Assembly (NCBI GenBank): GCA_024644405.1
Contig: JAHELC010000039.1
Coordinates: 62,001-126,000, forward strand
Source of the DNA: Nitrospinaceae bacterium
GTDB taxonomy: Bacteria > Nitrospinota > Nitrospinia > Nitrospinales > Nitrospinaceae
Direction of reading: 5' to 3'
Length of the DNA: 64,000 bases
Shown: piece by piece, positions 1-64,000 of the stretch
Numbering within the stretch: the first letter of the stretch is position 1
Layout: every line of letters starts with the position of its first letter
Notes under the pieces: model-generated
What the model was told of the DNA's origin: nothing
Databases searched by the model: none
Seen by the model: the letters and a program-made list of their open reading frames with translations, nothing else
Program-made: the position numbers and the translations under genes

Positions 1-2
1 GT

Positions 3-1532
3 CATGTTCCGTACGGCCTGGCCTTGCTGGCCTCAATCGCTATCGAACGCGGCCACCAGGTCCAGGTGTACGACGAAAACGCCTGGCGTCAGGGCGAGGA
101 AACCCTGCGCGAAGTCTTAAAGGCGGATCAATGGGACGCCCTGGCCCTCGGCGGCATCACCACCGCTTACGGCTCTATCAAAAAAATTGTGAAGCTGGCC
201 CGCGAGGTCTGCCCGAAAACCACCATCGTGCTGGGAGGCGGGGTGCTGACCTCACTACCGCGGGAAATCATGACCTTCCTGCCACAAGTGAACGTCGGTT
301 GCGTGGGTGAAGGATTTGACACCTTTCCGGAAATTCTGGATGCCATCGATCAGGGCAAACAAAACTGGGCCGATATTCCGGGAACCATCTCCAGAAATAA
401 TAACGGTGAATTCGTTCTTTCACCCGAACGCGATTTGTTGATGGACCTCGATTCTCTGCCCTATCCGGCATGGGACCTGTTTCCTCTGGAAGAAGTCTAT
501 TTCAAAAACAGCGAAGCCCTGTTCTCCGAAGAGGGCATGCTGGCCAAACGGCGACTGGACATCAATGCCAGTTACGGCTGCTCATTGATTTGCCGATACT
601 GCTACCACTTGGGGCTCTCCGGGGACATGCGGTACAAGGATGACAGCGAAGGCAATCCCAATGTGGAGTTCGATGAACCGGGCAACTACACTCGTATCAT
701 CCGCTATCACAGTCCTGAATACATTGTGAAGATGATCAAGCACATTTACGACAAATACCAGGTCGATTTTGTCAGCTTCCTCGATGAAAACCTGATGACC
801 ATGAATACATCCTCTGGCGGGACCTGGATGAAGCAAATTTGCGATCTCATGAAAGAAAACGGTTTGGCTCCCGAACCACAATATGATGAGAGCGGAGAAC
901 TTACCGGCTGGAAGGGCATTCACTGGAGCGGTACCAGTCATGCTTCCTTGTGCAATCCCGAAATACTCAAGACCATGCGCGAAGCAGGGTGCTCCCACCT
1001 GGTCTACGGTTACGAATCATTTGCTCCACATGTGATGAAAACCGTTGGCAAAGGGGCCACCGTAAAAAACAACTACCGCAGTTTTTTCTGGACGCTTGAA
1101 TCTGGCATTCGCCCCATCCCCAACATCATTATAGGGTTTCCGAACGAAGATTTTGATTCCATACGCGATAATATGCTGGCCTGGGATGAGTTGGGTATCG
1201 TAGTCAAGCCCCATTTTGCGACTCCCTATCCCGGTTCTGAATGGTTTACTGTTTATCGCAAATCCATCGAAGAACAATATGGTGGAGACTTGGAAGCGTT
1301 TATACTCGATCTCGGGGATGCCAGCCAAATTTCGGCCATCATCAGTCATAATTTTAATACCGTTGAACTGGTGGGCCTGCGCGAAATGATGCTGACCCGC
1401 AACACCCGGTTGATCGATAATTATGAAAAAATCTGGAGAAACAACCATAAGATTCCAAAAGAACAGCCCTCCACCCTATTCCTCAAACAAACTCCAACTG
1501 GAGTATTGCTCGATCAACCCGTTCAGGGTTAA
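3..1532 (+). CDS. B12-binding radical SAM protein (5' end outside window)
   Basis: The reading frame is open from the first complete codon at position 3, and the residues before the first possible start (TTG at 24) continue a B12-binding-type N-terminus (H-V-P-Y-G-L-A-L-L-A-S). The gene therefore very probably starts upstream of the window. The N-terminal part is a Rossmann-like cobalamin-binding domain with a GGG-V-L-T segment. The centre carries the radical SAM CX3CX2C cluster (G-C-S-L-I-C-R-Y-C-Y, about 576-605), which binds a [4Fe-4S] cluster and S-adenosylmethionine. Members of this family perform methylations, rearrangements and other radical chemistry; the substrate here is unknown. 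It lies 54 bp upstream of neuB on the same strand, so a role in surface glycan or lipid modification is plausible but inferred only from position. Confidence 0.85.
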   Translation, partial: HVPYGLALLASIAIERGHQVQVYDENAWRQGEETLREVLKADQWDALALGGITTAYGSIKKIVKLAREVCPKTTIVLGGGVLTSLPREIMTFLPQVNVGCVGEGFDTFPEILDAIDQGKQNWADIPGTISRNNNGEFVLSPERDLLMDLDSLPYPAWDLFPLEEVYFKNSEALFSEEGMLAKRRLDINASYGCSLICRYCYHLGLSGDMRYKDDSEGNPNVEFDEPGNYTRIIRYHSPEYIVKMIKHIYDKYQVDFVSFLDENLMTMNTSSGGTWMKQICDLMKENGLAPEPQYDESGELTGWKGIHWSGTSHASLCNPEILKTMREAGCSHLVYGYESFAPHVMKTVGKGATVKNNYRSFFWTLESGIRPIPNIIIGFPNEDFDSIRDNMLAWDELGIVVKPHFATPYPGSEWFTVYRKSIEEQYGGDLEAFILDLGDASQISAIISHNFNTVELVGLREMMLTRNTRLIDNYEKIWRNNHKIPKEQPSTLFLKQTPTGVLLDQPVQG

Positions 1533-1586
1533 ACTAACTCACGGTTTTCTTACCATTTTTTTCCAACCAAACAGGAAATTCAATTA

Positions 1587-2621
1587 ATGAGTTGTTTCGT
1601 CATCGCCGAGGCGGGCGTGAATCATAACGGATCGGAAGACCTGGCACTGCAATTGATCGAGACCGCAGCCCAGGCTGGAGCGGATGCCGTCAAGTTTCAA
1701 ACCTTCCGGGCGGAATCCCTGGTCGCCCCCGGAGCTGAAAAAGCCGCATACCAGAAAACCAATACTCAGGAAGGTGATCAGTTCTCCATGATCCGAAAAC
1801 TGGAACTTTCCCGGGACCTTCACCGCACTCTTAAGAGCCGTTGCGATGAACAAGGCATCGAATTCATGTCCACTGCGTTTGACCCGGCTTCAGCGGACTT
1901 TCTGGTGGACTTGGGTATCCAGCGTATCAAAATCCCTTCCGGTGAACTGACCAACCTGCCCTTCATCGCCTACCTTGCGGAAAAGGGGCTCCCTGTTATA
2001 ATGTCCACGGGTATGGCCACGCTGGAGGAGGTAATCGACGCGGTCGATGTGATTCGAAAAACGCGGCAACGCAAAAATTTTCCCGAGCCCCTGGAAGAAC
2101 GGTTGACCTTGCTCCATTGCACCTCCAATTATCCAGCCAAGACAAAGGATATTAATCTGAGCGCCATGCTGACCCTGAAAGATGAAACCGGGTTAACCGT
2201 CGGATATTCCGACCACAGCGAGGGCATTCTTGTGGCTCCTTTAGCCGTGGGCTTAGGCGCAACGGTCATCGAAAAACATTTCACCATGGACCGCAAACTT
2301 CTTGGGCCGGATCATGCGGCTTCCCTGGAACCGGATGAACTGCAACAGATGATCCACAACATCCGAACTGTGGAGCAGGTGATGGGATCGCCCGTCAAAG
2401 CACCCACGTCTTCCGAACTGCCGGTAAGGGATGCCGCGCGACGAAGCCTGACCCTGACCCGGAGTATTTCCCCTAACGAAACTCTATCTGAAAAGGATTT
2501 GGCGCTATTGCGGCCGGGGAACGGCATCCCTCCCAAAGAACTCAAAAAAGTGGTGGGCTGTAAGGTCAAAACCGATCTGCCTCAGTGGCATACTCTGCAA
2601 TGGTCTGACATCCAACAATGA
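1587..2621 (+). CDS. neuB: N-acetylneuraminate/legionaminate synthase (NeuB family)
   Basis: This enzyme condenses phosphoenolpyruvate with a 6-carbon N-acyl amino sugar to make a nine-carbon nonulosonic acid. The protein has 344 residues, the usual family length. The NeuB TIM barrel starts directly (I-A-E-A-G-V-N-H-N-G, residues 6-15), followed by A-D-A-V-K-F-Q-T, S-G-E-L-T-N-L-P and G-Y-S-D-H-S motifs. A C-terminal SAF (antifreeze-like) domain covers about residues 280-344. The start ATG has an AGGAA Shine-Dalgarno about 9 bases upstream. Its stop overlaps the neuC start by 4 bp, so the two are translationally coupled. Because a DegT aminotransferase and an acetyltransferase follow, legionaminic acid is at least as likely a product as sialic acid. 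Confidence 0.92.
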   Translation: MSCFVIAEAGVNHNGSEDLALQLIETAAQAGADAVKFQTFRAESLVAPGAEKAAYQKTNTQEGDQFSMIRKLELSRDLHRTLKSRCDEQGIEFMSTAFDPASADFLVDLGIQRIKIPSGELTNLPFIAYLAEKGLPVIMSTGMATLEEVIDAVDVIRKTRQRKNFPEPLEERLTLLHCTSNYPAKTKDINLSAMLTLKDETGLTVGYSDHSEGILVAPLAVGLGATVIEKHFTMDRKLLGPDHAASLEPDELQQMIHNIRTVEQVMGSPVKAPTSSELPVRDAARRSLTLTRSISPNETLSEKDLALLRPGNGIPPKELKKVVGCKVKTDLPQWHTLQWSDIQQ

Positions 2622-3748
2622 GAAAAATTGTTTACGTTTCCGGCACCCGTGCTGATTTCGGCCTGATGGAGTCCACATTACAATTGGCCGCAAACAATCC
2701 TGAACTGGATGTTTCCATTTGCGTAACCGGCATGCACCTGTCTCCTCGTTTTGGCGAAACGGCAAAGGAAATCGAACATAGTGGTTTGCGTATCTGCGGT
2801 CGAATCCCTGTGGATTTCGAAAATACTTCCGGCGCTTCCATGGCTCGGGCCATTGGCATGGAATTGAGCGCTATGGTGGATGTGTTTGAAAAGGAACAGC
2901 CAGACCTGGTTCTGGTGCTGGGAGACCGCGGAGAACAGCTTGCGGGTGCTTTAGCTGCGATCCATTTGAATATTCCCGTCGCTCACCTGCATGGCGGCGA
3001 ACGTTCCGGAACCGTGGACGAACCCATCCGCCATGCTATTTCCAAACTGGCGCATTACCATTGGGTCGCGACTGAAGGTTCTAAAGAAAGATTGATCCGC
3101 ATGGGAGAACAGCAAGAGCATATTTTCGTTACCGGCGCCCCGGGTCTGGATGGATTGAAAGAGATGGCACAACGGTCCCGGAAGGAACTGTGCCAAGAGC
3201 ATGATTTTAACCCGGATCAACCTGTAGCCCTGGTCATTTTTCACCCGGTTCTTCAGGAAGCCGATCAAGCCGGATACCAAACGGAGCAGTTGATGGAAGC
3301 CTTAATGGACTGTTCCTTGCAAGTGATGGCATTGATGCCGAATGCCGATGCTGGAGGAAACTGCATTCGTGAAACCTTGGGAAAATACCGCAATCGACCG
3401 GGAATACGACTGGTCATCCATATGCCCCGGCCCGATTTCGTTTCCTGGATGGCCGCCGCCAATGTCATGGTCGGTAATTCCAGTAGCGGAATCATAGAAG
3501 CGGGAACGTTCGGTCTGCCGGTGATCAATGTCGGCTGTCGTCAGAGCGGACGGGAACGGAGCGGTAATGTCCGTGATGTCCCCGCCGATCGCTCGGCCAT
3601 CTCCCAGGCGCTGGGCGAAGTCATTAAAACAGGCAAAAATCCTGTGAAAAATGTCTATGGCGATGGTCAAACCGGAAAACGTATTGTAGACTTGCTGTTG
3701 ACGTTGCCTCTGACCGATGATTTGCTTCGAAAATCGAATGCGTATTGA
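2618..3748 (+). CDS. neuC: UDP-GlcNAc / UDP-diacetylbacillosamine 2-epimerase, hydrolysing
   Basis: NeuC/LegG-type enzyme that removes UDP and inverts C2 to give the ManNAc-type substrate for the NeuB-like synthase. At 376 residues it matches the family. The N-terminus (V-S-G-T-R-A-D-F-G-L-M) is the hallmark of NeuC. G-D-R-G-E-Q (about residues 107-112), H-L-H-G-G-E and V-G-N-S-S-S-G-I-I-E-A-G are the usual nucleotide-binding and catalytic segments of the UDP-sugar 2-epimerase fold. The start overlaps the neuB stop as ATGA. Whether the substrate is UDP-GlcNAc or the 2,4-diacetamido sugar cannot be told from sequence alone. Confidence 0.9.
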   Translation: MRKIVYVSGTRADFGLMESTLQLAANNPELDVSICVTGMHLSPRFGETAKEIEHSGLRICGRIPVDFENTSGASMARAIGMELSAMVDVFEKEQPDLVLVLGDRGEQLAGALAAIHLNIPVAHLHGGERSGTVDEPIRHAISKLAHYHWVATEGSKERLIRMGEQQEHIFVTGAPGLDGLKEMAQRSRKELCQEHDFNPDQPVALVIFHPVLQEADQAGYQTEQLMEALMDCSLQVMALMPNADAGGNCIRETLGKYRNRPGIRLVIHMPRPDFVSWMAAANVMVGNSSSGIIEAGTFGLPVINVGCRQSGRERSGNVRDVPADRSAISQALGEVIKTGKNPVKNVYGDGQTGKRIVDLLLTLPLTDDLLRKSNAY

Positions 3749-3781
3749 ATTCCCTGAAACACACCTTAATAAAATTAATAT

Positions 3782-4414
3782 ATGAGTTCACTTTTAATAC
3801 TGGGAGCCGGAGGACACGGCAAGGTGGTGGCAGACACCGCCACTGCAACCGGTCAATGGAAAAAAGTTGCCTTGCTGGATGACCGGCACCCCTCTCTCAA
3901 AGCGGTACTCGGCTGGCCGGTACTTGGCCGCATGGAAGACGCAAAAAAGTTTTTACCTGAGTATGACAGCTTCTGTGTTGCCATCGGCAATAATAACTTA
4001 AGAACAAAGTTACTCCAATTGTATTTGGATCAGGGTTTCTCGGCTCCCAGCCTGGTGCATCCCACCGCTTACATCAGCCCTTCCGCCTCCTTAGGCCCGG
4101 GATGCGTCGTGTTTGCTCAAGGCGTGGTGAACCCCGGAACTCAAGTCGGTGGCGGCAGCATTATCAATACCGGGGCGAGTGTCGACCATGATTGCACTTT
4201 GGGTGTAGGGGTGCATTTATGTCCGGGGGTGAGATTGGCCGGAGAGGTCAGCGTGGGCCAGCAAACAACCCTGGGCACCGGTGCAGCGGTTATTCCACAA
4301 ATCAACATTGGCAGCCATGTGATGGTCGGTGCCGGTTCGGTGGTCGTCACCGACATCCCGGATCATTCCACTGCGGCGGGTGTTCCTGCGAAACTCATAA
4401 AGAATCATGAGTGA
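3782..4414 (+). CDS. Sugar O/N-acyltransferase, NeuD/PglD family
   Basis: A 210-residue left-handed beta-helix acyltransferase. The N-terminal PglD-like domain has the Rossmann glycine motif L-I-L-G-A-G-G-H-G-K-V (residues 5-15), which binds the UDP-sugar in PglD. From about residue 90 onward, isoleucine/valine-spaced hexapeptide repeats end in the acetyl-CoA-binding region (V-G-A-G-S-V-V, A-A-G-V-P-A-K). Family members acetylate sialic acid (NeuD) or the 4-amino group of UDP-4-amino sugars (PglD/LegH). The adjoining aminotransferase favours the second role, giving an acetylated amino sugar for NeuC. It lies 33 bp after neuC and overlaps the next gene by 8 bp. Confidence 0.85.
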   Translation: MSSLLILGAGGHGKVVADTATATGQWKKVALLDDRHPSLKAVLGWPVLGRMEDAKKFLPEYDSFCVAIGNNNLRTKLLQLYLDQGFSAPSLVHPTAYISPSASLGPGCVVFAQGVVNPGTQVGGGSIINTGASVDHDCTLGVGVHLCPGVRLAGEVSVGQQTTLGTGAAVIPQINIGSHVMVGAGSVVVTDIPDHSTAAGVPAKLIKNHE

Positions 4415-5549
4415 TCATTCCAAAAAAATTTATTTATCTCCTCCCCACATGAGCGGGCAGGAAATAGAATTTGTCAAAGAGGCGTTCACCAGCAACTGGG
4501 TCGCTCCCTGCGGACCCAACCAAGAGGCATTTGAGCAGGAAATGGCTGAATATGTTGGTGTGAAAGGCGCGGTCGCTGTCAGTTCCGGCACCGCCGCTAT
4601 TCACCTGGCACTTCGGCTCTGTGGGGTGGGACCTGGCGACGTAGTTTTCTGTTCTTCGCTTACGTTTATCGGTTCCGCTACACCCATTTTATTTCTCGGT
4701 GCAACACCCGTGTTTATAGATTCGGACCCCGCCTCCTGGAATATGTCACCCCCGGCTCTGGAGACGGCTTTTGCCAAAGCGAAGTCCAAAGGAAAACTGC
4801 CCAAGGCCGTCATTGTTGTCAATCTGTACGGCCAATGCGCGGATTATGATTCCTTAAAACCGATATGCGACCGCTATCAGGTGCCCCTGATCGAAGACGC
4901 GGCGGAATCTTTAGGCGCCACATACCGGGGAAAAGCCAGTGGAACATTGGGCAAATTCGGGGTTTTATCCTTCAACGGCAATAAAATCATCACCACCTCC
5001 GGCGGGGGGATGCTTTTGGCGGACGATCTAGATGCGCTTAACAAGGCCCGTTATTGGGCGACCCAGGCGCGCGACCCGGCTTTACATTATGAACATAGCG
5101 AATTGGGGTACAATTACCGAATGAGCAACGTGCTGGCGGGAATCGGCCGGGGGCAATTAAAAGTTCTGGAGGACCGAGTTAAAACGCGTCGGGAAATATT
5201 TGACCGGTATTACCAGGCCCTTAATGGAATTGTTGGGGTTGAGTTCATGCCCGAGCCTTCTTACGGACAATCGAACCGATGGCTTACCGTTCTGACTCTG
5301 GAAAAAAACTGCAAGGCCAGCCCGCTGACAGTCATAAACCGATTGGATGCTGAAGACATTGAAGCCCGCCCGGTATGGAAACCGTTACACCTGCAACCGG
5401 TGTTCAAAGGATACCAGTACTATCCACACCAACTTGAAAGCAGTTTCTCTGATAAAGTTTTTCAATATGGACTTTGTCTGCCATCCGGCACTAATTTACA
5501 AGTTACAGATCAAAATAGAATCGTAAGCATTATTCTGGATATCCTTTGA
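4407..5549 (+). CDS. DegT/DnrJ/EryC1 sugar aminotransferase (LegC/PglE-like)
   Basis: A PLP-dependent aminotransferase of 380 residues, probably acting on a UDP-4-keto-6-deoxy-GlcNAc intermediate. The DegT fold signatures are visible: S-S-G-T-A-A-I-H-L-A (about 59-68), I-E-D-A-A-E-S-L-G-A (about 162-171) and the Schiff-base lysine K193 in F-N-G-N-K-I-I-T-T-S-G-G-G. It overlaps the acyltransferase by 8 bp. Together with the NeuB/NeuC/NeuD homologues it fits the LegC step of legionaminic acid synthesis. The 4,6-dehydratase and the CMP-sugar synthetase needed for a full pathway are not in this window and may lie upstream. Confidence 0.88.
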   Translation: MSDHSKKIYLSPPHMSGQEIEFVKEAFTSNWVAPCGPNQEAFEQEMAEYVGVKGAVAVSSGTAAIHLALRLCGVGPGDVVFCSSLTFIGSATPILFLGATPVFIDSDPASWNMSPPALETAFAKAKSKGKLPKAVIVVNLYGQCADYDSLKPICDRYQVPLIEDAAESLGATYRGKASGTLGKFGVLSFNGNKIITTSGGGMLLADDLDALNKARYWATQARDPALHYEHSELGYNYRMSNVLAGIGRGQLKVLEDRVKTRREIFDRYYQALNGIVGVEFMPEPSYGQSNRWLTVLTLEKNCKASPLTVINRLDAEDIEARPVWKPLHLQPVFKGYQYYPHQLESSFSDKVFQYGLCLPSGTNLQVTDQNRIVSIILDIL

Positions 5550-5638
5550 GGTTTGCAATTAATTTTAATTATCCTTAATTTCTTGCTCCAGCACACGCTT
5601 ATCGTCAATCCAGAATCACTATTTTTTTAAATGACCTC

Positions 5639-6148
5639 ATGAAACAAATTATCGTCGACATAGGTTGTGGCTCCAGAAAGATTGAGGGGGCAATAGGTAT
5701 TGATGGGATCCACCAACCAGGGGTTAATATTGTCTGTAATTTCGAACAGGCTCTTCCATTAAAAACAAATTCGGTGGACATTCTCCATGCCAGTCATTTA
5801 TTGGAGCACATTCAGAATCTTGTTCAACTCATGGAAGAGGTTTACAGGGTCTGCAAACCCAAGGGACAGGTTCATATCACCGTCCCATATTTCACCTCAC
5901 GTGGGGCCTTTCGAGATCCGACTCATGTCCGATACCTTTCGGAAGAGACCTTCATATACTTCCAGAATCCCACACCGTATAAAATAAGAACCGATTTTCA
6001 AATCCAGAATATTCACTATAAATACAGAACGTTTTTCCGTTATTTTCCAGAATTCATCCGAAAAATTTTCCGAAGGCATTTGTGGAATGTAGTCGATGAA
6101 ATTACCGTTTCCTTAAAGGTTGGGGAAAGCCTCTTCACTAATTACTAG
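5639..6148 (+). CDS. SAM-dependent methyltransferase (small class I)
   Basis: A 169-residue class I methyltransferase-like protein. Motif I is I-V-D-I-G-C-G-S-R (residues 5-13), followed by an acidic G-I-D-G position and the post-motif segment S-V-D-I-L-H-A-S-H-L-L-E-H-I typical of Methyltransf_11 proteins. It starts 89 bp after the aminotransferase, behind an AT-rich gap. This gene and the next look visibly richer in A+T than the neu genes before them, which suggests a different origin within the glycan locus. The acceptor is unknown; a sugar or lipid-linked glycan is likely from context. Confidence 0.75.
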   Translation: MKQIIVDIGCGSRKIEGAIGIDGIHQPGVNIVCNFEQALPLKTNSVDILHASHLLEHIQNLVQLMEEVYRVCKPKGQVHITVPYFTSRGAFRDPTHVRYLSEETFIYFQNPTPYKIRTDFQIQNIHYKYRTFFRYFPEFIRKIFRRHLWNVVDEITVSLKVGESLFTNY

Positions 6149-6203
6149 TATCAAGAACTCCTCTTCGACGACATCAAAATTTGCTTGGAATAATTTTAAT
6201 TTA

Positions 6204-7556
6204 ATGACAAACCAACCTTCCTCGAAGTTCATCAGTATTGATCCAGCGATCAACAAATTGTCGGCTGCCTGTTTTTTATTGTTTGCCTTGGCCTGCAACT
6301 TCTCAATCAGCCTGACTCAGGTAGGGGCCTATATGGGTATCTCCCTTTGGCTGATTCAAACCTACCGGTCCGGAACCTGGAAAAACACTCAAACTGTATT
6401 GCTCTGGCCCTTTGTTCTTTATTTAATAGCTATCATTATCTCCATCGCTTGTGCCGTGGATCCTGGAACCAGTGCCTCCCAACTGAAAAAATTTGCTCTA
6501 GTGCTAATTTTCTTTTGGACCATAAATATGCTGGGTAAATCCGATCTCATGGGTTTTGTTAACTGGCTGGGAAATGCCCTCGGAACTGCCAAATTTTTTA
6601 ACAACCCGGTTCAAAGAAAAACATCGTTTTCCTCGGGCACATCAGTTGAAATCCTGGTAACCGTGATTTTTATTTCTGCCTCTCTTTCGGCGTTTTATGG
6701 GCTATTCCAAGCATTCTCCTACGGCGGTGAGCTTGCTGACAGAATTCAAATTCGCGGAACCATGGGGCATGTGTTTACTTTTTCTGTATTATTAATGATG
6801 ATCGGATTACTGGTTTTAAGTCGTCAATTGTTTGGCCAGACTCGGGGAAAGTGGATTTACCCGGCTCTTTTGATCATCCTGGTTTGCCTAGTTTTAACAA
6901 TGGCACGCCAAGTCTGGTTGAGCTTGTTTATCGCTGTTTCTTTTCTACTGTTTTTTAAAAGAAAACTTTTTGTCATCATTCCCATTCTGCTGGTTATTTT
7001 TATATTTTTATTTTCCCCAGAGGTTATCCACCGCCGGATTGCCAGTATTGTAGACTTTGAACAGTATTCCAACAACGTTCGGTTTCTGATGTGGCAGGGC
7101 GGGATTGATGTCGTTAAAGACTACCCCTTGACCGGGTGCGGGTATAAATGCCTTTATTTGATCCATAACCAATATCCACAACATCCGGTTCTGCAGGAAT
7201 TCTATTACAACTTGCATAACAATTTAGTTCAAATAGCGGTGGATACCGGTTTGTTGGGTTTGGGTACCTGGCTGGGGATATGGGTGAGTTACTTTGTGAT
7301 ATTAATAAAACGATATAAAAATGAATCTTCTCCCGCCCCGCCGCGCTGGGTTATTTTGGGGAGCGGTGCGGCGGTGTTGTCATTTCTGGTTGCCGGATTA
7401 TTTGAAACGAATTTCTATGATTCGGAGGTGGTCATGGTTTTGTATTTTATCATGGCCCTGCCGTTCGTATCCCCCAACACGTCCCAATCCGTCCCTTCCG
7501 GTACTGCCGCACCTATCCATAATGACTTTCAAGGAAGAGACGCTTCCGCTAACTGA
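6204..7556 (+). CDS. O-antigen ligase / polymerase (Wzy_C family membrane protein)
   Basis: A polytopic inner-membrane protein of about 450 residues with roughly ten hydrophobic segments. The large periplasmic loop in the C-terminal half contains the Wzy_C/WaaL landmarks: R-F-L-M-W-Q-G-G-I-D-V-V-K-D-Y-P-L-T-G-C-G and, further on, H-N-N-L-V-Q-I-A-V-D-T-G. Such proteins polymerise O-units or transfer O-antigen to lipid A core in the periplasm. The frame is also open from a TTG at 6120, but that would overlap the methyltransferase end; the ATG at 6204 gives a more normal N-terminus. No strong Shine-Dalgarno is visible for either. Its end overlaps the end of the convergent aminotransferase gene by 8 bp. 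Confidence 0.82.
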   Translation: MTNQPSSKFISIDPAINKLSAACFLLFALACNFSISLTQVGAYMGISLWLIQTYRSGTWKNTQTVLLWPFVLYLIAIIISIACAVDPGTSASQLKKFALVLIFFWTINMLGKSDLMGFVNWLGNALGTAKFFNNPVQRKTSFSSGTSVEILVTVIFISASLSAFYGLFQAFSYGGELADRIQIRGTMGHVFTFSVLLMMIGLLVLSRQLFGQTRGKWIYPALLIILVCLVLTMARQVWLSLFIAVSFLLFFKRKLFVIIPILLVIFIFLFSPEVIHRRIASIVDFEQYSNNVRFLMWQGGIDVVKDYPLTGCGYKCLYLIHNQYPQHPVLQEFYYNLHNNLVQIAVDTGLLGLGTWLGIWVSYFVILIKRYKNESSPAPPRWVILGSGAAVLSFLVAGLFETNFYDSEVVMVLYFIMALPFVSPNTSQSVPSGTAAPIHNDFQGRDASAN

Positions 7557-8694
7557 AAAACTTCCTGATGGCCTGGGTCACGCGCTCCACTTCATTGTCC
7601 TCCATCCCGTAAAACAGCGGAAGGCGGATCAATCGCTGGCTGATGTCATTCGTTACGTTCATATTCCCCAACTTTCTTCCATACTTTATACCCGCTTTTG
7701 AAGAATGGAGTGGGACGTAATGCGGAATAACGTTTATATTCTGGTCATTCAATTGTTGCATCAACCGCCGGCATTCTTCCGCCTTCGAAGCCACGATAAA
7801 AAAGATATGTCCATTGCCATCCGTTCCCTCCTGCAGGCAGGGCAGCCGAATACATCCTTTGTCCTGGAGATCTTTTAATCCTTCATAATAATTAAAAAAC
7901 ACCTTGGAGCGTTTTGAAATGATAAACGCCGCCTTTTCCAACTGCGCATAGAGAAAGGCGCTGACCAGTTCGCTGGGAAGATAGGAAGACCCGATGTCCT
8001 GCCAGGAGTATTTATCCACTTCTCCGCGCAGGAACTGGCTCCGGTCGGTGCCTTTTTCCCAGATGATTTCAGCCCGCTCCATCAACCGCTCGTCGTTGAT
8101 CAACAGGGCTCCCCCCTCCCCGCTGATAATATTTTTGGTCTCGTGAAAACTCAAACAGCCCAGATGGCCCAGGGTTCCCAGGGACCGGCCTTTGTATCGA
8201 GACAAATAAGCCTGCGCGGCATCTTCGATCACCCACAATTTGTTGTTCTCGGCGATCTCCAGGATTTCATCGATCGCGCAGGGAATACCCGCGTAATGCA
8301 CCGGCACGACAGCCCTGGTTTTGGAGGTCAGGGCGGACTCGAGCAGACGTTCGTCCAGGTTCAGGGTATCGGCACGGATATCGACAAATACCGGCACCCC
8401 TCCCCGCAGAACAAAAGCATTGGCTGTGGAAACAAAGGTGAAGGAAGGCATGATCACTTCGTCCCCGGGCTGGATATCGCACAATATCGCAGCCATCTCC
8501 AGTGCCGCCGTACAAGAATGGGTGAGCAGTGCTTTGGGGCAACCCAGGTTTTGTTCCAGCCACGTCTGGCATTTTTTGGTGAACGGACCATTGCCTGAAA
8601 TATGACCGTGCTCCATCACCGCCTGCGAAATATACTCCAGCTCCTTGCCGACGATAAAAGGCCGATTGTATGGAATCCTGCTGTCTTTACTCAT
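7549..8694 (-). CDS. wecE: dTDP-4-amino-4,6-dideoxygalactose transaminase (WecE/RffA-like)
   Basis: PLP-dependent aminotransferase of 381 residues that converts dTDP-4-keto-6-deoxyglucose to the 4-amino-galactose (Fuc4N) precursor. The N-terminus R-I-P-Y-N-R-P-F is the classic WecE start. T-H-S-C-T-A-A-L-E-M-A-A (about 58-69), the M-P-S-F-T-F-V-S-T-A-N-A segment, the E-D-A-A-Q-A motif (157-162) and the PLP lysine K187 in S-F-H-E-T-K-N-I follow. I chose the ATG at 8694 because it forms an ATGA overlap with the stop of the upstream methyltransferase; an in-frame start at 8823 would give an unrelated 43-residue extension inside that gene. It is the last gene of the minus-strand glycan operon. 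Confidence 0.9.
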   Translation of the reverse strand: MSKDSRIPYNRPFIVGKELEYISQAVMEHGHISGNGPFTKKCQTWLEQNLGCPKALLTHSCTAALEMAAILCDIQPGDEVIMPSFTFVSTANAFVLRGGVPVFVDIRADTLNLDERLLESALTSKTRAVVPVHYAGIPCAIDEILEIAENNKLWVIEDAAQAYLSRYKGRSLGTLGHLGCLSFHETKNIISGEGGALLINDERLMERAEIIWEKGTDRSQFLRGEVDKYSWQDIGSSYLPSELVSAFLYAQLEKAAFIISKRSKVFFNYYEGLKDLQDKGCIRLPCLQEGTDGNGHIFFIVASKAEECRRLMQQLNDQNINVIPHYVPLHSSKAGIKYGRKLGNMNVTNDISQRLIRLPLFYGMEDNEVERVTQAIRKFFS

Positions 8695-9563
8695 AGTTTC
8701 CGTTTTTTCCCGACACAAAGCAGGGAACCCCCGCCTGGAAAACCCAGGCCCGCCTGAATAAAAATTCGCTCCATATCCATTATTTTTTCCAAGGCCCGAT
8801 TGACAAATTTCGGCAAAGACCACTCCCGCATCGGGTCAAAATCCTGCCTGGATACTTTTTTCAAACGCGACAACAACATCATCGGCAACAGGAAAGATAC
8901 AAAGGAAACTGTTTCTACAATTTCGAAACCGGCCTTTTTCATTTTGGCAACCAACTCTTTCCTAGTGTACCGCCGCTTGTGACAGGAAAAGGCATCGACT
9001 TCACTCCACAGCCAGGGATGCTGAGGTACGGTGATCACCACACCCCCTCCCGGCTTGCACGCCTCATAAATCTGAGCTAACACCTTTTCATCTTCTTCGA
9101 TATGCTCGATCACATCAAAAGCACCGATCACATCAAATTCTTCCTTAAATGGAATTTGCCGGGCATCCATTTGAAAAATGTCGGCGCCGGGCGCTTTTTG
9201 ACGCACGAATGGAAGACCGGCGGAGTCGATTTCGCTGGCGCTCAAGCGCACTTCGGGAAAAGCGGAAGCCACCCCGGATAAGACAAACCCGGTTCCACAT
9301 CCAATTTCCAGAAAATTCTCCATAGTTTGGAAATGTCGTTTCAGAATCCAGAGAACCAACTTGTTCCTGGAACGGAACCAGAAATTATCGGACTCATGCC
9401 GTGCCAGCACAGGATATCTTTCAGGAGGAAAACCCTGGTACTCGGCCACCAGGTCGGGGGCAAACAACACTAACCCATCTTCTAGGTGAGGCCGGTACTG
9501 GCACGAGGCACATTGCCAGTTTTCGGGCACGGGCCCCTGGCAACACTTCAGGCAAATCCTCAT
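8691..9563 (-). CDS. SAM-dependent methyltransferase with N-terminal zinc-ribbon-like segment
   Basis: A 290-residue class I methyltransferase. The first 22 residues contain two cysteine pairs (C-L-K-C and C-A-S-C) in the arrangement of a zinc ribbon, as in sugar C-methyltransferase-like proteins. Motif I is F-L-E-I-G-C-G-T-G-F (about residues 89-98), with a post-motif F-D-V-I-G-A-F-D-V-I-E-H-I-E-E-D. The C-terminus contains hydrophobic stretches. It overlaps the SMR gene upstream and wecE downstream by 4 bp each, so all three are probably co-translated. The substrate is unknown, most likely a nucleotide sugar or lipid-linked glycan. Confidence 0.8.
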   Translation of the reverse strand: MRICLKCCQGPVPENWQCASCQYRPHLEDGLVLFAPDLVAEYQGFPPERYPVLARHESDNFWFRSRNKLVLWILKRHFQTMENFLEIGCGTGFVLSGVASAFPEVRLSASEIDSAGLPFVRQKAPGADIFQMDARQIPFKEEFDVIGAFDVIEHIEEDEKVLAQIYEACKPGGGVVITVPQHPWLWSEVDAFSCHKRRYTRKELVAKMKKAGFEIVETVSFVSFLLPMMLLSRLKKVSRQDFDPMREWSLPKFVNRALEKIMDMERIFIQAGLGFPGGGSLLCVGKKRKL

Positions 9564-9922
9564 CCCTGACTGCTCAAGGCGATACCGCCCATGATCAATA
9601 AAACACCCACTGTCTTCTGCCAGTTCATGGGTTCTTCAAAGAAAAATCCGCTCAATATCAGAACCAGTATAAAAGTTAAACCCATAAATGGATAGGCGTA
9701 AGACAGGTGGAGTTTGGTCATGGCGGCCATCCAGGCCACCCCTGCCAGCAGGGCGGCGGCCATACTGCTGACCACCCAGGGATTGATCAACAGTTTGCTC
9801 AGGAATACCGTCTTTTCCCAGCCGGACGCAGGAAAGGCACCCGCCAGGCTGACCTGCCACTTCACCACCAGTTGTCCGTAGACCGTTAAGATAATGGTAA
9901 TCAGAATATAAACGTAATGCAT
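9560..9922 (-). CDS. SMR/EamA-type small membrane transporter (ArnE/F-like)
   Basis: A 120-residue protein with four hydrophobic helices, the architecture of small multidrug resistance and ArnE/ArnF proteins. The first helix contains an in-membrane Q and K (Y-G-Q-L-V-V-K-W), and the third contains A-Y-P-F-M-G-L-T-F-I, which resembles the conserved Y-P/L-G region of EamA half-proteins. ArnE/F form a flippase for an undecaprenyl-phosphate aminosugar. Its place between glycosyl-modifying genes and beside GT2 proteins of the ArnC/GtrB type suggests flipping of a lipid-linked sugar, but that is an inference from context. Confidence 0.72.
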   Translation of the reverse strand: MHYVYILITIILTVYGQLVVKWQVSLAGAFPASGWEKTVFLSKLLINPWVVSSMAAALLAGVAWMAAMTKLHLSYAYPFMGLTFILVLILSGFFFEEPMNWQKTVGVLLIMGGIALSSQG

Positions 9923-9939
9923 GCCCGACCTCGTTCCGA

Positions 9940-10848
9940 TTAAAGGTTTTGCTCGAGAACCGCCAGCCCGAATCCCGTTTTCCCGTACGCATTTCCATTA
10001 TAGAGCATGTATCGCCGTCCCTTGTGATCAAAGATGAACGGGTATTCCACCGTTTCGCTGTCCCATCCCTCGGAAGAGACATCGATACCCGCGAGTTCGT
10101 CCTTGCGGGACCATTGGAGTCCGTCGGACGATTCGGCGTAACCGATTCGGTACGCCTCTCCTCGATACGAATACCACATTTTGTAAACGCCGCTCTCCTT
10201 GATGACAAAGGGCCGGGACATGGCGTATTCCTGATCATTTTTAAAATCGAGCGCAATCTTTCCTTCGCGCTTCCAGGAAATCCCATCGATCGATTCGGCA
10301 TATTTAATCACATGCGCCATATCCTTCTGCTCTTTCCCCCAGGACAGGTTGGACCCGTACCACATCCGGTACACACTGCCGTCTTTCATGACGAAAGGGT
10401 ACGAGATCGAATAGGGATCGACTTCATTCCGGTCGAGCAACGGCGCCTTGCCATATTTTTCATACTCTGCCGACTGCTCATTGTAAACCGCCAGGCCGAT
10501 GCTGTTGCGCCAGGGAACCGTCACCCCCAGATTCCATCCCAGGTAATACATGAATTTTTTTTCATTCACCTGAGTGATGCACGAAAGGGAGACCCCGCTG
10601 TCATCAAACAATCCGGCTTCCCCCCGGGCCAGTACCGGCTTATCGGAAATTCCGGCAATTTCAAACGGCGGATTGATATTCACATCCATGGATCCGATGC
10701 TGGATTGGTTCTTCGCGTCCCGGCAACTGAAATAAACCCGGAACAAATCATCCCTCAGAGGCTCGGCAACGGTGTTGGCGGCATGGGTTTGCATCCAGGG
10801 ATGGTGGTTATCGGGAACAAACACCCGGCCCAGTTTCTTCCATCTCAT
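9940..10848 (-). CDS. Five-bladed beta-propeller glycosidase-like protein (GH43/GH32-like)
   Basis: A 302-residue protein with repeated blades of the type Y-x-M-W-Y-x-S / G-Y-A-E-S-x-D-G-x-x-W. Examples are Y-R-M-W-Y-G-S-N-L-S-W, I-K-Y-A-E-S-I-D-G-I-S-W, Y-K-M-W-Y-S-Y-R-G and I-G-Y-A-E-S-S-D-G-L-Q-W, which is the pattern of furanosidase/glycosidase propellers. No signal peptide is visible, so it probably works in the cytoplasm. Similar proteins occur in O-antigen clusters, where their role is unclear. The ATG at 10848 overlaps the upstream PhyH stop as ATGA; an earlier in-frame start at 10893 would lie inside that gene. The catalytic acids were not identified. Confidence 0.7.
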   Translation of the reverse strand: MRWKKLGRVFVPDNHHPWMQTHAANTVAEPLRDDLFRVYFSCRDAKNQSSIGSMDVNINPPFEIAGISDKPVLARGEAGLFDDSGVSLSCITQVNEKKFMYYLGWNLGVTVPWRNSIGLAVYNEQSAEYEKYGKAPLLDRNEVDPYSISYPFVMKDGSVYRMWYGSNLSWGKEQKDMAHVIKYAESIDGISWKREGKIALDFKNDQEYAMSRPFVIKESGVYKMWYSYRGEAYRIGYAESSDGLQWSRKDELAGIDVSSEGWDSETVEYPFIFDHKGRRYMLYNGNAYGKTGFGLAVLEQNL

Positions 10849-11675
10849 TCTTGTTGTCTCTGCTTGATTTTTTGATATTGATTTTTTCTCCATTCACTGA
10901 CGCTGGAAGGAACCTGACTGTCATAACCCAGCAATCGGTTGAGAAAAGGGTCTTCACTGTGCTTTCCCTTCAACATGGCGGGAAAATCGTATTGCTGCTT
11001 CATGATGGGAACGGAAAAAATATGATTCACACCACGGCGGACCTGGTCCGATGAGTTATACCCCGCCCGGTGAAGAACCATCGAATCAAAAATCACCACC
11101 GAACCCGCGGGACAATTGAGGATCACCTTATGCCGGTTTATAAAATCATTCGAAGGCAGGGTTTCCATTTTATGAGTGTAGGGAATCAGTTCGGTGCCGC
11201 CGGTTTCCGGGGAAAAATCGTCAATGCAAAAAAACGCATTGACGGCTATGGGCCGGGAAATAACGAAATTCTGATAGGGCAGGTCACGATGCCAGGAAGA
11301 TTGGTGATGCTCCTCCTTGGGAAGACTGATGATACCGTTTTGCAGATTCAATATGAAATACTCGCCCAGAAACAACTGAACCATTTTTTGAACGGTTTCA
11401 TGAACAATCAATTTTAAAAAGCAGTCGTCATAAGCCAGTAATGCCCGCGCCACGTTCAATTCGTTGATCCCGGCCAGGTAATCGTGTCCCAATTCCTCTT
11501 CCTGGAGACGATAGACCCGGTCGATCCGGTCACTGAATGTTTTTAATTCTTTTTGAGGAATGATATTTTCAAGAACGGAAAAACCCAGTATTCGAACCTC
11601 TTCAGCGCACCGGTCAATCTCATCGCTGATCGCAGTCTGTTGAATTTTTCCATAAAACTTTTCCGTGGGACCCAT
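10845..11675 (-). CDS. Phytanoyl-CoA dioxygenase (PhyH) family oxygenase
   Basis: A 276-residue Fe(II)/2-oxoglutarate-dependent dioxygenase-like protein. The iron-binding triad is recognisable: H129-x-D131 in S-S-W-H-R-D-L-P-Y, and a distal histidine H202 in M-V-L-H-R-A-G-Y-N. A following arginine pair (213-214) could bind 2-oxoglutarate. The ATG at 11675 has an AAGG Shine-Dalgarno 6 bases upstream. PhyH proteins in bacterial glycan or secondary-metabolite clusters hydroxylate diverse substrates. In this operon a sugar or acyl group of the O-unit is the natural guess, unproven. The stop overlaps the next start by 4 bp. Confidence 0.8.
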   Translation of the reverse strand: MGPTEKFYGKIQQTAISDEIDRCAEEVRILGFSVLENIIPQKELKTFSDRIDRVYRLQEEELGHDYLAGINELNVARALLAYDDCFLKLIVHETVQKMVQLFLGEYFILNLQNGIISLPKEEHHQSSWHRDLPYQNFVISRPIAVNAFFCIDDFSPETGGTELIPYTHKMETLPSNDFINRHKVILNCPAGSVVIFDSMVLHRAGYNSSDQVRRGVNHIFSVPIMKQQYDFPAMLKGKHSEDPFLNRLLGYDSQVPSSVSEWRKNQYQKIKQRQQE

Positions 11676-11684
11676 GATTGCGCC

Positions 11685-12347
11685 TTATAAGTTTTTCAGC
11701 CGGTTGCTGGGAACTCTGGAAGGCTTGGAAGCCTCGCCGACATACACTTCTCTTGCCTGGGTGTCCTTGGTAATCAGGCACCCCGCGCCAATGACACATT
11801 CCTGCGCGATGGTCACATGGTCCCGGATAGTGGAATTCACTCCCAGAAAACAATAAGGCTCGACCACCACTCCGCCCGAAACAACCACATGCGAGGTGAG
11901 AAAACAGTGGTCCTCAATCCGGGTATGATGCCCGATATGATTCCCACTCCAGGCCACCACATTGTTTCCTATCTGGCAGAAAGGTTGTAAAGTATTGTCC
12001 TCAAGAATAAAACAATTGTCTCCAATGGTGACATTGTCAAAAATATTGGCCCTGGAACTTATGTAACTGGCCAGGGAATATCCTTTACCTTTAGCCTGGG
12101 TATACTTTTCCTCTCTCGCCTTGTTGACCCGCTTGTACCCCACCGCGACAAACATCTGGTGATCCTCCGGAGGATAGAGGTTCTGCACCTCCTCAAAATC
12201 GACTACAGGCAGGCCTTTGAAAGTGCTGTCCTGGATATATTCCTTATCCACCGTAAAAGCCACCACTTCATGATCCGAATCCGTGGTGAAATAATAATGC
12301 GTCAACTCAGCGATTTCCCCGGTTCCGAATACAATTATTTTTGCCAT
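11685..12347 (-). CDS. Hexapeptide-repeat sugar acyltransferase (PglD/NeuD-like)
   Basis: A 220-residue protein with a PglD-like N-terminal domain (I-I-V-F-G-T-G-E-I-A-E-L, residues 4-15) and a left-handed beta-helix from about residue 95 (repeats such as I-G-D-N-C-F-I-L and I-G-N-N-V-V-A-W). A histidine in G-N-H-I-G-H-H is in the position of the catalytic base of this fold. It probably transfers an acetyl or other acyl group from CoA to an amino or hydroxyl group of a nucleotide sugar, and could act on the Fuc4N-type sugar made by the WecE-like enzyme in the same operon. It is 9 bp upstream of the PhyH gene. Confidence 0.82.
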   Translation of the reverse strand: MAKIIVFGTGEIAELTHYYFTTDSDHEVVAFTVDKEYIQDSTFKGLPVVDFEEVQNLYPPEDHQMFVAVGYKRVNKAREEKYTQAKGKGYSLASYISSRANIFDNVTIGDNCFILEDNTLQPFCQIGNNVVAWSGNHIGHHTRIEDHCFLTSHVVVSGGVVVEPYCFLGVNSTIRDHVTIAQECVIGAGCLITKDTQAREVYVGEASKPSRVPSNRLKNL

Positions 12348-12372
12348 AAAAAAATTCCAGATTGAAAAATGG

Positions 12373-13221
12373 TTAACGCTTCACTCTACCGATACCCAGC
12401 AAGGTCAACCCCAGACCGGTATTGTAAAAAAGACGTTGTAAAATAAATAACGGGTAAAGAGTTACGCGGTTCAGGATAATCTTAAAAAAAGATGGGAACA
12501 CCGTCTTGAAAGGAACTTCCCGGATACCGCTGGTTTCCGTCTGTTGACGGGATGACCAATCCAGCTTTTTTCTGTCATCACTTCTTTTGATAAGAAAATT
12601 TCCAATGCCATGCAATACGTTCACTACCGGAACTCCTACCGATCGGACTTCCACCTCGTTCAATCCACCCCTTCCCATAACCCGCCTCAAATCATCGGTG
12701 TTGTAACGCCTGAGATGCCCCACCGTTTCGTCCTCGTAACCCCAATGGTCTTTTCTGCCGGGAACCGCAAGCAGGCAATAACCTCCGGGTTTTACCAATC
12801 GCAACAGGTTCGCCAGAAAACGGTCTTCATCCTTGATATGCTCCATGACCATCATGCTGAATACCAGGTCGGCCCGGTGAGTCCATTCATCCAATCCGCT
12901 CCCCTCCATAAAATCCGCTTGCAGCAATTGATATTGCCCCGACGCAACAAACGGACTCAGATTCTCCTTAGCCGCGTCAATGGCTTGATTCGAAAAATCA
13001 ATCCCCACGCCTCGCAAGCCCTTTTCACATAGAATTCTGGACAACCCCCCGCCACCACACCCGACTTCTATAAAATGAAGATCAGAATCCCAATCACCCA
13101 ACTTCTGTTTCAGAAGATCCAACACCGCTTGATTAAAACAAAAGGTTCCTGGCGGATCAATTTTTACGAATTTCATGGGCAATCCAAAATTTATACAAGC
13201 CTGAAAACAGAGACTTCCCAT
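12373..13221 (-). CDS. SAM-dependent methyltransferase (class I)
   Basis: A methyltransferase of up to 282 residues. Motif I is F-I-E-V-G-C-G-G-G-G-L-S (about 50-61), then G-V-G-I-D-F-S-N-Q-A-I at motif II and L-V-F-S-M-M-V-M-E-H-I-K-D-E-D, the usual Methyltransf_11/25 layout. The C-terminal third is hydrophobic and basic, which could place it at the membrane. Two ATG codons are possible, at 13221 and 13176 (start M-K-F-V-K-I). Neither has a clear Shine-Dalgarno, so the first 15 residues are uncertain. It sits between the GT2 pair and the acyltransferase in the minus-strand glycan operon. Confidence 0.78.
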   Translation of the reverse strand: MGSLCFQACINFGLPMKFVKIDPPGTFCFNQAVLDLLKQKLGDWDSDLHFIEVGCGGGGLSRILCEKGLRGVGIDFSNQAIDAAKENLSPFVASGQYQLLQADFMEGSGLDEWTHRADLVFSMMVMEHIKDEDRFLANLLRLVKPGGYCLLAVPGRKDHWGYEDETVGHLRRYNTDDLRRVMGRGGLNEVEVRSVGVPVVNVLHGIGNFLIKRSDDRKKLDWSSRQQTETSGIREVPFKTVFPSFFKIILNRVTLYPLFILQRLFYNTGLGLTLLGIGRVKR

Positions 13222-13238
13222 CCGGAAAGATTGAGATA

Positions 13239-14174
13239 CTACAACGGACCTTCATTCAATCCATATAGTTTTCTGATCACGGTGTAAGGTCGATGCTTGG
13301 ATTCGATAAAAATTTTGGATAAATAAATCCCAATCACCCCCAGCACAAAAATAATCAACCCGCCAAAAAAGAAAATCGAGACGATCACCGATGTCCACCC
13401 CTCCAGCCCGACACCATACACGCCTCTGTCAATTAACAACTTGATCACGAATATGGAAGAACCCAGCGTAATCACCAGCCCCAGATAAAAAATAATCCAT
13501 AACGGCCTGATGGTGGAAGAGGTGATGGCATTCACCAGAATGGCGAATTTTTTGAGAAACGTATAATTGCTGGGATTGCGGTCCTCTTTATCGACCACTA
13601 TCGCCTTTTTCTGAAACCCGGTCAGCTCGGTTATTGTGCTGAAATTGATTTCGCGTTCCCGGCAACGGACCAGGTTTTGCGTGAATCTTCCGGTCATCAA
13701 GCGGACGGTCAGGAAATTCCTTTGGATTTTTACTTCACTGAGTAAATTGATAATTCCGTAAAATAAAAAACCTGAAAATCTTTCAAACCAGCCGCCTTTC
13801 CTTTTATCCTGAATTCCAAAAATGGAATCGAGGTTTTTGGAAGATTGGAGTTCTTTCCAAAATACGCCAAGCGTTTCCGGGGGCTCTTCCAGGTCACTGT
13901 CAATCAAAAACACGTAGTCGGACCGCGCGTACGAAAGTCCTGTGATGATCGCCTTATGATGTCCAAAGTTTCGGGACAGGTCGATGACCTTGACACGGGG
14001 ATCCTTATCATGCAGGGATAACGCCAATTCGAGAGAATTGTCCGGGGATCCGTCATTGACCAGGATCAACTCGTAGTCGTGAGTGATTTCCTGAGCGCAC
14101 TTTGTCATTCGCTCGTAAAATTCCAGCAAATGCGGCTCTGTATTATATAAGGTCGCTACAATGGAAAGCAGCAT
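13239..14174 (-). CDS. Family 2 glycosyltransferase, GtrB/ArnC/DPM1-like (copy 1 of a tandem pair)
   Basis: A 311-residue GT2 enzyme with the N-terminal GT-A domain (S-I-V-A-T-L-Y-N, L-V-N-D-G-S-P-D-N-S, and the metal-binding D-S-D-L-E-E-P-P-E) and two C-terminal transmembrane helices (about 225-255 and 265-295). This is the architecture of polyprenyl-phosphate sugar transferases such as GtrB, which move a sugar from a nucleotide donor to undecaprenyl phosphate. The neighbour 14226-15152 is a close paralogue with the same landmarks (L-S-R-N-F-G-H-H-K-A; G-I-Y-L-S-K-I-F-I-E-S-K), so this arose by tandem duplication. Confidence 0.87.
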   Translation of the reverse strand: MLLSIVATLYNTEPHLLEFYERMTKCAQEITHDYELILVNDGSPDNSLELALSLHDKDPRVKVIDLSRNFGHHKAIITGLSYARSDYVFLIDSDLEEPPETLGVFWKELQSSKNLDSIFGIQDKRKGGWFERFSGFLFYGIINLLSEVKIQRNFLTVRLMTGRFTQNLVRCREREINFSTITELTGFQKKAIVVDKEDRNPSNYTFLKKFAILVNAITSSTIRPLWIIFYLGLVITLGSSIFVIKLLIDRGVYGVGLEGWTSVIVSIFFFGGLIIFVLGVIGIYLSKIFIESKHRPYTVIRKLYGLNEGPL

Positions 14175-14225
14175 GACTCCACCTCAAAACGGTTCCCCCT
14201 GGCCCCTATGAATAAAAAAACCCGA

Positions 14226-15152
14226 TTACTTCGACTCATAAATTTTCCTGATGACCGTGTAAGGGCGTTGTTTGGACTCGATAAAAATTTTCGATAAATA
14301 GATCCCGATGATGCCCAAAACAAAAATATTCAGTCCACCAATCAGGAAAATCGAAACCATGATGGACGTCCATCCTTCCACCACTTCCATCCCGTAAATC
14401 ATCCGGTTGACCAGCAACTGGACGACATAAATCAATGACACCAGGGTAATTGCCAATCCCAGATAAAAAACGATCCACAACGGCCGGTTGGTGGAGGATG
14501 TGACTGCATTGACAAAATAATAGAATTTGCTGCCCAGGGAATAGGTGGTCGGGCTGGTGGCCGATTTATCGACCTCAATACTTTTTTTCTTGAACCCCAC
14601 CAGTTCCGTCAAGACCCCGAATTCCATTTCTCTCTCCTGGTATTTAACCAGGTTCTGCGTATATTTTTGGGTCATCAACCGTACCGTCAAAAAATTTTCA
14701 GGGATCTTCACGTCACCCAGAAAATTCATCACCTTGTAAAAAACAGCTCCCGACACCCTTTCGAACCAGCCGCCCTTTCTTTTTCCCTGAACCCCAAAAA
14801 CCACGTCGAGGTCACGATGCCTTTGCATTTCATCCCAAAACGTCCGCAAGGTCTCAGGTGGCTCCTCAAGGTCGCAGTCGATCAAAAAGACATATTCCCC
14901 CCGTACATGCTCCAATCCCGTCATCATGGCCTTGTGGTGTCCAAAATTCCTGGACAGATCGATCACCCGGACCCGGTTGTCTTTCTCAAATAATTCCAGG
15001 GCCACATCCAGAGATGCATCGGGCGACCCGTCATGAACCAGGATCATTTCGTATTCATGGGTGATTTGCTGGGCACATTGCACCAGGCGCTCATAAAATT
15101 CGAGGAGGTGGGGGGCGGAATTGTATAATGTCGTTACCAGGGAAAGACGCAT
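14226..15152 (-). CDS. Family 2 glycosyltransferase, GtrB/ArnC/DPM1-like (copy 2 of a tandem pair)
   Basis: A GT2 enzyme of 308 residues, paralogous to the gene at 13239-14174. It has the same GT-A motifs (L-V-H-D-G-S-P-D-A-S, D-C-D-L-E-E-P-P-E) and two C-terminal membrane helices. The ATG at 15152 (M-R-L-S-L-V-T-T-L-Y-N) aligns with the start of the paralogue. A TTG at 15164 overlapping the wbqC stop is possible but adds only four residues. It probably charges undecaprenyl phosphate with a sugar. Two such enzymes plus one SMR-type carrier in one operon suggest more than one side-branch sugar, or specialised donors. Confidence 0.87.
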   Translation of the reverse strand: MRLSLVTTLYNSAPHLLEFYERLVQCAQQITHEYEMILVHDGSPDASLDVALELFEKDNRVRVIDLSRNFGHHKAMMTGLEHVRGEYVFLIDCDLEEPPETLRTFWDEMQRHRDLDVVFGVQGKRKGGWFERVSGAVFYKVMNFLGDVKIPENFLTVRLMTQKYTQNLVKYQEREMEFGVLTELVGFKKKSIEVDKSATSPTTYSLGSKFYYFVNAVTSSTNRPLWIVFYLGLAITLVSLIYVVQLLVNRMIYGMEVVEGWTSIMVSIFLIGGLNIFVLGIIGIYLSKIFIESKQRPYTVIRKIYESK

Positions 15153-15160
15153 GATCGTAA

Positions 15161-15853
15161 TCAAAAACTTTTCATAAAGGTTTTCGCATCGGGGCCTTCA
15201 TTGAATATCAGGTCCAGAACTGACACGCCATGCTCGAACGGGGGAAACATTTGCCGGTATTCCGGATACCCCGAATAATCCATCCATTCCACTTCGATCC
15301 CTTCCTGCCTGAAAAGAGACTCATCGATGTAACTCTGAGCCGCGGGTCCCGACAACAATTGGGTAGCCTCGACTGCCTGGCACATGGCAAGCAACCGCTC
15401 GTTTTTGCCTTCCGGCAATTTAAAATCACTCGACCAGAAAATACGGGCATTGATGCCCAATATCCGGTTGATCGCTTCGAGAAAACGGAAGTTCACCTGG
15501 CTTAAAAATTCTTCATCACAAGTGAGGTACAATTCCTCAAATAATTCCCGGTAATCCTTAAAGTAGGTCGTCTTGGAATAACTGTGCCGAATGGTTTCCC
15601 AATGTTTTCCGGCCCAGCGCTTATCGCTGATTCGGGTATCTTTTATTTTCTGGGTAAATTTTCCCTTCACTTCAACCGGAATGGTCAACCACTTCAACCC
15701 CCCCTGGGTTTTAATCCGATTGCGATTCCGCCAATCCCGCATGGTGAATTGAGCGTCATCGTAAAGCACAAACTCATCCACCGAATGAACGAGGTCAAAA
15801 TATCCCTTCCACGGAATATAGTTGGATTGAAGAATTCCAATAGTTTTAGACAC
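15161..15853 (-). CDS. WbqC family protein
   Basis: A 230-residue protein that starts I-G-I-L-Q-S-N-Y-I-P-W-K-G-Y-F-D and continues with Y-D-D-A-Q-F-T-M-R-D-W-R-N-R-N, both diagnostic of the WbqC family. WbqC-type proteins are found in O-antigen and aminosugar clusters, often beside WecE-like aminotransferases, and are thought to act as acyl- or amide-forming enzymes; the mechanism is not established. It is the first gene of the minus-strand operon that runs to wecE at 7549. The roughly 250 bp upstream (15854-16110) would contain the promoter, though no convincing one was found. Confidence 0.88.
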   Translation of the reverse strand: MSKTIGILQSNYIPWKGYFDLVHSVDEFVLYDDAQFTMRDWRNRNRIKTQGGLKWLTIPVEVKGKFTQKIKDTRISDKRWAGKHWETIRHSYSKTTYFKDYRELFEELYLTCDEEFLSQVNFRFLEAINRILGINARIFWSSDFKLPEGKNERLLAMCQAVEATQLLSGPAAQSYIDESLFRQEGIEVEWMDYSGYPEYRQMFPPFEHGVSVLDLIFNEGPDAKTFMKSF

Positions 15854-16110
15854 GCGCTTCGATCCACATCACCCTACCCCGATGATTCATTCGCCGGGCA
15901 GGCAATCACTATCCGAGGTTGCACAAGAGATGCCATTCAAGCCTGAAATGCGCGGGACGTTCAGTCGGCGGTTTTTTATTGTCCGATCCGGCGCAATCTC
16001 CATTATAACAACATGTTAACCCTTTATCAATTCAAAGCTGGGGCGTCCGCCAGGAGGGAAATGGGTAGGGGCCTGCCTCTTTGGTGTCGGATGGAGCGTT
16101 CAAACAATTC
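15854..16110. other. Intergenic gap upstream of the glycan operon
   Basis: Non-coding gap between wbqC (start 15853) and the stop of the class V aminotransferase (16111). It must contain the promoter of the minus-strand glycan operon. No convincing promoter box, terminator hairpin or short gene with a ribosome binding site was found. Confidence 0.5.
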
Positions 16111-17244
16111 TTATTGTTTTAGAAACTCGTCGAAGAGGACGAAGAAGCGGTCGATTTCGTCTTCGGTGTTGTAAAAATGCGGGGACAGGCGCACGAAGTT
16201 GTCCCGCACGGAAACGATGACCTTGCGCTCCCTTAAATACGGTGCCAGTTTTTTGTAATCCAGGTTTCCGGCGAAGCAGACACTGCCGGACCGTTCACCC
16301 GGCTCGGTGGAACTGAGGATTTTCAGCTTGCGTTGTTGCAGGTGGTCGATGATATGGTCTCCCAGACCGATGACACGCTGTTCGATGTGATCAATCCCCT
16401 CCTCTTCCAGAAGCGCCAGCGCGGCGCCGAAAGCATAAATGCTCAGCGTGTTGAACGAGCCTTCCTCAAAGCGGCTGGCGTCGGGCTTCAGCGTAAAATC
16501 ATAATTGCCGTAATCGGCGGAATTGATGACACTGTCCCATCCCACCACGGCGGGATGAATATCGTCCAGCACCCGTTTGGAAATGTAAAACCCTCCCAGC
16601 CCCTCGACACTCAGCATCCACTTGTGACCGTCGGCGGCGAGGAAGTCGATATTGAATGCCTTCACGTCCATGGGGATCACGCCGAGCGACTGGATGGCGT
16701 CGACGCAGAAATAAATGTTTTTCTCTTTACAGAATTCGCCGATGCGCTGGAGATCGTTGCGGAAGCCGCTGTTAAACTCAACCGAACTGATGGAGAGAAC
16801 GCGCGTCCTCCCGTTCACCTGTGCGGTGATCTGTTCGAACGGAACACGGCCGCGCACAGCTTTCACGAAACGCACTTCAACGCCCCGGCGTTTCAGGTTC
16901 ATCCACGGATAGACGTTGGCGGGAAACTCGATGTCCGGGATCACCACGTTATCGCCTTCTTTCCAGTCGATACCGTTGGCGACTATGGAGAGCCCTTCCG
17001 ACGTGTTCTTGACGAACGCCACTTCCCCCGGCTCGGCGTTGATGAGTCGGGCGAAGCGGGCGCGGACGATCTCCGCCTCCTTCAGCCATTCGGGGTAATG
17101 CGCCGTGCCCTGCTCGCACGCCTCCTCCGCAAACGCGGTGATGGCCGCCTGCACCGGCCGCGGCAGGGGCGCCACGCGGGCGTGATCCATGAACAGCCGA
17201 TGCTCTGTCACCGGAAACTCTTTGCGTATTTTTTCAATATCCAT
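16111..17244 (-). CDS. Class V aminotransferase (cysteine desulfurase / isopenicillin-N-epimerase-like)
   Basis: A 377-residue PLP enzyme of the aminotransferase class V fold. It has F-M-D-H-A-R-V-A-P-L-P near the N-terminus, S-S-V-E-F-N-S-G in the middle, V-D-A-I-Q-S-L-G, and the Schiff-base lysine in A-A-D-G-H-K-W-M. The D-G-H-K-W pattern and R-L-S-P-H-F-Y-N-T near the end place it with the selenocysteine lyase/isopenicillin N epimerase-like subgroup rather than with NifS/IscS. No active-site cysteine loop is obvious. It starts 2 bp after the dinB stop, so it is probably co-transcribed with the SOS gene dinB, which is unexpected. Substrate unknown. Confidence 0.82.
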   Translation of the reverse strand: MDIEKIRKEFPVTEHRLFMDHARVAPLPRPVQAAITAFAEEACEQGTAHYPEWLKEAEIVRARFARLINAEPGEVAFVKNTSEGLSIVANGIDWKEGDNVVIPDIEFPANVYPWMNLKRRGVEVRFVKAVRGRVPFEQITAQVNGRTRVLSISSVEFNSGFRNDLQRIGEFCKEKNIYFCVDAIQSLGVIPMDVKAFNIDFLAADGHKWMLSVEGLGGFYISKRVLDDIHPAVVGWDSVINSADYGNYDFTLKPDASRFEEGSFNTLSIYAFGAALALLEEEGIDHIEQRVIGLGDHIIDHLQQRKLKILSSTEPGERSGSVCFAGNLDYKKLAPYLRERKVIVSVRDNFVRLSPHFYNTEDEIDRFFVLFDEFLKQ

Positions 17245-17246
17245 GA

Positions 17247-18413
17247 TTAATCGATGACACTGGATCCTCTCAAAATAGAACGAAAACCGTATTTGTCGCG
17301 GATGCGGTCGATGCCCTGATACAGTTTCTGCCTCTGCTTCGCATCCAGGTTCTCGAACAGTTCCATCTGCGGCGGCACGCCGGAAGTGAGCGACGTAAGC
17401 GCCACGCCGACCAGCCGGACACGCGTCCCTCGCGTGAACAGTTTGCGGAACAGGCCCGCCACCGTATCAAAAATGACGTGGTCTTCGCAAGTGGCTTCAG
17501 TCAGCGTGTGTGAACGCGTCACCGTCTTGAAATTCGAGTCCCGCAATTTCAGCGAGATGCACCGGGCACGAATTCCCTCCTCGCGCAGTTGCGATGCCGC
17601 CTTCTCCACCAGCCAGCTGAGCGTCGATTCTACAAATGCCGCATCGTTGGAATCTTTATCCAACGTGGTTTCGCGGCTGATCGAGCGAGTGTCGTCGCGC
17701 TTCATCACCGGCGACCGGGAAATCCCGCGCGCTTTTTCGTAAAGGCGGTGTCCCCACTCGCCATGCACTTCCTCCAATAACTCCAGCGGCAGCGCCGCCA
17801 GATCGCGCACGGTACGAATGCCCATGCGCTTGAACTCCTCTACACTTTTGGGTCCGATCCCCGGGATACGCCCGATGGGAAGCGGCGCCAGGAATGCCGC
17901 TTCGTGGCCCGGAAGGATGCGCAGGAGTCCGTTGGGCTTCGCCATGCCGGAAGCGATCTTCGCCATCAGCTTGTTGGTCGCCATGCCGATCGAAGCGTTG
18001 ATGCCAACCTTTGTTTTGATTTCGTTATGTATCCGCACCGCCGTTTCGATGGTCGGACCGTGCAGGCGCTCGCATCCGGTCAAGTCGACATACCCTTCGT
18101 CGAGGGACATCGGCTCGACCAGCGGAGAGTAGCGGTCGAGAATGTCGAAAATTCGCGCCGAGAATTTACTGTAGAGCCCCTGCGTGCCGCGCAGGAAAAT
18201 GGCGTGCGGACACAACCGTTTGGCACGGGTAATGGGTTGGGCGGAATGGATGCCGTACTTGCGCGCTTCATAGGATGCCGCCGCGACCACGCCGCGTCCT
18301 CCGTCCGGGTCGCCGCCGACGATCACTGGCTTTCCTTTGAGGGACGGATCGCGCACCTCCTCCACCGAAACAAAAAACGCGTCCATGTCGATATGCAAAA
18401 TACTTCTAACCAT
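17247..18413 (-). CDS. dinB: DNA polymerase IV (Y family)
   Basis: Error-prone translesion polymerase of 388 residues. The N-terminus I-L-H-I-D-M-D-A-F-F-V-S-V-E carries the first metal-binding aspartates. S-L-D-E-G-Y-V-D-L-T holds the catalytic D-E pair. I-P-G-I-G-P-K-S-V-E-E is the helix-hairpin-helix segment, and the little-finger domain covers roughly the last 120 residues. I used the ATG at 18413 because the family starts directly with this motif; the frame is open to 18458 but those residues are not conserved. No clear C-terminal beta-clamp peptide was noted. Its position downstream of lexA fits SOS control. Confidence 0.93.
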   Translation of the reverse strand: MVRSILHIDMDAFFVSVEEVRDPSLKGKPVIVGGDPDGGRGVVAAASYEARKYGIHSAQPITRAKRLCPHAIFLRGTQGLYSKFSARIFDILDRYSPLVEPMSLDEGYVDLTGCERLHGPTIETAVRIHNEIKTKVGINASIGMATNKLMAKIASGMAKPNGLLRILPGHEAAFLAPLPIGRIPGIGPKSVEEFKRMGIRTVRDLAALPLELLEEVHGEWGHRLYEKARGISRSPVMKRDDTRSISRETTLDKDSNDAAFVESTLSWLVEKAASQLREEGIRARCISLKLRDSNFKTVTRSHTLTEATCEDHVIFDTVAGLFRKLFTRGTRVRLVGVALTSLTSGVPPQMELFENLDAKQRQKLYQGIDRIRDKYGFRSILRGSSVID

Positions 18414-18436
18414 AAAATCCTTTAACCACAGATGAA

Positions 18437-18451
18437 GCGGCGAACCGCCGC
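18437..18451. repeat. GC-rich hairpin between lexA and dinB
   Basis: GCGGCG and CGCCGC form a perfect 6-bp stem around a 3-base loop in the 126-bp gap between lexA and dinB. It is flanked by AACCACAGATGAA, a fragment of the TATCTGTGTTCATCTGTGG-type repeat found near 32.4 and 45.9 kb. It could be a repeat remnant or a weak transcription attenuator. Confidence 0.4.
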
Positions 18452-18539
18452 AGGCCATTTTTAAAACCTCGGCTGGCGAAAGTAGTTCTTTGATTCAACT
18501 CCAACATCCCTTTCTTAATTAATCCCGGCGATTTGCCGG

Positions 18540-19136
18540 TTAGAATTTACGGAGGACGCCGATAACCACACCCTGGATAGTGATGTCGCCTTCCTTAACG
18601 ATGATGGGTTTCATATCCGCATTGGCGGGTTGCAGGCGGATGTGGTCCTGCTCCCGGTAGAACCGCTTCAGGGTGGCCGATTCGTTGTCGAGCAGGGCGA
18701 CGACGGTCTCCCCGTTTTCGGCCTGGTCGCGGCGCTCGACGATGACGTAATCGCCGTCCTGGATATGGTCGTCGATCATCGACCGGCCCTTGACCTGCAG
18801 CACGAAAATGTCCTTTCCCGACGGGTCGGGCATGAGTGACATCATCTCGCGCGCCTCGATCACCTCGATCGGTTTGCCGGCCATGATGTGGCCGAGCAGT
18901 TGAAACTCCGGCAAAGGCGCCGCGGTCTCCTCCACCAGCTCAATGGCGCGGCTCAGGTTCTGCTCGCGGCGGATGAGCCCTTTCTCCTCGATATGGCTGA
19001 GGTGCTTGTGCACCGTGGCAGGCGACGACAGGTTGAACTTCGCGCAGATCTCCATGATGCTCGGCGCGTAGCCCATCGACTGGATATGCTCCTTCAGATA
19101 CTGGTAAATCTCTTTCTGGCGTTTGGTCAGATACAC
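18540..19136 (-). CDS. lexA: LexA repressor, SOS regulator
   Basis: Transcriptional repressor and self-cleaving serine protease of 198 residues. The N-terminal winged helix covers about residues 1-65 (M-Y-L-T-K-R-Q-K-E-I start; S-P-A-T-V-H-K-H-L recognition helix). The scissile bond is A86-G87 in H-I-M-A-G-K-P. The catalytic dyad is S119 (K-G-R-S-M-I) and K157 (A-T-L-K-R-F). RecA-stimulated cleavage should derepress the SOS genes. dinB follows 126 bp downstream. The leader up to the predicted promoter is long (about 185 bases) and contains three GC-rich near-repeats. No box matching a LexA operator I know was found. Confidence 0.95.
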   Translation of the reverse strand: MYLTKRQKEIYQYLKEHIQSMGYAPSIMEICAKFNLSSPATVHKHLSHIEEKGLIRREQNLSRAIELVEETAAPLPEFQLLGHIMAGKPIEVIEAREMMSLMPDPSGKDIFVLQVKGRSMIDDHIQDGDYVIVERRDQAENGETVVALLDNESATLKRFYREQDHIRLQPANADMKPIIVKEGDITIQGVVIGVLRKF

Positions 19137-19141
19137 AGGCC

Positions 19142-19269
19142 CTCCGCGGGCGGCGAAAACTGAGATTTGATCTCGGGAAGTCGTCCGCCGATAAAAGGTT
19201 GTTAGAATTGTCAGCTCATCAAAGGCGAGTCCTGCGCGGACGGCGAGCCTTCCGCAGGCGGCGAATACT
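19142..19269. repeat. Three imperfect GC-rich repeats in the lexA leader
   Basis: Three related units occur at about 19142-19161, 19232-19250 and 19250-19269. They share a core of the form CGCRGRCGGCGA followed in two of them by AYACT or AAACT. They lie between the predicted lexA promoter and the lexA start codon. Their function is unknown. Confidence 0.4.
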
Positions 19270-19311
19270 AGGATCGCTTATACTTTCGCAGTCACTTGCC
19301 TGATTCTGGAT

Positions 19312-19322
19312 CAATTCAATTG
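19312..19322. promoter_or_regulatory. Palindrome CAATT-N-AATTG near the predicted lexA transcript start
   Basis: CAATTCAATTG is a 5-bp inverted repeat with a 1-base centre, 5 bases downstream of the -10 box proposed for lexA. Its position is right for a repressor site, but the spacing is unlike known LexA boxes, so it is only a candidate operator. Confidence 0.3.
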
Positions 19323-19327
19323 CGGTT

Positions 19328-19356
19328 ATCATAGGCGAAAATAAATCGAAAATCAA
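19328..19356 (-). promoter_or_regulatory. Predicted sigma-70 promoter for lexA
   Basis: On the minus strand, TTGATT (-35) and TATGAT (-10) are separated by 17 bases. The -10 box matches the consensus at five of six positions. It is located between lexA and arsC. Confidence 0.5.
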
Positions 19357-19401
19357 GCATCAAACCTCTTCTCTTAAGCCTTATGCTACACTTGGCAGGT
19401 T

Positions 19402-19848
19402 ATGGCCGAAAAATTGAAAATATTGTTTTTATGCACGGGGAATTCCTGCCGCAGTCAGATGGCGGAGGGCTGGGCGCAGACGTTGAAAGGCGACCTGATC
19501 GAGCCGCATTCGGCGGGCACCGACCCGCACGGTATGAACGCCCGCGCCATCCAGGTCATGGCCGAGGCGGGGGTGGATATTTCGAAGCACACCTCCAAGC
19601 ACGTAGATGACGTGATGTATGTGCCGTTCGATTACGTGGTCACCGTGTGCGGTCACGCCGACCAGACTTGCCCGGTGTTTCCCGGCCAGACGCGCGTGGT
19701 GCATGTCGGCTTCGACGATCCGCCGAAACTGGCGCAGGGTGCCGCCACAGAAGAGGAAGCCTTGTCCCATTACCGCCGGGTGCGCGACGAGATCCAGGCT
19801 TTCGTATCGGGACTACCCGACAACCTGGAACCGGAGACGGCGGCATGA
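19402..19848 (+). CDS. arsC: Arsenate reductase, thioredoxin-coupled (LMW-phosphatase family)
   Basis: Reduces arsenate to arsenite with electrons from thioredoxin. The 148-residue protein has the low-molecular-weight phosphatase P-loop C11-T-G-N-S-C-R17-S near the N-terminus and a second pair, C83 and C90, in V-C-G-H-A-D-Q-T-C-P-V-F. Together C11, C83 and C90 are the three redox cysteines of the Bacillus/Staphylococcus-type ArsC relay. No arsR, arsB or acr3 gene is adjacent. The stop overlaps the start of a small membrane protein by 4 bp. Confidence 0.92.
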   Translation: MAEKLKILFLCTGNSCRSQMAEGWAQTLKGDLIEPHSAGTDPHGMNARAIQVMAEAGVDISKHTSKHVDDVMYVPFDYVVTVCGHADQTCPVFPGQTRVVHVGFDDPPKLAQGAATEEEALSHYRRVRDEIQAFVSGLPDNLEPETAA

Positions 19849-20141
19849 TCCAGAAAATTTTTATATGGACCAGCCCCCTGCCCCTGCTGTTGTTCTGGCT
19901 GGTGAGTATTTACCTCAAACAATTCGAGAGCTGGGGACGAGCGGCGGGAGCCGTACTTTTTATGGGTCCCCTGCTACTCAGCCTGCTGATGGGCGTGACA
20001 GGCGTGGTATTGATCGTGCAGGCCCGCAAACAAAAAGCGCCGGTCGGCAACCTGTGGTTCAGCACCCTGATGGCGGGATCACTGTTCCTGTATGCTCTGG
20101 TGATGATCACCGTTCAGGAACTGATCAAAAGTTTCGGATAA
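19845..20141 (+). CDS. Small membrane protein of unknown function
   Basis: A 98-residue protein translated from an ATG that overlaps the arsC stop (ATGA). Three hydrophobic helices are visible at about residues 8-24, 34-58 and 74-94, with a basic loop (Q-A-R-K-Q-K-A-P) between the second and third. It does not resemble an arsenite pump, which would be much larger. Coupling to arsC suggests co-expression, but no function can be assigned. Confidence 0.65.
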   Translation: MIQKIFIWTSPLPLLLFWLVSIYLKQFESWGRAAGAVLFMGPLLLSLLMGVTGVVLIVQARKQKAPVGNLWFSTLMAGSLFLYALVMITVQELIKSFG

Positions 20142-20208
20142 CTGTTGCTGCTGGATTTATCCGCATCCACGGCGCAGTCCCCATCCCCGCGCACTTGCGA
20201 AACTTTTC

Positions 20209-21696
20209 CTAAAACAAAAACCGTCCGTTGAACGCGATAATGTTTTCGGAGAAATCCACCACGGGAAAATTGGAGAGACTTTCGATATGCTGGAAGTCCG
20301 CCCTGAACTCAAGAGATTTCAGGAACATGCGGGTCCAGGCGATCTGGAACGTATGGCGCTGGTCCCACCTTTCGGCTCCGATGCTGGGGGTGATGTTCTT
20401 GAAGTTCTTGTGAAGATACGTGTAACGTAACTTCAATTTTCCTTCGTACCGCGTGGGAACTTTGACGGCGAAGGTCAGGGTATTGCCGGCATAATCGAAG
20501 CTGTCACCATCGGTGATCTCATCAATATACCGGTAGCTGATCTGAAGATGTTTTTTGCCGTCCGCCGTAAACAGAAAATGATCGACACCGAGATGATTGT
20601 CCAGTCCGTCACGCGGGTTGTTGACGGATTGCAAAAAGTTGCGAGGCTGAATCATGTAACTGAAGCGCGTGTAATTCCGTGAATTCCAGGTCACGCCTGC
20701 ACTTCCAATAAAACTGTGGGTCAACAGAAAGGAATCTCCTCCCAGCAAATTGTAGTTGAACAGGTAATCCAGCCCCAGGTCCCAGGGTCCTTTCGTTTTG
20801 TTGGCTGAGAGACCCAGGGAATGCGACTGCAGGTTGAACTCGTCAAGATCGAAGTAGGTGCTCTGGTAGACATCGTAAGTTGCTTCCAAATAGAATTGCC
20901 GTTTCTCTACGAGGCGGTACCCGCCTCCCAGTTCAAAGTTGAAGGCGGCATCGCCATCGCTGGAAATTACATCCTGCGCCGAGCTGGTGACGTTGTCGTC
21001 GTAAAACCATCCCATGCCCACCTGGTACCAGAATTTTTTTTCCTGGCGCTTTGAGGTGTGGAACGCATCGAGATAATCCCGGGACGCCTTCGCCATCGGC
21101 GAGTCGGGATCGCTGGCAGCGGATTTACGAAACACCGTACGCGCCTCCGGCAGTTTTCCCTGCCGGAAATAATTGATGGCAATGTAATACTGGGATTGTT
21201 GTTTGAATTCAGTATCCAGCTGGGCGGCTTTTTCAAAGGCCTCGTTGGAGGCGGGGTATTGACGCAATTCCTGACGGACGCGTCCCAGAAAAAAGTACAC
21301 CGTCGCGTTGTCCGGTTCTTCTTTACGGGCTGCTTCCAACTCGGGCAGGGCCTGCTCATGCAAACCCAGTTTGTAATAGACCAGTCCCAGACTGAGGCTG
21401 AGGCCCGGCAGGGAAGGGTTCAGTTTTCGGGCGTTTTGAAAGGAAGTTAACGCGTCTCTGGGGAGATCCAGGCGGTTGTAGGTCAATCCAAGATAGTAAT
21501 GAGCAATGCCATTGCGGGGGTCTGTCCGAAGAGATTCCAGCAGTGAATTTTTGGCGCGTTCATAATCCTTCGCTCGAAAAGCCTGGACCCCTTCCTTGAA
21601 AGGGGTACTCTCCGCCGCCCAGGCCGAAGGGGTAAACGGACCGGCAAGAATCAAACCCAAAATAAACAGCCAAATGAAATTCGAGGCGACCCTCAT
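20209..21696 (-). CDS. Secreted TPR protein with C-terminal outer-membrane beta-barrel-like domain
   Basis: A protein of about 495 residues. A signal peptide follows the chosen ATG at 21696 (M-R-V-A-S-N-F, hydrophobic core, cleavage after A-W-A). The frame is open 33 residues further upstream, but those would bury the signal. Residues 30-220 consist of about five tetratricopeptide repeats (for example G-I-A-H-Y-Y-L-G-L-T-Y-N-R and A-T-V-Y-F-F-L-G-R-V). The C-terminal 280 residues alternate aromatic and polar residues in strand-like segments and end in F-N-G-R-F-L-F, a typical barrel terminus. It probably spans the outer membrane with periplasmic TPRs. It lies 99 bp after the neighbouring secreted-protein gene. 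Confidence 0.78.
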   Translation of the reverse strand: MRVASNFIWLFILGLILAGPFTPSAWAAESTPFKEGVQAFRAKDYERAKNSLLESLRTDPRNGIAHYYLGLTYNRLDLPRDALTSFQNARKLNPSLPGLSLSLGLVYYKLGLHEQALPELEAARKEEPDNATVYFFLGRVRQELRQYPASNEAFEKAAQLDTEFKQQSQYYIAINYFRQGKLPEARTVFRKSAASDPDSPMAKASRDYLDAFHTSKRQEKKFWYQVGMGWFYDDNVTSSAQDVISSDGDAAFNFELGGGYRLVEKRQFYLEATYDVYQSTYFDLDEFNLQSHSLGLSANKTKGPWDLGLDYLFNYNLLGGDSFLLTHSFIGSAGVTWNSRNYTRFSYMIQPRNFLQSVNNPRDGLDNHLGVDHFLFTADGKKHLQISYRYIDEITDGDSFDYAGNTLTFAVKVPTRYEGKLKLRYTYLHKNFKNITPSIGAERWDQRHTFQIAWTRMFLKSLEFRADFQHIESLSNFPVVDFSENIIAFNGRFLF

Positions 21697-21795
21697 CCAG
21701 CGCTCAGCTTCTGCTCCATACTGACGGGACCGGGGAGGTTGACCGGGGGCTGTCGCCTTCCCTACGGAACAGGCTTTTGCAGGATCCCGAATCAT

Positions 21796-22473
21796 TTATT
21801 TGGTTTTCTTTTTACCCCGCCCCTGACCTCCGCCACGAAGGTTGGTTTTTATTTCATTCCGCGCTTCACGCACGGAATTCTTGGCAACGGCTTTAGCCTC
21901 GGACCTTGATGTCTGCCGGACTTCCGCGCGAGCTTCCCGCCGGGCCTGGCGTGCCAGATCCCGCGTCAGAGCGCGGGTTTCATTCCTGATATCGGACTTG
22001 ATCATGGAATTGTCAAACCGGTCAACCTTGGAAAGAAACTTGATCTTCGAACGTTCCGCCTTGTCCAGGAAAAATTCCTTGCCGGTCCGCTCATAATGAC
22101 TTAAGAATTTGGCTTCGCTTTCCAGGGCCTTGGTGAGCGCGATAATCTGGTCATTGTTGTAATTGTTGTCCAGGGCCAGATCCAGCAGGTCCCAGTTTTC
22201 CGGATCGGTGAAGTCGACCCTCCAGGGGGTGTGACGGGCGTTGTTCAGACTTTCATTGAAAACAAAGACCTGCTCTTCCGAAAGACCGCCCACCCAGTTA
22301 TCGACTTTGGTGGTGATTTCCTGTTTCTCCTGGTCGGTGAGGTCTTTGGCATCCAAACCGGTAATCATCGTATCGAACAGCAATTCCCGGCTGTCAAAAT
22401 TGTCCGCCACGGCCCACGACACGGGGGTCAAAACCAGAATCATTATTGCCAGCACATATTTCAAAGCATTCAT
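21796..22473 (-). CDS. Secreted basic protein of unknown function
   Basis: A 225-residue protein with a signal peptide (M-N-A-L-K-Y-V-L-A-I-M, cleavage probably after A-V-A). The middle part is helical and acidic. The last 70 residues are dominated by Arg, Ala, Glu and Lys in heptad-like order (Q-A-R-R-E-A-R-A-E-V-R, E-A-K-A-V-A-K-N) and end with a Gly/Lys tail G-R-G-K-K-K-T-K. The ATG at 22473 has GGAGGG 7 bases upstream. The C-terminus could bind nucleic acid or anionic polymers such as LPS. It precedes the TPR-barrel gene, probably in one operon. No family was recognised. Confidence 0.65.
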   Translation of the reverse strand: MNALKYVLAIMILVLTPVSWAVADNFDSRELLFDTMITGLDAKDLTDQEKQEITTKVDNWVGGLSEEQVFVFNESLNNARHTPWRVDFTDPENWDLLDLALDNNYNNDQIIALTKALESEAKFLSHYERTGKEFFLDKAERSKIKFLSKVDRFDNSMIKSDIRNETRALTRDLARQARREARAEVRQTSRSEAKAVAKNSVREARNEIKTNLRGGGQGRGKKKTK

Positions 22474-22700
22474 CAACCAACCCTCCAGAATTGAAAATCG
22501 CTTATTTGATAAAACTTTATTTGTAAATTGACAGCAATTAAAGTTAGGATTTTAATAGATTTGACAAGCATATACCCCAATTGGAGAGCATTGCAAGCCA
22601 AAATATGAAAGCTAAAATAATTCACCGGCGAGCTCAAACCCATAAATCGAAAAAAATCAATGATTCACTTTAAACCTGTCCTACGGAGGCGAATAGCCTG

Positions 22701-23837
22701 ATGAATTTTTCAGTCTGTTCCATCAAAAAACTGAGCGGTGTTGGGACCCTCCTTTTGGTGTTGTTCCTGATGACGCTTCCTGCTCACGGCCATGAAACGG
22801 AATCGATCAGGGTTGTGGTGGTGGGTGATACGGGAATCGGGGAACGTGCCTTTCATCCGGGATTCGAGGCAGTGCAGGAGGCGATGCGAAAGGAACAGGC
22901 GGAAGCGATTCTGCATCTTGGCGATTTTGTCTACCAGCCGGAAAAATTTCCCGAAAACTGTCCCGGGAAGTATGTCCGGGAGATTAAAGAGACATTGGTT
23001 CAGCCCTACGCCATTCGCATTTTCGTCGCGGGGGATAACGATCTTCCACCCAAAAAATGGAAACCGAAAGCCTCCGGCTGCTGGGACCAAATCGCGCCGA
23101 TGGCCACGCCGTTCGACAGGCCCGCCGTACAGGGTCCCAGGCCCCGAATACGGGAAGGCGTCATGCACCTGGAAACGGCTTTGTTTGTGGTGCTGGAGGT
23201 CTATGATTGGCAGGATCCGACTCCCTGGCTGAAACCGGTCATGAACGAAGCACGGCGGAATGGGCTGTGGGTGATTTTCGCGTTGCACGAACCGGCGCTG
23301 ACCACCGCCTGGTATCGAGAAAAACGCCAGACCGTTTTAAAACAGATCAATCAGTTGGGTCCCGATCTGGTGTTGGCCGGCAATCAGCACTCCTATGAAC
23401 GGTTTTATCCGATGGGTCTTCCCAAAGATGACGGCAGCCTGCCGGTGATCAAGCAATCAAAATACGTGAAAGGAGCCGGTGTCACGCATGTGGTGTCGGG
23501 TGGCGGCGGCGCGACATTCAAACCGTTTGCCGATCAGCAGGACCACCCCAAACGCTCCGCACCGGATGCCGTGTTGGATGCCCTCGCGAAACGCGCCCTC
23601 ATGTTTCATTACGTCACGCTGGAAATTGCACATGATGTCCTGACGGCCACCACCCACCGCGTGTGCCCTCCCCCACCGGCAGAAGGTGAAAAACAAAATC
23701 CGCGCTGGCACGCCGACGATAATATTTGGGAAAATATTGTGCTGGAATGCGAGGGCAAGGAAGCGGGCGTAACGGTATTCGATCAGGTTGAAATCCGAAA
23801 CAAAACAGAAGACTCCGGGAGTCCGGTGATGGAATGA
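22701..23837 (+). CDS. Secreted calcineurin-like metallophosphoesterase
   Basis: A 378-residue protein with an N-terminal signal peptide (cleavage near A-H-G, residues 28-30) and the metallophosphoesterase motif series: V-G-D-T-G (D43), H-L-G-D-F-V-Y (D75), A-G-D-N-D, A-L-H-E-P and G-N-Q-H-S-Y-E-R-F. These supply the ligands of a dinuclear metal centre. It resembles purple acid phosphatase/alkaline phosphatase-like periplasmic enzymes, but the substrate is unknown. A GGAGGC Shine-Dalgarno lies upstream. It is followed by a convergent gene after 9 bp. Confidence 0.85.
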   Translation: MNFSVCSIKKLSGVGTLLLVLFLMTLPAHGHETESIRVVVVGDTGIGERAFHPGFEAVQEAMRKEQAEAILHLGDFVYQPEKFPENCPGKYVREIKETLVQPYAIRIFVAGDNDLPPKKWKPKASGCWDQIAPMATPFDRPAVQGPRPRIREGVMHLETALFVVLEVYDWQDPTPWLKPVMNEARRNGLWVIFALHEPALTTAWYREKRQTVLKQINQLGPDLVLAGNQHSYERFYPMGLPKDDGSLPVIKQSKYVKGAGVTHVVSGGGGATFKPFADQQDHPKRSAPDAVLDALAKRALMFHYVTLEIAHDVLTATTHRVCPPPPAEGEKQNPRWHADDNIWENIVLECEGKEAGVTVFDQVEIRNKTEDSGSPVME

Positions 23838-23846
23838 ATTTTTGTT

Positions 23847-24332
23847 TTATTCCGTAGGCAACGCTTCCCAACCCAGGTAGGCGTTCTGAGACTTGAAAAA
23901 CTCATCGATAAAAGCTTCGCCCTTTTGAATTTCCTGTTCGCTGGCTTTGCGGAGTTTACTGGAAAATCCCCATTGCGTTTCGCCATCCGATGTTTCTATA
24001 TCCCAGGGACTGGCATAATTGCCTCCCATTTCTTCCGAATAATCCTCACCGAAACCGTAGCTTTCGACCTTTTCACCGTTTTGAAAAAAATCATAGATCA
24101 TCCAGCCAGAGGCATCCCCAAACCCAAAATATATGGCGTCCGCAGCCAGTTCGGCTGAAAGTTTTCGGGCAACATCCCCATTCCCCGCCAGCACCGTCCA
24201 GGCACTGTCTTGCAGCTGTTTGCAATCCTGACGTCCCAGATTTACCTTTACCGCATCTGCGCTGGACTGCACCAGAACGGCGTCAAAGTTTCCTCCAAAC
24301 TCGTCAATATCAAACCCTGTTTTTTCGCTCAT
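23847..24332 (-). CDS. Hypothetical acidic protein
   Basis: A 161-residue acidic cytoplasmic protein rich in Gly, Phe and Tyr, with a segment I-Y-F-G-F-G-D-A-S-G-W-M-I-Y-D-F-F and Y-G-F-G-E-D-Y-S-E-E. No signal peptide or membrane helix is visible. I do not recognise a family. It is monocistronic and convergent with the phosphoesterase gene. The roughly 190 bp between it and mdh contain nothing recognisable. Confidence 0.6.
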   Translation of the reverse strand: MSEKTGFDIDEFGGNFDAVLVQSSADAVKVNLGRQDCKQLQDSAWTVLAGNGDVARKLSAELAADAIYFGFGDASGWMIYDFFQNGEKVESYGFGEDYSEEMGGNYASPWDIETSDGETQWGFSSKLRKASEQEIQKGEAFIDEFFKSQNAYLGWEALPTE

Positions 24333-24520
24333 CGTGGGCCCTCAATAGGTTCTATTATCTATCTAGGCTAACAGGGCGAAATTATTTTTCAACCCACATT
24401 AAAGCTTACGGGTTGACTGGCGAGGGGAGTTCCATACGCAGGAAACGAATGGACGCAAAGGTAACAATGTTGTATTCGATTGGGTTGAATTTGTGCGGCA
24501 GGAAAAATGGAGTGGGAGGT

Positions 24521-25483
24521 CTATCCTTCTTCTTTCAGGAAGGCGTCGACTTCGTCGATCATCACTTTTACATCGGTGGCGGATTTGTCGAGCGCTTTTT
24601 TTTCGTCCGGGGACAGGTTCAGTTCGATGATCTTGTCGATGCCCAGCGCCCCCAGCTCCACCGGCACCCCGAAGAAAATACCACTCCAGCCATATTCCCC
24701 TTCAAGGTAGGCGGTGCACGGCAGAATTCTTCGTTTGTCCAATAGAATGGCTTCGATCATTTTGAATACCGAAGCGCCAGGGGCAGAAAAAGCACTGCCG
24801 TTTTTCAGGAGACCGACAATTTCCGCACCTCCTTTGCGCGTGCGTTCCACCAGCCGCTCGATTTGCTCCTGCGTCAACAGATCGGTGATGGCAATACCGG
24901 AGACGGTGGTGTAGCGCGGCAACGGCACCATGGAATCGCCATGCCCGCCCAGAACCATGGCATCGACATCCACCAGGGAACAGGATAATTCCAACGATAC
25001 AAAAGTACGGAACCGTGCGGAGTCCAGAACACCCGCCATGCCGAGCACATGATTTCTCGACAGGCCGGAAACCTGTTTGGCGAGATACACCATGGCATCA
25101 AGCGGATTCGACACCACAATGATGATGGGGTTTTTTGAATGCTGCATGACCTGCTCGGTCACGCTCTTGACAATTTTGGCATTGGTGCGGAGCAAAGCAG
25201 ACCGGTCCTGTCCCGGTTTCCGGGGCAGGCCCGCGGTGATCACCACGATATCCGAATTGGCCGTATCCTTATAGTCGTTGGTGCCAATGATGATACTGTC
25301 GAAAGCCTGCAAACATCCGGCCTGCTGCAGATCGAGGGCTTTGCCCTGCGGCACCCCTTCAACAATATCCACCAGCACAACGTTACCCAGATTATTGTAT
25401 GCCACCAGTTGGGCCACCGTGGTACCCACCTGTCCGGCGCCAACTACGGTGATCTTGTTTCGCATTGGCAGCATAAGTCCCAT
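24521..25483 (-). CDS. mdh: Malate dehydrogenase (LDH-like type)
   Basis: Oxidises malate to oxaloacetate with NAD in the TCA cycle. The 320-residue protein has the Rossmann motif V-V-G-A-G-Q-V-G-T-T near the N-terminus. It also has V-I-T-A-G-L-P-R-K-P-G-Q-D-R-S (the substrate-specificity loop with the R-K-P-G of malate dehydrogenases), V-S-N-P-L-D-A-M and the catalytic histidine in L-G-G-H-G-D-S-M-V-P. The ATG at 25483 has a GAGG Shine-Dalgarno; an upstream in-frame start at 25582 would lack conservation. It is alone on this strand; fumC and icd elsewhere in the window act in the same cycle. Confidence 0.94.
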   Translation of the reverse strand: MGLMLPMRNKITVVGAGQVGTTVAQLVAYNNLGNVVLVDIVEGVPQGKALDLQQAGCLQAFDSIIIGTNDYKDTANSDIVVITAGLPRKPGQDRSALLRTNAKIVKSVTEQVMQHSKNPIIIVVSNPLDAMVYLAKQVSGLSRNHVLGMAGVLDSARFRTFVSLELSCSLVDVDAMVLGGHGDSMVPLPRYTTVSGIAITDLLTQEQIERLVERTRKGGAEIVGLLKNGSAFSAPGASVFKMIEAILLDKRRILPCTAYLEGEYGWSGIFFGVPVELGALGIDKIIELNLSPDEKKALDKSATDVKVMIDEVDAFLKEEG

Positions 25484-25901
25484 TTCTAACCTCGTACAGT
25501 AAATATCAAATAGAAAAGATAAGTTATTCGCACAGTTTAAGTTCTTATTTAAATATTGACTTGCGTAGACCGTCTGGCACAACTATCTCAACAAAACGCT
25601 ACAAAATATTTGGATACTTACAATGATGCAATTCGGCAATCAAACCGGTAAGAGTTTCTGTGATAATGAACTGTGAGAAGATGTAACCTATAAGATTAAC
25701 CCCCGTTTTGTCAAGGAAATTTGGCCGGATTCGATCCGGTGAGCAGGGAAATGGCCGTCTTCGAAACATGATCCGACTTCCGGTTTCAACCCGGTTAATT
25801 TGACCTTTCATATTCCTTTGTTTCCCTTACAATACATGCTTCAATTACCAGAACCCGATGCGCACCCATAAACCGTCTTATTTGAGATTCCATCAGCAAC
25901 C
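25484..25901. other. Intergenic gap between divergent mdh and glnD
   Basis: This 418-bp stretch contains no open reading frame with a ribosome binding site. The only obvious structure is a small inverted repeat, CCGGATTCGATCCGG, near 25729-25743. Both divergent genes must have promoters here, but none stands out. Confidence 0.5.
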
Positions 25902-28613
25902 ATGAATTCCAGTACCCCCTCCCATCAATTCGACCTCGATTTCTCTTCGGTCCGGCAGATTCCGGAGGATCCCAAGGTGCGTCTGGACTATTTTCGCAGG
26001 TTCAAGGAACTGATTCAGCAGGATCACGCCAAAATAAAAGATTGGCACCGGGCCGGGGCCGGTGGAAGAGAAGTCATCCAGGCATTAACCGGGTTGATGG
26101 ATGAAGTGATCCGGCATGTGGTCACGACACTCTCCGAATTGGAAGAGCATCGAAACAAAAATTTAACGGACAAGTTCGCGCTGGTAGCAGTCGGGGGATA
26201 CGGCCGGGGAGAACTCAACCCCGGCTCCGATATCGACTTGCTGTTTCTTTTGCAGAAAAAAATGGATAAGCCCCTGGACCGGTTTATTCAGGATATTATT
26301 TCCGTGCTGTGGGGCATCGGATTGGAAATCGGACAGAGTTGCCGGACGATCAAGGAATGCCAACTGTTGGCGTTGGACGATCCCACCATCCGCACGTCCA
26401 TGGTCGAAACCCGGTTCCTGACGGGAAATTACCCGCTCTACCAGAAGCTATGGAACTCGGTCCGCAAAAACGTTCTCAAGAAAAAAGCCAAGGAGTTTCT
26501 CAACGAAAACCTGAAAACGGTCTTTGAATCTTCGAAAACCGGCCAGGGCGTGACCAGCCATCCGGAACCGGATATTAAAAACGGTCCCGGAGGGTTGCGG
26601 GATTACCACGCGGCGCTGTGGGCGGTGGCGATCTCCCTCGACGGCATCTCTATTCAGGAAATCAAACGGGAGGATGTGGTAACCCCGAAGGAACTGAATC
26701 AACTGGGAGAGTCGGTGGATTTTCTGCTCAGGGTTCGCAACGAGGTGCATTACCGGAAAAACAAAAAATTCGATGTGTTGAAAATGGGAATGCAAAAGAA
26801 ACTGGCGGCCAACCTGGGCTACCCCGGGGAAGACGGCACCGGTGACGCTGAATCCTTCATGCGCGATTATTTCATGCACGCCACCCGTATACGGCATATC
26901 AGCTCGGATATATTCTACCGGTGCATCGAAGTCAAACCAACGCTTCGAAACATACTGACGCAATTGCAAAAGACCCATCTGAAAAACGGATTTATTATCA
27001 AAAAAAATAAACTGTCCTCGGAGGATATGAACGAGGACCTGTTTAAAAACGACCTGTCATTATTTCTTAAAGTATTCCAACTGTGCCAGCAGTATGAACT
27101 GGAACCGGACACGCAACTGAACCGCCTGATTCGTCAAAACGCAGACCTGATAGATTCCCACTACATTACCAGCCCCAAGGTGGCAAATTTTCTATTGGAT
27201 ATTCTGGATCACCCGCACTCGGAAATCGTGTTGCGCCTGTTGCACGAGGCCAACCTGCTGGCCCGGCTGATACCCGAATTCGGTCAATCACAGTACCGGA
27301 TCAGTTACGATTTTTATCACCGCTACACCGCGGACGAACATGCCCTGCGGATGGTCCATTTTCTGGAAAACCTGGCGGAACAATCCGACAAGGGCCTCAA
27401 AATATTTCGGGAGTTGTACGAGGAAACGGAGCACCGGGGGGTTCTCAAACTGGCGTGCCTCCTGCATTCTCTTGAAAAGGAGGGAGAGGCTTTGCCGGCC
27501 TCACAAGTCCGGGAATCGCTATCCCGCGTGTTCGAGGATTTATCATTGACCCCCGAACAACGTGAGCTTTTGATTTTTCTGATCAGCAGGCTGCACACCC
27601 TGAAAGAAATCGCCTTTCATGAGGACATTCACGACCCGACGATCATCCGCAAGCTGGGTCATATCACCGAAACACCGCAGAAACTGGATCTCTTGCTGTT
27701 GATGAGCTACGCCGAGCTGAACGCAGTGGCACCGGGGACCTGGACCTCCTGGAAAAAAGTTCTGCTGACCGGGGTGTACCAGCACACCCGGGAATATCTG
27801 GAGCGGCCGGAATCGTTAAAAGAAAAACCCCATACCACACGCCAGGAGGTTTATGCCCAACTGGCCGATCAACTTCCTGAAAAAGTCATCGACCGACATC
27901 TGGAGACCATGCCGGACGATTACCTGCATGCGGCGAAGTCGCACGAAATCGTGGAGCATATCCGGCTGGTGGAACAAAAGGGCGACCGCGATTTTGCCAT
28001 TCAATTCGTCGATCATCCCTCTGAAGAATTTTTCGACTTGATCCTGTGCGGACAAAGCAATATCGGCCTGTTCAAGGATCTGGTGGGCACCCTGACCGCG
28101 CGGGCGTTGAACATCCTGTCCGCGCAGATTTTTTCCAGGCAGGATGGACTCGTCATCATCGTTCTTCAAGTGGGCAGCCAGCAGGCAATTAATATTTTCG
28201 GCAGTGTCGAGAAAGTATGGAAAGAAATTGAAAACAATCTCAAAAATGTTTTGGACCAGACCAAAACCCTGAGGGCTTTGCTCAAGGAACGGACCCGGTT
28301 GTTGAACGAAACACCCGGCGAGGCGGCCATCGAACCTAAAATCCAGGTCGAAAACTACCCGGAAAATCCCTTTACGCTGATCCGCATCGAAGCGCGCGAC
28401 CATCCCGGCATGCTGTACAAAATCGCCCACACCTTCCGGAGCTTCGGCATCCGACCCCACCGCGCCCAAATCAGTACCCGTGGCGGGCGAGGCATAGATG
28501 TATTTTCTGTTTCACTGGATGGCCGCAAACTGAATTTCCCTCCGCTGATCCAGCGGGTGAAAGAAAGCCTGATCCATACCCTCCTGGTCAAAAAACTGGA
28601 AGATTTGGAGTGA
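25902..28613 (+). CDS. glnD: Protein-PII uridylyltransferase GlnD, HD domain degenerate
   Basis: Nitrogen sensor of 903 residues that uridylylates PII. The nucleotidyltransferase domain has G-G-Y-G-R-G-E-L-N-P-G-S-D110-I-D112 with both metal aspartates. The GlnD linker domain follows, then an HD-type domain at about 465-620 and two ACT domains (about 705-780 and 820-895) that bind glutamine. The first HD histidine H480 (A-D-E-H) and H565 are kept. However, the motif H-D is H522-S523, the following K-G-R-G-G-D-H region is replaced, and the usual A-D-I aspartate is E605. The uridylyl-removing activity is therefore probably weak or absent; the transferase should be active. The gene is single, with a hairpin terminator downstream. 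Confidence 0.9.
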   Translation: MNSSTPSHQFDLDFSSVRQIPEDPKVRLDYFRRFKELIQQDHAKIKDWHRAGAGGREVIQALTGLMDEVIRHVVTTLSELEEHRNKNLTDKFALVAVGGYGRGELNPGSDIDLLFLLQKKMDKPLDRFIQDIISVLWGIGLEIGQSCRTIKECQLLALDDPTIRTSMVETRFLTGNYPLYQKLWNSVRKNVLKKKAKEFLNENLKTVFESSKTGQGVTSHPEPDIKNGPGGLRDYHAALWAVAISLDGISIQEIKREDVVTPKELNQLGESVDFLLRVRNEVHYRKNKKFDVLKMGMQKKLAANLGYPGEDGTGDAESFMRDYFMHATRIRHISSDIFYRCIEVKPTLRNILTQLQKTHLKNGFIIKKNKLSSEDMNEDLFKNDLSLFLKVFQLCQQYELEPDTQLNRLIRQNADLIDSHYITSPKVANFLLDILDHPHSEIVLRLLHEANLLARLIPEFGQSQYRISYDFYHRYTADEHALRMVHFLENLAEQSDKGLKIFRELYEETEHRGVLKLACLLHSLEKEGEALPASQVRESLSRVFEDLSLTPEQRELLIFLISRLHTLKEIAFHEDIHDPTIIRKLGHITETPQKLDLLLLMSYAELNAVAPGTWTSWKKVLLTGVYQHTREYLERPESLKEKPHTTRQEVYAQLADQLPEKVIDRHLETMPDDYLHAAKSHEIVEHIRLVEQKGDRDFAIQFVDHPSEEFFDLILCGQSNIGLFKDLVGTLTARALNILSAQIFSRQDGLVIIVLQVGSQQAINIFGSVEKVWKEIENNLKNVLDQTKTLRALLKERTRLLNETPGEAAIEPKIQVENYPENPFTLIRIEARDHPGMLYKIAHTFRSFGIRPHRAQISTRGGRGIDVFSVSLDGRKLNFPPLIQRVKESLIHTLLVKKLEDLE

Positions 28614-28617
28614 TTGG

Positions 28618-28647
28618 CCTGAAAATACAAAAATCAGGCGGTTTTTC
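28618..28647 (+). terminator. Predicted rho-independent terminator after glnD
   Basis: GCCTGA and TCAGGC form a 6-bp stem around an A-rich loop, followed by GGTTTTT. It begins 4 bp after the glnD stop codon. A second overlapping pairing (GCCTGAAAA with TTTTCAGGC) is possible. Confidence 0.5.
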
Positions 28648-28828
28648 AGGCTCGTTCTCCGGTAAAAACCCAAAAATTTGATGAGTTTTGCTTTCACTTG
28701 GGATATATTATGCGCAATTTAGAAAACTGAATTTAGCTTTTTTCTGTGAATTCGACTGCCGGCAGGGGGCTCTTGATGGAAGTGTTGAGCTATCCGATAA
28801 ATCCGGGAAACTGTATCCCGCACGGCTT

Positions 28829-31146
<2,318 letters not shown>

Positions 31147-31167
31147 TCGCTGATATAGATTAAATTT

Positions 31168-31202
31168 AAAGCCCCATGCCAAAAGGCGTGGGGCTTTTTT
31201 TC
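31168..31202 (+). terminator. Rho-independent terminator after icd
   Basis: AAAGCCCCATGCC pairs with GGCGTGGGGCTTT around an AAAA loop, followed by a run of T. This is a textbook intrinsic terminator. Confidence 0.85.
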
Positions 31203-31581
31203 GTCCAAAGAAAAATAAAAAAATCAGTCTCCTGCGGCTGTCCACACACCGCGCCACCCGCCATCATTTTTCCAGACGTCGTTGTTGCCGCCTCCCCCTT
31301 TCCCCAGGAATCAATAGAGTAGAAGCCCCAGCACAACAACTGCCGTTAACAGTTTGTAAAATTTAGGTGTAGCGGGATCAAGGACAAAATAAACCGCGAC
31401 CGCCGACAGACCCACATCAAAAGTGAACCCAGATGTGCAGTCGTTTTGATGGGTCGGATGGAGGCATACCCCAGGTATAGCCCTATTTCCATTAAATTTT
31501 TACTACCCTCTTGGGCCCGGTCCCTTTATCCTAATAAGGAATTTCAATATCGCCTACTCCGATACCATCCCGGGATTTACC
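31203..31581. other. Intergenic stretch after icd
   Basis: This stretch of about 380 bp contains no intact gene. Its only coding-like content is a possible frameshifted small membrane ORF on the minus strand (31311-31467), listed separately. No transposon ends were found. Confidence 0.5.
31311..31467 (-). pseudogene. Possible frameshifted small membrane protein
   Basis: On the minus strand an ATG at 31467 opens a frame (M-P-P-S-D-P-S-K-R-L-H-I-W-V-H-F) that stops at a TTTTGA. Skipping one T of the T4 run continues into a frame reading D-V-G-L-S-A-V-A-V-Y-F and ending K-F-Y-K-L-L-T-A-V-V-V-L-G-L-L-L-Y, stop at 31311. The joined product would be about 51 residues with two hydrophobic helices. 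It may be a decayed gene, a sequencing error or chance. Confidence 0.3.
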
Positions 31582-32238
31582 ATGATCGATACAATAAATA
31601 AAAAAGAATTTTTGGATCAATGCGACTTTCCTAAAGAGTGGCTGGAATGGAATATGCTGCCCGATTCAATGCTGAAAAAACTCTACGAATCTTATAAATT
31701 AAACACCGAAGAGGATAGCCTGGAAGGGGGGTACCGGAATTTCAGGCTGGATGCCTTTTTTTACTGGCTGGATGGCGATTTGACCGAAAATCAGATTAGA
31801 AATTTGTTTCGATTGTCGTCCTTTGAAAAATCCGGAAAATACATGAGAAGTTCGATCAACCGGCACAAGGACTGTACGGAACCCATCAGAAAGGAACTCT
31901 TCGGCTACACCAAAGATGAAATCCCCAAATTCATCAAAACCCAGCTCGCCGAAATATTGGGATTTCCGAAGGAATGGCTGGCATGGCGAATGTATCCGGA
32001 TGACTTGTTTTTGAAACATCGAAAACTGTTCCAGCCGGGAAACGAATCCGACTCCGAAAATGAAAGGTGCGAAGCGTTCCATCATTGGTTGTCCCGGGAA
32101 CTCAAAGAAGACCAACTCCTCAAACTGACCCAGTTGGCCCAACTCGACCCGGACCCCCTCATGGCAATGAATATCCAGTCCCATATCCGGAAACATAAAA
32201 ACTGCACACCCAAAGTTAAAAAATTATTAGAGCAATAA
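31582..32238 (+). CDS. Unknown protein built of two tandem copies of a roughly 90-residue unit
   Basis: A 218-residue cytoplasmic protein without signal peptide or membrane helix. Residues about 14-105 and 126-215 repeat the same order of motifs: F-P-K-E-W-L-E-W-N-M-L-P-D / F-P-K-E-W-L-A-W-R-M-Y-P-D, then A-F-F-Y-W-L-D-G-D-L-T-E-N-Q / A-F-H-H-W-L-S-R-E-L-K-E-D-Q, then S-S-I-N-R-H-K-D-C-T / S-H-I-R-K-H-K-N-C-T. It is therefore an internal duplication of a compact helical domain with conserved W, H and C residues. No known family was recognised. The gene is isolated, between the icd terminator region and a repeat-rich gap. Confidence 0.7.
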   Translation: MIDTINKKEFLDQCDFPKEWLEWNMLPDSMLKKLYESYKLNTEEDSLEGGYRNFRLDAFFYWLDGDLTENQIRNLFRLSSFEKSGKYMRSSINRHKDCTEPIRKELFGYTKDEIPKFIKTQLAEILGFPKEWLAWRMYPDDLFLKHRKLFQPGNESDSENERCEAFHHWLSRELKEDQLLKLTQLAQLDPDPLMAMNIQSHIRKHKNCTPKVKKLLEQ

Positions 32239-32305
32239 GGGAGAACTGAAACCCTGCATTCTCTGCGGTGAAACGGGTCCTGTCTGCTCTGTAACCCCGT
32301 CAAAA

Positions 32306-32378
32306 GCCTGGATTCTTCGTCACTGACGTTCCTCAGGATGACAATTGAGCTCGGTATGTCATCCTGAACGAAGTGAAG
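32306..32378. repeat. Palindromic intergenic element (TCATCCTGA family)
   Basis: TCAGGATGACA and TGTCATCCTGA form an 11-bp perfect inverted repeat around a 13-base loop, extended outward by GATTCTTCGTCA and GAAGTGAAGGATC. It resembles the larger palindrome at 40087-40207. Confidence 0.6.
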
Positions 32379-32432
32379 GATCTCGGTTTTATCCGTGTGT
32401 ATCTGTGTTCATCTGCGGCTAATCAAGATTTA
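32379..32432. repeat. Dispersed repeat, copy A (TATCTGTGTTCAT type)
   Basis: A stretch containing TTTTATCCGTGTGTATCTGTG and TTCATCTGCGGCTAAT. It is closely matched at 45945-46000. Its end reaches the stop codon of the thiamine-binding-like gene. Confidence 0.55.
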
Positions 32433-32738
32433 GGTATTCAATTTCTTACCGAGTTTGGCTTCGACCGAGGCCATTTTGGATTCCAACCGGCCGCTCTTCC
32501 CCTTGCGGTAATCGATCTTGATGGCACAGGTAATGCGGTTACAGTCCGAGCTCATTTTTTCATAACACTGTTTGATAACGCCCATGACCTCGTCCCATTC
32601 CCCTTCCAGGCAGGTGCCCATGGGACCCAGGCGGTAAGGCACGCCGCTGTTCGAGATGATATCCAACGACCGGCTGACGTACGGGCTGACGCTTTCGCCC
32701 TTGTCCATCGGAGACATGCTGAATTCCAGAAGAATCAT
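32430..32738 (-). CDS. MTH1187 family thiamine-binding protein (UPF0045)
   Basis: A 102-residue ferredoxin-like-fold protein. The start M-I-L-L-E-F-S-M-S-P-M-D-K-G-E-S-V-S and the segment Y-R-L-G-P-M-G-T-C-L-E-G-E are signatures of the MTH1187/YkoF-like family, which binds thiamine or related small molecules and forms tetramers. A GAGGGGAAAATC stretch precedes the ATG. It is transcribed alone, divergently from pheA. The physiological role of the family is not firmly known. Confidence 0.85.
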   Translation of the reverse strand: MILLEFSMSPMDKGESVSPYVSRSLDIISNSGVPYRLGPMGTCLEGEWDEVMGVIKQCYEKMSSDCNRITCAIKIDYRKGKSGRLESKMASVEAKLGKKLNT

Positions 32739-32884
32739 GATTTTCCCCTCATAAAGTTTAAAAACAAGCGGTTGGCTTCAATTTAATGCTTGCATTCTAG
32801 GGCCATACTATGGAATGATCAACCCTATCCATTGAAAACCTAACGGTTTTTCGGAAATCCACTGAAAGGGCGGTACCTTCAGCA

Positions 32885-33958
32885 TTGCCAAAAATTGATG
32901 AGATTCGCGACCAGATCGACAAGATAGACGAGAAATTACTGCAACTGTTCAACCGTCGCGCCAAGCTGGCCATCCAGATCGGCCAGGAAAAATCCAAACA
33001 AAACGACTCGAACCATTTCCACGTTCCGCATCGCGAACGGGATATAATCGAGCGCATGAAGCAGGCCAATCCGGGTCCCCTGCCCGAAGAGGCGGTGGAA
33101 ACCATTTTCCGTGAGATTTTCTCCGCCACCCTGGCCCTGGAAAAACCGCTCAACATCGCTTACCTCGGTCCCGAAACCACCTTCTCGCATCAGGCGGCGA
33201 TCAAGCAATTCGGCCATTCCGCCGTTTTCGTTCCCACCGGCGGCATCGAAAATATTTTCCACGAAGTCGAGCAGGGCCATGCCGATTACGGTGTGGTGCC
33301 GATTGAAAACAGCACCGAGGGCGTGGTCAACCTGACGCTGGATTGTTTCGTCGATTCACCACTGGTGATTTGTGATGAAGTGAAGCTGGGGATCTCCCTC
33401 TGCTATTTATCCAAGTCCGGCGACCCCGCCAAAGTCCGCCAGATTTATTCGCATCCGCAACCGTTCGCCCAAAGCCGCAGCTGGCTCAACCAGCATGCGG
33501 CAGGCATCGAGCAGGTGACCACTTCCAGCACGGCGGTGGCGGCGGAAATGGCCAGCAAAGACGACACCGCGGCGGCCGTGGCCGGCAAACTGGCGGCAGA
33601 GTGCTACGACCTGAAAATCATCGCCGAAAAAATCGAAGACCGTGCAAAAAATACTACCCGCTTTCTGGTCATCAGCCGGGAAAAAGCGAAGAGAGCCAAA
33701 CGCAACAAAACATCGGTCATGTTCTCCATCGAGGACGAAGCCGGTTCGCTGCTGAAAGTCCTGCAGTTGTTCGCGCGCAACCAGATCAACCTGACCAAAA
33801 TTCAATCCCGGCCGTTGAGAAACCGGTCGTGGGAATATCTGTTCTTTGTAGATTTCGAGGGCCATATCGACGACCCTCATATTGATAAAGTGATCCGCTC
33901 GGTGGGCAAACGCTGCATTTTCCTGCGGGTGCTGGGATCGTATCCCAACCACGATTAG
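32885..33958 (+). CDS. pheA: Bifunctional chorismate mutase / prephenate dehydratase
   Basis: P-protein of 357 residues that converts chorismate to prephenate and then to phenylpyruvate for phenylalanine. The AroQ-type mutase helix bundle covers about residues 1-85 (I-R-D-Q-I-D-K-I-D-E start). The dehydratase follows with A-Y-L-G-P-E-T-T-F-S, P-I-E-N-S-T-E-G-V-V and N-T-T-R-F-L. The last 80 residues are the regulatory ACT domain, with a phenylalanine-binding Q-S-R-P in place of E-S-R-P. The start is a TTG, with AAAGGG upstream and no better start in frame. It opens a run of closely spaced genes to sppA. Confidence 0.93.
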   Translation: MPKIDEIRDQIDKIDEKLLQLFNRRAKLAIQIGQEKSKQNDSNHFHVPHRERDIIERMKQANPGPLPEEAVETIFREIFSATLALEKPLNIAYLGPETTFSHQAAIKQFGHSAVFVPTGGIENIFHEVEQGHADYGVVPIENSTEGVVNLTLDCFVDSPLVICDEVKLGISLCYLSKSGDPAKVRQIYSHPQPFAQSRSWLNQHAAGIEQVTTSSTAVAAEMASKDDTAAAVAGKLAAECYDLKIIAEKIEDRAKNTTRFLVISREKAKRAKRNKTSVMFSIEDEAGSLLKVLQLFARNQINLTKIQSRPLRNRSWEYLFFVDFEGHIDDPHIDKVIRSVGKRCIFLRVLGSYPNHD

Positions 33959-33963
33959 ACACT

Positions 33964-34839
33964 ATGAAACCGTTCAAACAAATGACCATCCTGGGGGTTG
34001 GGCTGATCGGCGCGTCGCTGGCGCAGTCCTGCCGGCAACGCCAGCTGGTGAAAACGATTGTCGGGTTCGGCAGAAACGCCGCCAACCTGAAAAAAGCGCA
34101 GGCCATGAACGTTATCGATTCCGGGTCGACGGATTTGAAGACCGCCGTTACCGGTTCCGATCTCATCGTCCTGTGCACACCGGTCGGTGTTCTGGCGGAT
34201 CGTGTCCGGGAAATGTTACCGTTTCTGCAACCGGGATGCATCATTACCGATGCCGGATCGGTCAAGGGTCCGCTGGTCGAGGAGATCGATGCCCTGATGC
34301 CCGATTCCATTGATTACGTCGGGGCGCACCCGATCGCCGGCGGAGAGCAATCGGGCCTGGAGGCCGCCAGCGTGGATTTGCTGACCGGCGCGAAATGCAT
34401 CATTACGCCCACGGCCAACACCCGGGCCGAAGCGTTGCAGCGGGTGACCGAATTCTGGACCGGGGTGGGGATGCAAACCCTGACGATGGACTCTCATGAG
34501 CATGACACGATCTTCGGCGCGCTCAGCCATTTGCCGCATGTCGTCGCGTATGCCCTCATGAACACGGTGGCAGGTGTCAAAACCGACAATCACGGCGAAA
34601 TTCTGTCGATGTCGGGGGGCGGCTTGAAGGACATTACCCGCATCGCTTCCAGCGATCCGGTGATGTGGCGCGATATTTGCCTGAAAAACAAACGTCCAGT
34701 TGTTACACTGATTAATCAATTTCAGGAAACGCTGACAAATATTAAAACCCTGATCGAACAGGATCAGGGTGACGCCCTGCAGGAAACCTTCGCCAACGCG
34801 AACGTGCACCGGGGCAAGCTGGTGGAAACCAATACATGA
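33964..34839 (+). CDS. tyrA: Prephenate/arogenate dehydrogenase
   Basis: NAD(P)-dependent dehydrogenase of 291 residues for tyrosine biosynthesis. It has the Rossmann motif I-L-G-V-G-L-I-G-A-S (residues 9-18), D-A-G-S-V-K near residue 97, the substrate-binding histidine in G-A-H-P-I-A-G-G-E-Q-S-G, and the S-H-L-P-H-V-V segment. No ACT domain is present. It starts 5 bp after pheA and overlaps cmk by 4 bp, so the genes are almost certainly co-transcribed. In many related clusters aroA lies between tyrA and cmk; here it is missing. Confidence 0.92.
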   Translation: MKPFKQMTILGVGLIGASLAQSCRQRQLVKTIVGFGRNAANLKKAQAMNVIDSGSTDLKTAVTGSDLIVLCTPVGVLADRVREMLPFLQPGCIITDAGSVKGPLVEEIDALMPDSIDYVGAHPIAGGEQSGLEAASVDLLTGAKCIITPTANTRAEALQRVTEFWTGVGMQTLTMDSHEHDTIFGALSHLPHVVAYALMNTVAGVKTDNHGEILSMSGGGLKDITRIASSDPVMWRDICLKNKRPVVTLINQFQETLTNIKTLIEQDQGDALQETFANANVHRGKLVETNT

Positions 34840-35501
34840 TCATTGCCATTGACGGACCGGCGGGGAGCGGCAAAAGCACCGTCGCCCAGCTCATCGCCTC
34901 GCGCCTGAATTTCAAATATATTGAAACCGGGTCGATGTACCGCGCGGTGGCGTGGAAGGCCCTCCAGGCGAAAATTAATCCGGAAGAGCAAGAGCGGATC
35001 GCCGAAGTGGCCCGTACGATTTCCATCGAGTTTCAACCCGGAAACGAGCGCCAAAAGGTGATCGTCGACGGTGAGGATTTGACTCCGGTTTTGAAGACGG
35101 AAACCATCGGGCGGCTGGCCGCTGTCGTCGCAGCGAACAAAGCGGTGCGCGAAGTTTTGGTCGCGCAACAACAGGATATGGGACGCAACGGCAACGTGGT
35201 GATGGACGGCCGGGATATCGGGACGGTGGTCTTTCCCGACGCCGATAAAAAATTTTTTCTGGTCGCCGACCAGAAAGAGCGGGCCCAACGGCGCCACCAG
35301 GAAATCAGGGCCAAGTCCCCTGAAGTGACGTTTGAAAAAATTTATGAGCAATTGCAACAACGGGATTTTGAAGATGAGAATCGGGAAGTGTCGCCCCTGG
35401 TACCGGCGAAAGACTCGATTCGGCTGGACACCACCCAAATGAACATCGAGGACGTGGTGGCTCAAATGATCGAAATGATCGGTCCGGTCCATTCACCGTA
35501 A
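34836..35501 (+). CDS. cmk: Cytidylate kinase
   Basis: Phosphorylates CMP and dCMP. The 221-residue protein begins I-A-I-D-G-P-A-G-S-G-K-S-T, with the P-loop at residues 6-13. It also carries Y-I-E-T-G-S-M-Y-R-A and D-G-R-D-I-G-T-V-V-F-P, all typical of bacterial CMP kinase. The start overlaps the tyrA stop as ATGA. rpsA follows after 44 bp, the common cmk-rpsA order. Confidence 0.95.
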   Translation: MIIAIDGPAGSGKSTVAQLIASRLNFKYIETGSMYRAVAWKALQAKINPEEQERIAEVARTISIEFQPGNERQKVIVDGEDLTPVLKTETIGRLAAVVAANKAVREVLVAQQQDMGRNGNVVMDGRDIGTVVFPDADKKFFLVADQKERAQRRHQEIRAKSPEVTFEKIYEQLQQRDFEDENREVSPLVPAKDSIRLDTTQMNIEDVVAQMIEMIGPVHSP

Positions 35502-35545
35502 ATTTTATTTATTAACCTTAACCTGAAACATGAAGGAGAAGTAAC

Positions 35546-37261
35546 GTGGTAAAAGCAGTTTTTGATTTTGACGACTCAATGGAAATGGAAGAGGAATTAA
35601 CGGCGGAAGAAAAATCAGCGCATGCGGAAATGGAGGCCTATTTCGACAAGAGCCTCAAAAATTTCCGGGAAGGCGAAATCATCATAGGCAAGGTGTTGGG
35701 GCTGTCCAAGGGATTGGTCACCGTCGACGTCGGCTTCAAATCCGAAGGCATGATCAGCCACAGCGAGTTCCCCGAAGCGGAAAAAGATCTGAGCGTGGGT
35801 GATGAAATTGAAGTCTTTCTCGAGCGCGTGGAAGACAACAACGGGATTGTCGTTCTGTCCAAGGAGAAAGCCAACAAGATCAAAATCTGGGAAAAGCTGG
35901 TCACCGCTTTCGAAGCGGAGGAAATCATCGAAGGCATCGTGGTCGCCAAAGCCAAAGGCGGCTTGACGGTCGATATCGGACTCAAGTCCTTCCTGCCCGG
36001 TTCGCAAATCGATCTGCGCCCGGTGCGCAACCTGGAAAAACTGATCGGCGAAAAGTTCCAGATGAAAATCATCAAGATGAACAAAAAACGCGGCAACATC
36101 GTGCTTTCGCGCCGGATCCTGCTCGAGGAAGAACGCAAACAGGCCCGCGCCGGTACTTTGACCAAGATGGAAGAAGGCAACCAGGTGGAAGGTATCGTCA
36201 AGAACATCACCGATTATGGAGTGTTCATCGACCTGGGCGGCATCGACGGCCTGCTTCACATCACCGACATGTCGTGGGGACGCGTCAACCATCCCTCTGA
36301 AATGTTCGCTATCGGCGACAAGGTGACGGTCATGGTCCTCAAATACGACAAGGAAAAAGAGCGCGTCTCCCTGGGCCTCAAACAAATCACCCCGGACCCG
36401 TGGGTGGACGTGGACAACAAATATCCGGTCAAAACCCGCATCTCCGGCAAAGTGGTGAGCATCACCGACTACGGCGCTTTCGTGGAACTGGAAAAAGGCA
36501 TCGAAGGCCTGGTGCATGTTTCCGAAATGTCATGGAGCCGCCATGTCAAACATCCCAGCAAAATGGTGAGCATCGGCGATACCGTGGAAGCGGTGGTGCT
36601 GACTCTGGACAAAGAGAAGAAACGGATTTCCCTGGGCATGAAACAGATCGAGCCCAACCCGTGGGACAGCATCGAGCAGAAATATCCCATCGGTACTGAG
36701 GTCGAAGGGCTGGTTCGCAACCTGACCGATTTCGGTGCTTTTATCGAGCTGGAAGACGGAGTGGACGGATTGATCCATATCTCCGATTTGTCCTGGAACA
36801 AGAAAATCAAGCATCCCTCTGAAGTACTCAAGAAGAAGGATAAAGTCACCGCCGCAGTGCTGAATATCGATAAGGAAGCCTGCCGCATTTCCCTGGGCAT
36901 CAAGCAACTTGAAGCCGATCCCTGGGAAAATATTCCCGACCAGTATCCTATTGGGAAAGAGGTCACCGGCACTATTATCAAGGTCACCGGATTCGGAGCC
37001 TTCGCGGAGTTCGACGACGGCCTGGAAGGCCTGATTCACGTGTCTCAACTGAGTTCCGAGAAAGTGACGCATCCGGAAAAAGTGGTCGCTGTAGGAGACG
37101 AAATCACGGCCAAGGTGATCAAGGTCGACACCACCAGCAAAAAGATCGGCCTCAGCATCAAGGCTTCGAAAGAGAACCTGGATCCTTCACAGATCGACCT
37201 GGAAGAGGTACAATTGGATATCCCTTCTGAGGACGAGGAGGAGACTAAAACCGAAGAATAA
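35546..37261 (+). CDS. rpsA: 30S ribosomal protein S1
   Basis: RNA-binding ribosomal protein of 571 residues with six S1 (OB-fold) repeats. Their starts are marked by G-x-V-x-x-I/L-x-x-x-G motifs, for example G-I-V-K-N-I-T-D-Y-G-V-F-I-D-L-G and G-L-V-R-N-L-T-D-F-G-A-F-I-E-L, with S-x-M/L-S-W between repeats. It helps mRNA bind the 30S subunit. The start codon is GTG with a strong AAGGAGAAGTAAC context. A highly acidic first 35 residues and an acidic tail (E-D-E-E-E-T-K-T-E-E) flank the repeats. sppA follows after 10 bp. Confidence 0.97.
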   Translation: MVKAVFDFDDSMEMEEELTAEEKSAHAEMEAYFDKSLKNFREGEIIIGKVLGLSKGLVTVDVGFKSEGMISHSEFPEAEKDLSVGDEIEVFLERVEDNNGIVVLSKEKANKIKIWEKLVTAFEAEEIIEGIVVAKAKGGLTVDIGLKSFLPGSQIDLRPVRNLEKLIGEKFQMKIIKMNKKRGNIVLSRRILLEEERKQARAGTLTKMEEGNQVEGIVKNITDYGVFIDLGGIDGLLHITDMSWGRVNHPSEMFAIGDKVTVMVLKYDKEKERVSLGLKQITPDPWVDVDNKYPVKTRISGKVVSITDYGAFVELEKGIEGLVHVSEMSWSRHVKHPSKMVSIGDTVEAVVLTLDKEKKRISLGMKQIEPNPWDSIEQKYPIGTEVEGLVRNLTDFGAFIELEDGVDGLIHISDLSWNKKIKHPSEVLKKKDKVTAAVLNIDKEACRISLGIKQLEADPWENIPDQYPIGKEVTGTIIKVTGFGAFAEFDDGLEGLIHVSQLSSEKVTHPEKVVAVGDEITAKVIKVDTTSKKIGLSIKASKENLDPSQIDLEEVQLDIPSEDEEETKTEE

Positions 37262-37271
37262 GAGGTTCTGA

Positions 37272-38186
37272 ATGCAACCCATACCACCCATAGAAAAACC
37301 GAAAAAATCGTTTGGCCGTACCTTGCTTTATTTCATATTAGGTCTGGTCGCCCTGGTGGTTTTATCCTCAGTATTCGGCCGTTATCTTTCGGACGGAGGA
37401 TTGGACGAGGGCAAGGAAAAGATCGCTTTGGTGGAAATCAGCGGACAGATTTTTGATTCGAGGGATATCGTTCGCCAGATTTCCAAATACCGCCGCGACA
37501 CTGATATCAAGGCCATCCTTTTGAGGATTGATTCCCCGGGAGGCGCCGTGGGTCCCTCGCAGGAAATCTATGACGAGGTCCTCAGGGTCCGGGCGGATAA
37601 CAAGAAAATCTACGCGTCCATGGGCAGTCTCGCCGCCTCCGGAGGCTATTACATCGCGGTTGCCGCCGACCGGATTTTTGCCAACCCCGGGACCCTGACC
37701 GGCAGTATCGGGGTGATCATGGCATTCGGCAACGCTGAAAAATTGATGGAAAAAATCGGGTTGGAACCGCAGGTGGTCAAAAGCGGCAAGTACAAGGATG
37801 TCGGCTCACCCGCCCGCAAAATGACTGCGGAAGAACGGATCTACCTGCAACGCGTGGTGAACGATGTCCACCAGCAGTTCATTGATGCCGTCGCTCAAGG
37901 CCGTAACATGACCCCCAAGGAAGCCCGGAAGCTGGCCGATGGCCGGGTATTTACCGGACGACAGGCCCTCAAGTTGAAGATGGTCGATGAAATGGGCGGG
38001 CTCGAAGACGTGATAGCCAAATTGGGGGAAGCGGCGGGCATCGAGGGCCGACCGAAAGTGGTCTGGGAAGAAACCCCCAAAGGCTTTATGGATTGGCTCA
38101 TGCAGGGTTCTCTCTCGAAAGAGTTCAAGACCCACTGGATGCCGTCGCAGTTTCCTTCCCTGCAATATCTTTGGTTGCCAGGTTAG
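37272..38186 (+). CDS. sppA: Signal peptide peptidase SppA (S49 family)
   Basis: Inner-membrane serine protease of 304 residues that degrades cleaved signal peptides. One N-terminal membrane anchor (about 16-36) is followed by the S49 protease domain. The catalytic serine is S123 in L-A-A-S-G-G-Y-Y and the probable general base is K175 in S-G-K-Y-K-D, 52 residues apart as in Bacillus SppA. The short single-domain form is the type seen in many non-enteric bacteria. It is coupled to rpsA and followed after 257 bp by an HU gene with its own promoter. Confidence 0.92.
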   Translation: MQPIPPIEKPKKSFGRTLLYFILGLVALVVLSSVFGRYLSDGGLDEGKEKIALVEISGQIFDSRDIVRQISKYRRDTDIKAILLRIDSPGGAVGPSQEIYDEVLRVRADNKKIYASMGSLAASGGYYIAVAADRIFANPGTLTGSIGVIMAFGNAEKLMEKIGLEPQVVKSGKYKDVGSPARKMTAEERIYLQRVVNDVHQQFIDAVAQGRNMTPKEARKLADGRVFTGRQALKLKMVDEMGGLEDVIAKLGEAAGIEGRPKVVWEETPKGFMDWLMQGSLSKEFKTHWMPSQFPSLQYLWLPG

Positions 38187-38381
38187 ACCATTTTTTTAAA
38201 ATAAAATCCCCTTGCCGATAAGTTTGCAGCTGAGTGGATAAGTTTGAAAGCCTCCGCCGTATTGTTCAGAGTTCCATAAACCTTAAAAATTCAAAAAATT
38301 ATGGCAGATCGCCGCCGATCCGGCCTCGCCTTGCCGCCTCCCAGCCAGCCATAATTTTGCTCTCATAAATCCTCAAAACGC

Positions 38382-38409
38382 TTGACTTGCATAGAGTTAA
38401 TGATATACT
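38382..38409 (+). promoter_or_regulatory. Sigma-70 promoter for the HU/IHF gene
   Basis: TTGACT and TATACT are separated by 16 bp, with five of six matches at each box. This is the best promoter match seen in the window, 34 bp upstream of the start codon. Confidence 0.7.
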
Positions 38410-38443
38410 CGCCCAAACTTTTCTAAGGGGGAGACTCACTTAA

Positions 38444-38746
38444 ATGACCAAAGCGGAATTGGTAGAAAAGGTCGCGGGGCAGATCAACCTGACCAAAAAG
38501 CAGACTGAGGTTGTGGTCAATACTGTCTTTCAAAGTATTACCGAGTCTCTGGCGCAGGGGAAGAAGGTTGAATTGAGGGGGTTTGGCAGTTTTCGAGTCC
38601 GAAGCAGAAACGCCCGCATCGGGAGGAACCCGAAATCCGGAGATCGGGTGGATGTCCCCGCCAAAAGGGTGCCCTTTTTCAAAGCGGGCAAGGAACTGCG
38701 GGAATTGGTGGACGGCGAACTGGAAATCTCCGCCGATGCCGAGTAA
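38444..38746 (+). CDS. HU/IHF family DNA-binding protein
   Basis: A 100-residue histone-like protein. It starts M-T-K-A-E-L-V-E-K-V and contains G-F-G-S-F-R-V (about 47-53), R-N-P-K-S-G-D, and the arm region ending V-P-F-F-K-A-G-K-E-L-R, the normal features of HU and IHF subunits. It bends and compacts DNA. IHF-beta type is possible from its position after rpsA/sppA, but sequence alone does not settle HU versus IHF. An AGGGGGAG Shine-Dalgarno and its own promoter are present. Confidence 0.93.
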   Translation: MTKAELVEKVAGQINLTKKQTEVVVNTVFQSITESLAQGKKVELRGFGSFRVRSRNARIGRNPKSGDRVDVPAKRVPFFKAGKELRELVDGELEISADAE

Positions 38747-38803
38747 AACCCTTTTCAAATAAAGGTTTTTCTCGGTTTTTCCGGACATTCCGAAGCGCCA
38801 GAC

Positions 38804-38829
38804 AAGCAGGGTTTCCCCTGCTTTTTTTA
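38804..38829 (+). terminator. Rho-independent terminator after the HU gene
   Basis: AAGCAGGG and CCCTGCTT pair perfectly around a TTTC loop, followed by a run of seven T. It is located between the HU gene and aroC. Confidence 0.8.
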
Positions 38830-38920
38830 TTTCCGGACCCATTCATAACCGGTTGATTCTATTCCCTTCCCGCCGGTTGGTGAACGTCTTCGTTTACATT
38901 CCTTAAATCAAAATATCGTC

Positions 38921-39988
38921 ATGCCCGGCAACTCATTTGGACAATTATTCAGAATCACCACCTGGGGCGAATCGCATGGCCCCGGCATCGGTGTCGTGGT
39001 GGACGGCTGTCCCGCCGGTCTGCCGCTGTCCGAAAAAGATATTCAAATCGAACTCGACCGCCGCCGCACGGGGCAGAGCAAAGTCACCACCACCCGCAAG
39101 GAGCCGGACCAAATTCGATTCCTGTCCGGAATCTTCAACGGCAAAACCACCGGCACCCCGCTGGCGATGATGGTGGAAAACAGTGACGCCGATTCCTCCA
39201 AATACGAATTGATCAAACACCTGTACCGCCCCGGTCACGCCGATTTCACTTATGACCAGAAATACGGCTTCCGCGACTATCGCGGGGGCGGACGCTCCAG
39301 TGCGCGCGAAACTGTGGGCCGTGTGGCCGCCGGGGCCGTCGCCAAAAAGCTTCTGGCCCGGCACAAAATCAAAATCTTCGCCTTCACGCGGCAGATCGGC
39401 GAACTCGTCGCGCAAACTTTCAGCCAAAAAGAAATTGAAAAAAACATCGTCCGCTGTCCGGATAAAAAAGTGGCGGAGCAGATGGTGGAAGCCATCATGC
39501 AGGCCAGGAAGGAAGGCGATTCGCTGGGCGGCGTGATCGAAGTGGTGGCGCAGGGGGTTCCGCCCGGACTCGGCGAACCGGTGTTCGACCGGCTGGACGC
39601 GGACCTCGCCAAGGCCCTGATGTGCCTGCCCGCCGTCAAGGGTGTGGAAGTCGGCATCGGCTTCGATGCCGCGCGACTGAAAGGCTCGGAATGCAACGAC
39701 GTCTTCATCGCCAAAGGCAACAAGATCACCACGAAAACCAACAATGCCGGCGGCATCCTCGGCGGCATTTCGAACGGCAACGATATCGTGGTGCGTATGG
39801 TGGTGAAACCCACCTCCTCCATCAATCGCGAACAGGACACCGTCACCCAGAAAGGCAAGAAAGCCCGGATCCGGGTCGAAGGTCGACACGATCCCTGTGT
39901 CGCGCCCCGGGCCGTGCCCATGGCCGAAGCCATGGTGGCGCTGGTTTTGATCGATCACCTGCTCCGCCACCAGACCTCCCGTCTCTGA
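38921..39988 (+). CDS. aroC: Chorismate synthase
   Basis: Final enzyme of the shikimate pathway, which makes chorismate using reduced FMN. The 355-residue protein has the three family signatures: [11 protein letters not shown] near residue 17, [10 protein letters not shown] at about 125, and [12 protein letters not shown] near 324. It provides the chorismate used by PheA and supplies TyrA indirectly, although it lies in a separate transcription unit after the HU terminator. Confidence 0.96.
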
Positions 39989-40027
39989 CCAAAAACCTCT
40001 TCACCACAGAGGGCACAGAGAAAAAAA

Positions 40028-40082
40028 GTAGTTGCCCCATTCACGGGGCGCTTTTAAAGGGCTCGATAAATCGAGCAACTAC
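40028..40082. repeat. Inverted-repeat element GTAGTTG...CAACTAC
   Basis: A 55-bp element with 7-bp terminal inverted repeats. Inside are two small hairpins (GCCCC/GGGGC and CTCGAT/ATCGAG). It is adjacent to the next palindrome. Confidence 0.6.
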
Positions 40083-40086
40083 AAAA

Positions 40087-40207
40087 CAGGAAAACCCAGA
40101 TTCTTTCCTTCGGCAGGCTCAGGACAGGCTTGCCAAGCCTCCTCAGAATGACAATAATTATCAATTGTCATTCTGAGCGTCAGCGAAGGATCCAGGTTTT
40201 TTCCTGT
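40087..40207. repeat. Long palindromic element (MITE-like)
   Basis: The centre CTCAGAATGACAAT and ATTGTCATTCTGAG is a perfect 14-bp inverted repeat around an 8-base loop. Outer arms CAGGAAAA and TTTTTTCCTG, with TTCCTTCG and CGAAGGA inside, extend the palindrome to about 120 bp. No transposase is encoded. The core is related to 32306-32378 and to fragments near 49670. Confidence 0.65.
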
Positions 40208-40228
40208 TATTCGATCCTTCGGGGAGTT

Positions 40229-40262
40229 GGTGTTCATCACCGATTTGGGAGGACCTGTCTAA
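40229..40262. repeat. Dispersed repeat ending GGACCTGTCT
   Basis: A segment with GTGTTCATCACC, GATTTGGGAGGACCTGTCT. It is closely related to 49724-49760. Confidence 0.5.
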
Positions 40263-40298
40263 ATCATTTTGCCTTAGAATTCTGTTGTACAATAAGCC

Positions 40299-41114
40299 AT
40301 GTCATCCAATATCAAAGTAGGTTTTGTCCAGAGTAATCCCGAATTCGGTGCCGTGAAAACGAACCGTATCCATACACAAAAACTCTGGGGAGAACACAAG
40401 GCCGACCTGCTGGTCCTCCCGGAGTTGTTCAATACCGGTTACCAGTTTAAATCCCCGGAAGAAGCGCGGAAGCTCTCCGAACCCATCCCCGACGGACCCA
40501 CCACCCGGTTTCTGATCGACTGGTCCCGAAATTCAGGGATGACAATTGTCGCCGGCCTGGCGGAACGGGAGGGCGAGATTCTCTACAATTCAGCAGTGAT
40601 CGTCAGCCCGAAAGGCTACATCGGAAAATTCCGGAAGGCGCACATTTTCGATACCGAAACCGATTTCTTTCAACCGGGGGATCTGCCGTTTACGGTGTTC
40701 GATGCCGGGTTCGCGAAGATCGGGATCATGATCTGCTTCGACTGGCGGTTCCCGGAAACAGCGCGCACGCTGGCCCTGCAGGGGGCGGATATCATCGCCC
40801 ACCCGGCCAACCTGGTGCTCCCGCATTGCCCGCAGGCGATGATCACCCGGTGCCTGGAAAACCGGGTGTACGCCGTGACCGCCGACCGTGTGGGCACTGA
40901 GCAACGCATCCCCGGCGAGGCCCTGAAATTTATCGGCCAAAGCCAGGGGGTCGACCCGGACGGCACGGTTCTGGTCCGCGCCTCCGAGGACCGGGAGGAA
41001 GCCCAGGTGGTGGAAATCGACCTCGAAAAGGCCCGAAACAAACGGATCAACGGCCACAACGACCTGTTTGCCGACCGGCGGGAAGACCTTTACAGAACCA
41101 GCGGGAAAGGTTAA
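40299..41114 (+). CDS. Carbon-nitrogen hydrolase (nitrilase superfamily)
   Basis: A 271-residue amidase-type enzyme of the nitrilase fold. The Glu-Lys-Cys triad is E42 (V-L-P-E-L-F), K113 (F-R-K-A-H-I) and C146 (I-M-I-C-F-D-W). Family members hydrolyse small amides such as omega-amidase or N-carbamoyl substrates. The exact substrate is unknown; the P-E-L-F-N-T-G-Y and D-T-E-T-D-F-F-Q-P-G segments are common to the predicted-amidohydrolase branch. It is monocistronic with a terminator-like hairpin 32 bp downstream. Confidence 0.85.
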   Translation: MSSNIKVGFVQSNPEFGAVKTNRIHTQKLWGEHKADLLVLPELFNTGYQFKSPEEARKLSEPIPDGPTTRFLIDWSRNSGMTIVAGLAEREGEILYNSAVIVSPKGYIGKFRKAHIFDTETDFFQPGDLPFTVFDAGFAKIGIMICFDWRFPETARTLALQGADIIAHPANLVLPHCPQAMITRCLENRVYAVTADRVGTEQRIPGEALKFIGQSQGVDPDGTVLVRASEDREEAQVVEIDLEKARNKRINGHNDLFADRREDLYRTSGKG

Positions 41115-41146
41115 GATAACCCTCTTCAATCCTATTAAAAATATCC

Positions 41147-41180
41147 GTCCGGCAAAGTCAGTCCGCCGGGCGTTTTGTTA
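41147..41180 (+). terminator. Predicted terminator after the nitrilase gene
   Basis: GTCCGGC and GCCGGGC form a 7-bp stem with one G-T pair around an 11-base loop, followed by GTTTTGTT. Confidence 0.5.
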
Positions 41181-41197
41181 TTGCAAGTGAGACGATC

Positions 41198-41623
41198 ATG
41201 GAAAAACCCAAATCACGTTTTATCAAAACCGACGACAACACCATTTACGATTCGCTGACCAGCCTCATGTGGATGGCTCACGATTCCCGCCTGGATCTGG
41301 ACAAGGAATTGTCCTGGGATGAAGCCCAAGAATACGCCAGGGAAATGAACGAAAAAAAATTCGCAGGGCATTCAGACTGGCGTCTGCCAACCATCCACGA
41401 AGCGTCTTCCCTTTACGACGAGGAAAAACTGAACAAGGATTTCAAGGGGGGAGATATCAAGACGGATTCGGTGTTTCCACCGGGAGCGGGCAACTGTTCC
41501 TGGACCAGTGAAGAACGCGGCACCGAAGCCCAGATCGTGTTTTATCTCAACGGTTGCCCCTACTGGTACGACAAGAACGATAAAACCATTTCCCACGCCG
41601 TCCGCCTCGTCCGACGGGGATAA
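41198..41623 (+). CDS. DUF1566 (Lcl C-terminal-like) domain protein
   Basis: A 141-residue protein made of one DUF1566 domain, related to C-type-lectin-like folds. Landmarks are D-S-L-T-S-L-M-W-M near residue 26, W-D-E-A-Q-E-Y-A, the conserved D-W-R-L-P-T-I-H-E (about residues 65-73), W-T-S-E-E-R and the terminal H-A-V-R-L-V-R-R-G. There is no signal peptide. Such domains are often in secreted or cell-surface proteins; here the role is unknown. Confidence 0.82.
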   Translation: MEKPKSRFIKTDDNTIYDSLTSLMWMAHDSRLDLDKELSWDEAQEYAREMNEKKFAGHSDWRLPTIHEASSLYDEEKLNKDFKGGDIKTDSVFPPGAGNCSWTSEERGTEAQIVFYLNGCPYWYDKNDKTISHAVRLVRRG

Positions 41624-41653
41624 TGGAATTCAGGCAGTCCGGTAGGGAAGCCG

Positions 41654-42895
41654 TCAATCTTTCAGTCCCCGCTGGACCAGTTTGCCAATGGTCAGCCCCT
41701 GCACGAGGATGGAAAACACGACCACCACATAGGTCATCATCAATATCAGTTCGCGTTCGGCCGAAGGGGGCAGGGAGAGCGCCAGCGCCACGGAAATTCC
41801 GCCCCGCAACCCGCCCCAGGTCAATACCTTGATGGCGTTCGGACTGAACTCGCGTTTGAATTTCCTCAGCCAGATGGGCAGGCATACTCCGATGAACCGG
41901 GCCAACAGGACGACGGGGATCGCGATCAAACCCGCCTTGAAACTGGACAGGTCGAACGTCACGATCAGCAGTTCGAATCCCAGCAAGACAAATAAAATCC
42001 CATTCAAAATTTCATCCACTAATTCCCAGAACAGGTCGACATGCTCGATGGTTTTCTCGGACATGGCCAGGGCGCGGCCGTGGTTGCCGATCAGCAGGCC
42101 CGCCGCCACTGCCGCAATCGGTGCTGAGATGTGCAGCGCCTCCGCGGCAGCATAACTGGCAAACACCAGCGCCAGGGTGATCAAGATCTCGACCTGATAA
42201 TTATCCACCGTGCGCAACAGACGGTACGCCCCGTAACCCGCCGCCAGACCGAACAACGCGCCGCCCACTGCCTCTTTGAAAAACAACAATGTGATGGAAA
42301 GAACCGACGGCTCGTTGTGTCCGGTGGCAATATCCAGGATCACGATAAAAATCACCACCGCCACGCCGTCGTTGAACAACGACTCGCCGGCGATTTTCGT
42401 TTCCAAAGCCTTGGGAGCGCCGACGTTTTTTAAAATGGCGAGGACCGCAATGGGATCGGTTGGCGAAATCAACGCCCCGAACAACAGACAATAGATAAAA
42501 GGAATGCCGATGCCCAGCCAGTCCAATACAAAGTACATCAATCCGCTGACAATCGTCGTCGACAACACCACGCCGACAGAAGCCAGCAAAGTGATGATCC
42601 ATTTCTGCTTCGCCAGGTCTTCGAGATTGATATGCAGGGAGCCGGCAAACAACAGGGCCCCCAGAATCCCGTGCAGAACCAGTTGGTTGAAGTCGATGGA
42701 TTCCAATATCGCCCGGGCGGAGTCCTCCAGCCCGGGAAGCCATTTCAATTCCCCCAGCGCCAGCAGGATCATCGAAAACACGAGGGCGATGGCCATCAAC
42801 CCGATACTGGTGGGAAATTTGAGGAAGCGATGGTTGAGGTAACTGAACCCGGCGGTGACGAACATCAGCCAGGCTATGAGATCGAGAGTGGTCAT
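41654..42895 (-). CDS. Na+/H+ antiporter, CPA1 family (NhaP-like)
   Basis: Polytopic cation/proton antiporter of 413 residues with about twelve hydrophobic helices. The CPA1 core is visible in F-G-A-L-I-S-P-T-D-P-I-A-V (about residues 135-147) and E-S-L-F-N-D-G-V-A-V-V (about 169-179), where the N-D pair is the ion-binding motif. W-G-G-L-R-G-G-I-S-V-A-L lies near the C-terminal end. There is no long cytoplasmic tail. It should export Na+ (or K+) in exchange for protons, as suits a marine organism. Confidence 0.92.
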   Translation of the reverse strand: MTTLDLIAWLMFVTAGFSYLNHRFLKFPTSIGLMAIALVFSMILLALGELKWLPGLEDSARAILESIDFNQLVLHGILGALLFAGSLHINLEDLAKQKWIITLLASVGVVLSTTIVSGLMYFVLDWLGIGIPFIYCLLFGALISPTDPIAVLAILKNVGAPKALETKIAGESLFNDGVAVVIFIVILDIATGHNEPSVLSITLLFFKEAVGGALFGLAAGYGAYRLLRTVDNYQVEILITLALVFASYAAAEALHISAPIAAVAAGLLIGNHGRALAMSEKTIEHVDLFWELVDEILNGILFVLLGFELLIVTFDLSSFKAGLIAIPVVLLARFIGVCLPIWLRKFKREFSPNAIKVLTWGGLRGGISVALALSLPPSAERELILMMTYVVVVFSILVQGLTIGKLVQRGLKD

Positions 42896-43123
42896 CCGGT
42901 TATTTCAAGAGAGTGGGGTTGGGGAGCCTGAAAACATCGGTTCTAAAATAGATTTACAGTTCCATCATACCAAGCGATTCGATGTTGTCATCCAAAAAGG
43001 CGAGGAGGTCTCACTCTTAATCCAGGATGTGTCGGGAATACAGGTGTAATCGGATTGACCCCTGAAGCATAACCGTTACACTACTTATAGGGAATTGATC
43101 CCACTTTAATAGGACGAGCGATT
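42896..43123. other. Gap between the divergent antiporter and LolA-like genes
   Basis: A frame running out of the antiporter start region to 43049 reads R-F-D-V-V-I-Q-K-G-E-E-V and may be a decayed gene end, but no start or ribosome site supports it. Nothing else recognisable was seen. Confidence 0.35.
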
Positions 43124-43756
43124 ATGAAATGGCGAGTGATCTTCCTGACGGGCGTGTTGCTCAGTGTCGGTGCCTACTATGTTCTGAATCTGGAAGACCC
43201 GAAAATGACGCATATTGTTTTCCGGATCGCAGATTCCAAAGTCGGGAACATGTATTTCCGGCCGGAGACCAAGAAATTATGGCTGGTGGGCAATACCCAC
43301 ATGCGAATGGAGGAGGAATTGGACCCGGAGGCCAATACCCACAATCTCCATATTGTTGTGGAACCGGACATGTACCGGATCAACCGGATCGACAATACCG
43401 CCCAGCATAGGATCGATTCGGACCCTTCCAGCCAGATCCATGTCCCCGTCCTGACCCCCAATTTCCGTCAGGGATATCATGAACTGGAATTTGGGAGAGA
43501 GTTGGAATTTTTCAAGGAAAGAAATGCCCACCAAAGAGCACTGACCCGGGGAGGAACCCATCATTATCAGGAATTCATACTGAAAAAGGGAAACACCGTA
43601 CTCACTCTTCTTATCGATGAGTCCACCGGGAATCCATTTGAAATTTCTTTTAAGCGAGGCAAGGACTTTCTGGTCATCCAGTACGATACCTACGAATCCG
43701 GCCTGGAACCGGACTTGAAACTCTTCGAGGTTCCCGCCGACGTGAAGATCACCTGA
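43124..43756 (+). CDS. Secreted or membrane-anchored protein, LolA-like C-terminus
   Basis: A 210-residue protein with an N-terminal hydrophobic anchor or signal (V-I-F-L-T-G-V-L-L-S-V-G-A-Y-Y-V-L). The rest is rich in beta-strand patterns. The ending, with G-N-P-F-E-I-S-F, F-L-V-I-Q-Y-D-T-Y-E-S-G and L-K-L-F-E-V-P-A-D-V, resembles the last strands of LolA/outer-membrane lipoprotein-sorting proteins. No lipobox cysteine is present. It probably acts in the periplasm, possibly binding lipid, but this rests on weak similarity. Confidence 0.6.
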   Translation: MKWRVIFLTGVLLSVGAYYVLNLEDPKMTHIVFRIADSKVGNMYFRPETKKLWLVGNTHMRMEEELDPEANTHNLHIVVEPDMYRINRIDNTAQHRIDSDPSSQIHVPVLTPNFRQGYHELEFGRELEFFKERNAHQRALTRGGTHHYQEFILKKGNTVLTLLIDESTGNPFEISFKRGKDFLVIQYDTYESGLEPDLKLFEVPADVKIT

Positions 43757-43843
43757 ACGATACGTCCATCCGCGCCCTTCAAACCACAAACAGTCAAGCT
43801 GTCAATTCCTATGCCCTTGTTCCCCTGGCGGGTGAGGCACACT

Positions 43844-44398
43844 TCACTCTTGTACTTTCTTCGCGTTTTTGGGACGGCTCCCGAAGTAAGGCACGGTTTC
43901 ATCCTGCACCGAAAATTTGCGGTACAGGGCGTGAAACTCCTCATCGCCCAACGCAGGATCCATCAACTGCCTGACCTGCTCCTCCGTCACCAACTGCTGG
44001 GACGGCTCATCAAATGTCGTGGTGCCGATACCGATCCAGTGCGTGTGCAGAAACGTCTGGTTGACGAGGCTCTCGATACCGCTGGTGTACTTCAGCGCCG
44101 TGGCCATCACGTGCCGGGCAATATACGCCGGAACGCACCGCCCGATGCCGATCACCTTGGCGGTCTGTCCCATGGGAAACGGGCGGATCGCTGTGCGGGT
44201 GTGACCCATTTCCTTAAACTCCTTGATGATCGCCCGCTTCTGCCGCTTGAACTTTTTCGAGATATACCCCTCGACCTTGACCCCCTTCGTCTCCAGCGGC
44301 GCGCAGGGCTTGGGCGCTTCCGCCGCCTGCGCGGTCCCGGCCATCCATAACATCAGGCCGACGGTCATCGCTCTCTTTAATCCAAAATGATACGTCAC
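43844..44398 (-). CDS. Secreted protein of unknown function
   Basis: A 184-residue protein with a signal peptide (L-K-R-A-M-T-V-G-L-M-L-W-M-A-G-T, cleavage after A-Q-A). I chose the GTG at 44398, which has AAAGGAAA about 8 bases upstream and gives a normal signal peptide; the frame is open to 44431. The mature part is basic, with G-Y-I-S-K-K-F-K-R-Q-K-R-A-I and I-G-I-G-R-C-V-P-A-Y-I-A. Two cysteines could form a disulphide. No family was recognised. It is isolated and precedes a GC-rich gap. Confidence 0.6.
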   Translation of the reverse strand: MTYHFGLKRAMTVGLMLWMAGTAQAAEAPKPCAPLETKGVKVEGYISKKFKRQKRAIIKEFKEMGHTRTAIRPFPMGQTAKVIGIGRCVPAYIARHVMATALKYTSGIESLVNQTFLHTHWIGIGTTTFDEPSQQLVTEEQVRQLMDPALGDEEFHALYRKFSVQDETVPYFGSRPKNAKKVQE

Positions 44399-44432
44399 TA
44401 GGTTTCCTTTCCTGGCTCTCTCTATCCGCACT

Positions 44433-44492
44433 CGGCGCTCCGAGCCGCTCCCGGCGCTTTGGATTCGCTCCCGGCGTTCCGGGCCCCAACCG
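44433..44492. repeat. Short tandem GC-rich repeat
   Basis: Units of the form CGCTCCCGGCGYTYYGG recur, for example CGCTCCCGGCGCTTTGG and CGCTCCCGGCGTTCCGG, upstream of the secreted-protein gene. Confidence 0.45.
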
Positions 44493-44549
44493 GGTCTGCC
44501 TGCGGGTTATGGTACAATACGGGTAAATGAGGGGCTTTATGTACCGAAC

Positions 44550-44789
44550 TTATACCGTGCTGTGCCATTTCCGGTATTCTTCGGCGCATTTTTCACTGCA
44601 GAAAAAATGGTCCCTGCCGCCGATGGTGGCCCGGATCGCTTCCGTCACCGGAATGTAGATCTCGCAATTGGGGTCCATGACCATATCGGTGGACGTAGGC
44701 TCATCGCCTTTTTCTTTAGGGAGTTTCTGATACCACCGGTACAATAAAATCGCCGCTATCAGGAGTATTATAATTAGATCGATACGCAT
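44550..44789 (-). CDS. Small anchored protein with YHS/TRASH-like cysteine domain (PP0621-like)
   Basis: A 79-residue protein with one N-terminal membrane helix (residues 3-19) and a small cytoplasmic metal-binding-like domain. D-P-N-C near residue 41 and F-F-C-S-E-K-C-A-E-E-Y near residue 65 give three cysteines in the order of YHS/TRASH domains. Similar short anchored proteins (PP0621 type) are widespread; their function is unknown, with metal binding the usual suggestion. Confidence 0.68.
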   Translation of the reverse strand: MRIDLIIILLIAAILLYRWYQKLPKEKGDEPTSTDMVMDPNCEIYIPVTEAIRATIGGRDHFFCSEKCAEEYRKWHSTV

Positions 44790-44882
44790 GCCGCCATTGT
44801 ACTTGGTATAAGATCCGCATTCAACGGTTCCTATTCCCTCAAATGACAGGGCGGAACCGGCCCATTGGTCAAGTGATTGATT

Positions 44883-45908
44883 ATGAACGAGCCTTTAAAA
44901 CATAAGCCGGAATTCGAGGAAGACGAGGACCCCTATTCCGAGGACGGGGAGGAGAAATCCCTTCCGCTGGAACCGGAGGTGGTGGACGACGACTCCGACG
45001 ACGAGAGCGACGAGGCGGAAGATCAGCGTCCCCTGCCCGTCCTGCGCGGATCGGACGCGCTGGCGCCGCTCGACCCGCTGACGGCCTACATCAACGAAAT
45101 CCGGCAATACGGCGAGCTGTCCGAGGAGGAGGAAAAGGAACTCGCGCTCCACTACCAGGAAACCGGCGACACCCAGGCCGCCTACAAACTCATCACCAAC
45201 AACCTCACGCTGGTCGTGAAAATCGCCATGACCTTTCGGCGTGAATGGCAGAACGTGATGGACCTCATCCAGGAGGGTAACGTCGGCCTCATGAAAGCCG
45301 TCAAGAACTTCGACCCGTTCCGCGGCGTGCGCCTGCCCGCCTACGCCAGCTGGTGGATCAAGGCCTATATCCTGAAATACATCCTCGATAACTGGCGCCT
45401 GGTGCGCGTCGGTACCACCAACGCCCGCCGCAAACTGCTCTATAATCTGCAAAAAGAAAAAGCCAAACTGGAGGAGGCGGGATTCACCGCTTCGCCTAAA
45501 AAACTCGCCGAACACTTCGGCGTTTCGGAAAAAGACGTGATCGACGTGCAGGCCAGCCTCGGCGCCTACGACGTCTCGATGGACACCCCGGTCCACCCGG
45601 ACAGCGAGTACACTCCCGAAAAATCCCTGTCCGACGGCAAAAACCCGGCGCAGGCCATCGAAAAAAGCCAGTTCCACGAGGCCCTCCACGAAAAAATCGA
45701 GGCCTTCCTCGAAGACCTGAAACCTATTGAAAAAGAACTGTTTGCCACCCGCATCCTGGCCGAGGACCCGACCTCATTGAAAGAAATCGGGGAACACTAT
45801 AATATTACCCGCGAAGCCGTCCGCCAGACCGAACAACGCTTGCTCAAAAAATTCAAAACATATATAAAAGAGCACCTGCCGGAAGCGGAAGACTATTTCA
45901 TGAAATAA
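44883..45908 (+). CDS. rpoH: RNA polymerase sigma factor RpoH (sigma-32 family), acidic N-terminal extension
   Basis: Heat-shock-type sigma factor of 341 residues. Region 2 runs from L-T-A-Y-I-N-E-I-R through D-L-I-Q-E-G-N-V-G-L-M-K-A-V and W-W-I-K-A-Y-I. It is followed by the RpoH box N-W-R-L-V-R-V-G-T-T-N-A-R-R-K-L, which distinguishes RpoH from RpoD. Region 4 ends with S-L-K-E-I-G-E-H-Y-N-I-T-R-E-A-V-R-Q. About 55 residues before region 1.2/2 are almost all Asp, Glu and Pro, a length and composition unlike enteric RpoH. The start is the ATG at 44883; a TTG two codons earlier is less likely. A hairpin with T-rich tail directly follows the stop. Confidence 0.92.
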   Translation: MNEPLKHKPEFEEDEDPYSEDGEEKSLPLEPEVVDDDSDDESDEAEDQRPLPVLRGSDALAPLDPLTAYINEIRQYGELSEEEEKELALHYQETGDTQAAYKLITNNLTLVVKIAMTFRREWQNVMDLIQEGNVGLMKAVKNFDPFRGVRLPAYASWWIKAYILKYILDNWRLVRVGTTNARRKLLYNLQKEKAKLEEAGFTASPKKLAEHFGVSEKDVIDVQASLGAYDVSMDTPVHPDSEYTPEKSLSDGKNPAQAIEKSQFHEALHEKIEAFLEDLKPIEKELFATRILAEDPTSLKEIGEHYNITREAVRQTEQRLLKKFKTYIKEHLPEAEDYFMK

Positions 45909-45934
45909 CCGGGCAAGGCCCGGAGCTAATTTTT
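45909..45934 (+). terminator. Hairpin after rpoH; member of a repeated hairpin family
   Basis: CCGGGC-AAG-GCCCGG begins immediately after the stop codon and is followed by AGCTAATTTTT, suggesting a terminator. The same 15-mer occurs inverted at 48738-48752, and a close relative follows the gene ending at 59357. Confidence 0.55.
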
Positions 45935-45944
45935 ACCAGTGAAT

Positions 45945-46000
45945 GATCTTAATTTTATCGGTGTTTATCTGTGTTCATGTGTGGTTAATATACAGATTCT
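45945..46000. repeat. Dispersed repeat, copy B (TATCTGTGTTCAT type)
   Basis: Contains TTTTATCGGTGTTTATCTGTG and TTCATGTGTGGTTAAT. It parallels 32379-32432 over about 55 bp. Confidence 0.55.
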
Positions 46001-46035
46001 AATTATTCAATTTCATCGTTTAGAGGGGAGGAACT

Positions 46036-47424
46036 ATGAAATACCGGATGGAATCGGACAGCATGGGGGAAATCAAGGTTCCCGCCGATAAATACTACGG
46101 CGCACAGACGGCGCGGTCGCTGATCAATTTTAACATCGGCTGGGAAATCATGCCGCGCGAGATCATCCGGGCGATGGGCATCCTCAAAAAAGCCGCCGCC
46201 ATCGTCAATGCCGAACTGCACGTCCTGCCCGCCGACAAAAAAGACCTCATCGTCCAGGCGGCGGACGAAGTGATCGCCGGCACCCTCGATCTGCATTTCC
46301 CCCTGCACGTGTGGCAGACCGGCTCCGGCACCCAGACCAACATGAACACCAACGAAGTCATCGCCAACCGCGCCATCGAAATCGCCGGCGGCACACTCGG
46401 AAGCAAGGACCCCATCCATCCCAACGACGACGTCAACAAGGGCCAGTCGTCGAACGACACCTTCCCCACGGCCATGCACATCGCGGCGGTCGAACAGATT
46501 CACAACCGGCTCGTCCCCGACGTCTCCGCCCTGCGCGACACGCTGAAAAAGAAATCGGTGGAATTCAAGAACATCATCAAGATCGGCCGCACGCACCTGA
46601 TGGACGCCACTCCGCTGACGCTGGGGCAGGAGTTCAGCGGCTACGCCGCGCAACTCGACAACGCCATCCAGCGCATCGACGGCTGCCTGCCGCGACTGTA
46701 CCAGATCGCCCTCGGCGGCACCGCCGTCGGTACCGGCATCAACACGCACAAGGAGTTCCCGGTGAAGGTGGCGAAAGTGATCGCCGACCTCACCAAGCAC
46801 CCGTTCATCACCGCGCCCAACAAGTTCGAGGCGCTGGCGGCGCACGACGCCATCGTCGAGGCCAGCGGCGTCATGAAAACCATCGCCTGCTCGCTGATGA
46901 AAATCGCCAACGACGTGCGCTGGCTGGGATCAGGTCCCCGCTGCGGCATCGGCGAACTCGCCCTGCCCGCCAACGAACCCGGCAGTTCCATCATGCCCGG
47001 CAAAGTCAACCCGACGCAGTCGGAAGCGCTCACCATGGTGGCGGCGCAGGTGATCGGCAACGACACCGCCGTCAACGTCGGCGGCGCGTCCGGCAACTTC
47101 GAGCTCAACGTGTTCAAGCCGGTGATGATCTACAACCTTCTGCAATCCATCCGCCTGCTCGCCGATTCCTGCCGCTCGTTCAACGACCACTGCGCCGTCG
47201 GCATCCAACCGAATAAAGACAAGATTGAAAAGAACCTCAACAACTCGCTCATGCTGGTCACCGCGCTCAACCCGCACATCGGCTACGACAACGCCGCCAA
47301 AGTCGCCAAGAAAGCCTTCGACGACAACAGCACACTCAAAGAAGCCGCCGTGGCCCTCGGCCTGCTCACCGCCGAAGAATTCGATAAGAAAGTCCAACCC
47401 AAAAACATGATCGGGCCTAAGTGA
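46036..47424 (+). CDS. fumC: Fumarate hydratase class II
   Basis: Iron-independent fumarase of 462 residues that interconverts fumarate and malate in the TCA cycle. It begins [10 protein letters not shown] and contains [25 protein letters not shown] and the family signature [14 protein letters not shown] strong GGGGAGGAACT precedes the ATG. The single-gene unit lies between rpoH and a convergent VOC gene, whose stop is 6 bp away. Confidence 0.96.
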
Positions 47425-47430
47425 TTACGC

Positions 47431-47844
47431 TCAAGTCAAATCCATGAAGGGGTTCCAAGCCACTTCCCACAGGTGGCTGTCGGGATCGGCGAAGTAACCC
47501 GAGTAGCCGCCCCAGAACACGTCCTGCGGTTGTTTGATCAGCTTGGCTCCCGCGTTGACGGCTTGTTCGACGACGGCGCCCACTTCTTCTTTCGTTCCCA
47601 CGTTATGGGCTAAAGTCACGCCGCCCAGAATCCCCCCGACCCCCTTTACAAGGGGGAGGTTTAAATCTTCCGCCAGTTTGTCTTTGGGATACAGGGCCAG
47701 CCAGGTGCCCTCCAGTTTGAAGAACACGATCCCGGCGTCGTCCTTGTAGTCGTGCGTCGGGAACCCCAGCCCGTCGCGGTAGAATTTCAGCGACCGTTTC
47801 AGGTCGGTCACGCCTAAGGTAATGAGACCTATTTTTGGTTTCAT
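47431..47844 (-). CDS. VOC (glyoxalase/bleomycin-resistance fold) protein with in-frame palindromic repeat
   Basis: A 137-residue VOC protein with paired beta-alpha-beta-beta-beta modules: I-T-L-G-V-T-D-L-K-R-S-L-K-F-Y-R-D-G-L-G at the start and Y-S-G-Y-F-A-D-P-D-S-H-L-W-E-V at the end, the latter supplying the metal-ligand glutamate. Its function is unknown. Between the two modules, residues about 63-78 (N-L-P-L-V-K-G-V-G-G-I-L-G-G) are encoded by a C-rich/G-rich palindrome that recurs outside genes nearby, so a repeat appears to have inserted in frame. The gene lies 11 bp from fetB and may be co-transcribed with it. Confidence 0.82.
   Translation of the reverse strand: MKPKIGLITLGVTDLKRSLKFYRDGLGFPTHDYKDDAGIVFFKLEGTWLALYPKDKLAEDLNLPLVKGVGGILGGVTLAHNVGTKEEVGAVVEQAVNAGAKLIKQPQDVFWGGYSGYFADPDSHLWEVAWNPFMDLT
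47626..47664. repeat. Palindromic repeat embedded in the VOC gene
   Basis: ACCCCCTTTACAAGGGGGAGG forms a stem with CCCCCTT and AAGGGGG. It is flanked by ATCCCCCCG and TTTAAATC. Related elements lie at 48644-48665 and 49556-49641. Confidence 0.6.
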
Positions 47845-47855
47845 AAGTATTTCCT

Positions 47856-48623
47856 TTACGCGGTACTGGGTCTAAATGCATCGAGCAATTGCAATTCGCT
47901 GGAGAAACAGCGGCGGGCGGCGAGGAGGGTGACGATCATGCACGTCAGGCTCGCTGTGCCGGCGATCATGAACACGATGGCCAGCTGATACTTCACCGCT
48001 TCCAGGGGCGAGCCGCCGGCGATGATGAAGCCGGTCATGATCCCCGGCAGGTGCACGAGACCGATGATCTTCATGCTGTCGATCACCGGGATGAGCGCCG
48101 ACCGCACCGACTGCCGCACCGCCCACTCGGACGCCTGCCGCGCGTTCGCGCCGAGCGCCAGTAACGTCTCGATGCGTTTCCGCTGATGCCCCAGTTCGCC
48201 GATCAGCCGGTTCATGGAGAGCGACGACGCGTTCATCGAGTTGCCGATGATCATCCCGCCCAGCGGGATGATGTACTTGGCCTCGGGCCCGATCACCCCC
48301 GCCCCCGCCAGCACCGCGAAGGTGATGACCGACCCGATCAGTATCCCCGTGAACGCGATGCCGGTGGCGTGCGGGATCTGTTCGCCGCGCTTGCCGGAGA
48401 TGGCGGCGGCAATGGCGGTCATCGCCAGCAGGATCAATGCCAGATACACATAGTTGTCGATCTTCAAAATCATTTCCAGCAGGAATCCCATGATCACCAA
48501 CTGCACCGTGGCGCGCAGGGAGGCGACCACGACTTCCTTCTCCAGCGTCAGCCGGTTGTGCCAGGAAATGAACAACGCGATGGCGATCAGCCCGTAGGCG
48601 ATCAATAACGATTCAATGGTCAT
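47856..48623 (-). CDS. fetB: ABC exporter permease, FetB/UPF0014 family
   Basis: A 255-residue integral membrane protein with about seven helices, of the FetB (YbbM) family. Landmarks are L-R-A-T-V-Q-L-V-I-M-G-F near residue 37, I-G-N-S-M-N-A-S-S-L-S (about residues 126-136), and L-A-L-G-A-N-A-R-Q-A followed by M-K-I-I-G-L-V-H-L-P-G-I-M-T-G, the coupling-helix region. FetAB exports iron in E. coli. The ATPase gene lies 153 bp upstream on the same strand, so the pair forms one transporter. The substrate is inferred from the family only. Confidence 0.86.
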   Translation of the reverse strand: MTIESLLIAYGLIAIALFISWHNRLTLEKEVVVASLRATVQLVIMGFLLEMILKIDNYVYLALILLAMTAIAAAISGKRGEQIPHATGIAFTGILIGSVITFAVLAGAGVIGPEAKYIIPLGGMIIGNSMNASSLSMNRLIGELGHQRKRIETLLALGANARQASEWAVRQSVRSALIPVIDSMKIIGLVHLPGIMTGFIIAGGSPLEAVKYQLAIVFMIAGTASLTCMIVTLLAARRCFSSELQLLDAFRPSTA

Positions 48624-48643
48624 ACGATTCTCCTTGTCCGCCC

Positions 48644-48665
48644 CTTACCAGGGGAGGGAAATGGC
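48644..48665. repeat. Short palindromic repeat upstream of fetB
   Basis: CCCCTTACCAGGGGAGGG contains CCCCT/AGGGG arms and resembles the core of the palindromes at 47626 and 49556. Confidence 0.45.
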
Positions 48666-48737
48666 TGACAGTAACGCCCTGACAATATCACTCGAGCGCA
48701 ATTCAAGGTTCTATAGTTTGCTCCGGCGCTTCGTCGG

Positions 48738-48752
48738 CCGGGCCTTGCCCGG
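48738..48752. repeat. Hairpin CCGGGCCTTGCCCGG, inverted copy of the post-rpoH hairpin
   Basis: The exact reverse complement of 45909-45923. It is located just after the FetA-like stop codon in the direction of that gene, with GGCGGAGTACCTCCGC beside it. A partial copy (GGTCCGGGCGGAGTACCTC) is at about 49788-49806. Confidence 0.55.
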
Positions 48753-48776
48753 GCGGAGTACCTCCGCTGGTAATTT

Positions 48777-49523
48777 TTAAAACTCCGATTCTTCATCGCC
48801 AGTATCTTTGTTCGGTGTCAGTTCCCCTTTAAAAAAATTCTGCAATGTGGCGTTAGCCGTATTGTTCACCAGGTCCTGTATGTTGCCGCGCGCGAGGACG
48901 GCGCCGTCGACCATCACCAGCGTATCCGTGTTGAAGCGCAGGGCCTGCGGGATGTCATGCGTCACCAGCACCGTCGCGGTGTGCAGACGCGAATGAATAT
49001 CCTTGATGAGGTTTTCGATGGTCAGCGCCGCTGTCGGGTCGAGCGCTGAGGTCGGTTCGTCCAATAATAAAACATCTGGCTTATTGGCCAGCACCTGCGC
49101 GAACGCCACGCGCTGTTGCTCACCGACCGAGAGTGTCTCCACCTGCCGGGCCATGAAGTCGGAATTCAATCCCACCTGCTTCAACAGCTCCTGCACTGCG
49201 TTGTCGCTCACCGTCTCGTGGCGCAGGAAGGGTCCGAGGGCCACGTTCGCCTGTACTGTGTCCGGGATCAATGCCGGCGACTGGAACACCATGCCCATGC
49301 GGCGGCGCAGGTCCAGAATGTCGAGCGACCGCACCTCGGTGCCGTTGAGGAACACCTCACCGGAGTCGGCGGGGTTGAGGCGGTTGAGGCAACGCAGGAG
49401 CGACGACTTGCCCGCGCCGGACGGACCCAGCACGGTCAGCATCTCTCCCGGTTGGACCTCGAACGAGAGATCTTTAAGGATAGGCTTGTCTTTGGTCAAG
49501 GATAGATGGGATACACGCAACAT
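48777..49523 (-). CDS. fetA: ABC exporter ATP-binding protein, FetA-like
   Basis: ATPase subunit of 248 residues. Walker A is G-P-S-G-A-G-K-S-S near residue 36, the signature L-S-V-G-E-Q-Q-R-V-A near 133, Walker B D-V-L-L-L-D-E-P-T-S-A-L-D, and the switch histidine in V-T-H-D. It pairs with the FetB-type permease downstream. The ATG at 49523 fits the usual N-terminus (M-L-R-V-S-H-L); the frame remains open 13 codons further into a palindromic repeat. An acidic C-terminal tail (N-K-D-T-G-D-E-E-S) is unusual but short. Confidence 0.87.
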   Translation of the reverse strand: MLRVSHLSLTKDKPILKDLSFEVQPGEMLTVLGPSGAGKSSLLRCLNRLNPADSGEVFLNGTEVRSLDILDLRRRMGMVFQSPALIPDTVQANVALGPFLRHETVSDNAVQELLKQVGLNSDFMARQVETLSVGEQQRVAFAQVLANKPDVLLLDEPTSALDPTAALTIENLIKDIHSRLHTATVLVTHDIPQALRFNTDTLVMVDGAVLARGNIQDLVNNTANATLQNFFKGELTPNKDTGDEESEF

Positions 49524-49555
49524 GAATTTTCCGCTTTCATAAAAGAAAGGAAGAG

Positions 49556-49641
49556 TTATCAACCACCCCTAATCCCTCCTTTATAGGAGGGGGACTCAAA
49601 CCTCCTGCCCTTCCCAAGGGGAGACTGGGAGGGGTTGATAA
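49556..49641. repeat. 86-bp palindromic element with TTATCAACC ends
   Basis: The left end TTATCAACCACCCCT and right end AGGGGTTGATAA are inverted repeats. Inside lie two further stems (CTCCT/AGGAG and CCCTTCCC/GGGGA types). It encodes nothing and is probably a miniature mobile or REP-like element. Confidence 0.65.
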
Positions 49642-49723
49642 TATTTCCTTTGTTCCCTGAGCCTGTCGAAGGGCGGCAGGTTTTTCCAGCTAATCCTATC
49701 ATCCTGTGATTCGTTCCTCCAGG

Positions 49724-49760
49724 GTGTTGATAGTTATCACCTGATTGGGAGAACCTGTCT
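49724..49760. repeat. Dispersed repeat ending GAACCTGTCT
   Basis: Contains GTTGATAGTTATCACC and TGATTGGGAGAACCTGTCT, matching 40229-40262 with a few differences. Confidence 0.5.
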
Positions 49761-49926
49761 GCCCTTGTTTTCTCTGTGCCTGGCAAGGTCCGGGCGGAGT
49801 ACCTCTCTACCTCGTTTGGCGAAGATAACTATTCCAGCGCCTCCTACGCCTCTGCCAGATTTTCCACCGGCGGCTCGCCGGCGCTTTATCAAGCGCTTCA
49901 TAAATCCAATAAAAATTAGAGGACGT

Positions 49927-50952
49927 TCAGGAAGAGGTTTTTTCGGTGAATTCGAACATGCGTTCGACACAACGGAGCGCATTCTGCCGGACTTCTGGGG
50001 ATAGCTCAACGATCTGGTCCGGACGCGGATGCTCCAATGCCTGTAAAACATCCTGCAGGGAATTGGACTTCATGTATTTGCACAGGGTGCAGGAACCCAC
50101 GAACCGTTTTTCGGGAAACTCGGATTGCAAAATACCGGTCAACCCGCATTCGGTGAGCAGGAAAAACGTATCGCCACTGGATTCACGAACATGATTGAGC
50201 ATGTTGGTGGTGCTTCCCACGTAATCCGCTTTCCGGACCACTGCGGGTTGGCATTCCGGATGTGCCAGCACATCGACTCCCGGGTTGTTGTTCCGGACAA
50301 CATCGATCGCCTCCGGCGCGTATTCCTCGTGAACGTAACAGGTGCCGTCGTACCAGGAAATATCTTTTTCAACTCCCTTTGCCTGCAAATGATCGACCAC
50401 ATTCTTCGCCATCAACTTGTCGGGCAGAAAATAGATGTGGTCATTATCGATGGCTTCCATAATATGATACACGTTGGAGGAGGTCACGCACACGTCGCAT
50501 AGCGCCTTCACTTCAGCGGTGGTGTTGATATAACAGACAAAGGTATGATCGGGAAATTCCTTCCGCAGGCGCCGGACGTCGGCGGCGGTAATGCCGTCCG
50601 CCAGGGAACAACCACCGTCAGGATTGGGATCGAGGACCGTTTTATCCGGATTTAAAATTTTCGCGGTCTCCGCCATGAACCGCACGGCGGGAAAAACGAT
50701 CACATCCGCATCCGAATCGCGGGCGATTTTGGCCAGGCCGTAGGAATCGCCGGAATGGTCAGCGACACCATACAGGATTTCCGGCGCGACATAATTGTGC
50801 GCCAGTATGATGGCGTTCTTTTCCCACTTGAGCTCTTCGATGCGGGAGATCACAGGGTGAATTCGCTGGCAATGCTCGAGCGTGAACTCGCACAGTGGAC
50901 TGCCGACCTTGATCGGCTTCAGTTTTTCATACAACTGTTCGACTGTGATCAT
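49927..50952 (-). CDS. nadA: Quinolinate synthase A
   Basis: [4Fe-4S] enzyme of 341 residues that condenses iminoaspartate with dihydroxyacetone phosphate for NAD synthesis. I-L-A-H-N-Y-V-A-P-E-I and D-S-Y-G-L-A are typical active-site segments. Cluster ligands are recognisable in D-G-G-C-S-L-A-D-G, T-E-C-G-L-T-G and G-S-C-T-L-C-K-Y-M-K. T-F-V-C-Y-I-N-T-T-A-E-V-K is the substrate-binding region. nadB and nadC are not nearby. It is followed upstream on the same strand by a HIT gene at only 4 bp distance. Confidence 0.95.
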   Translation of the reverse strand: MITVEQLYEKLKPIKVGSPLCEFTLEHCQRIHPVISRIEELKWEKNAIILAHNYVAPEILYGVADHSGDSYGLAKIARDSDADVIVFPAVRFMAETAKILNPDKTVLDPNPDGGCSLADGITAADVRRLRKEFPDHTFVCYINTTAEVKALCDVCVTSSNVYHIMEAIDNDHIYFLPDKLMAKNVVDHLQAKGVEKDISWYDGTCYVHEEYAPEAIDVVRNNNPGVDVLAHPECQPAVVRKADYVGSTTNMLNHVRESSGDTFFLLTECGLTGILQSEFPEKRFVGSCTLCKYMKSNSLQDVLQALEHPRPDQIVELSPEVRQNALRCVERMFEFTEKTSS

Positions 50953-50956
50953 AGGT

Positions 50957-51298
50957 TCAACCGGGAGGCCACTTCATGGGCCTGCCGCCCAACAAATGAA
51001 AATGAATATGAAACACCGACTGTCCGGCGCCCGATCCGCAATTCAGAACCAAACGGAAACCCGATACTTCCAGATCGTTTTCCTGGGCCAGAGATTTCGC
51101 CAGGGTAAACACCGATCCCATCAGCTCCTTGTCCGAAACCTCAATATTCATGAGGGTGCTAATGTGTTTTTTGGGAATGATCAACAGATGCGTTGGGGCT
51201 TGCGGATTGATGTCCTTGATGGCCATCAATTGCTCATCACTGTAGATCATTTCAGCATCGATTTCCCCACCGGCAATTTTACAAAACAGACAATTGTC
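50957..51298 (-). CDS. HIT family purine nucleotide phosphoramidase (HinT-like)
   Basis: A 113-residue histidine-triad protein. C-L-F-C-K-I-A-G-G-E-I at the start and the H-I-H-F-H-L-L-G-G triad near the end identify the HinT branch, which hydrolyses AMP-lysine and adenosine phosphoramidates. The TTG at 51298 is preceded by GGAGAGG with good spacing; a TTG seven codons earlier is possible but less well placed. It lies 4 bp upstream of nadA, so the two probably share a transcript. Confidence 0.9.
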   Translation of the reverse strand, partial: DNCLFCKIAGGEIDAEMIYSDEQLMAIKDINPQAPTHLLIIPKKHISTLMNIEVSDKELMGSVFTLAKSLAQENDLEVSGFRLVLNCGSGAGQSVFHIHFHLLGGRPMKWPPG

Positions 51299-51461
51299 CA
51301 AAACAACCTCTCCCTGCAATATGAGTTAAAAATAGCTCCCGTTGGCTTTAATATACTCCAGCCTCACAACGAAGCCAACCCAAAATCCACTGCGTGAATC
51401 AATGCCCTGCGAGACAAATTATTGCTGTGCAGCAAGGGTAAAATCAATCCGATAGTTGTTT

Positions 51462-52919
51462 TCAGCCGAAATAATTTTTACCGTCGAAGGGATCCTGCAA
51501 GTCCATACTGCGCAGGTAATCTTGAATTTCTTTTTTGTAGGAGACAAAGGGATCCAACATGAGGAAGGGTTCTTCTTTATTCAGTCGGAACCCAATCCAG
51601 TCGATCAGGTAACCGGTTTGGCATTCCAACAACGTTTTCACCAATTCGCCGCGTCCGTCGGCGCGGGTACCCTTGGGTGCGTTGGACTGAGAAAACAGGA
51701 TGGCTTCATCGGAAGTTTTGCGATGGGCGTCTCCATTCTCTTCCAGTCCCCAATAGAGACCATGCGATTTATTGAGGTTATGAAACTCCAGGTCGAGACT
51801 TTTAATCCAGGGATCCTGCCATCCCACATTTTCCGATTTCATGAATTCGGTGAGCATCCAGTATTTGCTGGCCCAGTCCACCCGCCCGATGAGTGCTTCC
51901 GGACCTTTGGGCATATCGGTTAGCACGGATTCCCAGGCTTCCAACACCCAATCGGTGTCACTGGAAGATCCCGCCAGATATTTTTTACCGGCCTGCATCA
52001 TTTCCCACTGCACCTCGAGAGCCGTGGTCTGGTTGCCGTCCCGTAAAGTGATTGCCCATTTGAACTCCGGGTCGCGGGAAATATCCCGCATGGCATTCAC
52101 GGAATCAGAGAGAATCCAGGCCGGGTCGGCCACGCCCAACTCGATCAACTCCATCATCAGGGACGTGCTGCCCATCTTGAGGGCGCAGGCGAATTCGCTC
52201 ATGTTGGAGTCGCCGACCAGCAAATGAATGCGCCGGTACTTGCTGGGATCGGACAACGGTTCGTCGCGGGTGTTGACGATGGCGCGATTGTATTGCACCC
52301 ACCGGTAAAATTCGTTGGGAATGTGATCCGCGCGCTGGGAAATCTGAAAATTGACTTCTTCGGTGTCTTTCCGCGTCTGATGAATATCATCCCAATCGCG
52401 GAACGGTTGCGGGTTGCAGGCTCCGGTCCGTCCGGTGCCGGCATAAATCTGCCGGGTCACCAGAAACGACGCCAGCAGACGCAGGTTTTCGCGGTTATCG
52501 AACTGGAACGCGCGGCTGACCAGATAATTCTCATGGCACCCGAAGGTGGCGTTGGTTTCGAGATCCACATTGTTCTTGATGAACGCCACCTGGTCCGCCC
52601 AACCCAATTCCTCCAGCGCTTTTTGCACAATCTCGTCGCCGGCGCGGTCGAACGTGACCAGATCCACCAGGTTGGAGCATTCGGGCGAAGCGTATTCGAG
52701 ATGGCCCATGTCCAGGTAAATACGGCCGCCGTTGGCGAGGAACCCGCCGTTGCCGGGCGGTTCGTCGTTGGCTCGGTAATGCAAGTCGAGCACACCCTGC
52801 TTCTGATCGAAAATATGATTCTTGATGCGAACCGCAACATCGATCGGCCCGTATTTGAAATCATCCTCTTTGATCAGGAGGCCGTACTCCGTTTCAATGC
52901 CGAATATTCTGCGTTTCAT
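51462..52919 (-). CDS. pafA: UBact/Pup ligase (PafA type)
   Basis: Ligase of 485 residues that joins the C-terminal glutamate of the tag protein to substrate lysines using ATP. It shows the carboxylate-amine-ligase start I-F-G-I-E-T-E-Y-G, a catalytic-type aspartate D70 in G-R-I-Y-L-D-M-G-H-L-E-Y-A-S-P-E, I-K-N-N-V-D, H-E-N-Y-L-V-S-R and N-T-R-D-E-P. I assign it to PafA rather than Dop because it lacks the long insertion before the N-G-x-R-x-Y-x-D motif and has E-Y-A-S-P-E-C in the PafA style. It is the last gene of the proteasome operon, 2 bp after prcA. Confidence 0.9.
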   Translation of the reverse strand: MKRRIFGIETEYGLLIKEDDFKYGPIDVAVRIKNHIFDQKQGVLDLHYRANDEPPGNGGFLANGGRIYLDMGHLEYASPECSNLVDLVTFDRAGDEIVQKALEELGWADQVAFIKNNVDLETNATFGCHENYLVSRAFQFDNRENLRLLASFLVTRQIYAGTGRTGACNPQPFRDWDDIHQTRKDTEEVNFQISQRADHIPNEFYRWVQYNRAIVNTRDEPLSDPSKYRRIHLLVGDSNMSEFACALKMGSTSLMMELIELGVADPAWILSDSVNAMRDISRDPEFKWAITLRDGNQTTALEVQWEMMQAGKKYLAGSSSDTDWVLEAWESVLTDMPKGPEALIGRVDWASKYWMLTEFMKSENVGWQDPWIKSLDLEFHNLNKSHGLYWGLEENGDAHRKTSDEAILFSQSNAPKGTRADGRGELVKTLLECQTGYLIDWIGFRLNKEEPFLMLDPFVSYKKEIQDYLRSMDLQDPFDGKNYFG

Positions 52920-52921
52920 AT

Positions 52922-53668
52922 TTATTTCGCCGCCGATTTTAAAGGTTCGATTTCATCCGGAGCCAACACCCGGTACAGGGCTTTACGATCCGTTTCGGTG
53001 GAGAGCACCGCCGCTTCCAGCGTCCACCGGTCGAACGCCTCGGCCAAGGTCATCGGTTGTTCCTCGGCGTCGCCGGATTCGGGCGCACCTTGTTTCTTGC
53101 CCTCTTCCCACAGGCGGCACGCTTCTTTCAACGCCTGTTTAAGTGAAAGCGAGGCAAAGTCGGTCTGCTCGATTTGTTTTTGAATCCACTCCGTTTCCTT
53201 GTCATTCCCGGAGATCACCGCGCCCTTTTTGAACATTTCCCAGTGCCCGTCGTAATTGAGCCGGAAGAACAACGGCCGGTTGTCAAAATCGATTTCAGCG
53301 AACAGCAGTTTGACCAGATACGGCGCCCGCATCACTTCTTCGAAATTCTGTTTCATGGCGGGAGCGATACCGAACTGGAGGAGCCGGGCAATGGTCACAT
53401 CTTTGTCCGACCGGTTGAATCCTTCCACGTGCGCCATGTCCAACAGAGTCATGCGCAAACGCTCGACGTCGGCGGGATGCCCGAGACTGCCCAGCGCGAT
53501 GCGGTCGTACACTTCAAAAATTTTCCCGGGCTGGGCGGTGAATCCCATCAACAGCGAGCCGCCCTGGTAGGGCACGGCAAGCACCGGCTGGCCTTTTTTC
53601 AGTTTCTCCTGGACGTAACTGTGGCGGGTGGAAATGGCCTCCATCCAGCGAAACGGTTCATCAAACAT
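52922..53668 (-). CDS. prcA: Proteasome subunit alpha
   Basis: Structural alpha-ring subunit of the bacterial 20S proteasome, 248 residues. The N-terminal gate helix (P-F-R-W-M-E-A-I-S-T-R-H-S-Y-V) is followed by G-G-S-L-L-M-G-F and E-V-Y-D-R-I-A-L-G-S-L-G-H, where the alpha fold normally has Y-D-R-V. No catalytic threonine is present, as expected. The C-terminal 60 residues are charged and helical. It starts 2 bp after prcB and ends 2 bp before pafA. Confidence 0.92.
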   Translation of the reverse strand: MFDEPFRWMEAISTRHSYVQEKLKKGQPVLAVPYQGGSLLMGFTAQPGKIFEVYDRIALGSLGHPADVERLRMTLLDMAHVEGFNRSDKDVTIARLLQFGIAPAMKQNFEEVMRAPYLVKLLFAEIDFDNRPLFFRLNYDGHWEMFKKGAVISGNDKETEWIQKQIEQTDFASLSLKQALKEACRLWEEGKKQGAPESGDAEEQPMTLAEAFDRWTLEAAVLSTETDRKALYRVLAPDEIEPLKSAAK

Positions 53669-53670
53669 GG

Positions 53671-54471
53671 TTATTTCCTTTTAGTGGATTCCTGAAACAG
53701 TGCCGCCAGTTCTTCTTCCGGCATGAACTGGTAACCTTCCCCGGTGATGCTGGCGATAACCGGATAAATTTTGTCTTCGGGACGGGCCTGCCCGGTAGCG
53801 CTGTCGAACTGCCCGGCTGTCTGCAACAGCCGTATGGCCAGTTTGGCGGCTTGCTTCAAATCCCTTTGCGCCAGTTTTTTGTCTCCCCAGAGATCTTCGT
53901 ACTCGAGGATACCGCGAATCACCGGCGACCCGGAACCGGTGGCGGTGTGGGTCTGGATTTCAAACTGCGCTCCCAGAATATCGTAAAAATAAAGATAGGG
54001 TTTGCCTTCTTTTTTGTCGAAAGAAGCAAAGATGGGGCTGACTGCGCCGACCCCCTGCATGGCCAGTCCCATGTTGTCCTTCAACAATTTGGACAGGGCG
54101 CGGATTTTGCCTTCGGTGCTCAGGGGTTGCAGTTGCGACCGGCGGTAATATTCGAAGTTGTGCGAAAGGATGCGGGCCATTTCGAACGCCGTGGCGGGTA
54201 CTCCGGCGATGGCCATCAGGGAAAAGTCGTCGATGGGAATCACCTTGTCGCACCGCTCGTACATGATGGAATTGCCAGCGGTAGCACGGCGGTCTCCGGC
54301 TACAATCAGGCCGTCCTTGAAATGAAAAGCCAGCACGGTGGTGCCCTGGGGCAGGCTGGCTTTGTCGATGGCGGTCAAACCGGCAATCGCTTTGGGCCAG
54401 GAATATCCCGACCGCTCCAGAAGATCGATAAAATCTCCCGGGCCATTAAAGTTCTCCGGTTTATCGCTCAT
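53671..54471 (-). CDS. prcB: Proteasome subunit beta (catalytic)
   Basis: Catalytic beta subunit of 266 residues. A 43-residue propeptide ends at Q-G, before the nucleophile T44 (T-T-V-L-A-F). D60 (V-A-G-D-R-R-A-T) and K76 (C-D-K-V-I) lie 16 and 32 residues after it, the classic D17/K33 positions, so the protein should be active after self-cleavage. G-A-V-S-P-I-F-A-S and H-T-A-T-G-S-G-S belong to the beta fold. Its ATG overlaps the UBact stop by 4 bp, coupling tag and protease synthesis. Confidence 0.94.
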   Translation of the reverse strand: MSDKPENFNGPGDFIDLLERSGYSWPKAIAGLTAIDKASLPQGTTVLAFHFKDGLIVAGDRRATAGNSIMYERCDKVIPIDDFSLMAIAGVPATAFEMARILSHNFEYYRRSQLQPLSTEGKIRALSKLLKDNMGLAMQGVGAVSPIFASFDKKEGKPYLYFYDILGAQFEIQTHTATGSGSPVIRGILEYEDLWGDKKLAQRDLKQAAKLAIRLLQTAGQFDSATGQARPEDKIYPVIASITGEGYQFMPEEELAALFQESTKRK

Positions 54472-54644
54472 TGACCCGTTCGCTGTTTGTATTTTTCAGA
54501 TTGCTTGGGGTCGACTTTTTTCATTCGCTTGAGGAGATCATCGCGTCCCGGCCGATTCACATCGGGTTTGGAAGGACCACTGTCCTTCCGGTCCGGCGTG
54601 GACTCTTTCTTCTCTTCCCGTCGCAGGGGATCATTCATTTCCAT
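54468..54644 (-). CDS. ubact: UBact, prokaryotic ubiquitin-like protein
   Basis: A 58-residue, strongly charged, presumably disordered tag protein. It ends K-Y-K-Q-R-T-G-Q, and its central part G-P-S-K-P-D-V-N-R-P followed by L-L-K-R-M-K-K-V-D-P fits the UBact family described from Gram-negative phyla including Nitrospinae. Actinobacterial Pup ends G-G-Q or G-G-E instead. The terminal Gln would have to be deamidated by Dop before PafA can use it. The first ATG (54644) has AAGGAG 8 bases upstream; an internal ATG (54638) forms an ATGA overlap with the dop stop. The stop overlaps prcB by 4 bp. Lysines and glutamates dominate; there is no Cys or Trp. Confidence 0.92.
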   Translation of the reverse strand: MEMNDPLRREEKKESTPDRKDSGPSKPDVNRPGRDDLLKRMKKVDPKQSEKYKQRTGQ

Positions 54645-56125
54645 GCAAACTGCTCCTTGTTTGAATCCAGGACCTGAAGGACATCTTCCTTGGTGATGAG
54701 TCCGGACAGATCCAAATACTCACCATTGTTGAATTCGATTCCCGTCCAATGGATGTTTTTAATATGGTCACGCTCCTGATCGACCGCCTGCCCGCGAATT
54801 CGCGCCCGTGTATCCTGCGGGGCCCGGTGAACAGCGTCGTCAACTTTGCTTTGCTCGATCAACCCGATAACACTTCCCTGGTCGCGCAGTCCGTAATAAA
54901 GACCGCGTTGCGGGTTAAGGTTATGATACTCCAAATCGAGACTTTGTAAAATCGGGTCTTCCCAGTGCAGGCCTTCCGCTGCCATAAAATCGCTGAAAAG
55001 GCTTTGCTTGATCGCCCAGTCGATACGATCGGCCAGGTTTTCCGGGTGATGCTTCAGGTCGTCCAACGTCCGGCCCCACTCCCGGGTGACCCAGTTCCAT
55101 TCTTCCTTATCGCCGGCAAGACCGGTTTGCTTGAGCGCCTGTTCCAGATACCATTCCTGAATTTCCAGCGGCGTAACCGTTTTCCCCGATTGCAGTTTCA
55201 GGAGCACCGTGCCGGTGGTATCCCGCGACACGCGCTGAACATCCTTCACCGGGTCGGTCAGCTCGAACGGCGCGTCCAGTTTCTGGGCACCAATCAAGGT
55301 TAACACCAGCCGGGTGGTCCCGACTTTCAACGCTGTTGCGTAAGCCGACATATTGGCGTCGCCCAATATCAAATGCAGACGCCGGTAATCCTGTGTAGCG
55401 TGCGGCTCATCGCGCGTGTTGATGATGGGCCGCTGGGTCATGGTCTCGATACTGAGCACACTGTCGATAAAATCGGAGCGTTGCGCCAGTTGCAACCCCG
55501 AAAACCCGTCTTCGTTTTTGCGTTCCGCGCCGACTTTCCCCGCCCCGGCATACAACTGACGCGTCACCAGAAACGGCACCAGATGCCGGACCCAGACATC
55601 GAACGGCAGTTTTCGCGGAATCAGATAATTGTCATGCGTGCCGTAACTGTGCCCGCTATAGTCGGTATTGTTTTTAAACAACTGAAGAACGTCGCCGCCC
55701 AGATCCAGATTGCGGAGCCGGACACATTCGCCGACGATTTGTTCTCCGGCCAAATCGTGCGCCACCAGATCGAACACGGTGCGGCATTCCGGCGTGCTGT
55801 ATTCCGGATGCGTATGATCATTGTAAAAACGCGCGCCGTTGGTCAGCACCCGGTCGCTTTTCATTTCCCAGTACGAATAAGGCCGTTTGCGGTCCTCTTC
55901 GCAGAATTCGTCTTCCTCTTCATCCTGCGCCAGGCGTGACACCTGAAACCCGCGCATATCGAGATGCGTGCGCTCGCGGTTATACGCCCAGGCCTTGAAA
56001 ACGCTTTTCGTTTCACAACGGGCCAGCAGGCGCATCGACTCTTCGACCGGGTCGGATTCTTCCTGGTCCTCGCGAACGATGCCGTATTCCGTTTCGATCC
56101 CCAGCAGAGGGACAATTTCGCTCAT
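54635..56125 (-). CDS. dop: Depupylase/deamidase Dop
   Basis: A 496-residue homologue of PafA that deamidates the tag C-terminus and can remove tags from substrates. L-G-I-E-T-E-Y-G-I starts the fold. The segment D-M-R-G-F-Q-V-S-R-L, the acidic insertion after it (Dop-loop region, about 65-90), and L-T-N-G-A-R-F-Y-N-D-H-T-H-P-E-Y-S-T-P-E with the nucleophile-type aspartate D103 are Dop features that the other copy lacks. K-N-N-T-D-Y-S-G-H-S-Y-G and N-T-R-D-E-P-H follow. It overlaps the ARC stop by 4 bp and overlaps the UBact gene at its own end. Confidence 0.9.
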   Translation of the reverse strand: MSEIVPLLGIETEYGIVREDQEESDPVEESMRLLARCETKSVFKAWAYNRERTHLDMRGFQVSRLAQDEEEDEFCEEDRKRPYSYWEMKSDRVLTNGARFYNDHTHPEYSTPECRTVFDLVAHDLAGEQIVGECVRLRNLDLGGDVLQLFKNNTDYSGHSYGTHDNYLIPRKLPFDVWVRHLVPFLVTRQLYAGAGKVGAERKNEDGFSGLQLAQRSDFIDSVLSIETMTQRPIINTRDEPHATQDYRRLHLILGDANMSAYATALKVGTTRLVLTLIGAQKLDAPFELTDPVKDVQRVSRDTTGTVLLKLQSGKTVTPLEIQEWYLEQALKQTGLAGDKEEWNWVTREWGRTLDDLKHHPENLADRIDWAIKQSLFSDFMAAEGLHWEDPILQSLDLEYHNLNPQRGLYYGLRDQGSVIGLIEQSKVDDAVHRAPQDTRARIRGQAVDQERDHIKNIHWTGIEFNNGEYLDLSGLITKEDVLQVLDSNKEQFAWK

Positions 56126-57744
56126 ATGATCGACCGGCTGAGGGTATCGGATGCAGCCTGATCGGAATCGTTGGGCCGCCGTACCCGCGCCACGTTCTTC
56201 GGATCAAAGTCGAGCAGCTGGAGCCAGTCTTCCATATTGGAGTCGGCCGGCAAAACACTGTTCTCGTTGAACTCGTTTTCAAGGGCCTGCGTCAGGTCGT
56301 CTTTTCTGATTTTCAACTCTTCTCCGGCAATGGCCCTCTCGATGGCGCGCTCCTTGGCGCGCAGGACGATGCCCTCCAGAATGGCGCCGGAGACAAAATC
56401 TTTCCAATAGAGTTTCTTGAACTCGCCGCTTTTGAGGGTCAGAACCAGCGCTTCCTGTTCCACAGATTTTTTGAATAAATGATCGAGGAACGGGTGGATC
56501 AGGTCTTTCATCCGGTCGCCATCGATCGGCAGTTCCGGCTTGAGGTACACCTGCAAAATGTCTTCGCAATCCTTCCGGCTGGGCCGTCCCACTTTAATTT
56601 TGCGGTCGATGCGTCCCGGTCGCAATATTGCGGGGTCGATCAGATCGGGCCGGTTGGTCGCCAGGATCACTACCATTTCGCGCACCGACTGAATACCGTC
56701 CATCTCCGCGCAGAACATCGGAACCAGCGTATTGGAAATGTTGTTGACCCGCATGGCCTGCCGGGTGCCCAGTACCGATTCAGCTTCATCGATGAAGATG
56801 AACGGAAGCTTGCCTTTTTCTTTATACTCGCGCGCCCGTTTGAAGATTTCGCGGACCTTGCGTTCCGATTCGCCCAGCCACATGTTTAATATTTCCGGTC
56901 CCTTGACATGGATGAACCGGCCTTCCAGGTCCTTACTGCCTTCATCCTTGGATTTGAGCTGGTCCACCACGTCGGACAGGATCGCTTTGCCGATCAGTGT
57001 TTTACCGCAACCGGGCGGGCCGTAAAACAGGAATCCCTTGGGCATACGGTATTCCATCTTACTGAGAATCTCTTCGTGCAGAATCGGGTACTCAATGACC
57101 TTGCGGACTTCTTCGATGACTTTATCCTGCCCTCCAACCTGCTGCCAGGTAACGGGAACGTAATCGTCCTCCACCAGCGACTTGGACTGGCGTTTGGGGA
57201 GGCGCTTCATGATGACTTTCTGTGTGGGATCGAGAACTACCTCATCCCCTTCCTTGAAGGTTTCCTGTTCCAACTCGGTGCAGGGTATCACCATGGATTC
57301 GGAAGTGTTGGCGCCGCCCCCGACCAGCCAATGCCCGTCGTCCAGACGGGACACGATACGGGAGATCGGGCCTCTTTCGGGCCGGGGAAGTTTGGCGATG
57401 GCGACAAATCCTTCGTTAACCGCAACCTGGTCACCGACCTGCAGTTCTCCGTCTTCAAGAATCTCGGGAGAGACCGCCGCCTGGTATTCGGTGCCGCCGA
57501 CATTCAGGCGGTACAAATCATCTTGCCCCTTGCCGAGAATGGTCCCGATACGATGCGCCGGCAGTTTGAGCTGGCGAATGGTTTCTTCCAGCGTTTTGAT
57601 TTTGAGATTATACTGTTGAGCCGACTGCTGGGCCTGCAGAAGAGCATCGCGCAGATCGAATATTTTTTCCTGAAGGTCAGGCCTGTCCGCCGTTTCCTCC
57701 AGCATTTGATCGATCAATTCTATAATATGGGTGGGGTCTCCCAT
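56122..57744 (-). CDS. arc: Proteasome-associated AAA ATPase ARC/Mpa
   Basis: Hexameric unfoldase of 540 residues that recognises tagged proteins through an N-terminal coiled coil (about 10-60) and threads them into the proteasome. Two OB-type domains (about 65-185) precede the AAA module with Walker A G-P-P-G-C-G-K-T (242-249), Walker B F-I-F-I-D-E-A-E (315-322) and sensor A-T-N-R-P-D-L-I-D. The C-terminus ends T-L-S-R-S-I-I; the G-Q-Y-L tail that docks Mycobacterium Mpa on the proteasome is absent. It is the first gene of the operon, with an AAGG Shine-Dalgarno and a promoter about 30 bp upstream. Confidence 0.93.
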   Translation of the reverse strand: MGDPTHIIELIDQMLEETADRPDLQEKIFDLRDALLQAQQSAQQYNLKIKTLEETIRQLKLPAHRIGTILGKGQDDLYRLNVGGTEYQAAVSPEILEDGELQVGDQVAVNEGFVAIAKLPRPERGPISRIVSRLDDGHWLVGGGANTSESMVIPCTELEQETFKEGDEVVLDPTQKVIMKRLPKRQSKSLVEDDYVPVTWQQVGGQDKVIEEVRKVIEYPILHEEILSKMEYRMPKGFLFYGPPGCGKTLIGKAILSDVVDQLKSKDEGSKDLEGRFIHVKGPEILNMWLGESERKVREIFKRAREYKEKGKLPFIFIDEAESVLGTRQAMRVNNISNTLVPMFCAEMDGIQSVREMVVILATNRPDLIDPAILRPGRIDRKIKVGRPSRKDCEDILQVYLKPELPIDGDRMKDLIHPFLDHLFKKSVEQEALVLTLKSGEFKKLYWKDFVSGAILEGIVLRAKERAIERAIAGEELKIRKDDLTQALENEFNENSVLPADSNMEDWLQLLDFDPKNVARVRRPNDSDQAASDTLSRSII

Positions 57745-57772
57745 GGGGCACCTTATTGAAGGGTATTTATCA

Positions 57773-57802
57773 ATTGTATGAATAATAAACTCAATAAATC
57801 AA
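57773..57802 (-). promoter_or_regulatory. Predicted promoter of the proteasome operon
   Basis: On the minus strand TTGATT and TACAAT are 18 bp apart, with five of six matches at the -10 box. The -10 lies about 30 bp before the ARC start codon. Confidence 0.45.
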
Positions 57803-57881
57803 GTCATTTCGCAGGGTTGGGAGGTCGGTGGACGGGCCGAAACACATGCATTTAAAAGCTTTTCGAAAGAAAGTTCCCTGG

Positions 57882-57905
57882 GGCCACCAAGACCCCCCGG
57901 TGGCC
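57882..57905. repeat. GGCCACC...GGTGGCC inverted repeat upstream of the ARC promoter
   Basis: A perfect 7-bp inverted repeat with a 10-base spacer (AAGACCCCCC). Because it lies between two divergent genes and has no T run, it may be an operator or a structured leader element. Confidence 0.4.
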
Positions 57906-58055
57906 ACCCAAGTAACCCCTTGATTTCAAACAAAAATTTATGGCATTAGGATTAGTTTTTTAATTACAATAACTTAAAAGGTTCCATTTTTATCAGGGAG
58001 AACTCTCGGCGGGTCTCGCTCAAGGGACACACTTGCGGGCCCACCGAAACAAGCC

Positions 58056-59357
58056 ATGTTCCGAATCAACAACAAACCCATCATCGACAAATGCATCGTC
58101 AGCTTCAGCCACAACTGTTTTGAAAGCCGCAGCCTGGCGGACAAATTCGCCCTGGAAAAAGCGCGGCGGGAAATTGCTCAGAAGAAAAAGGGCGTGAGCC
58201 ACCTGATCCTGCGGGCTGAGGGGGAAGAAATCGACCGGCTGAAATTTCTGTTTCTGGTCCGGGGAATCCCCATCATGTGTTACGCCCTCGGCAATCTGCT
58301 GATGTCGAGTTTGAAAGAAATCGTGGTGGTGGGTTCGACCGAGGTGAAGATCATTCTGGAACATTTTCTGGATGTGATCGACACCCGCGGCAAGCAGGTG
58401 ACGTTTGTCCATGAAGACCCGGACAACCTGATGCTGATCAACACCATGATTCTCGGGCGCAACCAACTCTCCCTCGCCGCCAATGAACTGGTATTGTTCC
58501 AACCGGGTGATCTGCCTTTCATGTACGACATTGAAGCCGTCCTGCGGGATAAAGACCTCAAACACCACAATCTGATTCTCTGGCTGAATTCCCGCCAGGC
58601 CATGTTCCCGCAATTCAAGGAAAACCCTGAAAGCGAATTCGTGGTGCGCAACTACCATTACCGGGTCATTGCCGAAAAAGCCAGGCAGTTGCACGATGTC
58701 AAGGAACCCAACGTCTACCCCATCAATCTGTCGGCCATTGAAGAAGATATTATCGAGCTCCTGCACCAAACCCGCAAGGACGGGAAAATCCTCAATGCGG
58801 GACTGAGCAAGGCGTTCCGGTCTCCGGCCCGAATGCTGATGCTGTTGCCGGTTCTGGCGAAACACTACCGGCACTTCGATTCCGATATGAAGAAATTCCG
58901 TCTGGACGATGATTTCAAGTTCGGGGCGCACCTCAAGAATTTCAACCAGGGGGCCTCGATTCTTCTGGACACCCCGTTCCTCGCCAAGTTCAACGACGAC
59001 CCGGCATTCGTTTCGGATGTGGATGCGCTGGAGGATTGGGAGGATTTCGAATCATTGGTGCATACTGCGGAGGAGCGGCACGGCGGAAACGGACTCGCGG
59101 CCATCCACCCCTTCGGCAAAGAATTGTTGAGGTTCAAGGAGCAGACCATGCCCAGGCTGAAAAAACTCATCCCGATGTACGCCGATTTTGAGGGTTACCT
59201 CAACCGGATGTATCGTTCGATGGAAATGCAGTATGTGCCCTTCGATGAAACGGGGCGCTACGACACCCCCAACCTGCACACCCCGCAGATTGAAACGGCG
59301 TACCACTGGTACGCCGACAAAACCCGCCAGCGTGCCGCTGGATCCAGTGTGGCCTAG
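58056..59357 (+). CDS. Unknown protein with a nucleotidyltransferase-like (GT-A) core
   Basis: A 433-residue cytoplasmic protein. The part G-I-P-I-M-C-Y-A-L, L-K-E-I-V-V-V-G-S (about residues 86-94) and L-F-Q-P-G-D-L-P-F-M-Y-D (about 146-157) has the order of MobA/IspD-type NTP transferases, including a D-x-P-F metal-site-like motif. However, the usual N-terminal L-A-A-G-x-G-x-R-M loop is missing. The C-terminal 200 residues are helical and charged, with no recognised domain. The gene is divergent from the proteasome operon and ends with a repeat-type hairpin. Function unknown. Confidence 0.68.
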   Translation: MFRINNKPIIDKCIVSFSHNCFESRSLADKFALEKARREIAQKKKGVSHLILRAEGEEIDRLKFLFLVRGIPIMCYALGNLLMSSLKEIVVVGSTEVKIILEHFLDVIDTRGKQVTFVHEDPDNLMLINTMILGRNQLSLAANELVLFQPGDLPFMYDIEAVLRDKDLKHHNLILWLNSRQAMFPQFKENPESEFVVRNYHYRVIAEKARQLHDVKEPNVYPINLSAIEEDIIELLHQTRKDGKILNAGLSKAFRSPARMLMLLPVLAKHYRHFDSDMKKFRLDDDFKFGAHLKNFNQGASILLDTPFLAKFNDDPAFVSDVDALEDWEDFESLVHTAEERHGGNGLAAIHPFGKELLRFKEQTMPRLKKLIPMYADFEGYLNRMYRSMEMQYVPFDETGRYDTPNLHTPQIETAYHWYADKTRQRAAGSSVA

Positions 59358-59381
59358 CCGGCTAAAAGCCGGAGCTAATTT
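59358..59381 (+). terminator. Hairpin after the unknown gene; relative of the post-rpoH hairpin
   Basis: CCGGCT-AAA-AGCCGG starts right after the TAG stop and is followed by AGCTAATTT, the same context as the hairpin behind rpoH. Confidence 0.45.
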
Positions 59382-59612
59382 CGCTGGGGCGTCCGATGAC
59401 AATCCATGATTTATTTTCGCCTCTGACTTTAGTTAAGCCGTCTAATTTCAATTCCTTTCCGAGTTCGGGAACTTGGCGGAGTTTTTAATTGCCACCGGTG
59501 GGAAGGATGCTATACAGTGGAGAGAGGGCAATGCGGCCCTATTTTTTTAGACGTCAGGATGCAGAAGATGAGGGACCCGCATTCGCGGGGCAAGGGTGTT
59601 GAGGGTATGTCG

Positions 59613-60545
59613 ATGGATCGTCTTGAAATTCACGAATCTCCGCGGTTGAAGTGGTTTGTGCTCATTTCTCTGGGGCTGCACATCACGGTCATGGTGGCCC
59701 AGGGGTTGATGCCCGACGAAAAAAGAACCACGAAAAAATTTCCCGCCGTGAAGGTCAAATACCTGCCGCCGGAAGAAAAGGCCCCGCCTCAAAAAGTTCC
59801 GACTTTTGCGGACGTTCCTAAACCGCGCAAGCTTGAAACGCCTGAAAGTTCCGAACTGATTGCCCGTTACGACAGCCGGGCACATTCCAATCGAAGCACC
59901 AACAAGGGCCTGCGTTATCAGAACAAAAAAACGGTGGTCCCCAAAACCAAAAAGTCTGTTTCTAAAAAATCGCAGCCCACTCCCAAAAAGAAAACGGTAT
60001 CGAAACCCACTCCCAAAACAATCAAAAAACCTTTTCGTCCCTATGACAAGGGATTTGCTCTACCCAAAAACAAGGGGGAAGTGGCCAACACCACACCGCC
60101 GAAACAAATTACCGGTGGAACGCTGGCGCTCCTGGATGGGTTCGATCCGGAAAAATACGCCGCCATGAATACGGAATCCGATACCGTCGAAGATGATGAA
60201 GAAGCGATTTCCCTGGGGACGCGGGAATCCAAGTATGCCTCTTATTTTGCGCGTATCAAGCGGCAGATCGAACTGGCATGGAACTACCCGAACGAAGCCC
60301 AGCGCAAGGGAATTACCGGACAACTGACACTCCGTTTTCAGATTTCCAGGGACGGCAACCTGATGAACGTCAGGTTGATCAATGGTTCCGGGTACAACAT
60401 TCTGGATGAGGCGGCGCTCCAGGCAGTTAAATCCGCCGCACCGTACTATCCTTTTCCGGTCACCATCGACCGGGAAACTCTGCCGATTCTAGCCAACTTT
60501 ATCTACAGTCCCAGCCCACGCGCAAAGTATTTCCCGCGCCCTTAA
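59613..60545 (+). CDS. TonB family energy-transducing protein
   Basis: A 310-residue protein with a single N-terminal membrane helix (about residues 11-28, W-F-V-L-I-S-L-G-L-H-I-T-V-M-V) and a long Pro/Lys/Thr-rich periplasmic spacer. A TonB C-terminal domain covers about the last 90 residues (Y-F-A-R-I-K-R-Q-I-E-L-A-W-N-Y-P, then G-I-T-G-Q-L-T-L-R-F, and L-D-E-A-A-L-Q-A-V-K). It should transmit the proton-motive force to outer-membrane receptors. The ATG at 59613 has GAGG 8 bases upstream; in-frame starts at 59607 and 59517 are possible. No exbB or exbD is adjacent. Confidence 0.85.
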   Translation: MDRLEIHESPRLKWFVLISLGLHITVMVAQGLMPDEKRTTKKFPAVKVKYLPPEEKAPPQKVPTFADVPKPRKLETPESSELIARYDSRAHSNRSTNKGLRYQNKKTVVPKTKKSVSKKSQPTPKKKTVSKPTPKTIKKPFRPYDKGFALPKNKGEVANTTPPKQITGGTLALLDGFDPEKYAAMNTESDTVEDDEEAISLGTRESKYASYFARIKRQIELAWNYPNEAQRKGITGQLTLRFQISRDGNLMNVRLINGSGYNILDEAALQAVKSAAPYYPFPVTIDRETLPILANFIYSPSPRAKYFPRP

Positions 60546-60628
60546 GCGTTCCCTCAGGATGATGGGAACAAACCTCACGACGAGCCTGTGGAAACTCCGG
60601 CATATTAAAGGGGTGGATACAAAGTGTT

Positions 60629-61825
60629 TTAATAAGTGGAAGAGGAGGCGTGCAGCAGACTGGAAAAATGCTTTCGGATGTCCATCCGATCCTGCTCTCC
60701 AAAGTGCAGGAAGGTGGCACCCACATCATAAGAAGAACCGGTCGGCTGCGAGCGGGTCACCCGCCCTACCAGCACCAAGGGTTTGTCCCGGGAAGAGAGC
60801 GGCACCTCTACCTGAATACGGCTTCCACTTTCCAGGGGTTTCGGTGATTCAAACAACACTCCCGAAAGACTGAGATCCTTGATGCGGCCCAGCGAGGGCA
60901 ATTGACTGGTTTTCATTCCAAGTTCCTGGACCTTGATGGGACCGATCAAACCCATTCGATAGTTGTGGCGTTTGTCTTCTGAAAACAGCGCGATCTGGTT
61001 CCGTCCCTGATGTTTGGCCCGATACAAGGCCCGGTCGGCGCATTCCACCAATTCCGTTGCCACATCGGTGTCCAACGGGAATGTGGCGATACCTCCGGTC
61101 ACCGTCACTTCAATCCGCTCCCCTTCGAAATTCAAATTCATATATTCGATCTTATGGCGGATACGCTCGGCAAGAATCAATGCATTGTATTTTTGAGTTT
61201 CGGGGAGCATCAGGATGATTTCCTCACCGCCAAAACGGAACGCAATGTCCTCGACCCTTTTTTCCGTTTGAATCAGCTTAGCAACAGATTTTAAAACCTT
61301 GTCACCGGCCTGGTGCCCCAAGGTGTCGTTGATCCTTTTGAAATGATCGAGATCAAAAAAGACCAGTGAGAATTCGGTTTGATAGCGTTTGCAGCGCGAC
61401 GCTTCGCTCTTGAGAGCCTCTTCAAAATAGGATCGGTTGTAAAGGCCGGTCAGGCTGTCGCATTTGCTATAGTGGCTGGTTTCTTCAAACAGATTCAACT
61501 CCACCACCTTGGGATGGATCAACTCTCTGCGAACGGTCAGCATATAATCGCAAATGGCGGTGGTGAGGTTCACCGAACGGGCCATGGATTCCATCATCTC
61601 TTGTCGATGCCGAACCATGTCCTGCCAGATCGACCGGGCTTCGTCATCCTTAAAATCCAACTGGCTGAAGATATTCAGAAGAACGGGATAAACTTTTTCA
61701 CCCTGGATTCCTGCCAGAGTATCCACATGGCGCAAAAATTCATCCTCGTTTTCTGAATAAGCACTGAGTTGTTGAATTAACGAAGCCCTTAAGGGTTCTC
61801 TAGAGTGATCCTGTAACACATCCAT
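60629..61825 (-). CDS. Diguanylate cyclase (GGDEF) with C-terminal PilZ domain
   Basis: A protein of about 398 residues. The N-terminal 130 residues form a helical domain of unknown type. The GGDEF domain contains the active-site variant G-G-E-E-I and, five residues before it, R-V-E-D, the inhibitory c-di-GMP site (RxxD). A C-terminal PilZ domain has D-L-S-L-S-G, the DxSxxG half of the c-di-GMP-binding signature. It should make and sense c-di-GMP. The ATG at 61825 aligns with the start of the paralogue at 62101-63291; a TTG at 61855 has a good AAGGGG and cannot be excluded. Confidence 0.85.
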   Translation of the reverse strand: MDVLQDHSREPLRASLIQQLSAYSENEDEFLRHVDTLAGIQGEKVYPVLLNIFSQLDFKDDEARSIWQDMVRHRQEMMESMARSVNLTTAICDYMLTVRRELIHPKVVELNLFEETSHYSKCDSLTGLYNRSYFEEALKSEASRCKRYQTEFSLVFFDLDHFKRINDTLGHQAGDKVLKSVAKLIQTEKRVEDIAFRFGGEEIILMLPETQKYNALILAERIRHKIEYMNLNFEGERIEVTVTGGIATFPLDTDVATELVECADRALYRAKHQGRNQIALFSEDKRHNYRMGLIGPIKVQELGMKTSQLPSLGRIKDLSLSGVLFESPKPLESGSRIQVEVPLSSRDKPLVLVGRVTRSQPTGSSYDVGATFLHFGEQDRMDIRKHFSSLLHASSSTY

Positions 61826-62100
61826 GGCTGGAAGTTGTCCTCCGGCAGTTGACAATTGGTTGCCCCTTAAAATGAAAGCAAAATAAATGCCAAACGGAGT
61901 CGAGCCAAACTCATAAATCCATTAAAATCAATGTTTTATTACGTTTACGGGATTAATGCCGGGGGGTTCCTGAAGTTTGTGAGGGGTTGCCAAGGGTCAA
62001 AGAGTCAAAAAACTTGGGCACCCTGACGGAGTATTTGACGAATACCGGTACAAATGGTTAGCGGGTTATTGAAATAAAAAGGATCTCAAACCGGCAGGAT

Positions 62101-63291
62101 TCAGGTTGCGGGCATCACCTTGAGAAAGGAACTCAATTCCCGGCGGTCTGCCCCCTGCAACTGAACAAAGCTGACTCCGATCTCGTAGTGTTTCTCGAAG
62201 ATTTCCACGCGCACCACGGTTCCGACCAGAATAATCGGGTTGCCATTACTGGGGATGGGAACTTCAAGTTGAATCTTGGTGCCAATTTCCATCGGATTTT
62301 CGGATTCGAACAATATGCCTGAAAGACTGAGATCCCTGCCCTTGGCAAAAACCTGGCCCTGGCCCACCCATTTTCCCAAGCGCTGAACCTTGATGTCACC
62401 GGCGAAATCGATGCGCACGTACTGGCGTTTGTCAATGGAGTACAAACAAATCCGATTTTTTCCTTCCGACTTGGCGCGGTACAAAGCCTGGTCGGCGCAT
62501 TGGATCAGTTTGTTGGCTTCTGCCGCATCCTGGGGGAAAGTAGCGATTCCGCCACTCACGGATATTTTAATTTTCTTGCCGTCATAAACGAGTGGCATAT
62601 CCTGAATTTTCTTGCGTATCCGCTCAGCCTTGATGATCGTGTTGACCTTGTTGGTTTCGGGCAGGATGACCACCAATTCCTCGCCCCCGTAGCGGGCGAC
62701 CACGTCCTCTTCCCGCTTCTCATTGATGATGAGGTTCGATACCTTCTTGAGGACAAAATCCCCGGCGAGATGCCCCAAGGAGTCATTCACATTTTTGAAA
62801 TCATCCAAATCCAGAAACAGAATGGAAAACTCCGTATCGTAACGCCGTGCCCGGGAAATTTCGCCACTCAGCGAATCTTCAAAGTATCCCCGGTTGTACA
62901 GGCCGGTTAATGAATCGCATTTGGAAAAATGGTTGGCGTCCTCAAATACCTTGAGCTCGACCACTTTGGGGTAATTGAAGGATTTTTTAATGGTCAAAAA
63001 ATAATCGCAAATGGCGGTCAACAGATTGACCTGGCGCTTGAAGGACTCGCTCATTTCTTTGCGATGCTTCAATATGCCTACCCAGATTTCCTTGGCCTCC
63101 CCCTGGCTGAAGTCCAGCTGAGTGAAAACGTTCAGCAGCACCGGGTAGATTAAATCTCCTTCCGAATCTGCAATGTGCTCCAGTTCGTTCAAAAATTTTT
63201 CTTCGTCTTCGCCATGGTTTTTCATGAACCCAATAATGGATTCACGCAAGGGTTGAATGCTTTCGAAGTTCTGAACTGTTTTATCCATCAT
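62101..63291 (-). CDS. Diguanylate cyclase (GGDEF) with C-terminal PilZ domain, paralogue
   Basis: A 396-residue paralogue of the preceding protein with the same three parts: N-terminal helical domain (Y-P-V-L-L-N-V-F-T-Q-L-D-F in both), GGDEF domain with G-G-E-E-L and inhibitory R-E-E-D, and PilZ domain with D-L-S-L-S-G-I-L-F-E-S. The two genes are on the same strand but separated by 275 bp, so they are a duplicated pair and probably not a single operon. It is followed downstream by a gap with nothing recognisable. Confidence 0.85.
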   Translation of the reverse strand: MMDKTVQNFESIQPLRESIIGFMKNHGEDEEKFLNELEHIADSEGDLIYPVLLNVFTQLDFSQGEAKEIWVGILKHRKEMSESFKRQVNLLTAICDYFLTIKKSFNYPKVVELKVFEDANHFSKCDSLTGLYNRGYFEDSLSGEISRARRYDTEFSILFLDLDDFKNVNDSLGHLAGDFVLKKVSNLIINEKREEDVVARYGGEELVVILPETNKVNTIIKAERIRKKIQDMPLVYDGKKIKISVSGGIATFPQDAAEANKLIQCADQALYRAKSEGKNRICLYSIDKRQYVRIDFAGDIKVQRLGKWVGQGQVFAKGRDLSLSGILFESENPMEIGTKIQLEVPIPSNGNPIILVGTVVRVEIFEKHYEIGVSFVQLQGADRRELSSFLKVMPAT

Positions 63292-63525
63292 GAGGAAAAA
63301 TGGGAAAGGAGATTTCTGAAAAAATATCTGCCTGGTTTAAAAGATTTTATTGATCCATTCAGGCCGGGTTTAAATCCTGGAGATCCAAAAAAAACGCCGT
63401 GAGCAGGTGTCCTGATTGCCGTGATACGCCATGCTCTTGGATGACCACCACCTCAATCAGGGGTGATGGTCTTGGAGTATATAGAATAAAGTACCCAATA
63501 ATAAATACCCCAAACGGAGTATAAT

Positions 63526-64000
63526 TTACACTAACTCAAGGGTCTGTAATTTAGGTAAATTTTCAGAATACCGCAGTGAATCTTCTCCAGCGGCTGTCAG
63601 CTTGTTTCCAATTACATTGAGAAAGGCCAAGTTAGTTAAAATTTTTGAATCGGCCAGATATTTCGCCCCCTCGTCACCGATCTGATTCAAACCCAGAACC
63701 AGAGTCTGCAGGCTGGCCAAGGCGGTGGATTCCGCAATGGCCTTTGCTCCCTGGGCGTGGATCCAGTTGTCCTGCTCCAGATGCAGTTCCTCCATCTGCG
63801 TCAGGGTCTCGCTGCGGGCAAGCGCCTCCACTCCCTGGTCGGCAATGTTGTTATCGTTCAAACGCAGGTATTTGAGGCGGGAAAGGTAGGGGCTTTGGGC
63901 CAGGGCCTCGGCACCCTCTGCGTTCAGTTTATTTTCACCGAGATCGAGCCGCTCCAGGTGCCGGCTGTTTTCCGATTGCGCCAGCGCGGCCGTGCCCTCG
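63526..64000 (-). CDS. Leucine-rich repeat protein, 5' end outside window
   Basis: The minus-strand frame is open to the right edge of the window, so only the C-terminal 157 residues are seen. They consist of about six LRRs of roughly 24 residues of the ribonuclease-inhibitor type. The pattern is L-x-x-L-x-L-x-x-N-x-I-x-x-x-G-A-x-A-L-A-x-S, for example H-L-E-R-L-D-L-G-E-N-K-L-N-A-E-G-A and L-K-Y-L-R-L-N-D-N-N-I-A-D-Q-G. Such proteins mediate protein-protein binding. The final repeat is shortened and ends T-L-E-L-V. A TTG at 63861 is an internal codon, not the start. Confidence 0.8.
   Translation of the reverse strand, partial: EGTAALAQSENSRHLERLDLGENKLNAEGAEALAQSPYLSRLKYLRLNDNNIADQGVEALARSETLTQMEELHLEQDNWIHAQGAKAIAESTALASLQTLVLGLNQIGDEGAKYLADSKILTNLAFLNVIGNKLTAAGEDSLRYSENLPKLQTLELV

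Follow-up and report, generated by a model that had tools for sequence, protein, structure and literature searches.

A complete UBact-proteasome operon in a Nitrospinota bacterium, with a tyrosine-free ARC tail

The window, by which we mean the whole 64,000-nucleotide stretch of DNA that was analysed, contains six co-directional minus-strand genes, running from 57744 to 51462 in the order ARC-dop-UBact-prcB-prcA-pafA, in a marine Gram-negative bacterium of the phylum Nitrospinota. Very probably, these genes form a complete UBact-proteasome operon that works by Pup-like tagging and degradation. A sequence-only reading had proposed such an operon with this gene order, and all six genes were located as claimed. 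Its interval of 54468-57744, however, holds ARC, dop and UBact only, whereas prcB, prcA and pafA lie at 51462-54471. The features are as follows:

56122-57744, minus strand: ARC/Mpa-type proteasomal AAA+ ATPase, 540 aa
54635-56125, minus strand: Dop, deamidase/depupylase homologue, 496 aa
54653-54658, minus strand: Shine-Dalgarno-like AAGGAG, within the dop reading frame
54468-54644, minus strand: UBact tag, 58 aa, C-terminus R-T-G-Q
53671-54471, minus strand: PrcB, proteasome beta subunit, 266 aa
52922-53668, minus strand: PrcA, divergent proteasome alpha subunit, 248 aa
51462-52919, minus strand: PafA, tag-protein ligase homologue, 485 aa

Operon layout and the UBact tag

The genes had been described as linked by ATGA overlaps or 2-bp gaps. 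This is true of four junctions, namely the 4-bp ATGA overlaps of ARC/dop and UBact/prcB and the 2-bp gaps of prcB/prcA and prcA/pafA, but dop and UBact overlap by 10 bp when the 58-codon start of the tag at 54644 is used. No Rfam family was found in 49000-60000, and a promoter/terminator scan returned 7 promoters against 4.4 +/- 2.3 expected, which is not over chance; a weak promoter-like site at 57802-57773, 5′ of ARC, was discounted. Downstream of pafA and on the same strand (49927-51319), the window encodes a HIT-family protein and nadA, as do most Nitrospinota loci with sufficient flank. Divergent from ARC is a gene for a 433-aa protein (58056-59357, plus strand), which adjoins ARC in 37 Nitrospinota loci. 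Weak similarity to MobA-like NTP-transferases is shared by all 13 members (lowest E 4e-6), with fold matches to the nucleotidyltransferases RmlA and GlmU.

The tag gene is 58 codons long and ends in R-T-G-Q, as can be read directly. A profile search of its product also bore out the assignment to UBact rather than Pup: the tag scores 74.7 bits against NCBIfam NF033388 (cut-off 35) and 74.6 bits against Pfam PF20513 (cut-off 27.8), with a best E-value of 5e-21, and matches no Pup model at E up to 10. Its conserved core is PGRDDLLKRMKKVDPKQSEKYKQRTGQ, and it has both the G-[EQ] C-terminus of the family (RTGQ) and the linkage to Dop, PafA and the proteasome. The Pup profiles PF05639 and TIGR03687 likewise gave no match at E up to 10 with 12 UBact rows, and no match in the whole genome in a search that recovers Corynebacterium glutamicum as positive control; with PF05639, a Pup from Nonomuraea reaches 106 bits. 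Direct profile comparison of UBact with actinobacterial Pup gave a probability of 0.3% and thus no support for kinship. Since kinship is not demonstrable by sequence, a Pup-like binding mode for UBact is an assumption. The structure model of the tag (low confidence) shows disorder over most of the length and a pair of short helices at the C-terminal end, and the matches of the tag among solved structures (SIR3, titin) were set aside as chance.

Two start codons were considered for the tag. The motif AAGGAG lies 8 nt 5′ of the first ATG, a distance that almost all relatives share. Of 57 loci, 54 have a Shine-Dalgarno-like motif ahead of the tag; in two of the three exceptions the script chose an earlier ATG, and the third is at a contig edge. 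If translation began instead at codon 3 (54638), the gene would have 56 codons and an ATGA overlap with dop, but one relative of the same family lacks Met at that codon. For these reasons the 58-codon start is better supported. Over the last 47 codons, comparison with 56 relatives gives 1044 synonymous and 480 non-synonymous codon differences, against approximately 94:309 expected from random single changes, a pattern of strong purifying selection on the tag. Membership of the UBact family leads us to expect covalent attachment to lysines, and the tryptic lysine remnant would then be T-G-E (cut after R55), not G-E.

UBact, with its Gln/Glu C-terminus, has already been named as a family, and published work records it from Gram-negative bacteria. 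The discovery of UBact systems in Gram-negative bacteria is reportedly due to Lehmann et al. in 2017. The phylum Nitrospinota includes marine nitrite oxidisers, and the first organisms in which UBact was recognised included Nitrospina gracilis. The 2017 discovery paper is cited in PMC12751074; PMC7947786 notes Dop and PafA homologues in Nitrospinae, and PMC2588565 Pup-like genes in nitrospirae and verrucomicrobia. In comparison with known UBact systems (NF033388, PF20513), the operon has the same tag sequence, length and R-T-G-[QE] end and the same companions (Dop, PafA, ARC, PrcB and PrcA), and differs in nothing of substance. UBact loci of Nitrospirota (Nitrospira, Nitrospirales) share the six genes and their order, but differ in mostly R-T-G-E endings, NQII or SQIV tails on ARC and wider gene spacing. 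The Pup-proteasome of Actinomycetota (Mycobacterium, Nonomuraea) has homologous Dop, PafA, ARC, PrcB and PrcA, an equal relative order dop-tag-prcB-prcA in Nonomuraea, and a tag that also ends in Gly-Gln/Glu; yet its tag is not alignable with UBact, its ARC ends in GQYL where this one ends in RSII, and the equivalent of its alpha-subunit Arg26 is missing here.

Within the phylum, the tag was found in 58 of 77 genomes: 58 of the 64 in the order of the window's organism, and none of the 13 outside it. Two of the six tag-negative genomes of the order still carry a Pup-ligase gene, so that some absences are assembly gaps. In two others, G026 (90% complete) and G049 (95%), neither UBact nor any Pup-ligase gene was found, which reflects either loss or an assembly gap. 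The same genes are clustered in relatives across Nitrospinota and in Nitrospirota, Armatimonadota and Latescibacterota. Several loci of genera g12 and g16 (L031, L034, L047, L049, L061 and others) have the order ARC-dop-prcA-UBact-prcB-pafA, in which prcA precedes the tag.

Tagging enzymes and proteasome core

The genome of the window contains exactly two genes of the Pup-ligase family. The dop product (Pup_ligase, E=4e-150) scores 416 bits with the Dop model TIGR03688 vs. 366 bits with that of PafA, and 322 bits with the Dop structures 4B0R/5LRT vs. 241 bits with PafA, aligning through the Dop loop, which begins at about residue 46; the catalytic Asp103 is present. The pafA product scores 330 bits with the PafA model TIGR03686 vs. 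305 bits with that of Dop, has the PafA structures 4B0T/4BJR as best matches, and carries the catalytic Asp70 and no Dop loop. In a tree rooted at midpoint only, Dop and PafA of the UBact phyla form separate groups, and in each of them the Nitrospinota stand beside the Nitrospirota. Scores, Dop loop and tree groups all tell the two apart: they are distinct paralogues, and each aligns with solved structures at its catalytic Asp.

The best models of the five non-tag genes give profile E-values from 1e-14 to 1e-150, and none of the five proteins reaches its curated NCBIfam equivalog cut-off. For Dop the score is 416 bits against a cut-off of 492.3, which makes it by sequence a Dop homologue of UBact type outside the curated equivalog, and for PafA it is 330.5 against 551.3. 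That all five fall short suggests that these cut-offs were set on actinobacterial proteins.

PrcB matches TIGR03690 (E=5e-48) and PF00227, and has a propeptide of 43 aa followed by the catalytic Thr44 (Thr1), Asp60 (D17) and Lys76 (K33). PrcA is more divergent: it matches TIGR03691 with E=1.5e-14 (54 bits, cut-off 139) and PF00227 with 27.7 bits (cut-off 22.4), and a profile of alpha subunits from UBact phyla matches Mtb PrcA with E=6e-24. No other prcA or prcB is present in the genome of the window. A third proteasome-family match elsewhere in it is taken to be HslV, in which case PrcAB is probably not the only such chamber.

Genus g16 has a second prcB, located between dop and prcA in genomes G060-G064 and G066. 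It is found at L073:4659-5456 and L078:5260-6033 and partly in L068, L014, L017, L022 and L028, is approximately 52% identical to PrcB of the window, and has a long branch in the tree of PrcB sequences. Thr1, Asp17 and Lys33 are kept in the two complete copies, by which the subunit is apparently active, and a core with two kinds of beta subunit is possible in these loci.

Proposed pathway and the terminal residue of the tag

In the Pup system, Dop converts the terminal Gln of Pup to Glu, PafA couples the tag to lysines, Dop reverses the coupling and ARC feeds PrcAB (PMC3511204, PMC7947786). Modelled on this system, from deamidation, ligation and removal through to capture, degradation and docking, the pathway here would begin with UBact as a short, mostly disordered protein with a Gln end, which Dop would convert to Glu. 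PafA would then use ATP to join the gamma-carboxylate of this Glu to lysines of target proteins, and Dop would also remove the tag. The N-terminal coiled coils of ARC would capture the tag, and ARC would thread the target into the 20S chamber of PrcA and PrcB, where Thr1 of PrcB would cut it.

Alternatively, the tag could serve mainly as a reversible mark that does not lead to degradation, and the proteasome would then act on other substrates. Some actinobacteria do lack a proteasome yet keep Pup, PafA, Dop and ARC (PMC3511204), and a piece of the phage hit MT835496, an unverified and unannotated faecal scaffold that was used as outgroup only, has homologues of ARC, Dop and PafA and, within the piece, no prcA and no significant prcB match. 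However, prcA and prcB share the cluster in nearly all complete UBact loci, and the six genes here overlap or nearly touch. We consider a mainly non-degradative role very improbable, and favour tagging for degradation.

From the terminal Gln and the dop gene, the sequence-only reading had concluded that deamidation is obligatory. By analogy with mycobacteria this is sound, and there are good grounds to infer that Dop deamidates the terminal Gln; but a one-codon change to Glu abolishes the need for it. The tag ends in Gln in 57 of 58 Nitrospinota loci, and the one exception, G009, has RTGE and keeps dop. Elsewhere the ending is labile: 12 of 14 Nitrospirota tags end in Glu (mostly R-T-G-E), with dop retained in most of these genomes, and Armatimonadota tags are divided into 5 with Gln and 5 with Glu. 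Deamidation would thus be required here if PafA demands Glu, and not across the UBact family.

The same data bear on whether Dop is chiefly a tag remover, the terminal Gln being neither regulatory nor obligatory. This would agree with the flips between Gln and Glu in relatives that retain dop, whether between the closely related Armatimonadota operons L136 (RSGQ) and L143 (RSGE) or between G009 and the rest of its order, and with Corynebacterium, where Pup ends in Glu yet dop is retained (PMC3511204). Against it, Gln persists almost throughout the Nitrospinota although a single base change would yield Glu, and we hold this account to be unlikely, deamidation by Dop remaining our preferred reading for the operon. 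L136 and L143 form a natural pair that bears on the need for deamidation, and the natural Q/E variation lets deamidation be probed as a control point.

The ARC tail and the alpha-ring pocket

ARC consists of an N-terminal coiled coil, a double OB domain, an AAA domain, a beta-grasp-like insert and the C-terminal tail RSII. Walker A is at residue 242 and Walker B at 315, and the pore loop W289-L-G (289-291) aligns with FVG of Mpa and fits the pattern Ar-Hb-Gly. The match to TIGR03689 (E=5e-117) is below the curated cut-off, whereas the Pfam OB and AAA domains are above theirs, and ARC aligns with the Mpa structures 5KWA/7PX9 over the OB, AAA and beta-grasp regions.

In mycobacteria, the tails of Mpa and PafE are GQYL; the tyrosine contacts Arg26 (or Glu119) of the alpha subunit, and the carboxylate can pair with Lys52 (PMC9599533, PMC11953334). 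A search for Bpa/PafE found no match in the genome of the window or in the controls, and is given no weight. All 47 complete Nitrospinota ARC tails read RS[IVM][IL], and 18 of 18 in other UBact phyla end in two residues drawn from I/V (NQII, SQIV, SQII, RNVI, GKVI, KGVI, PSVV), so that neither GQYL nor any Tyr occurs in the 65 UBact-type tails; two actinobacterial ARCs used as controls have GQYL.

The pocket differs as well. In PrcA of the window, Lys49 is the equivalent of Mtb Lys52, and Lys25 occupies the place of Arg26. An earlier candidate view that the pocket lysine is lost, with His64 (GH position) as its site, was refuted by the alignment of Lys52 of Mtb PrcA with Lys49. Among 66 alpha subunits, the Lys52 equivalent is Lys in all and the Arg26 equivalent is Arg in none; the latter position holds K/M/L/S/G in Nitrospinota and Q/D/E/G/S elsewhere, whereas the actinobacterial control Nonomuraea has Arg. 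This suggests that a tail of the RSII type still extends to the pocket lysine but makes no tyrosine-arginine contact, both sides of which have been lost, and ARC probably docks on the alpha ring in this way.

More broadly, several Gram-negative phyla may use a tyrosine-free docking code, in which the carboxylate of an aliphatic pair meets the alpha-subunit Lys, Tyr and Arg are absent from the two sides, and Pup and UBact types are mutually incompatible; we judge the chances of this to be even. The docking difference is put forward as a proposal, because the Arg26 column lies in an ungapped but weakly conserved stretch, Lys at this position in 26 of 46 Nitrospinota alpha subunits could partly replace Arg, and the actinobacterial comparison covers, besides the published Mtb ones, a pair of ARC tails and a single alpha subunit.

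A competing possibility is that ARC does not dock on the alpha ring through its RSII tail and is kept in place by its beta-grasp loop or by an unknown adaptor. The Mtb beta-grasp hairpin also touches the alpha ring and is required (PMC9599533), and the tyrosine found in known motifs is missing from the aliphatic tail. The very strong conservation of the tail and the invariance of the carboxylate-pairing lysine speak against this arrangement, which we find doubtful though worth keeping in view; docking through the tail is the reading we prefer. We found no earlier description of the tail and pocket pattern or of the second prcB in one genus, and no mention of an aliphatic ARC tail in Nitrospirota in the literature outside subscription papers.

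Taken as a whole, the operon is a further well-formed example of a known system that is experimentally almost untouched. Its tail and pocket differences provide natural variants for studying the rule by which bacterial proteasomes dock their motor and open their gate. If the proposed docking code is true, Pup- and UBact-type proteasomes would be mismatched at the joint between motor and core as well as at the tag.
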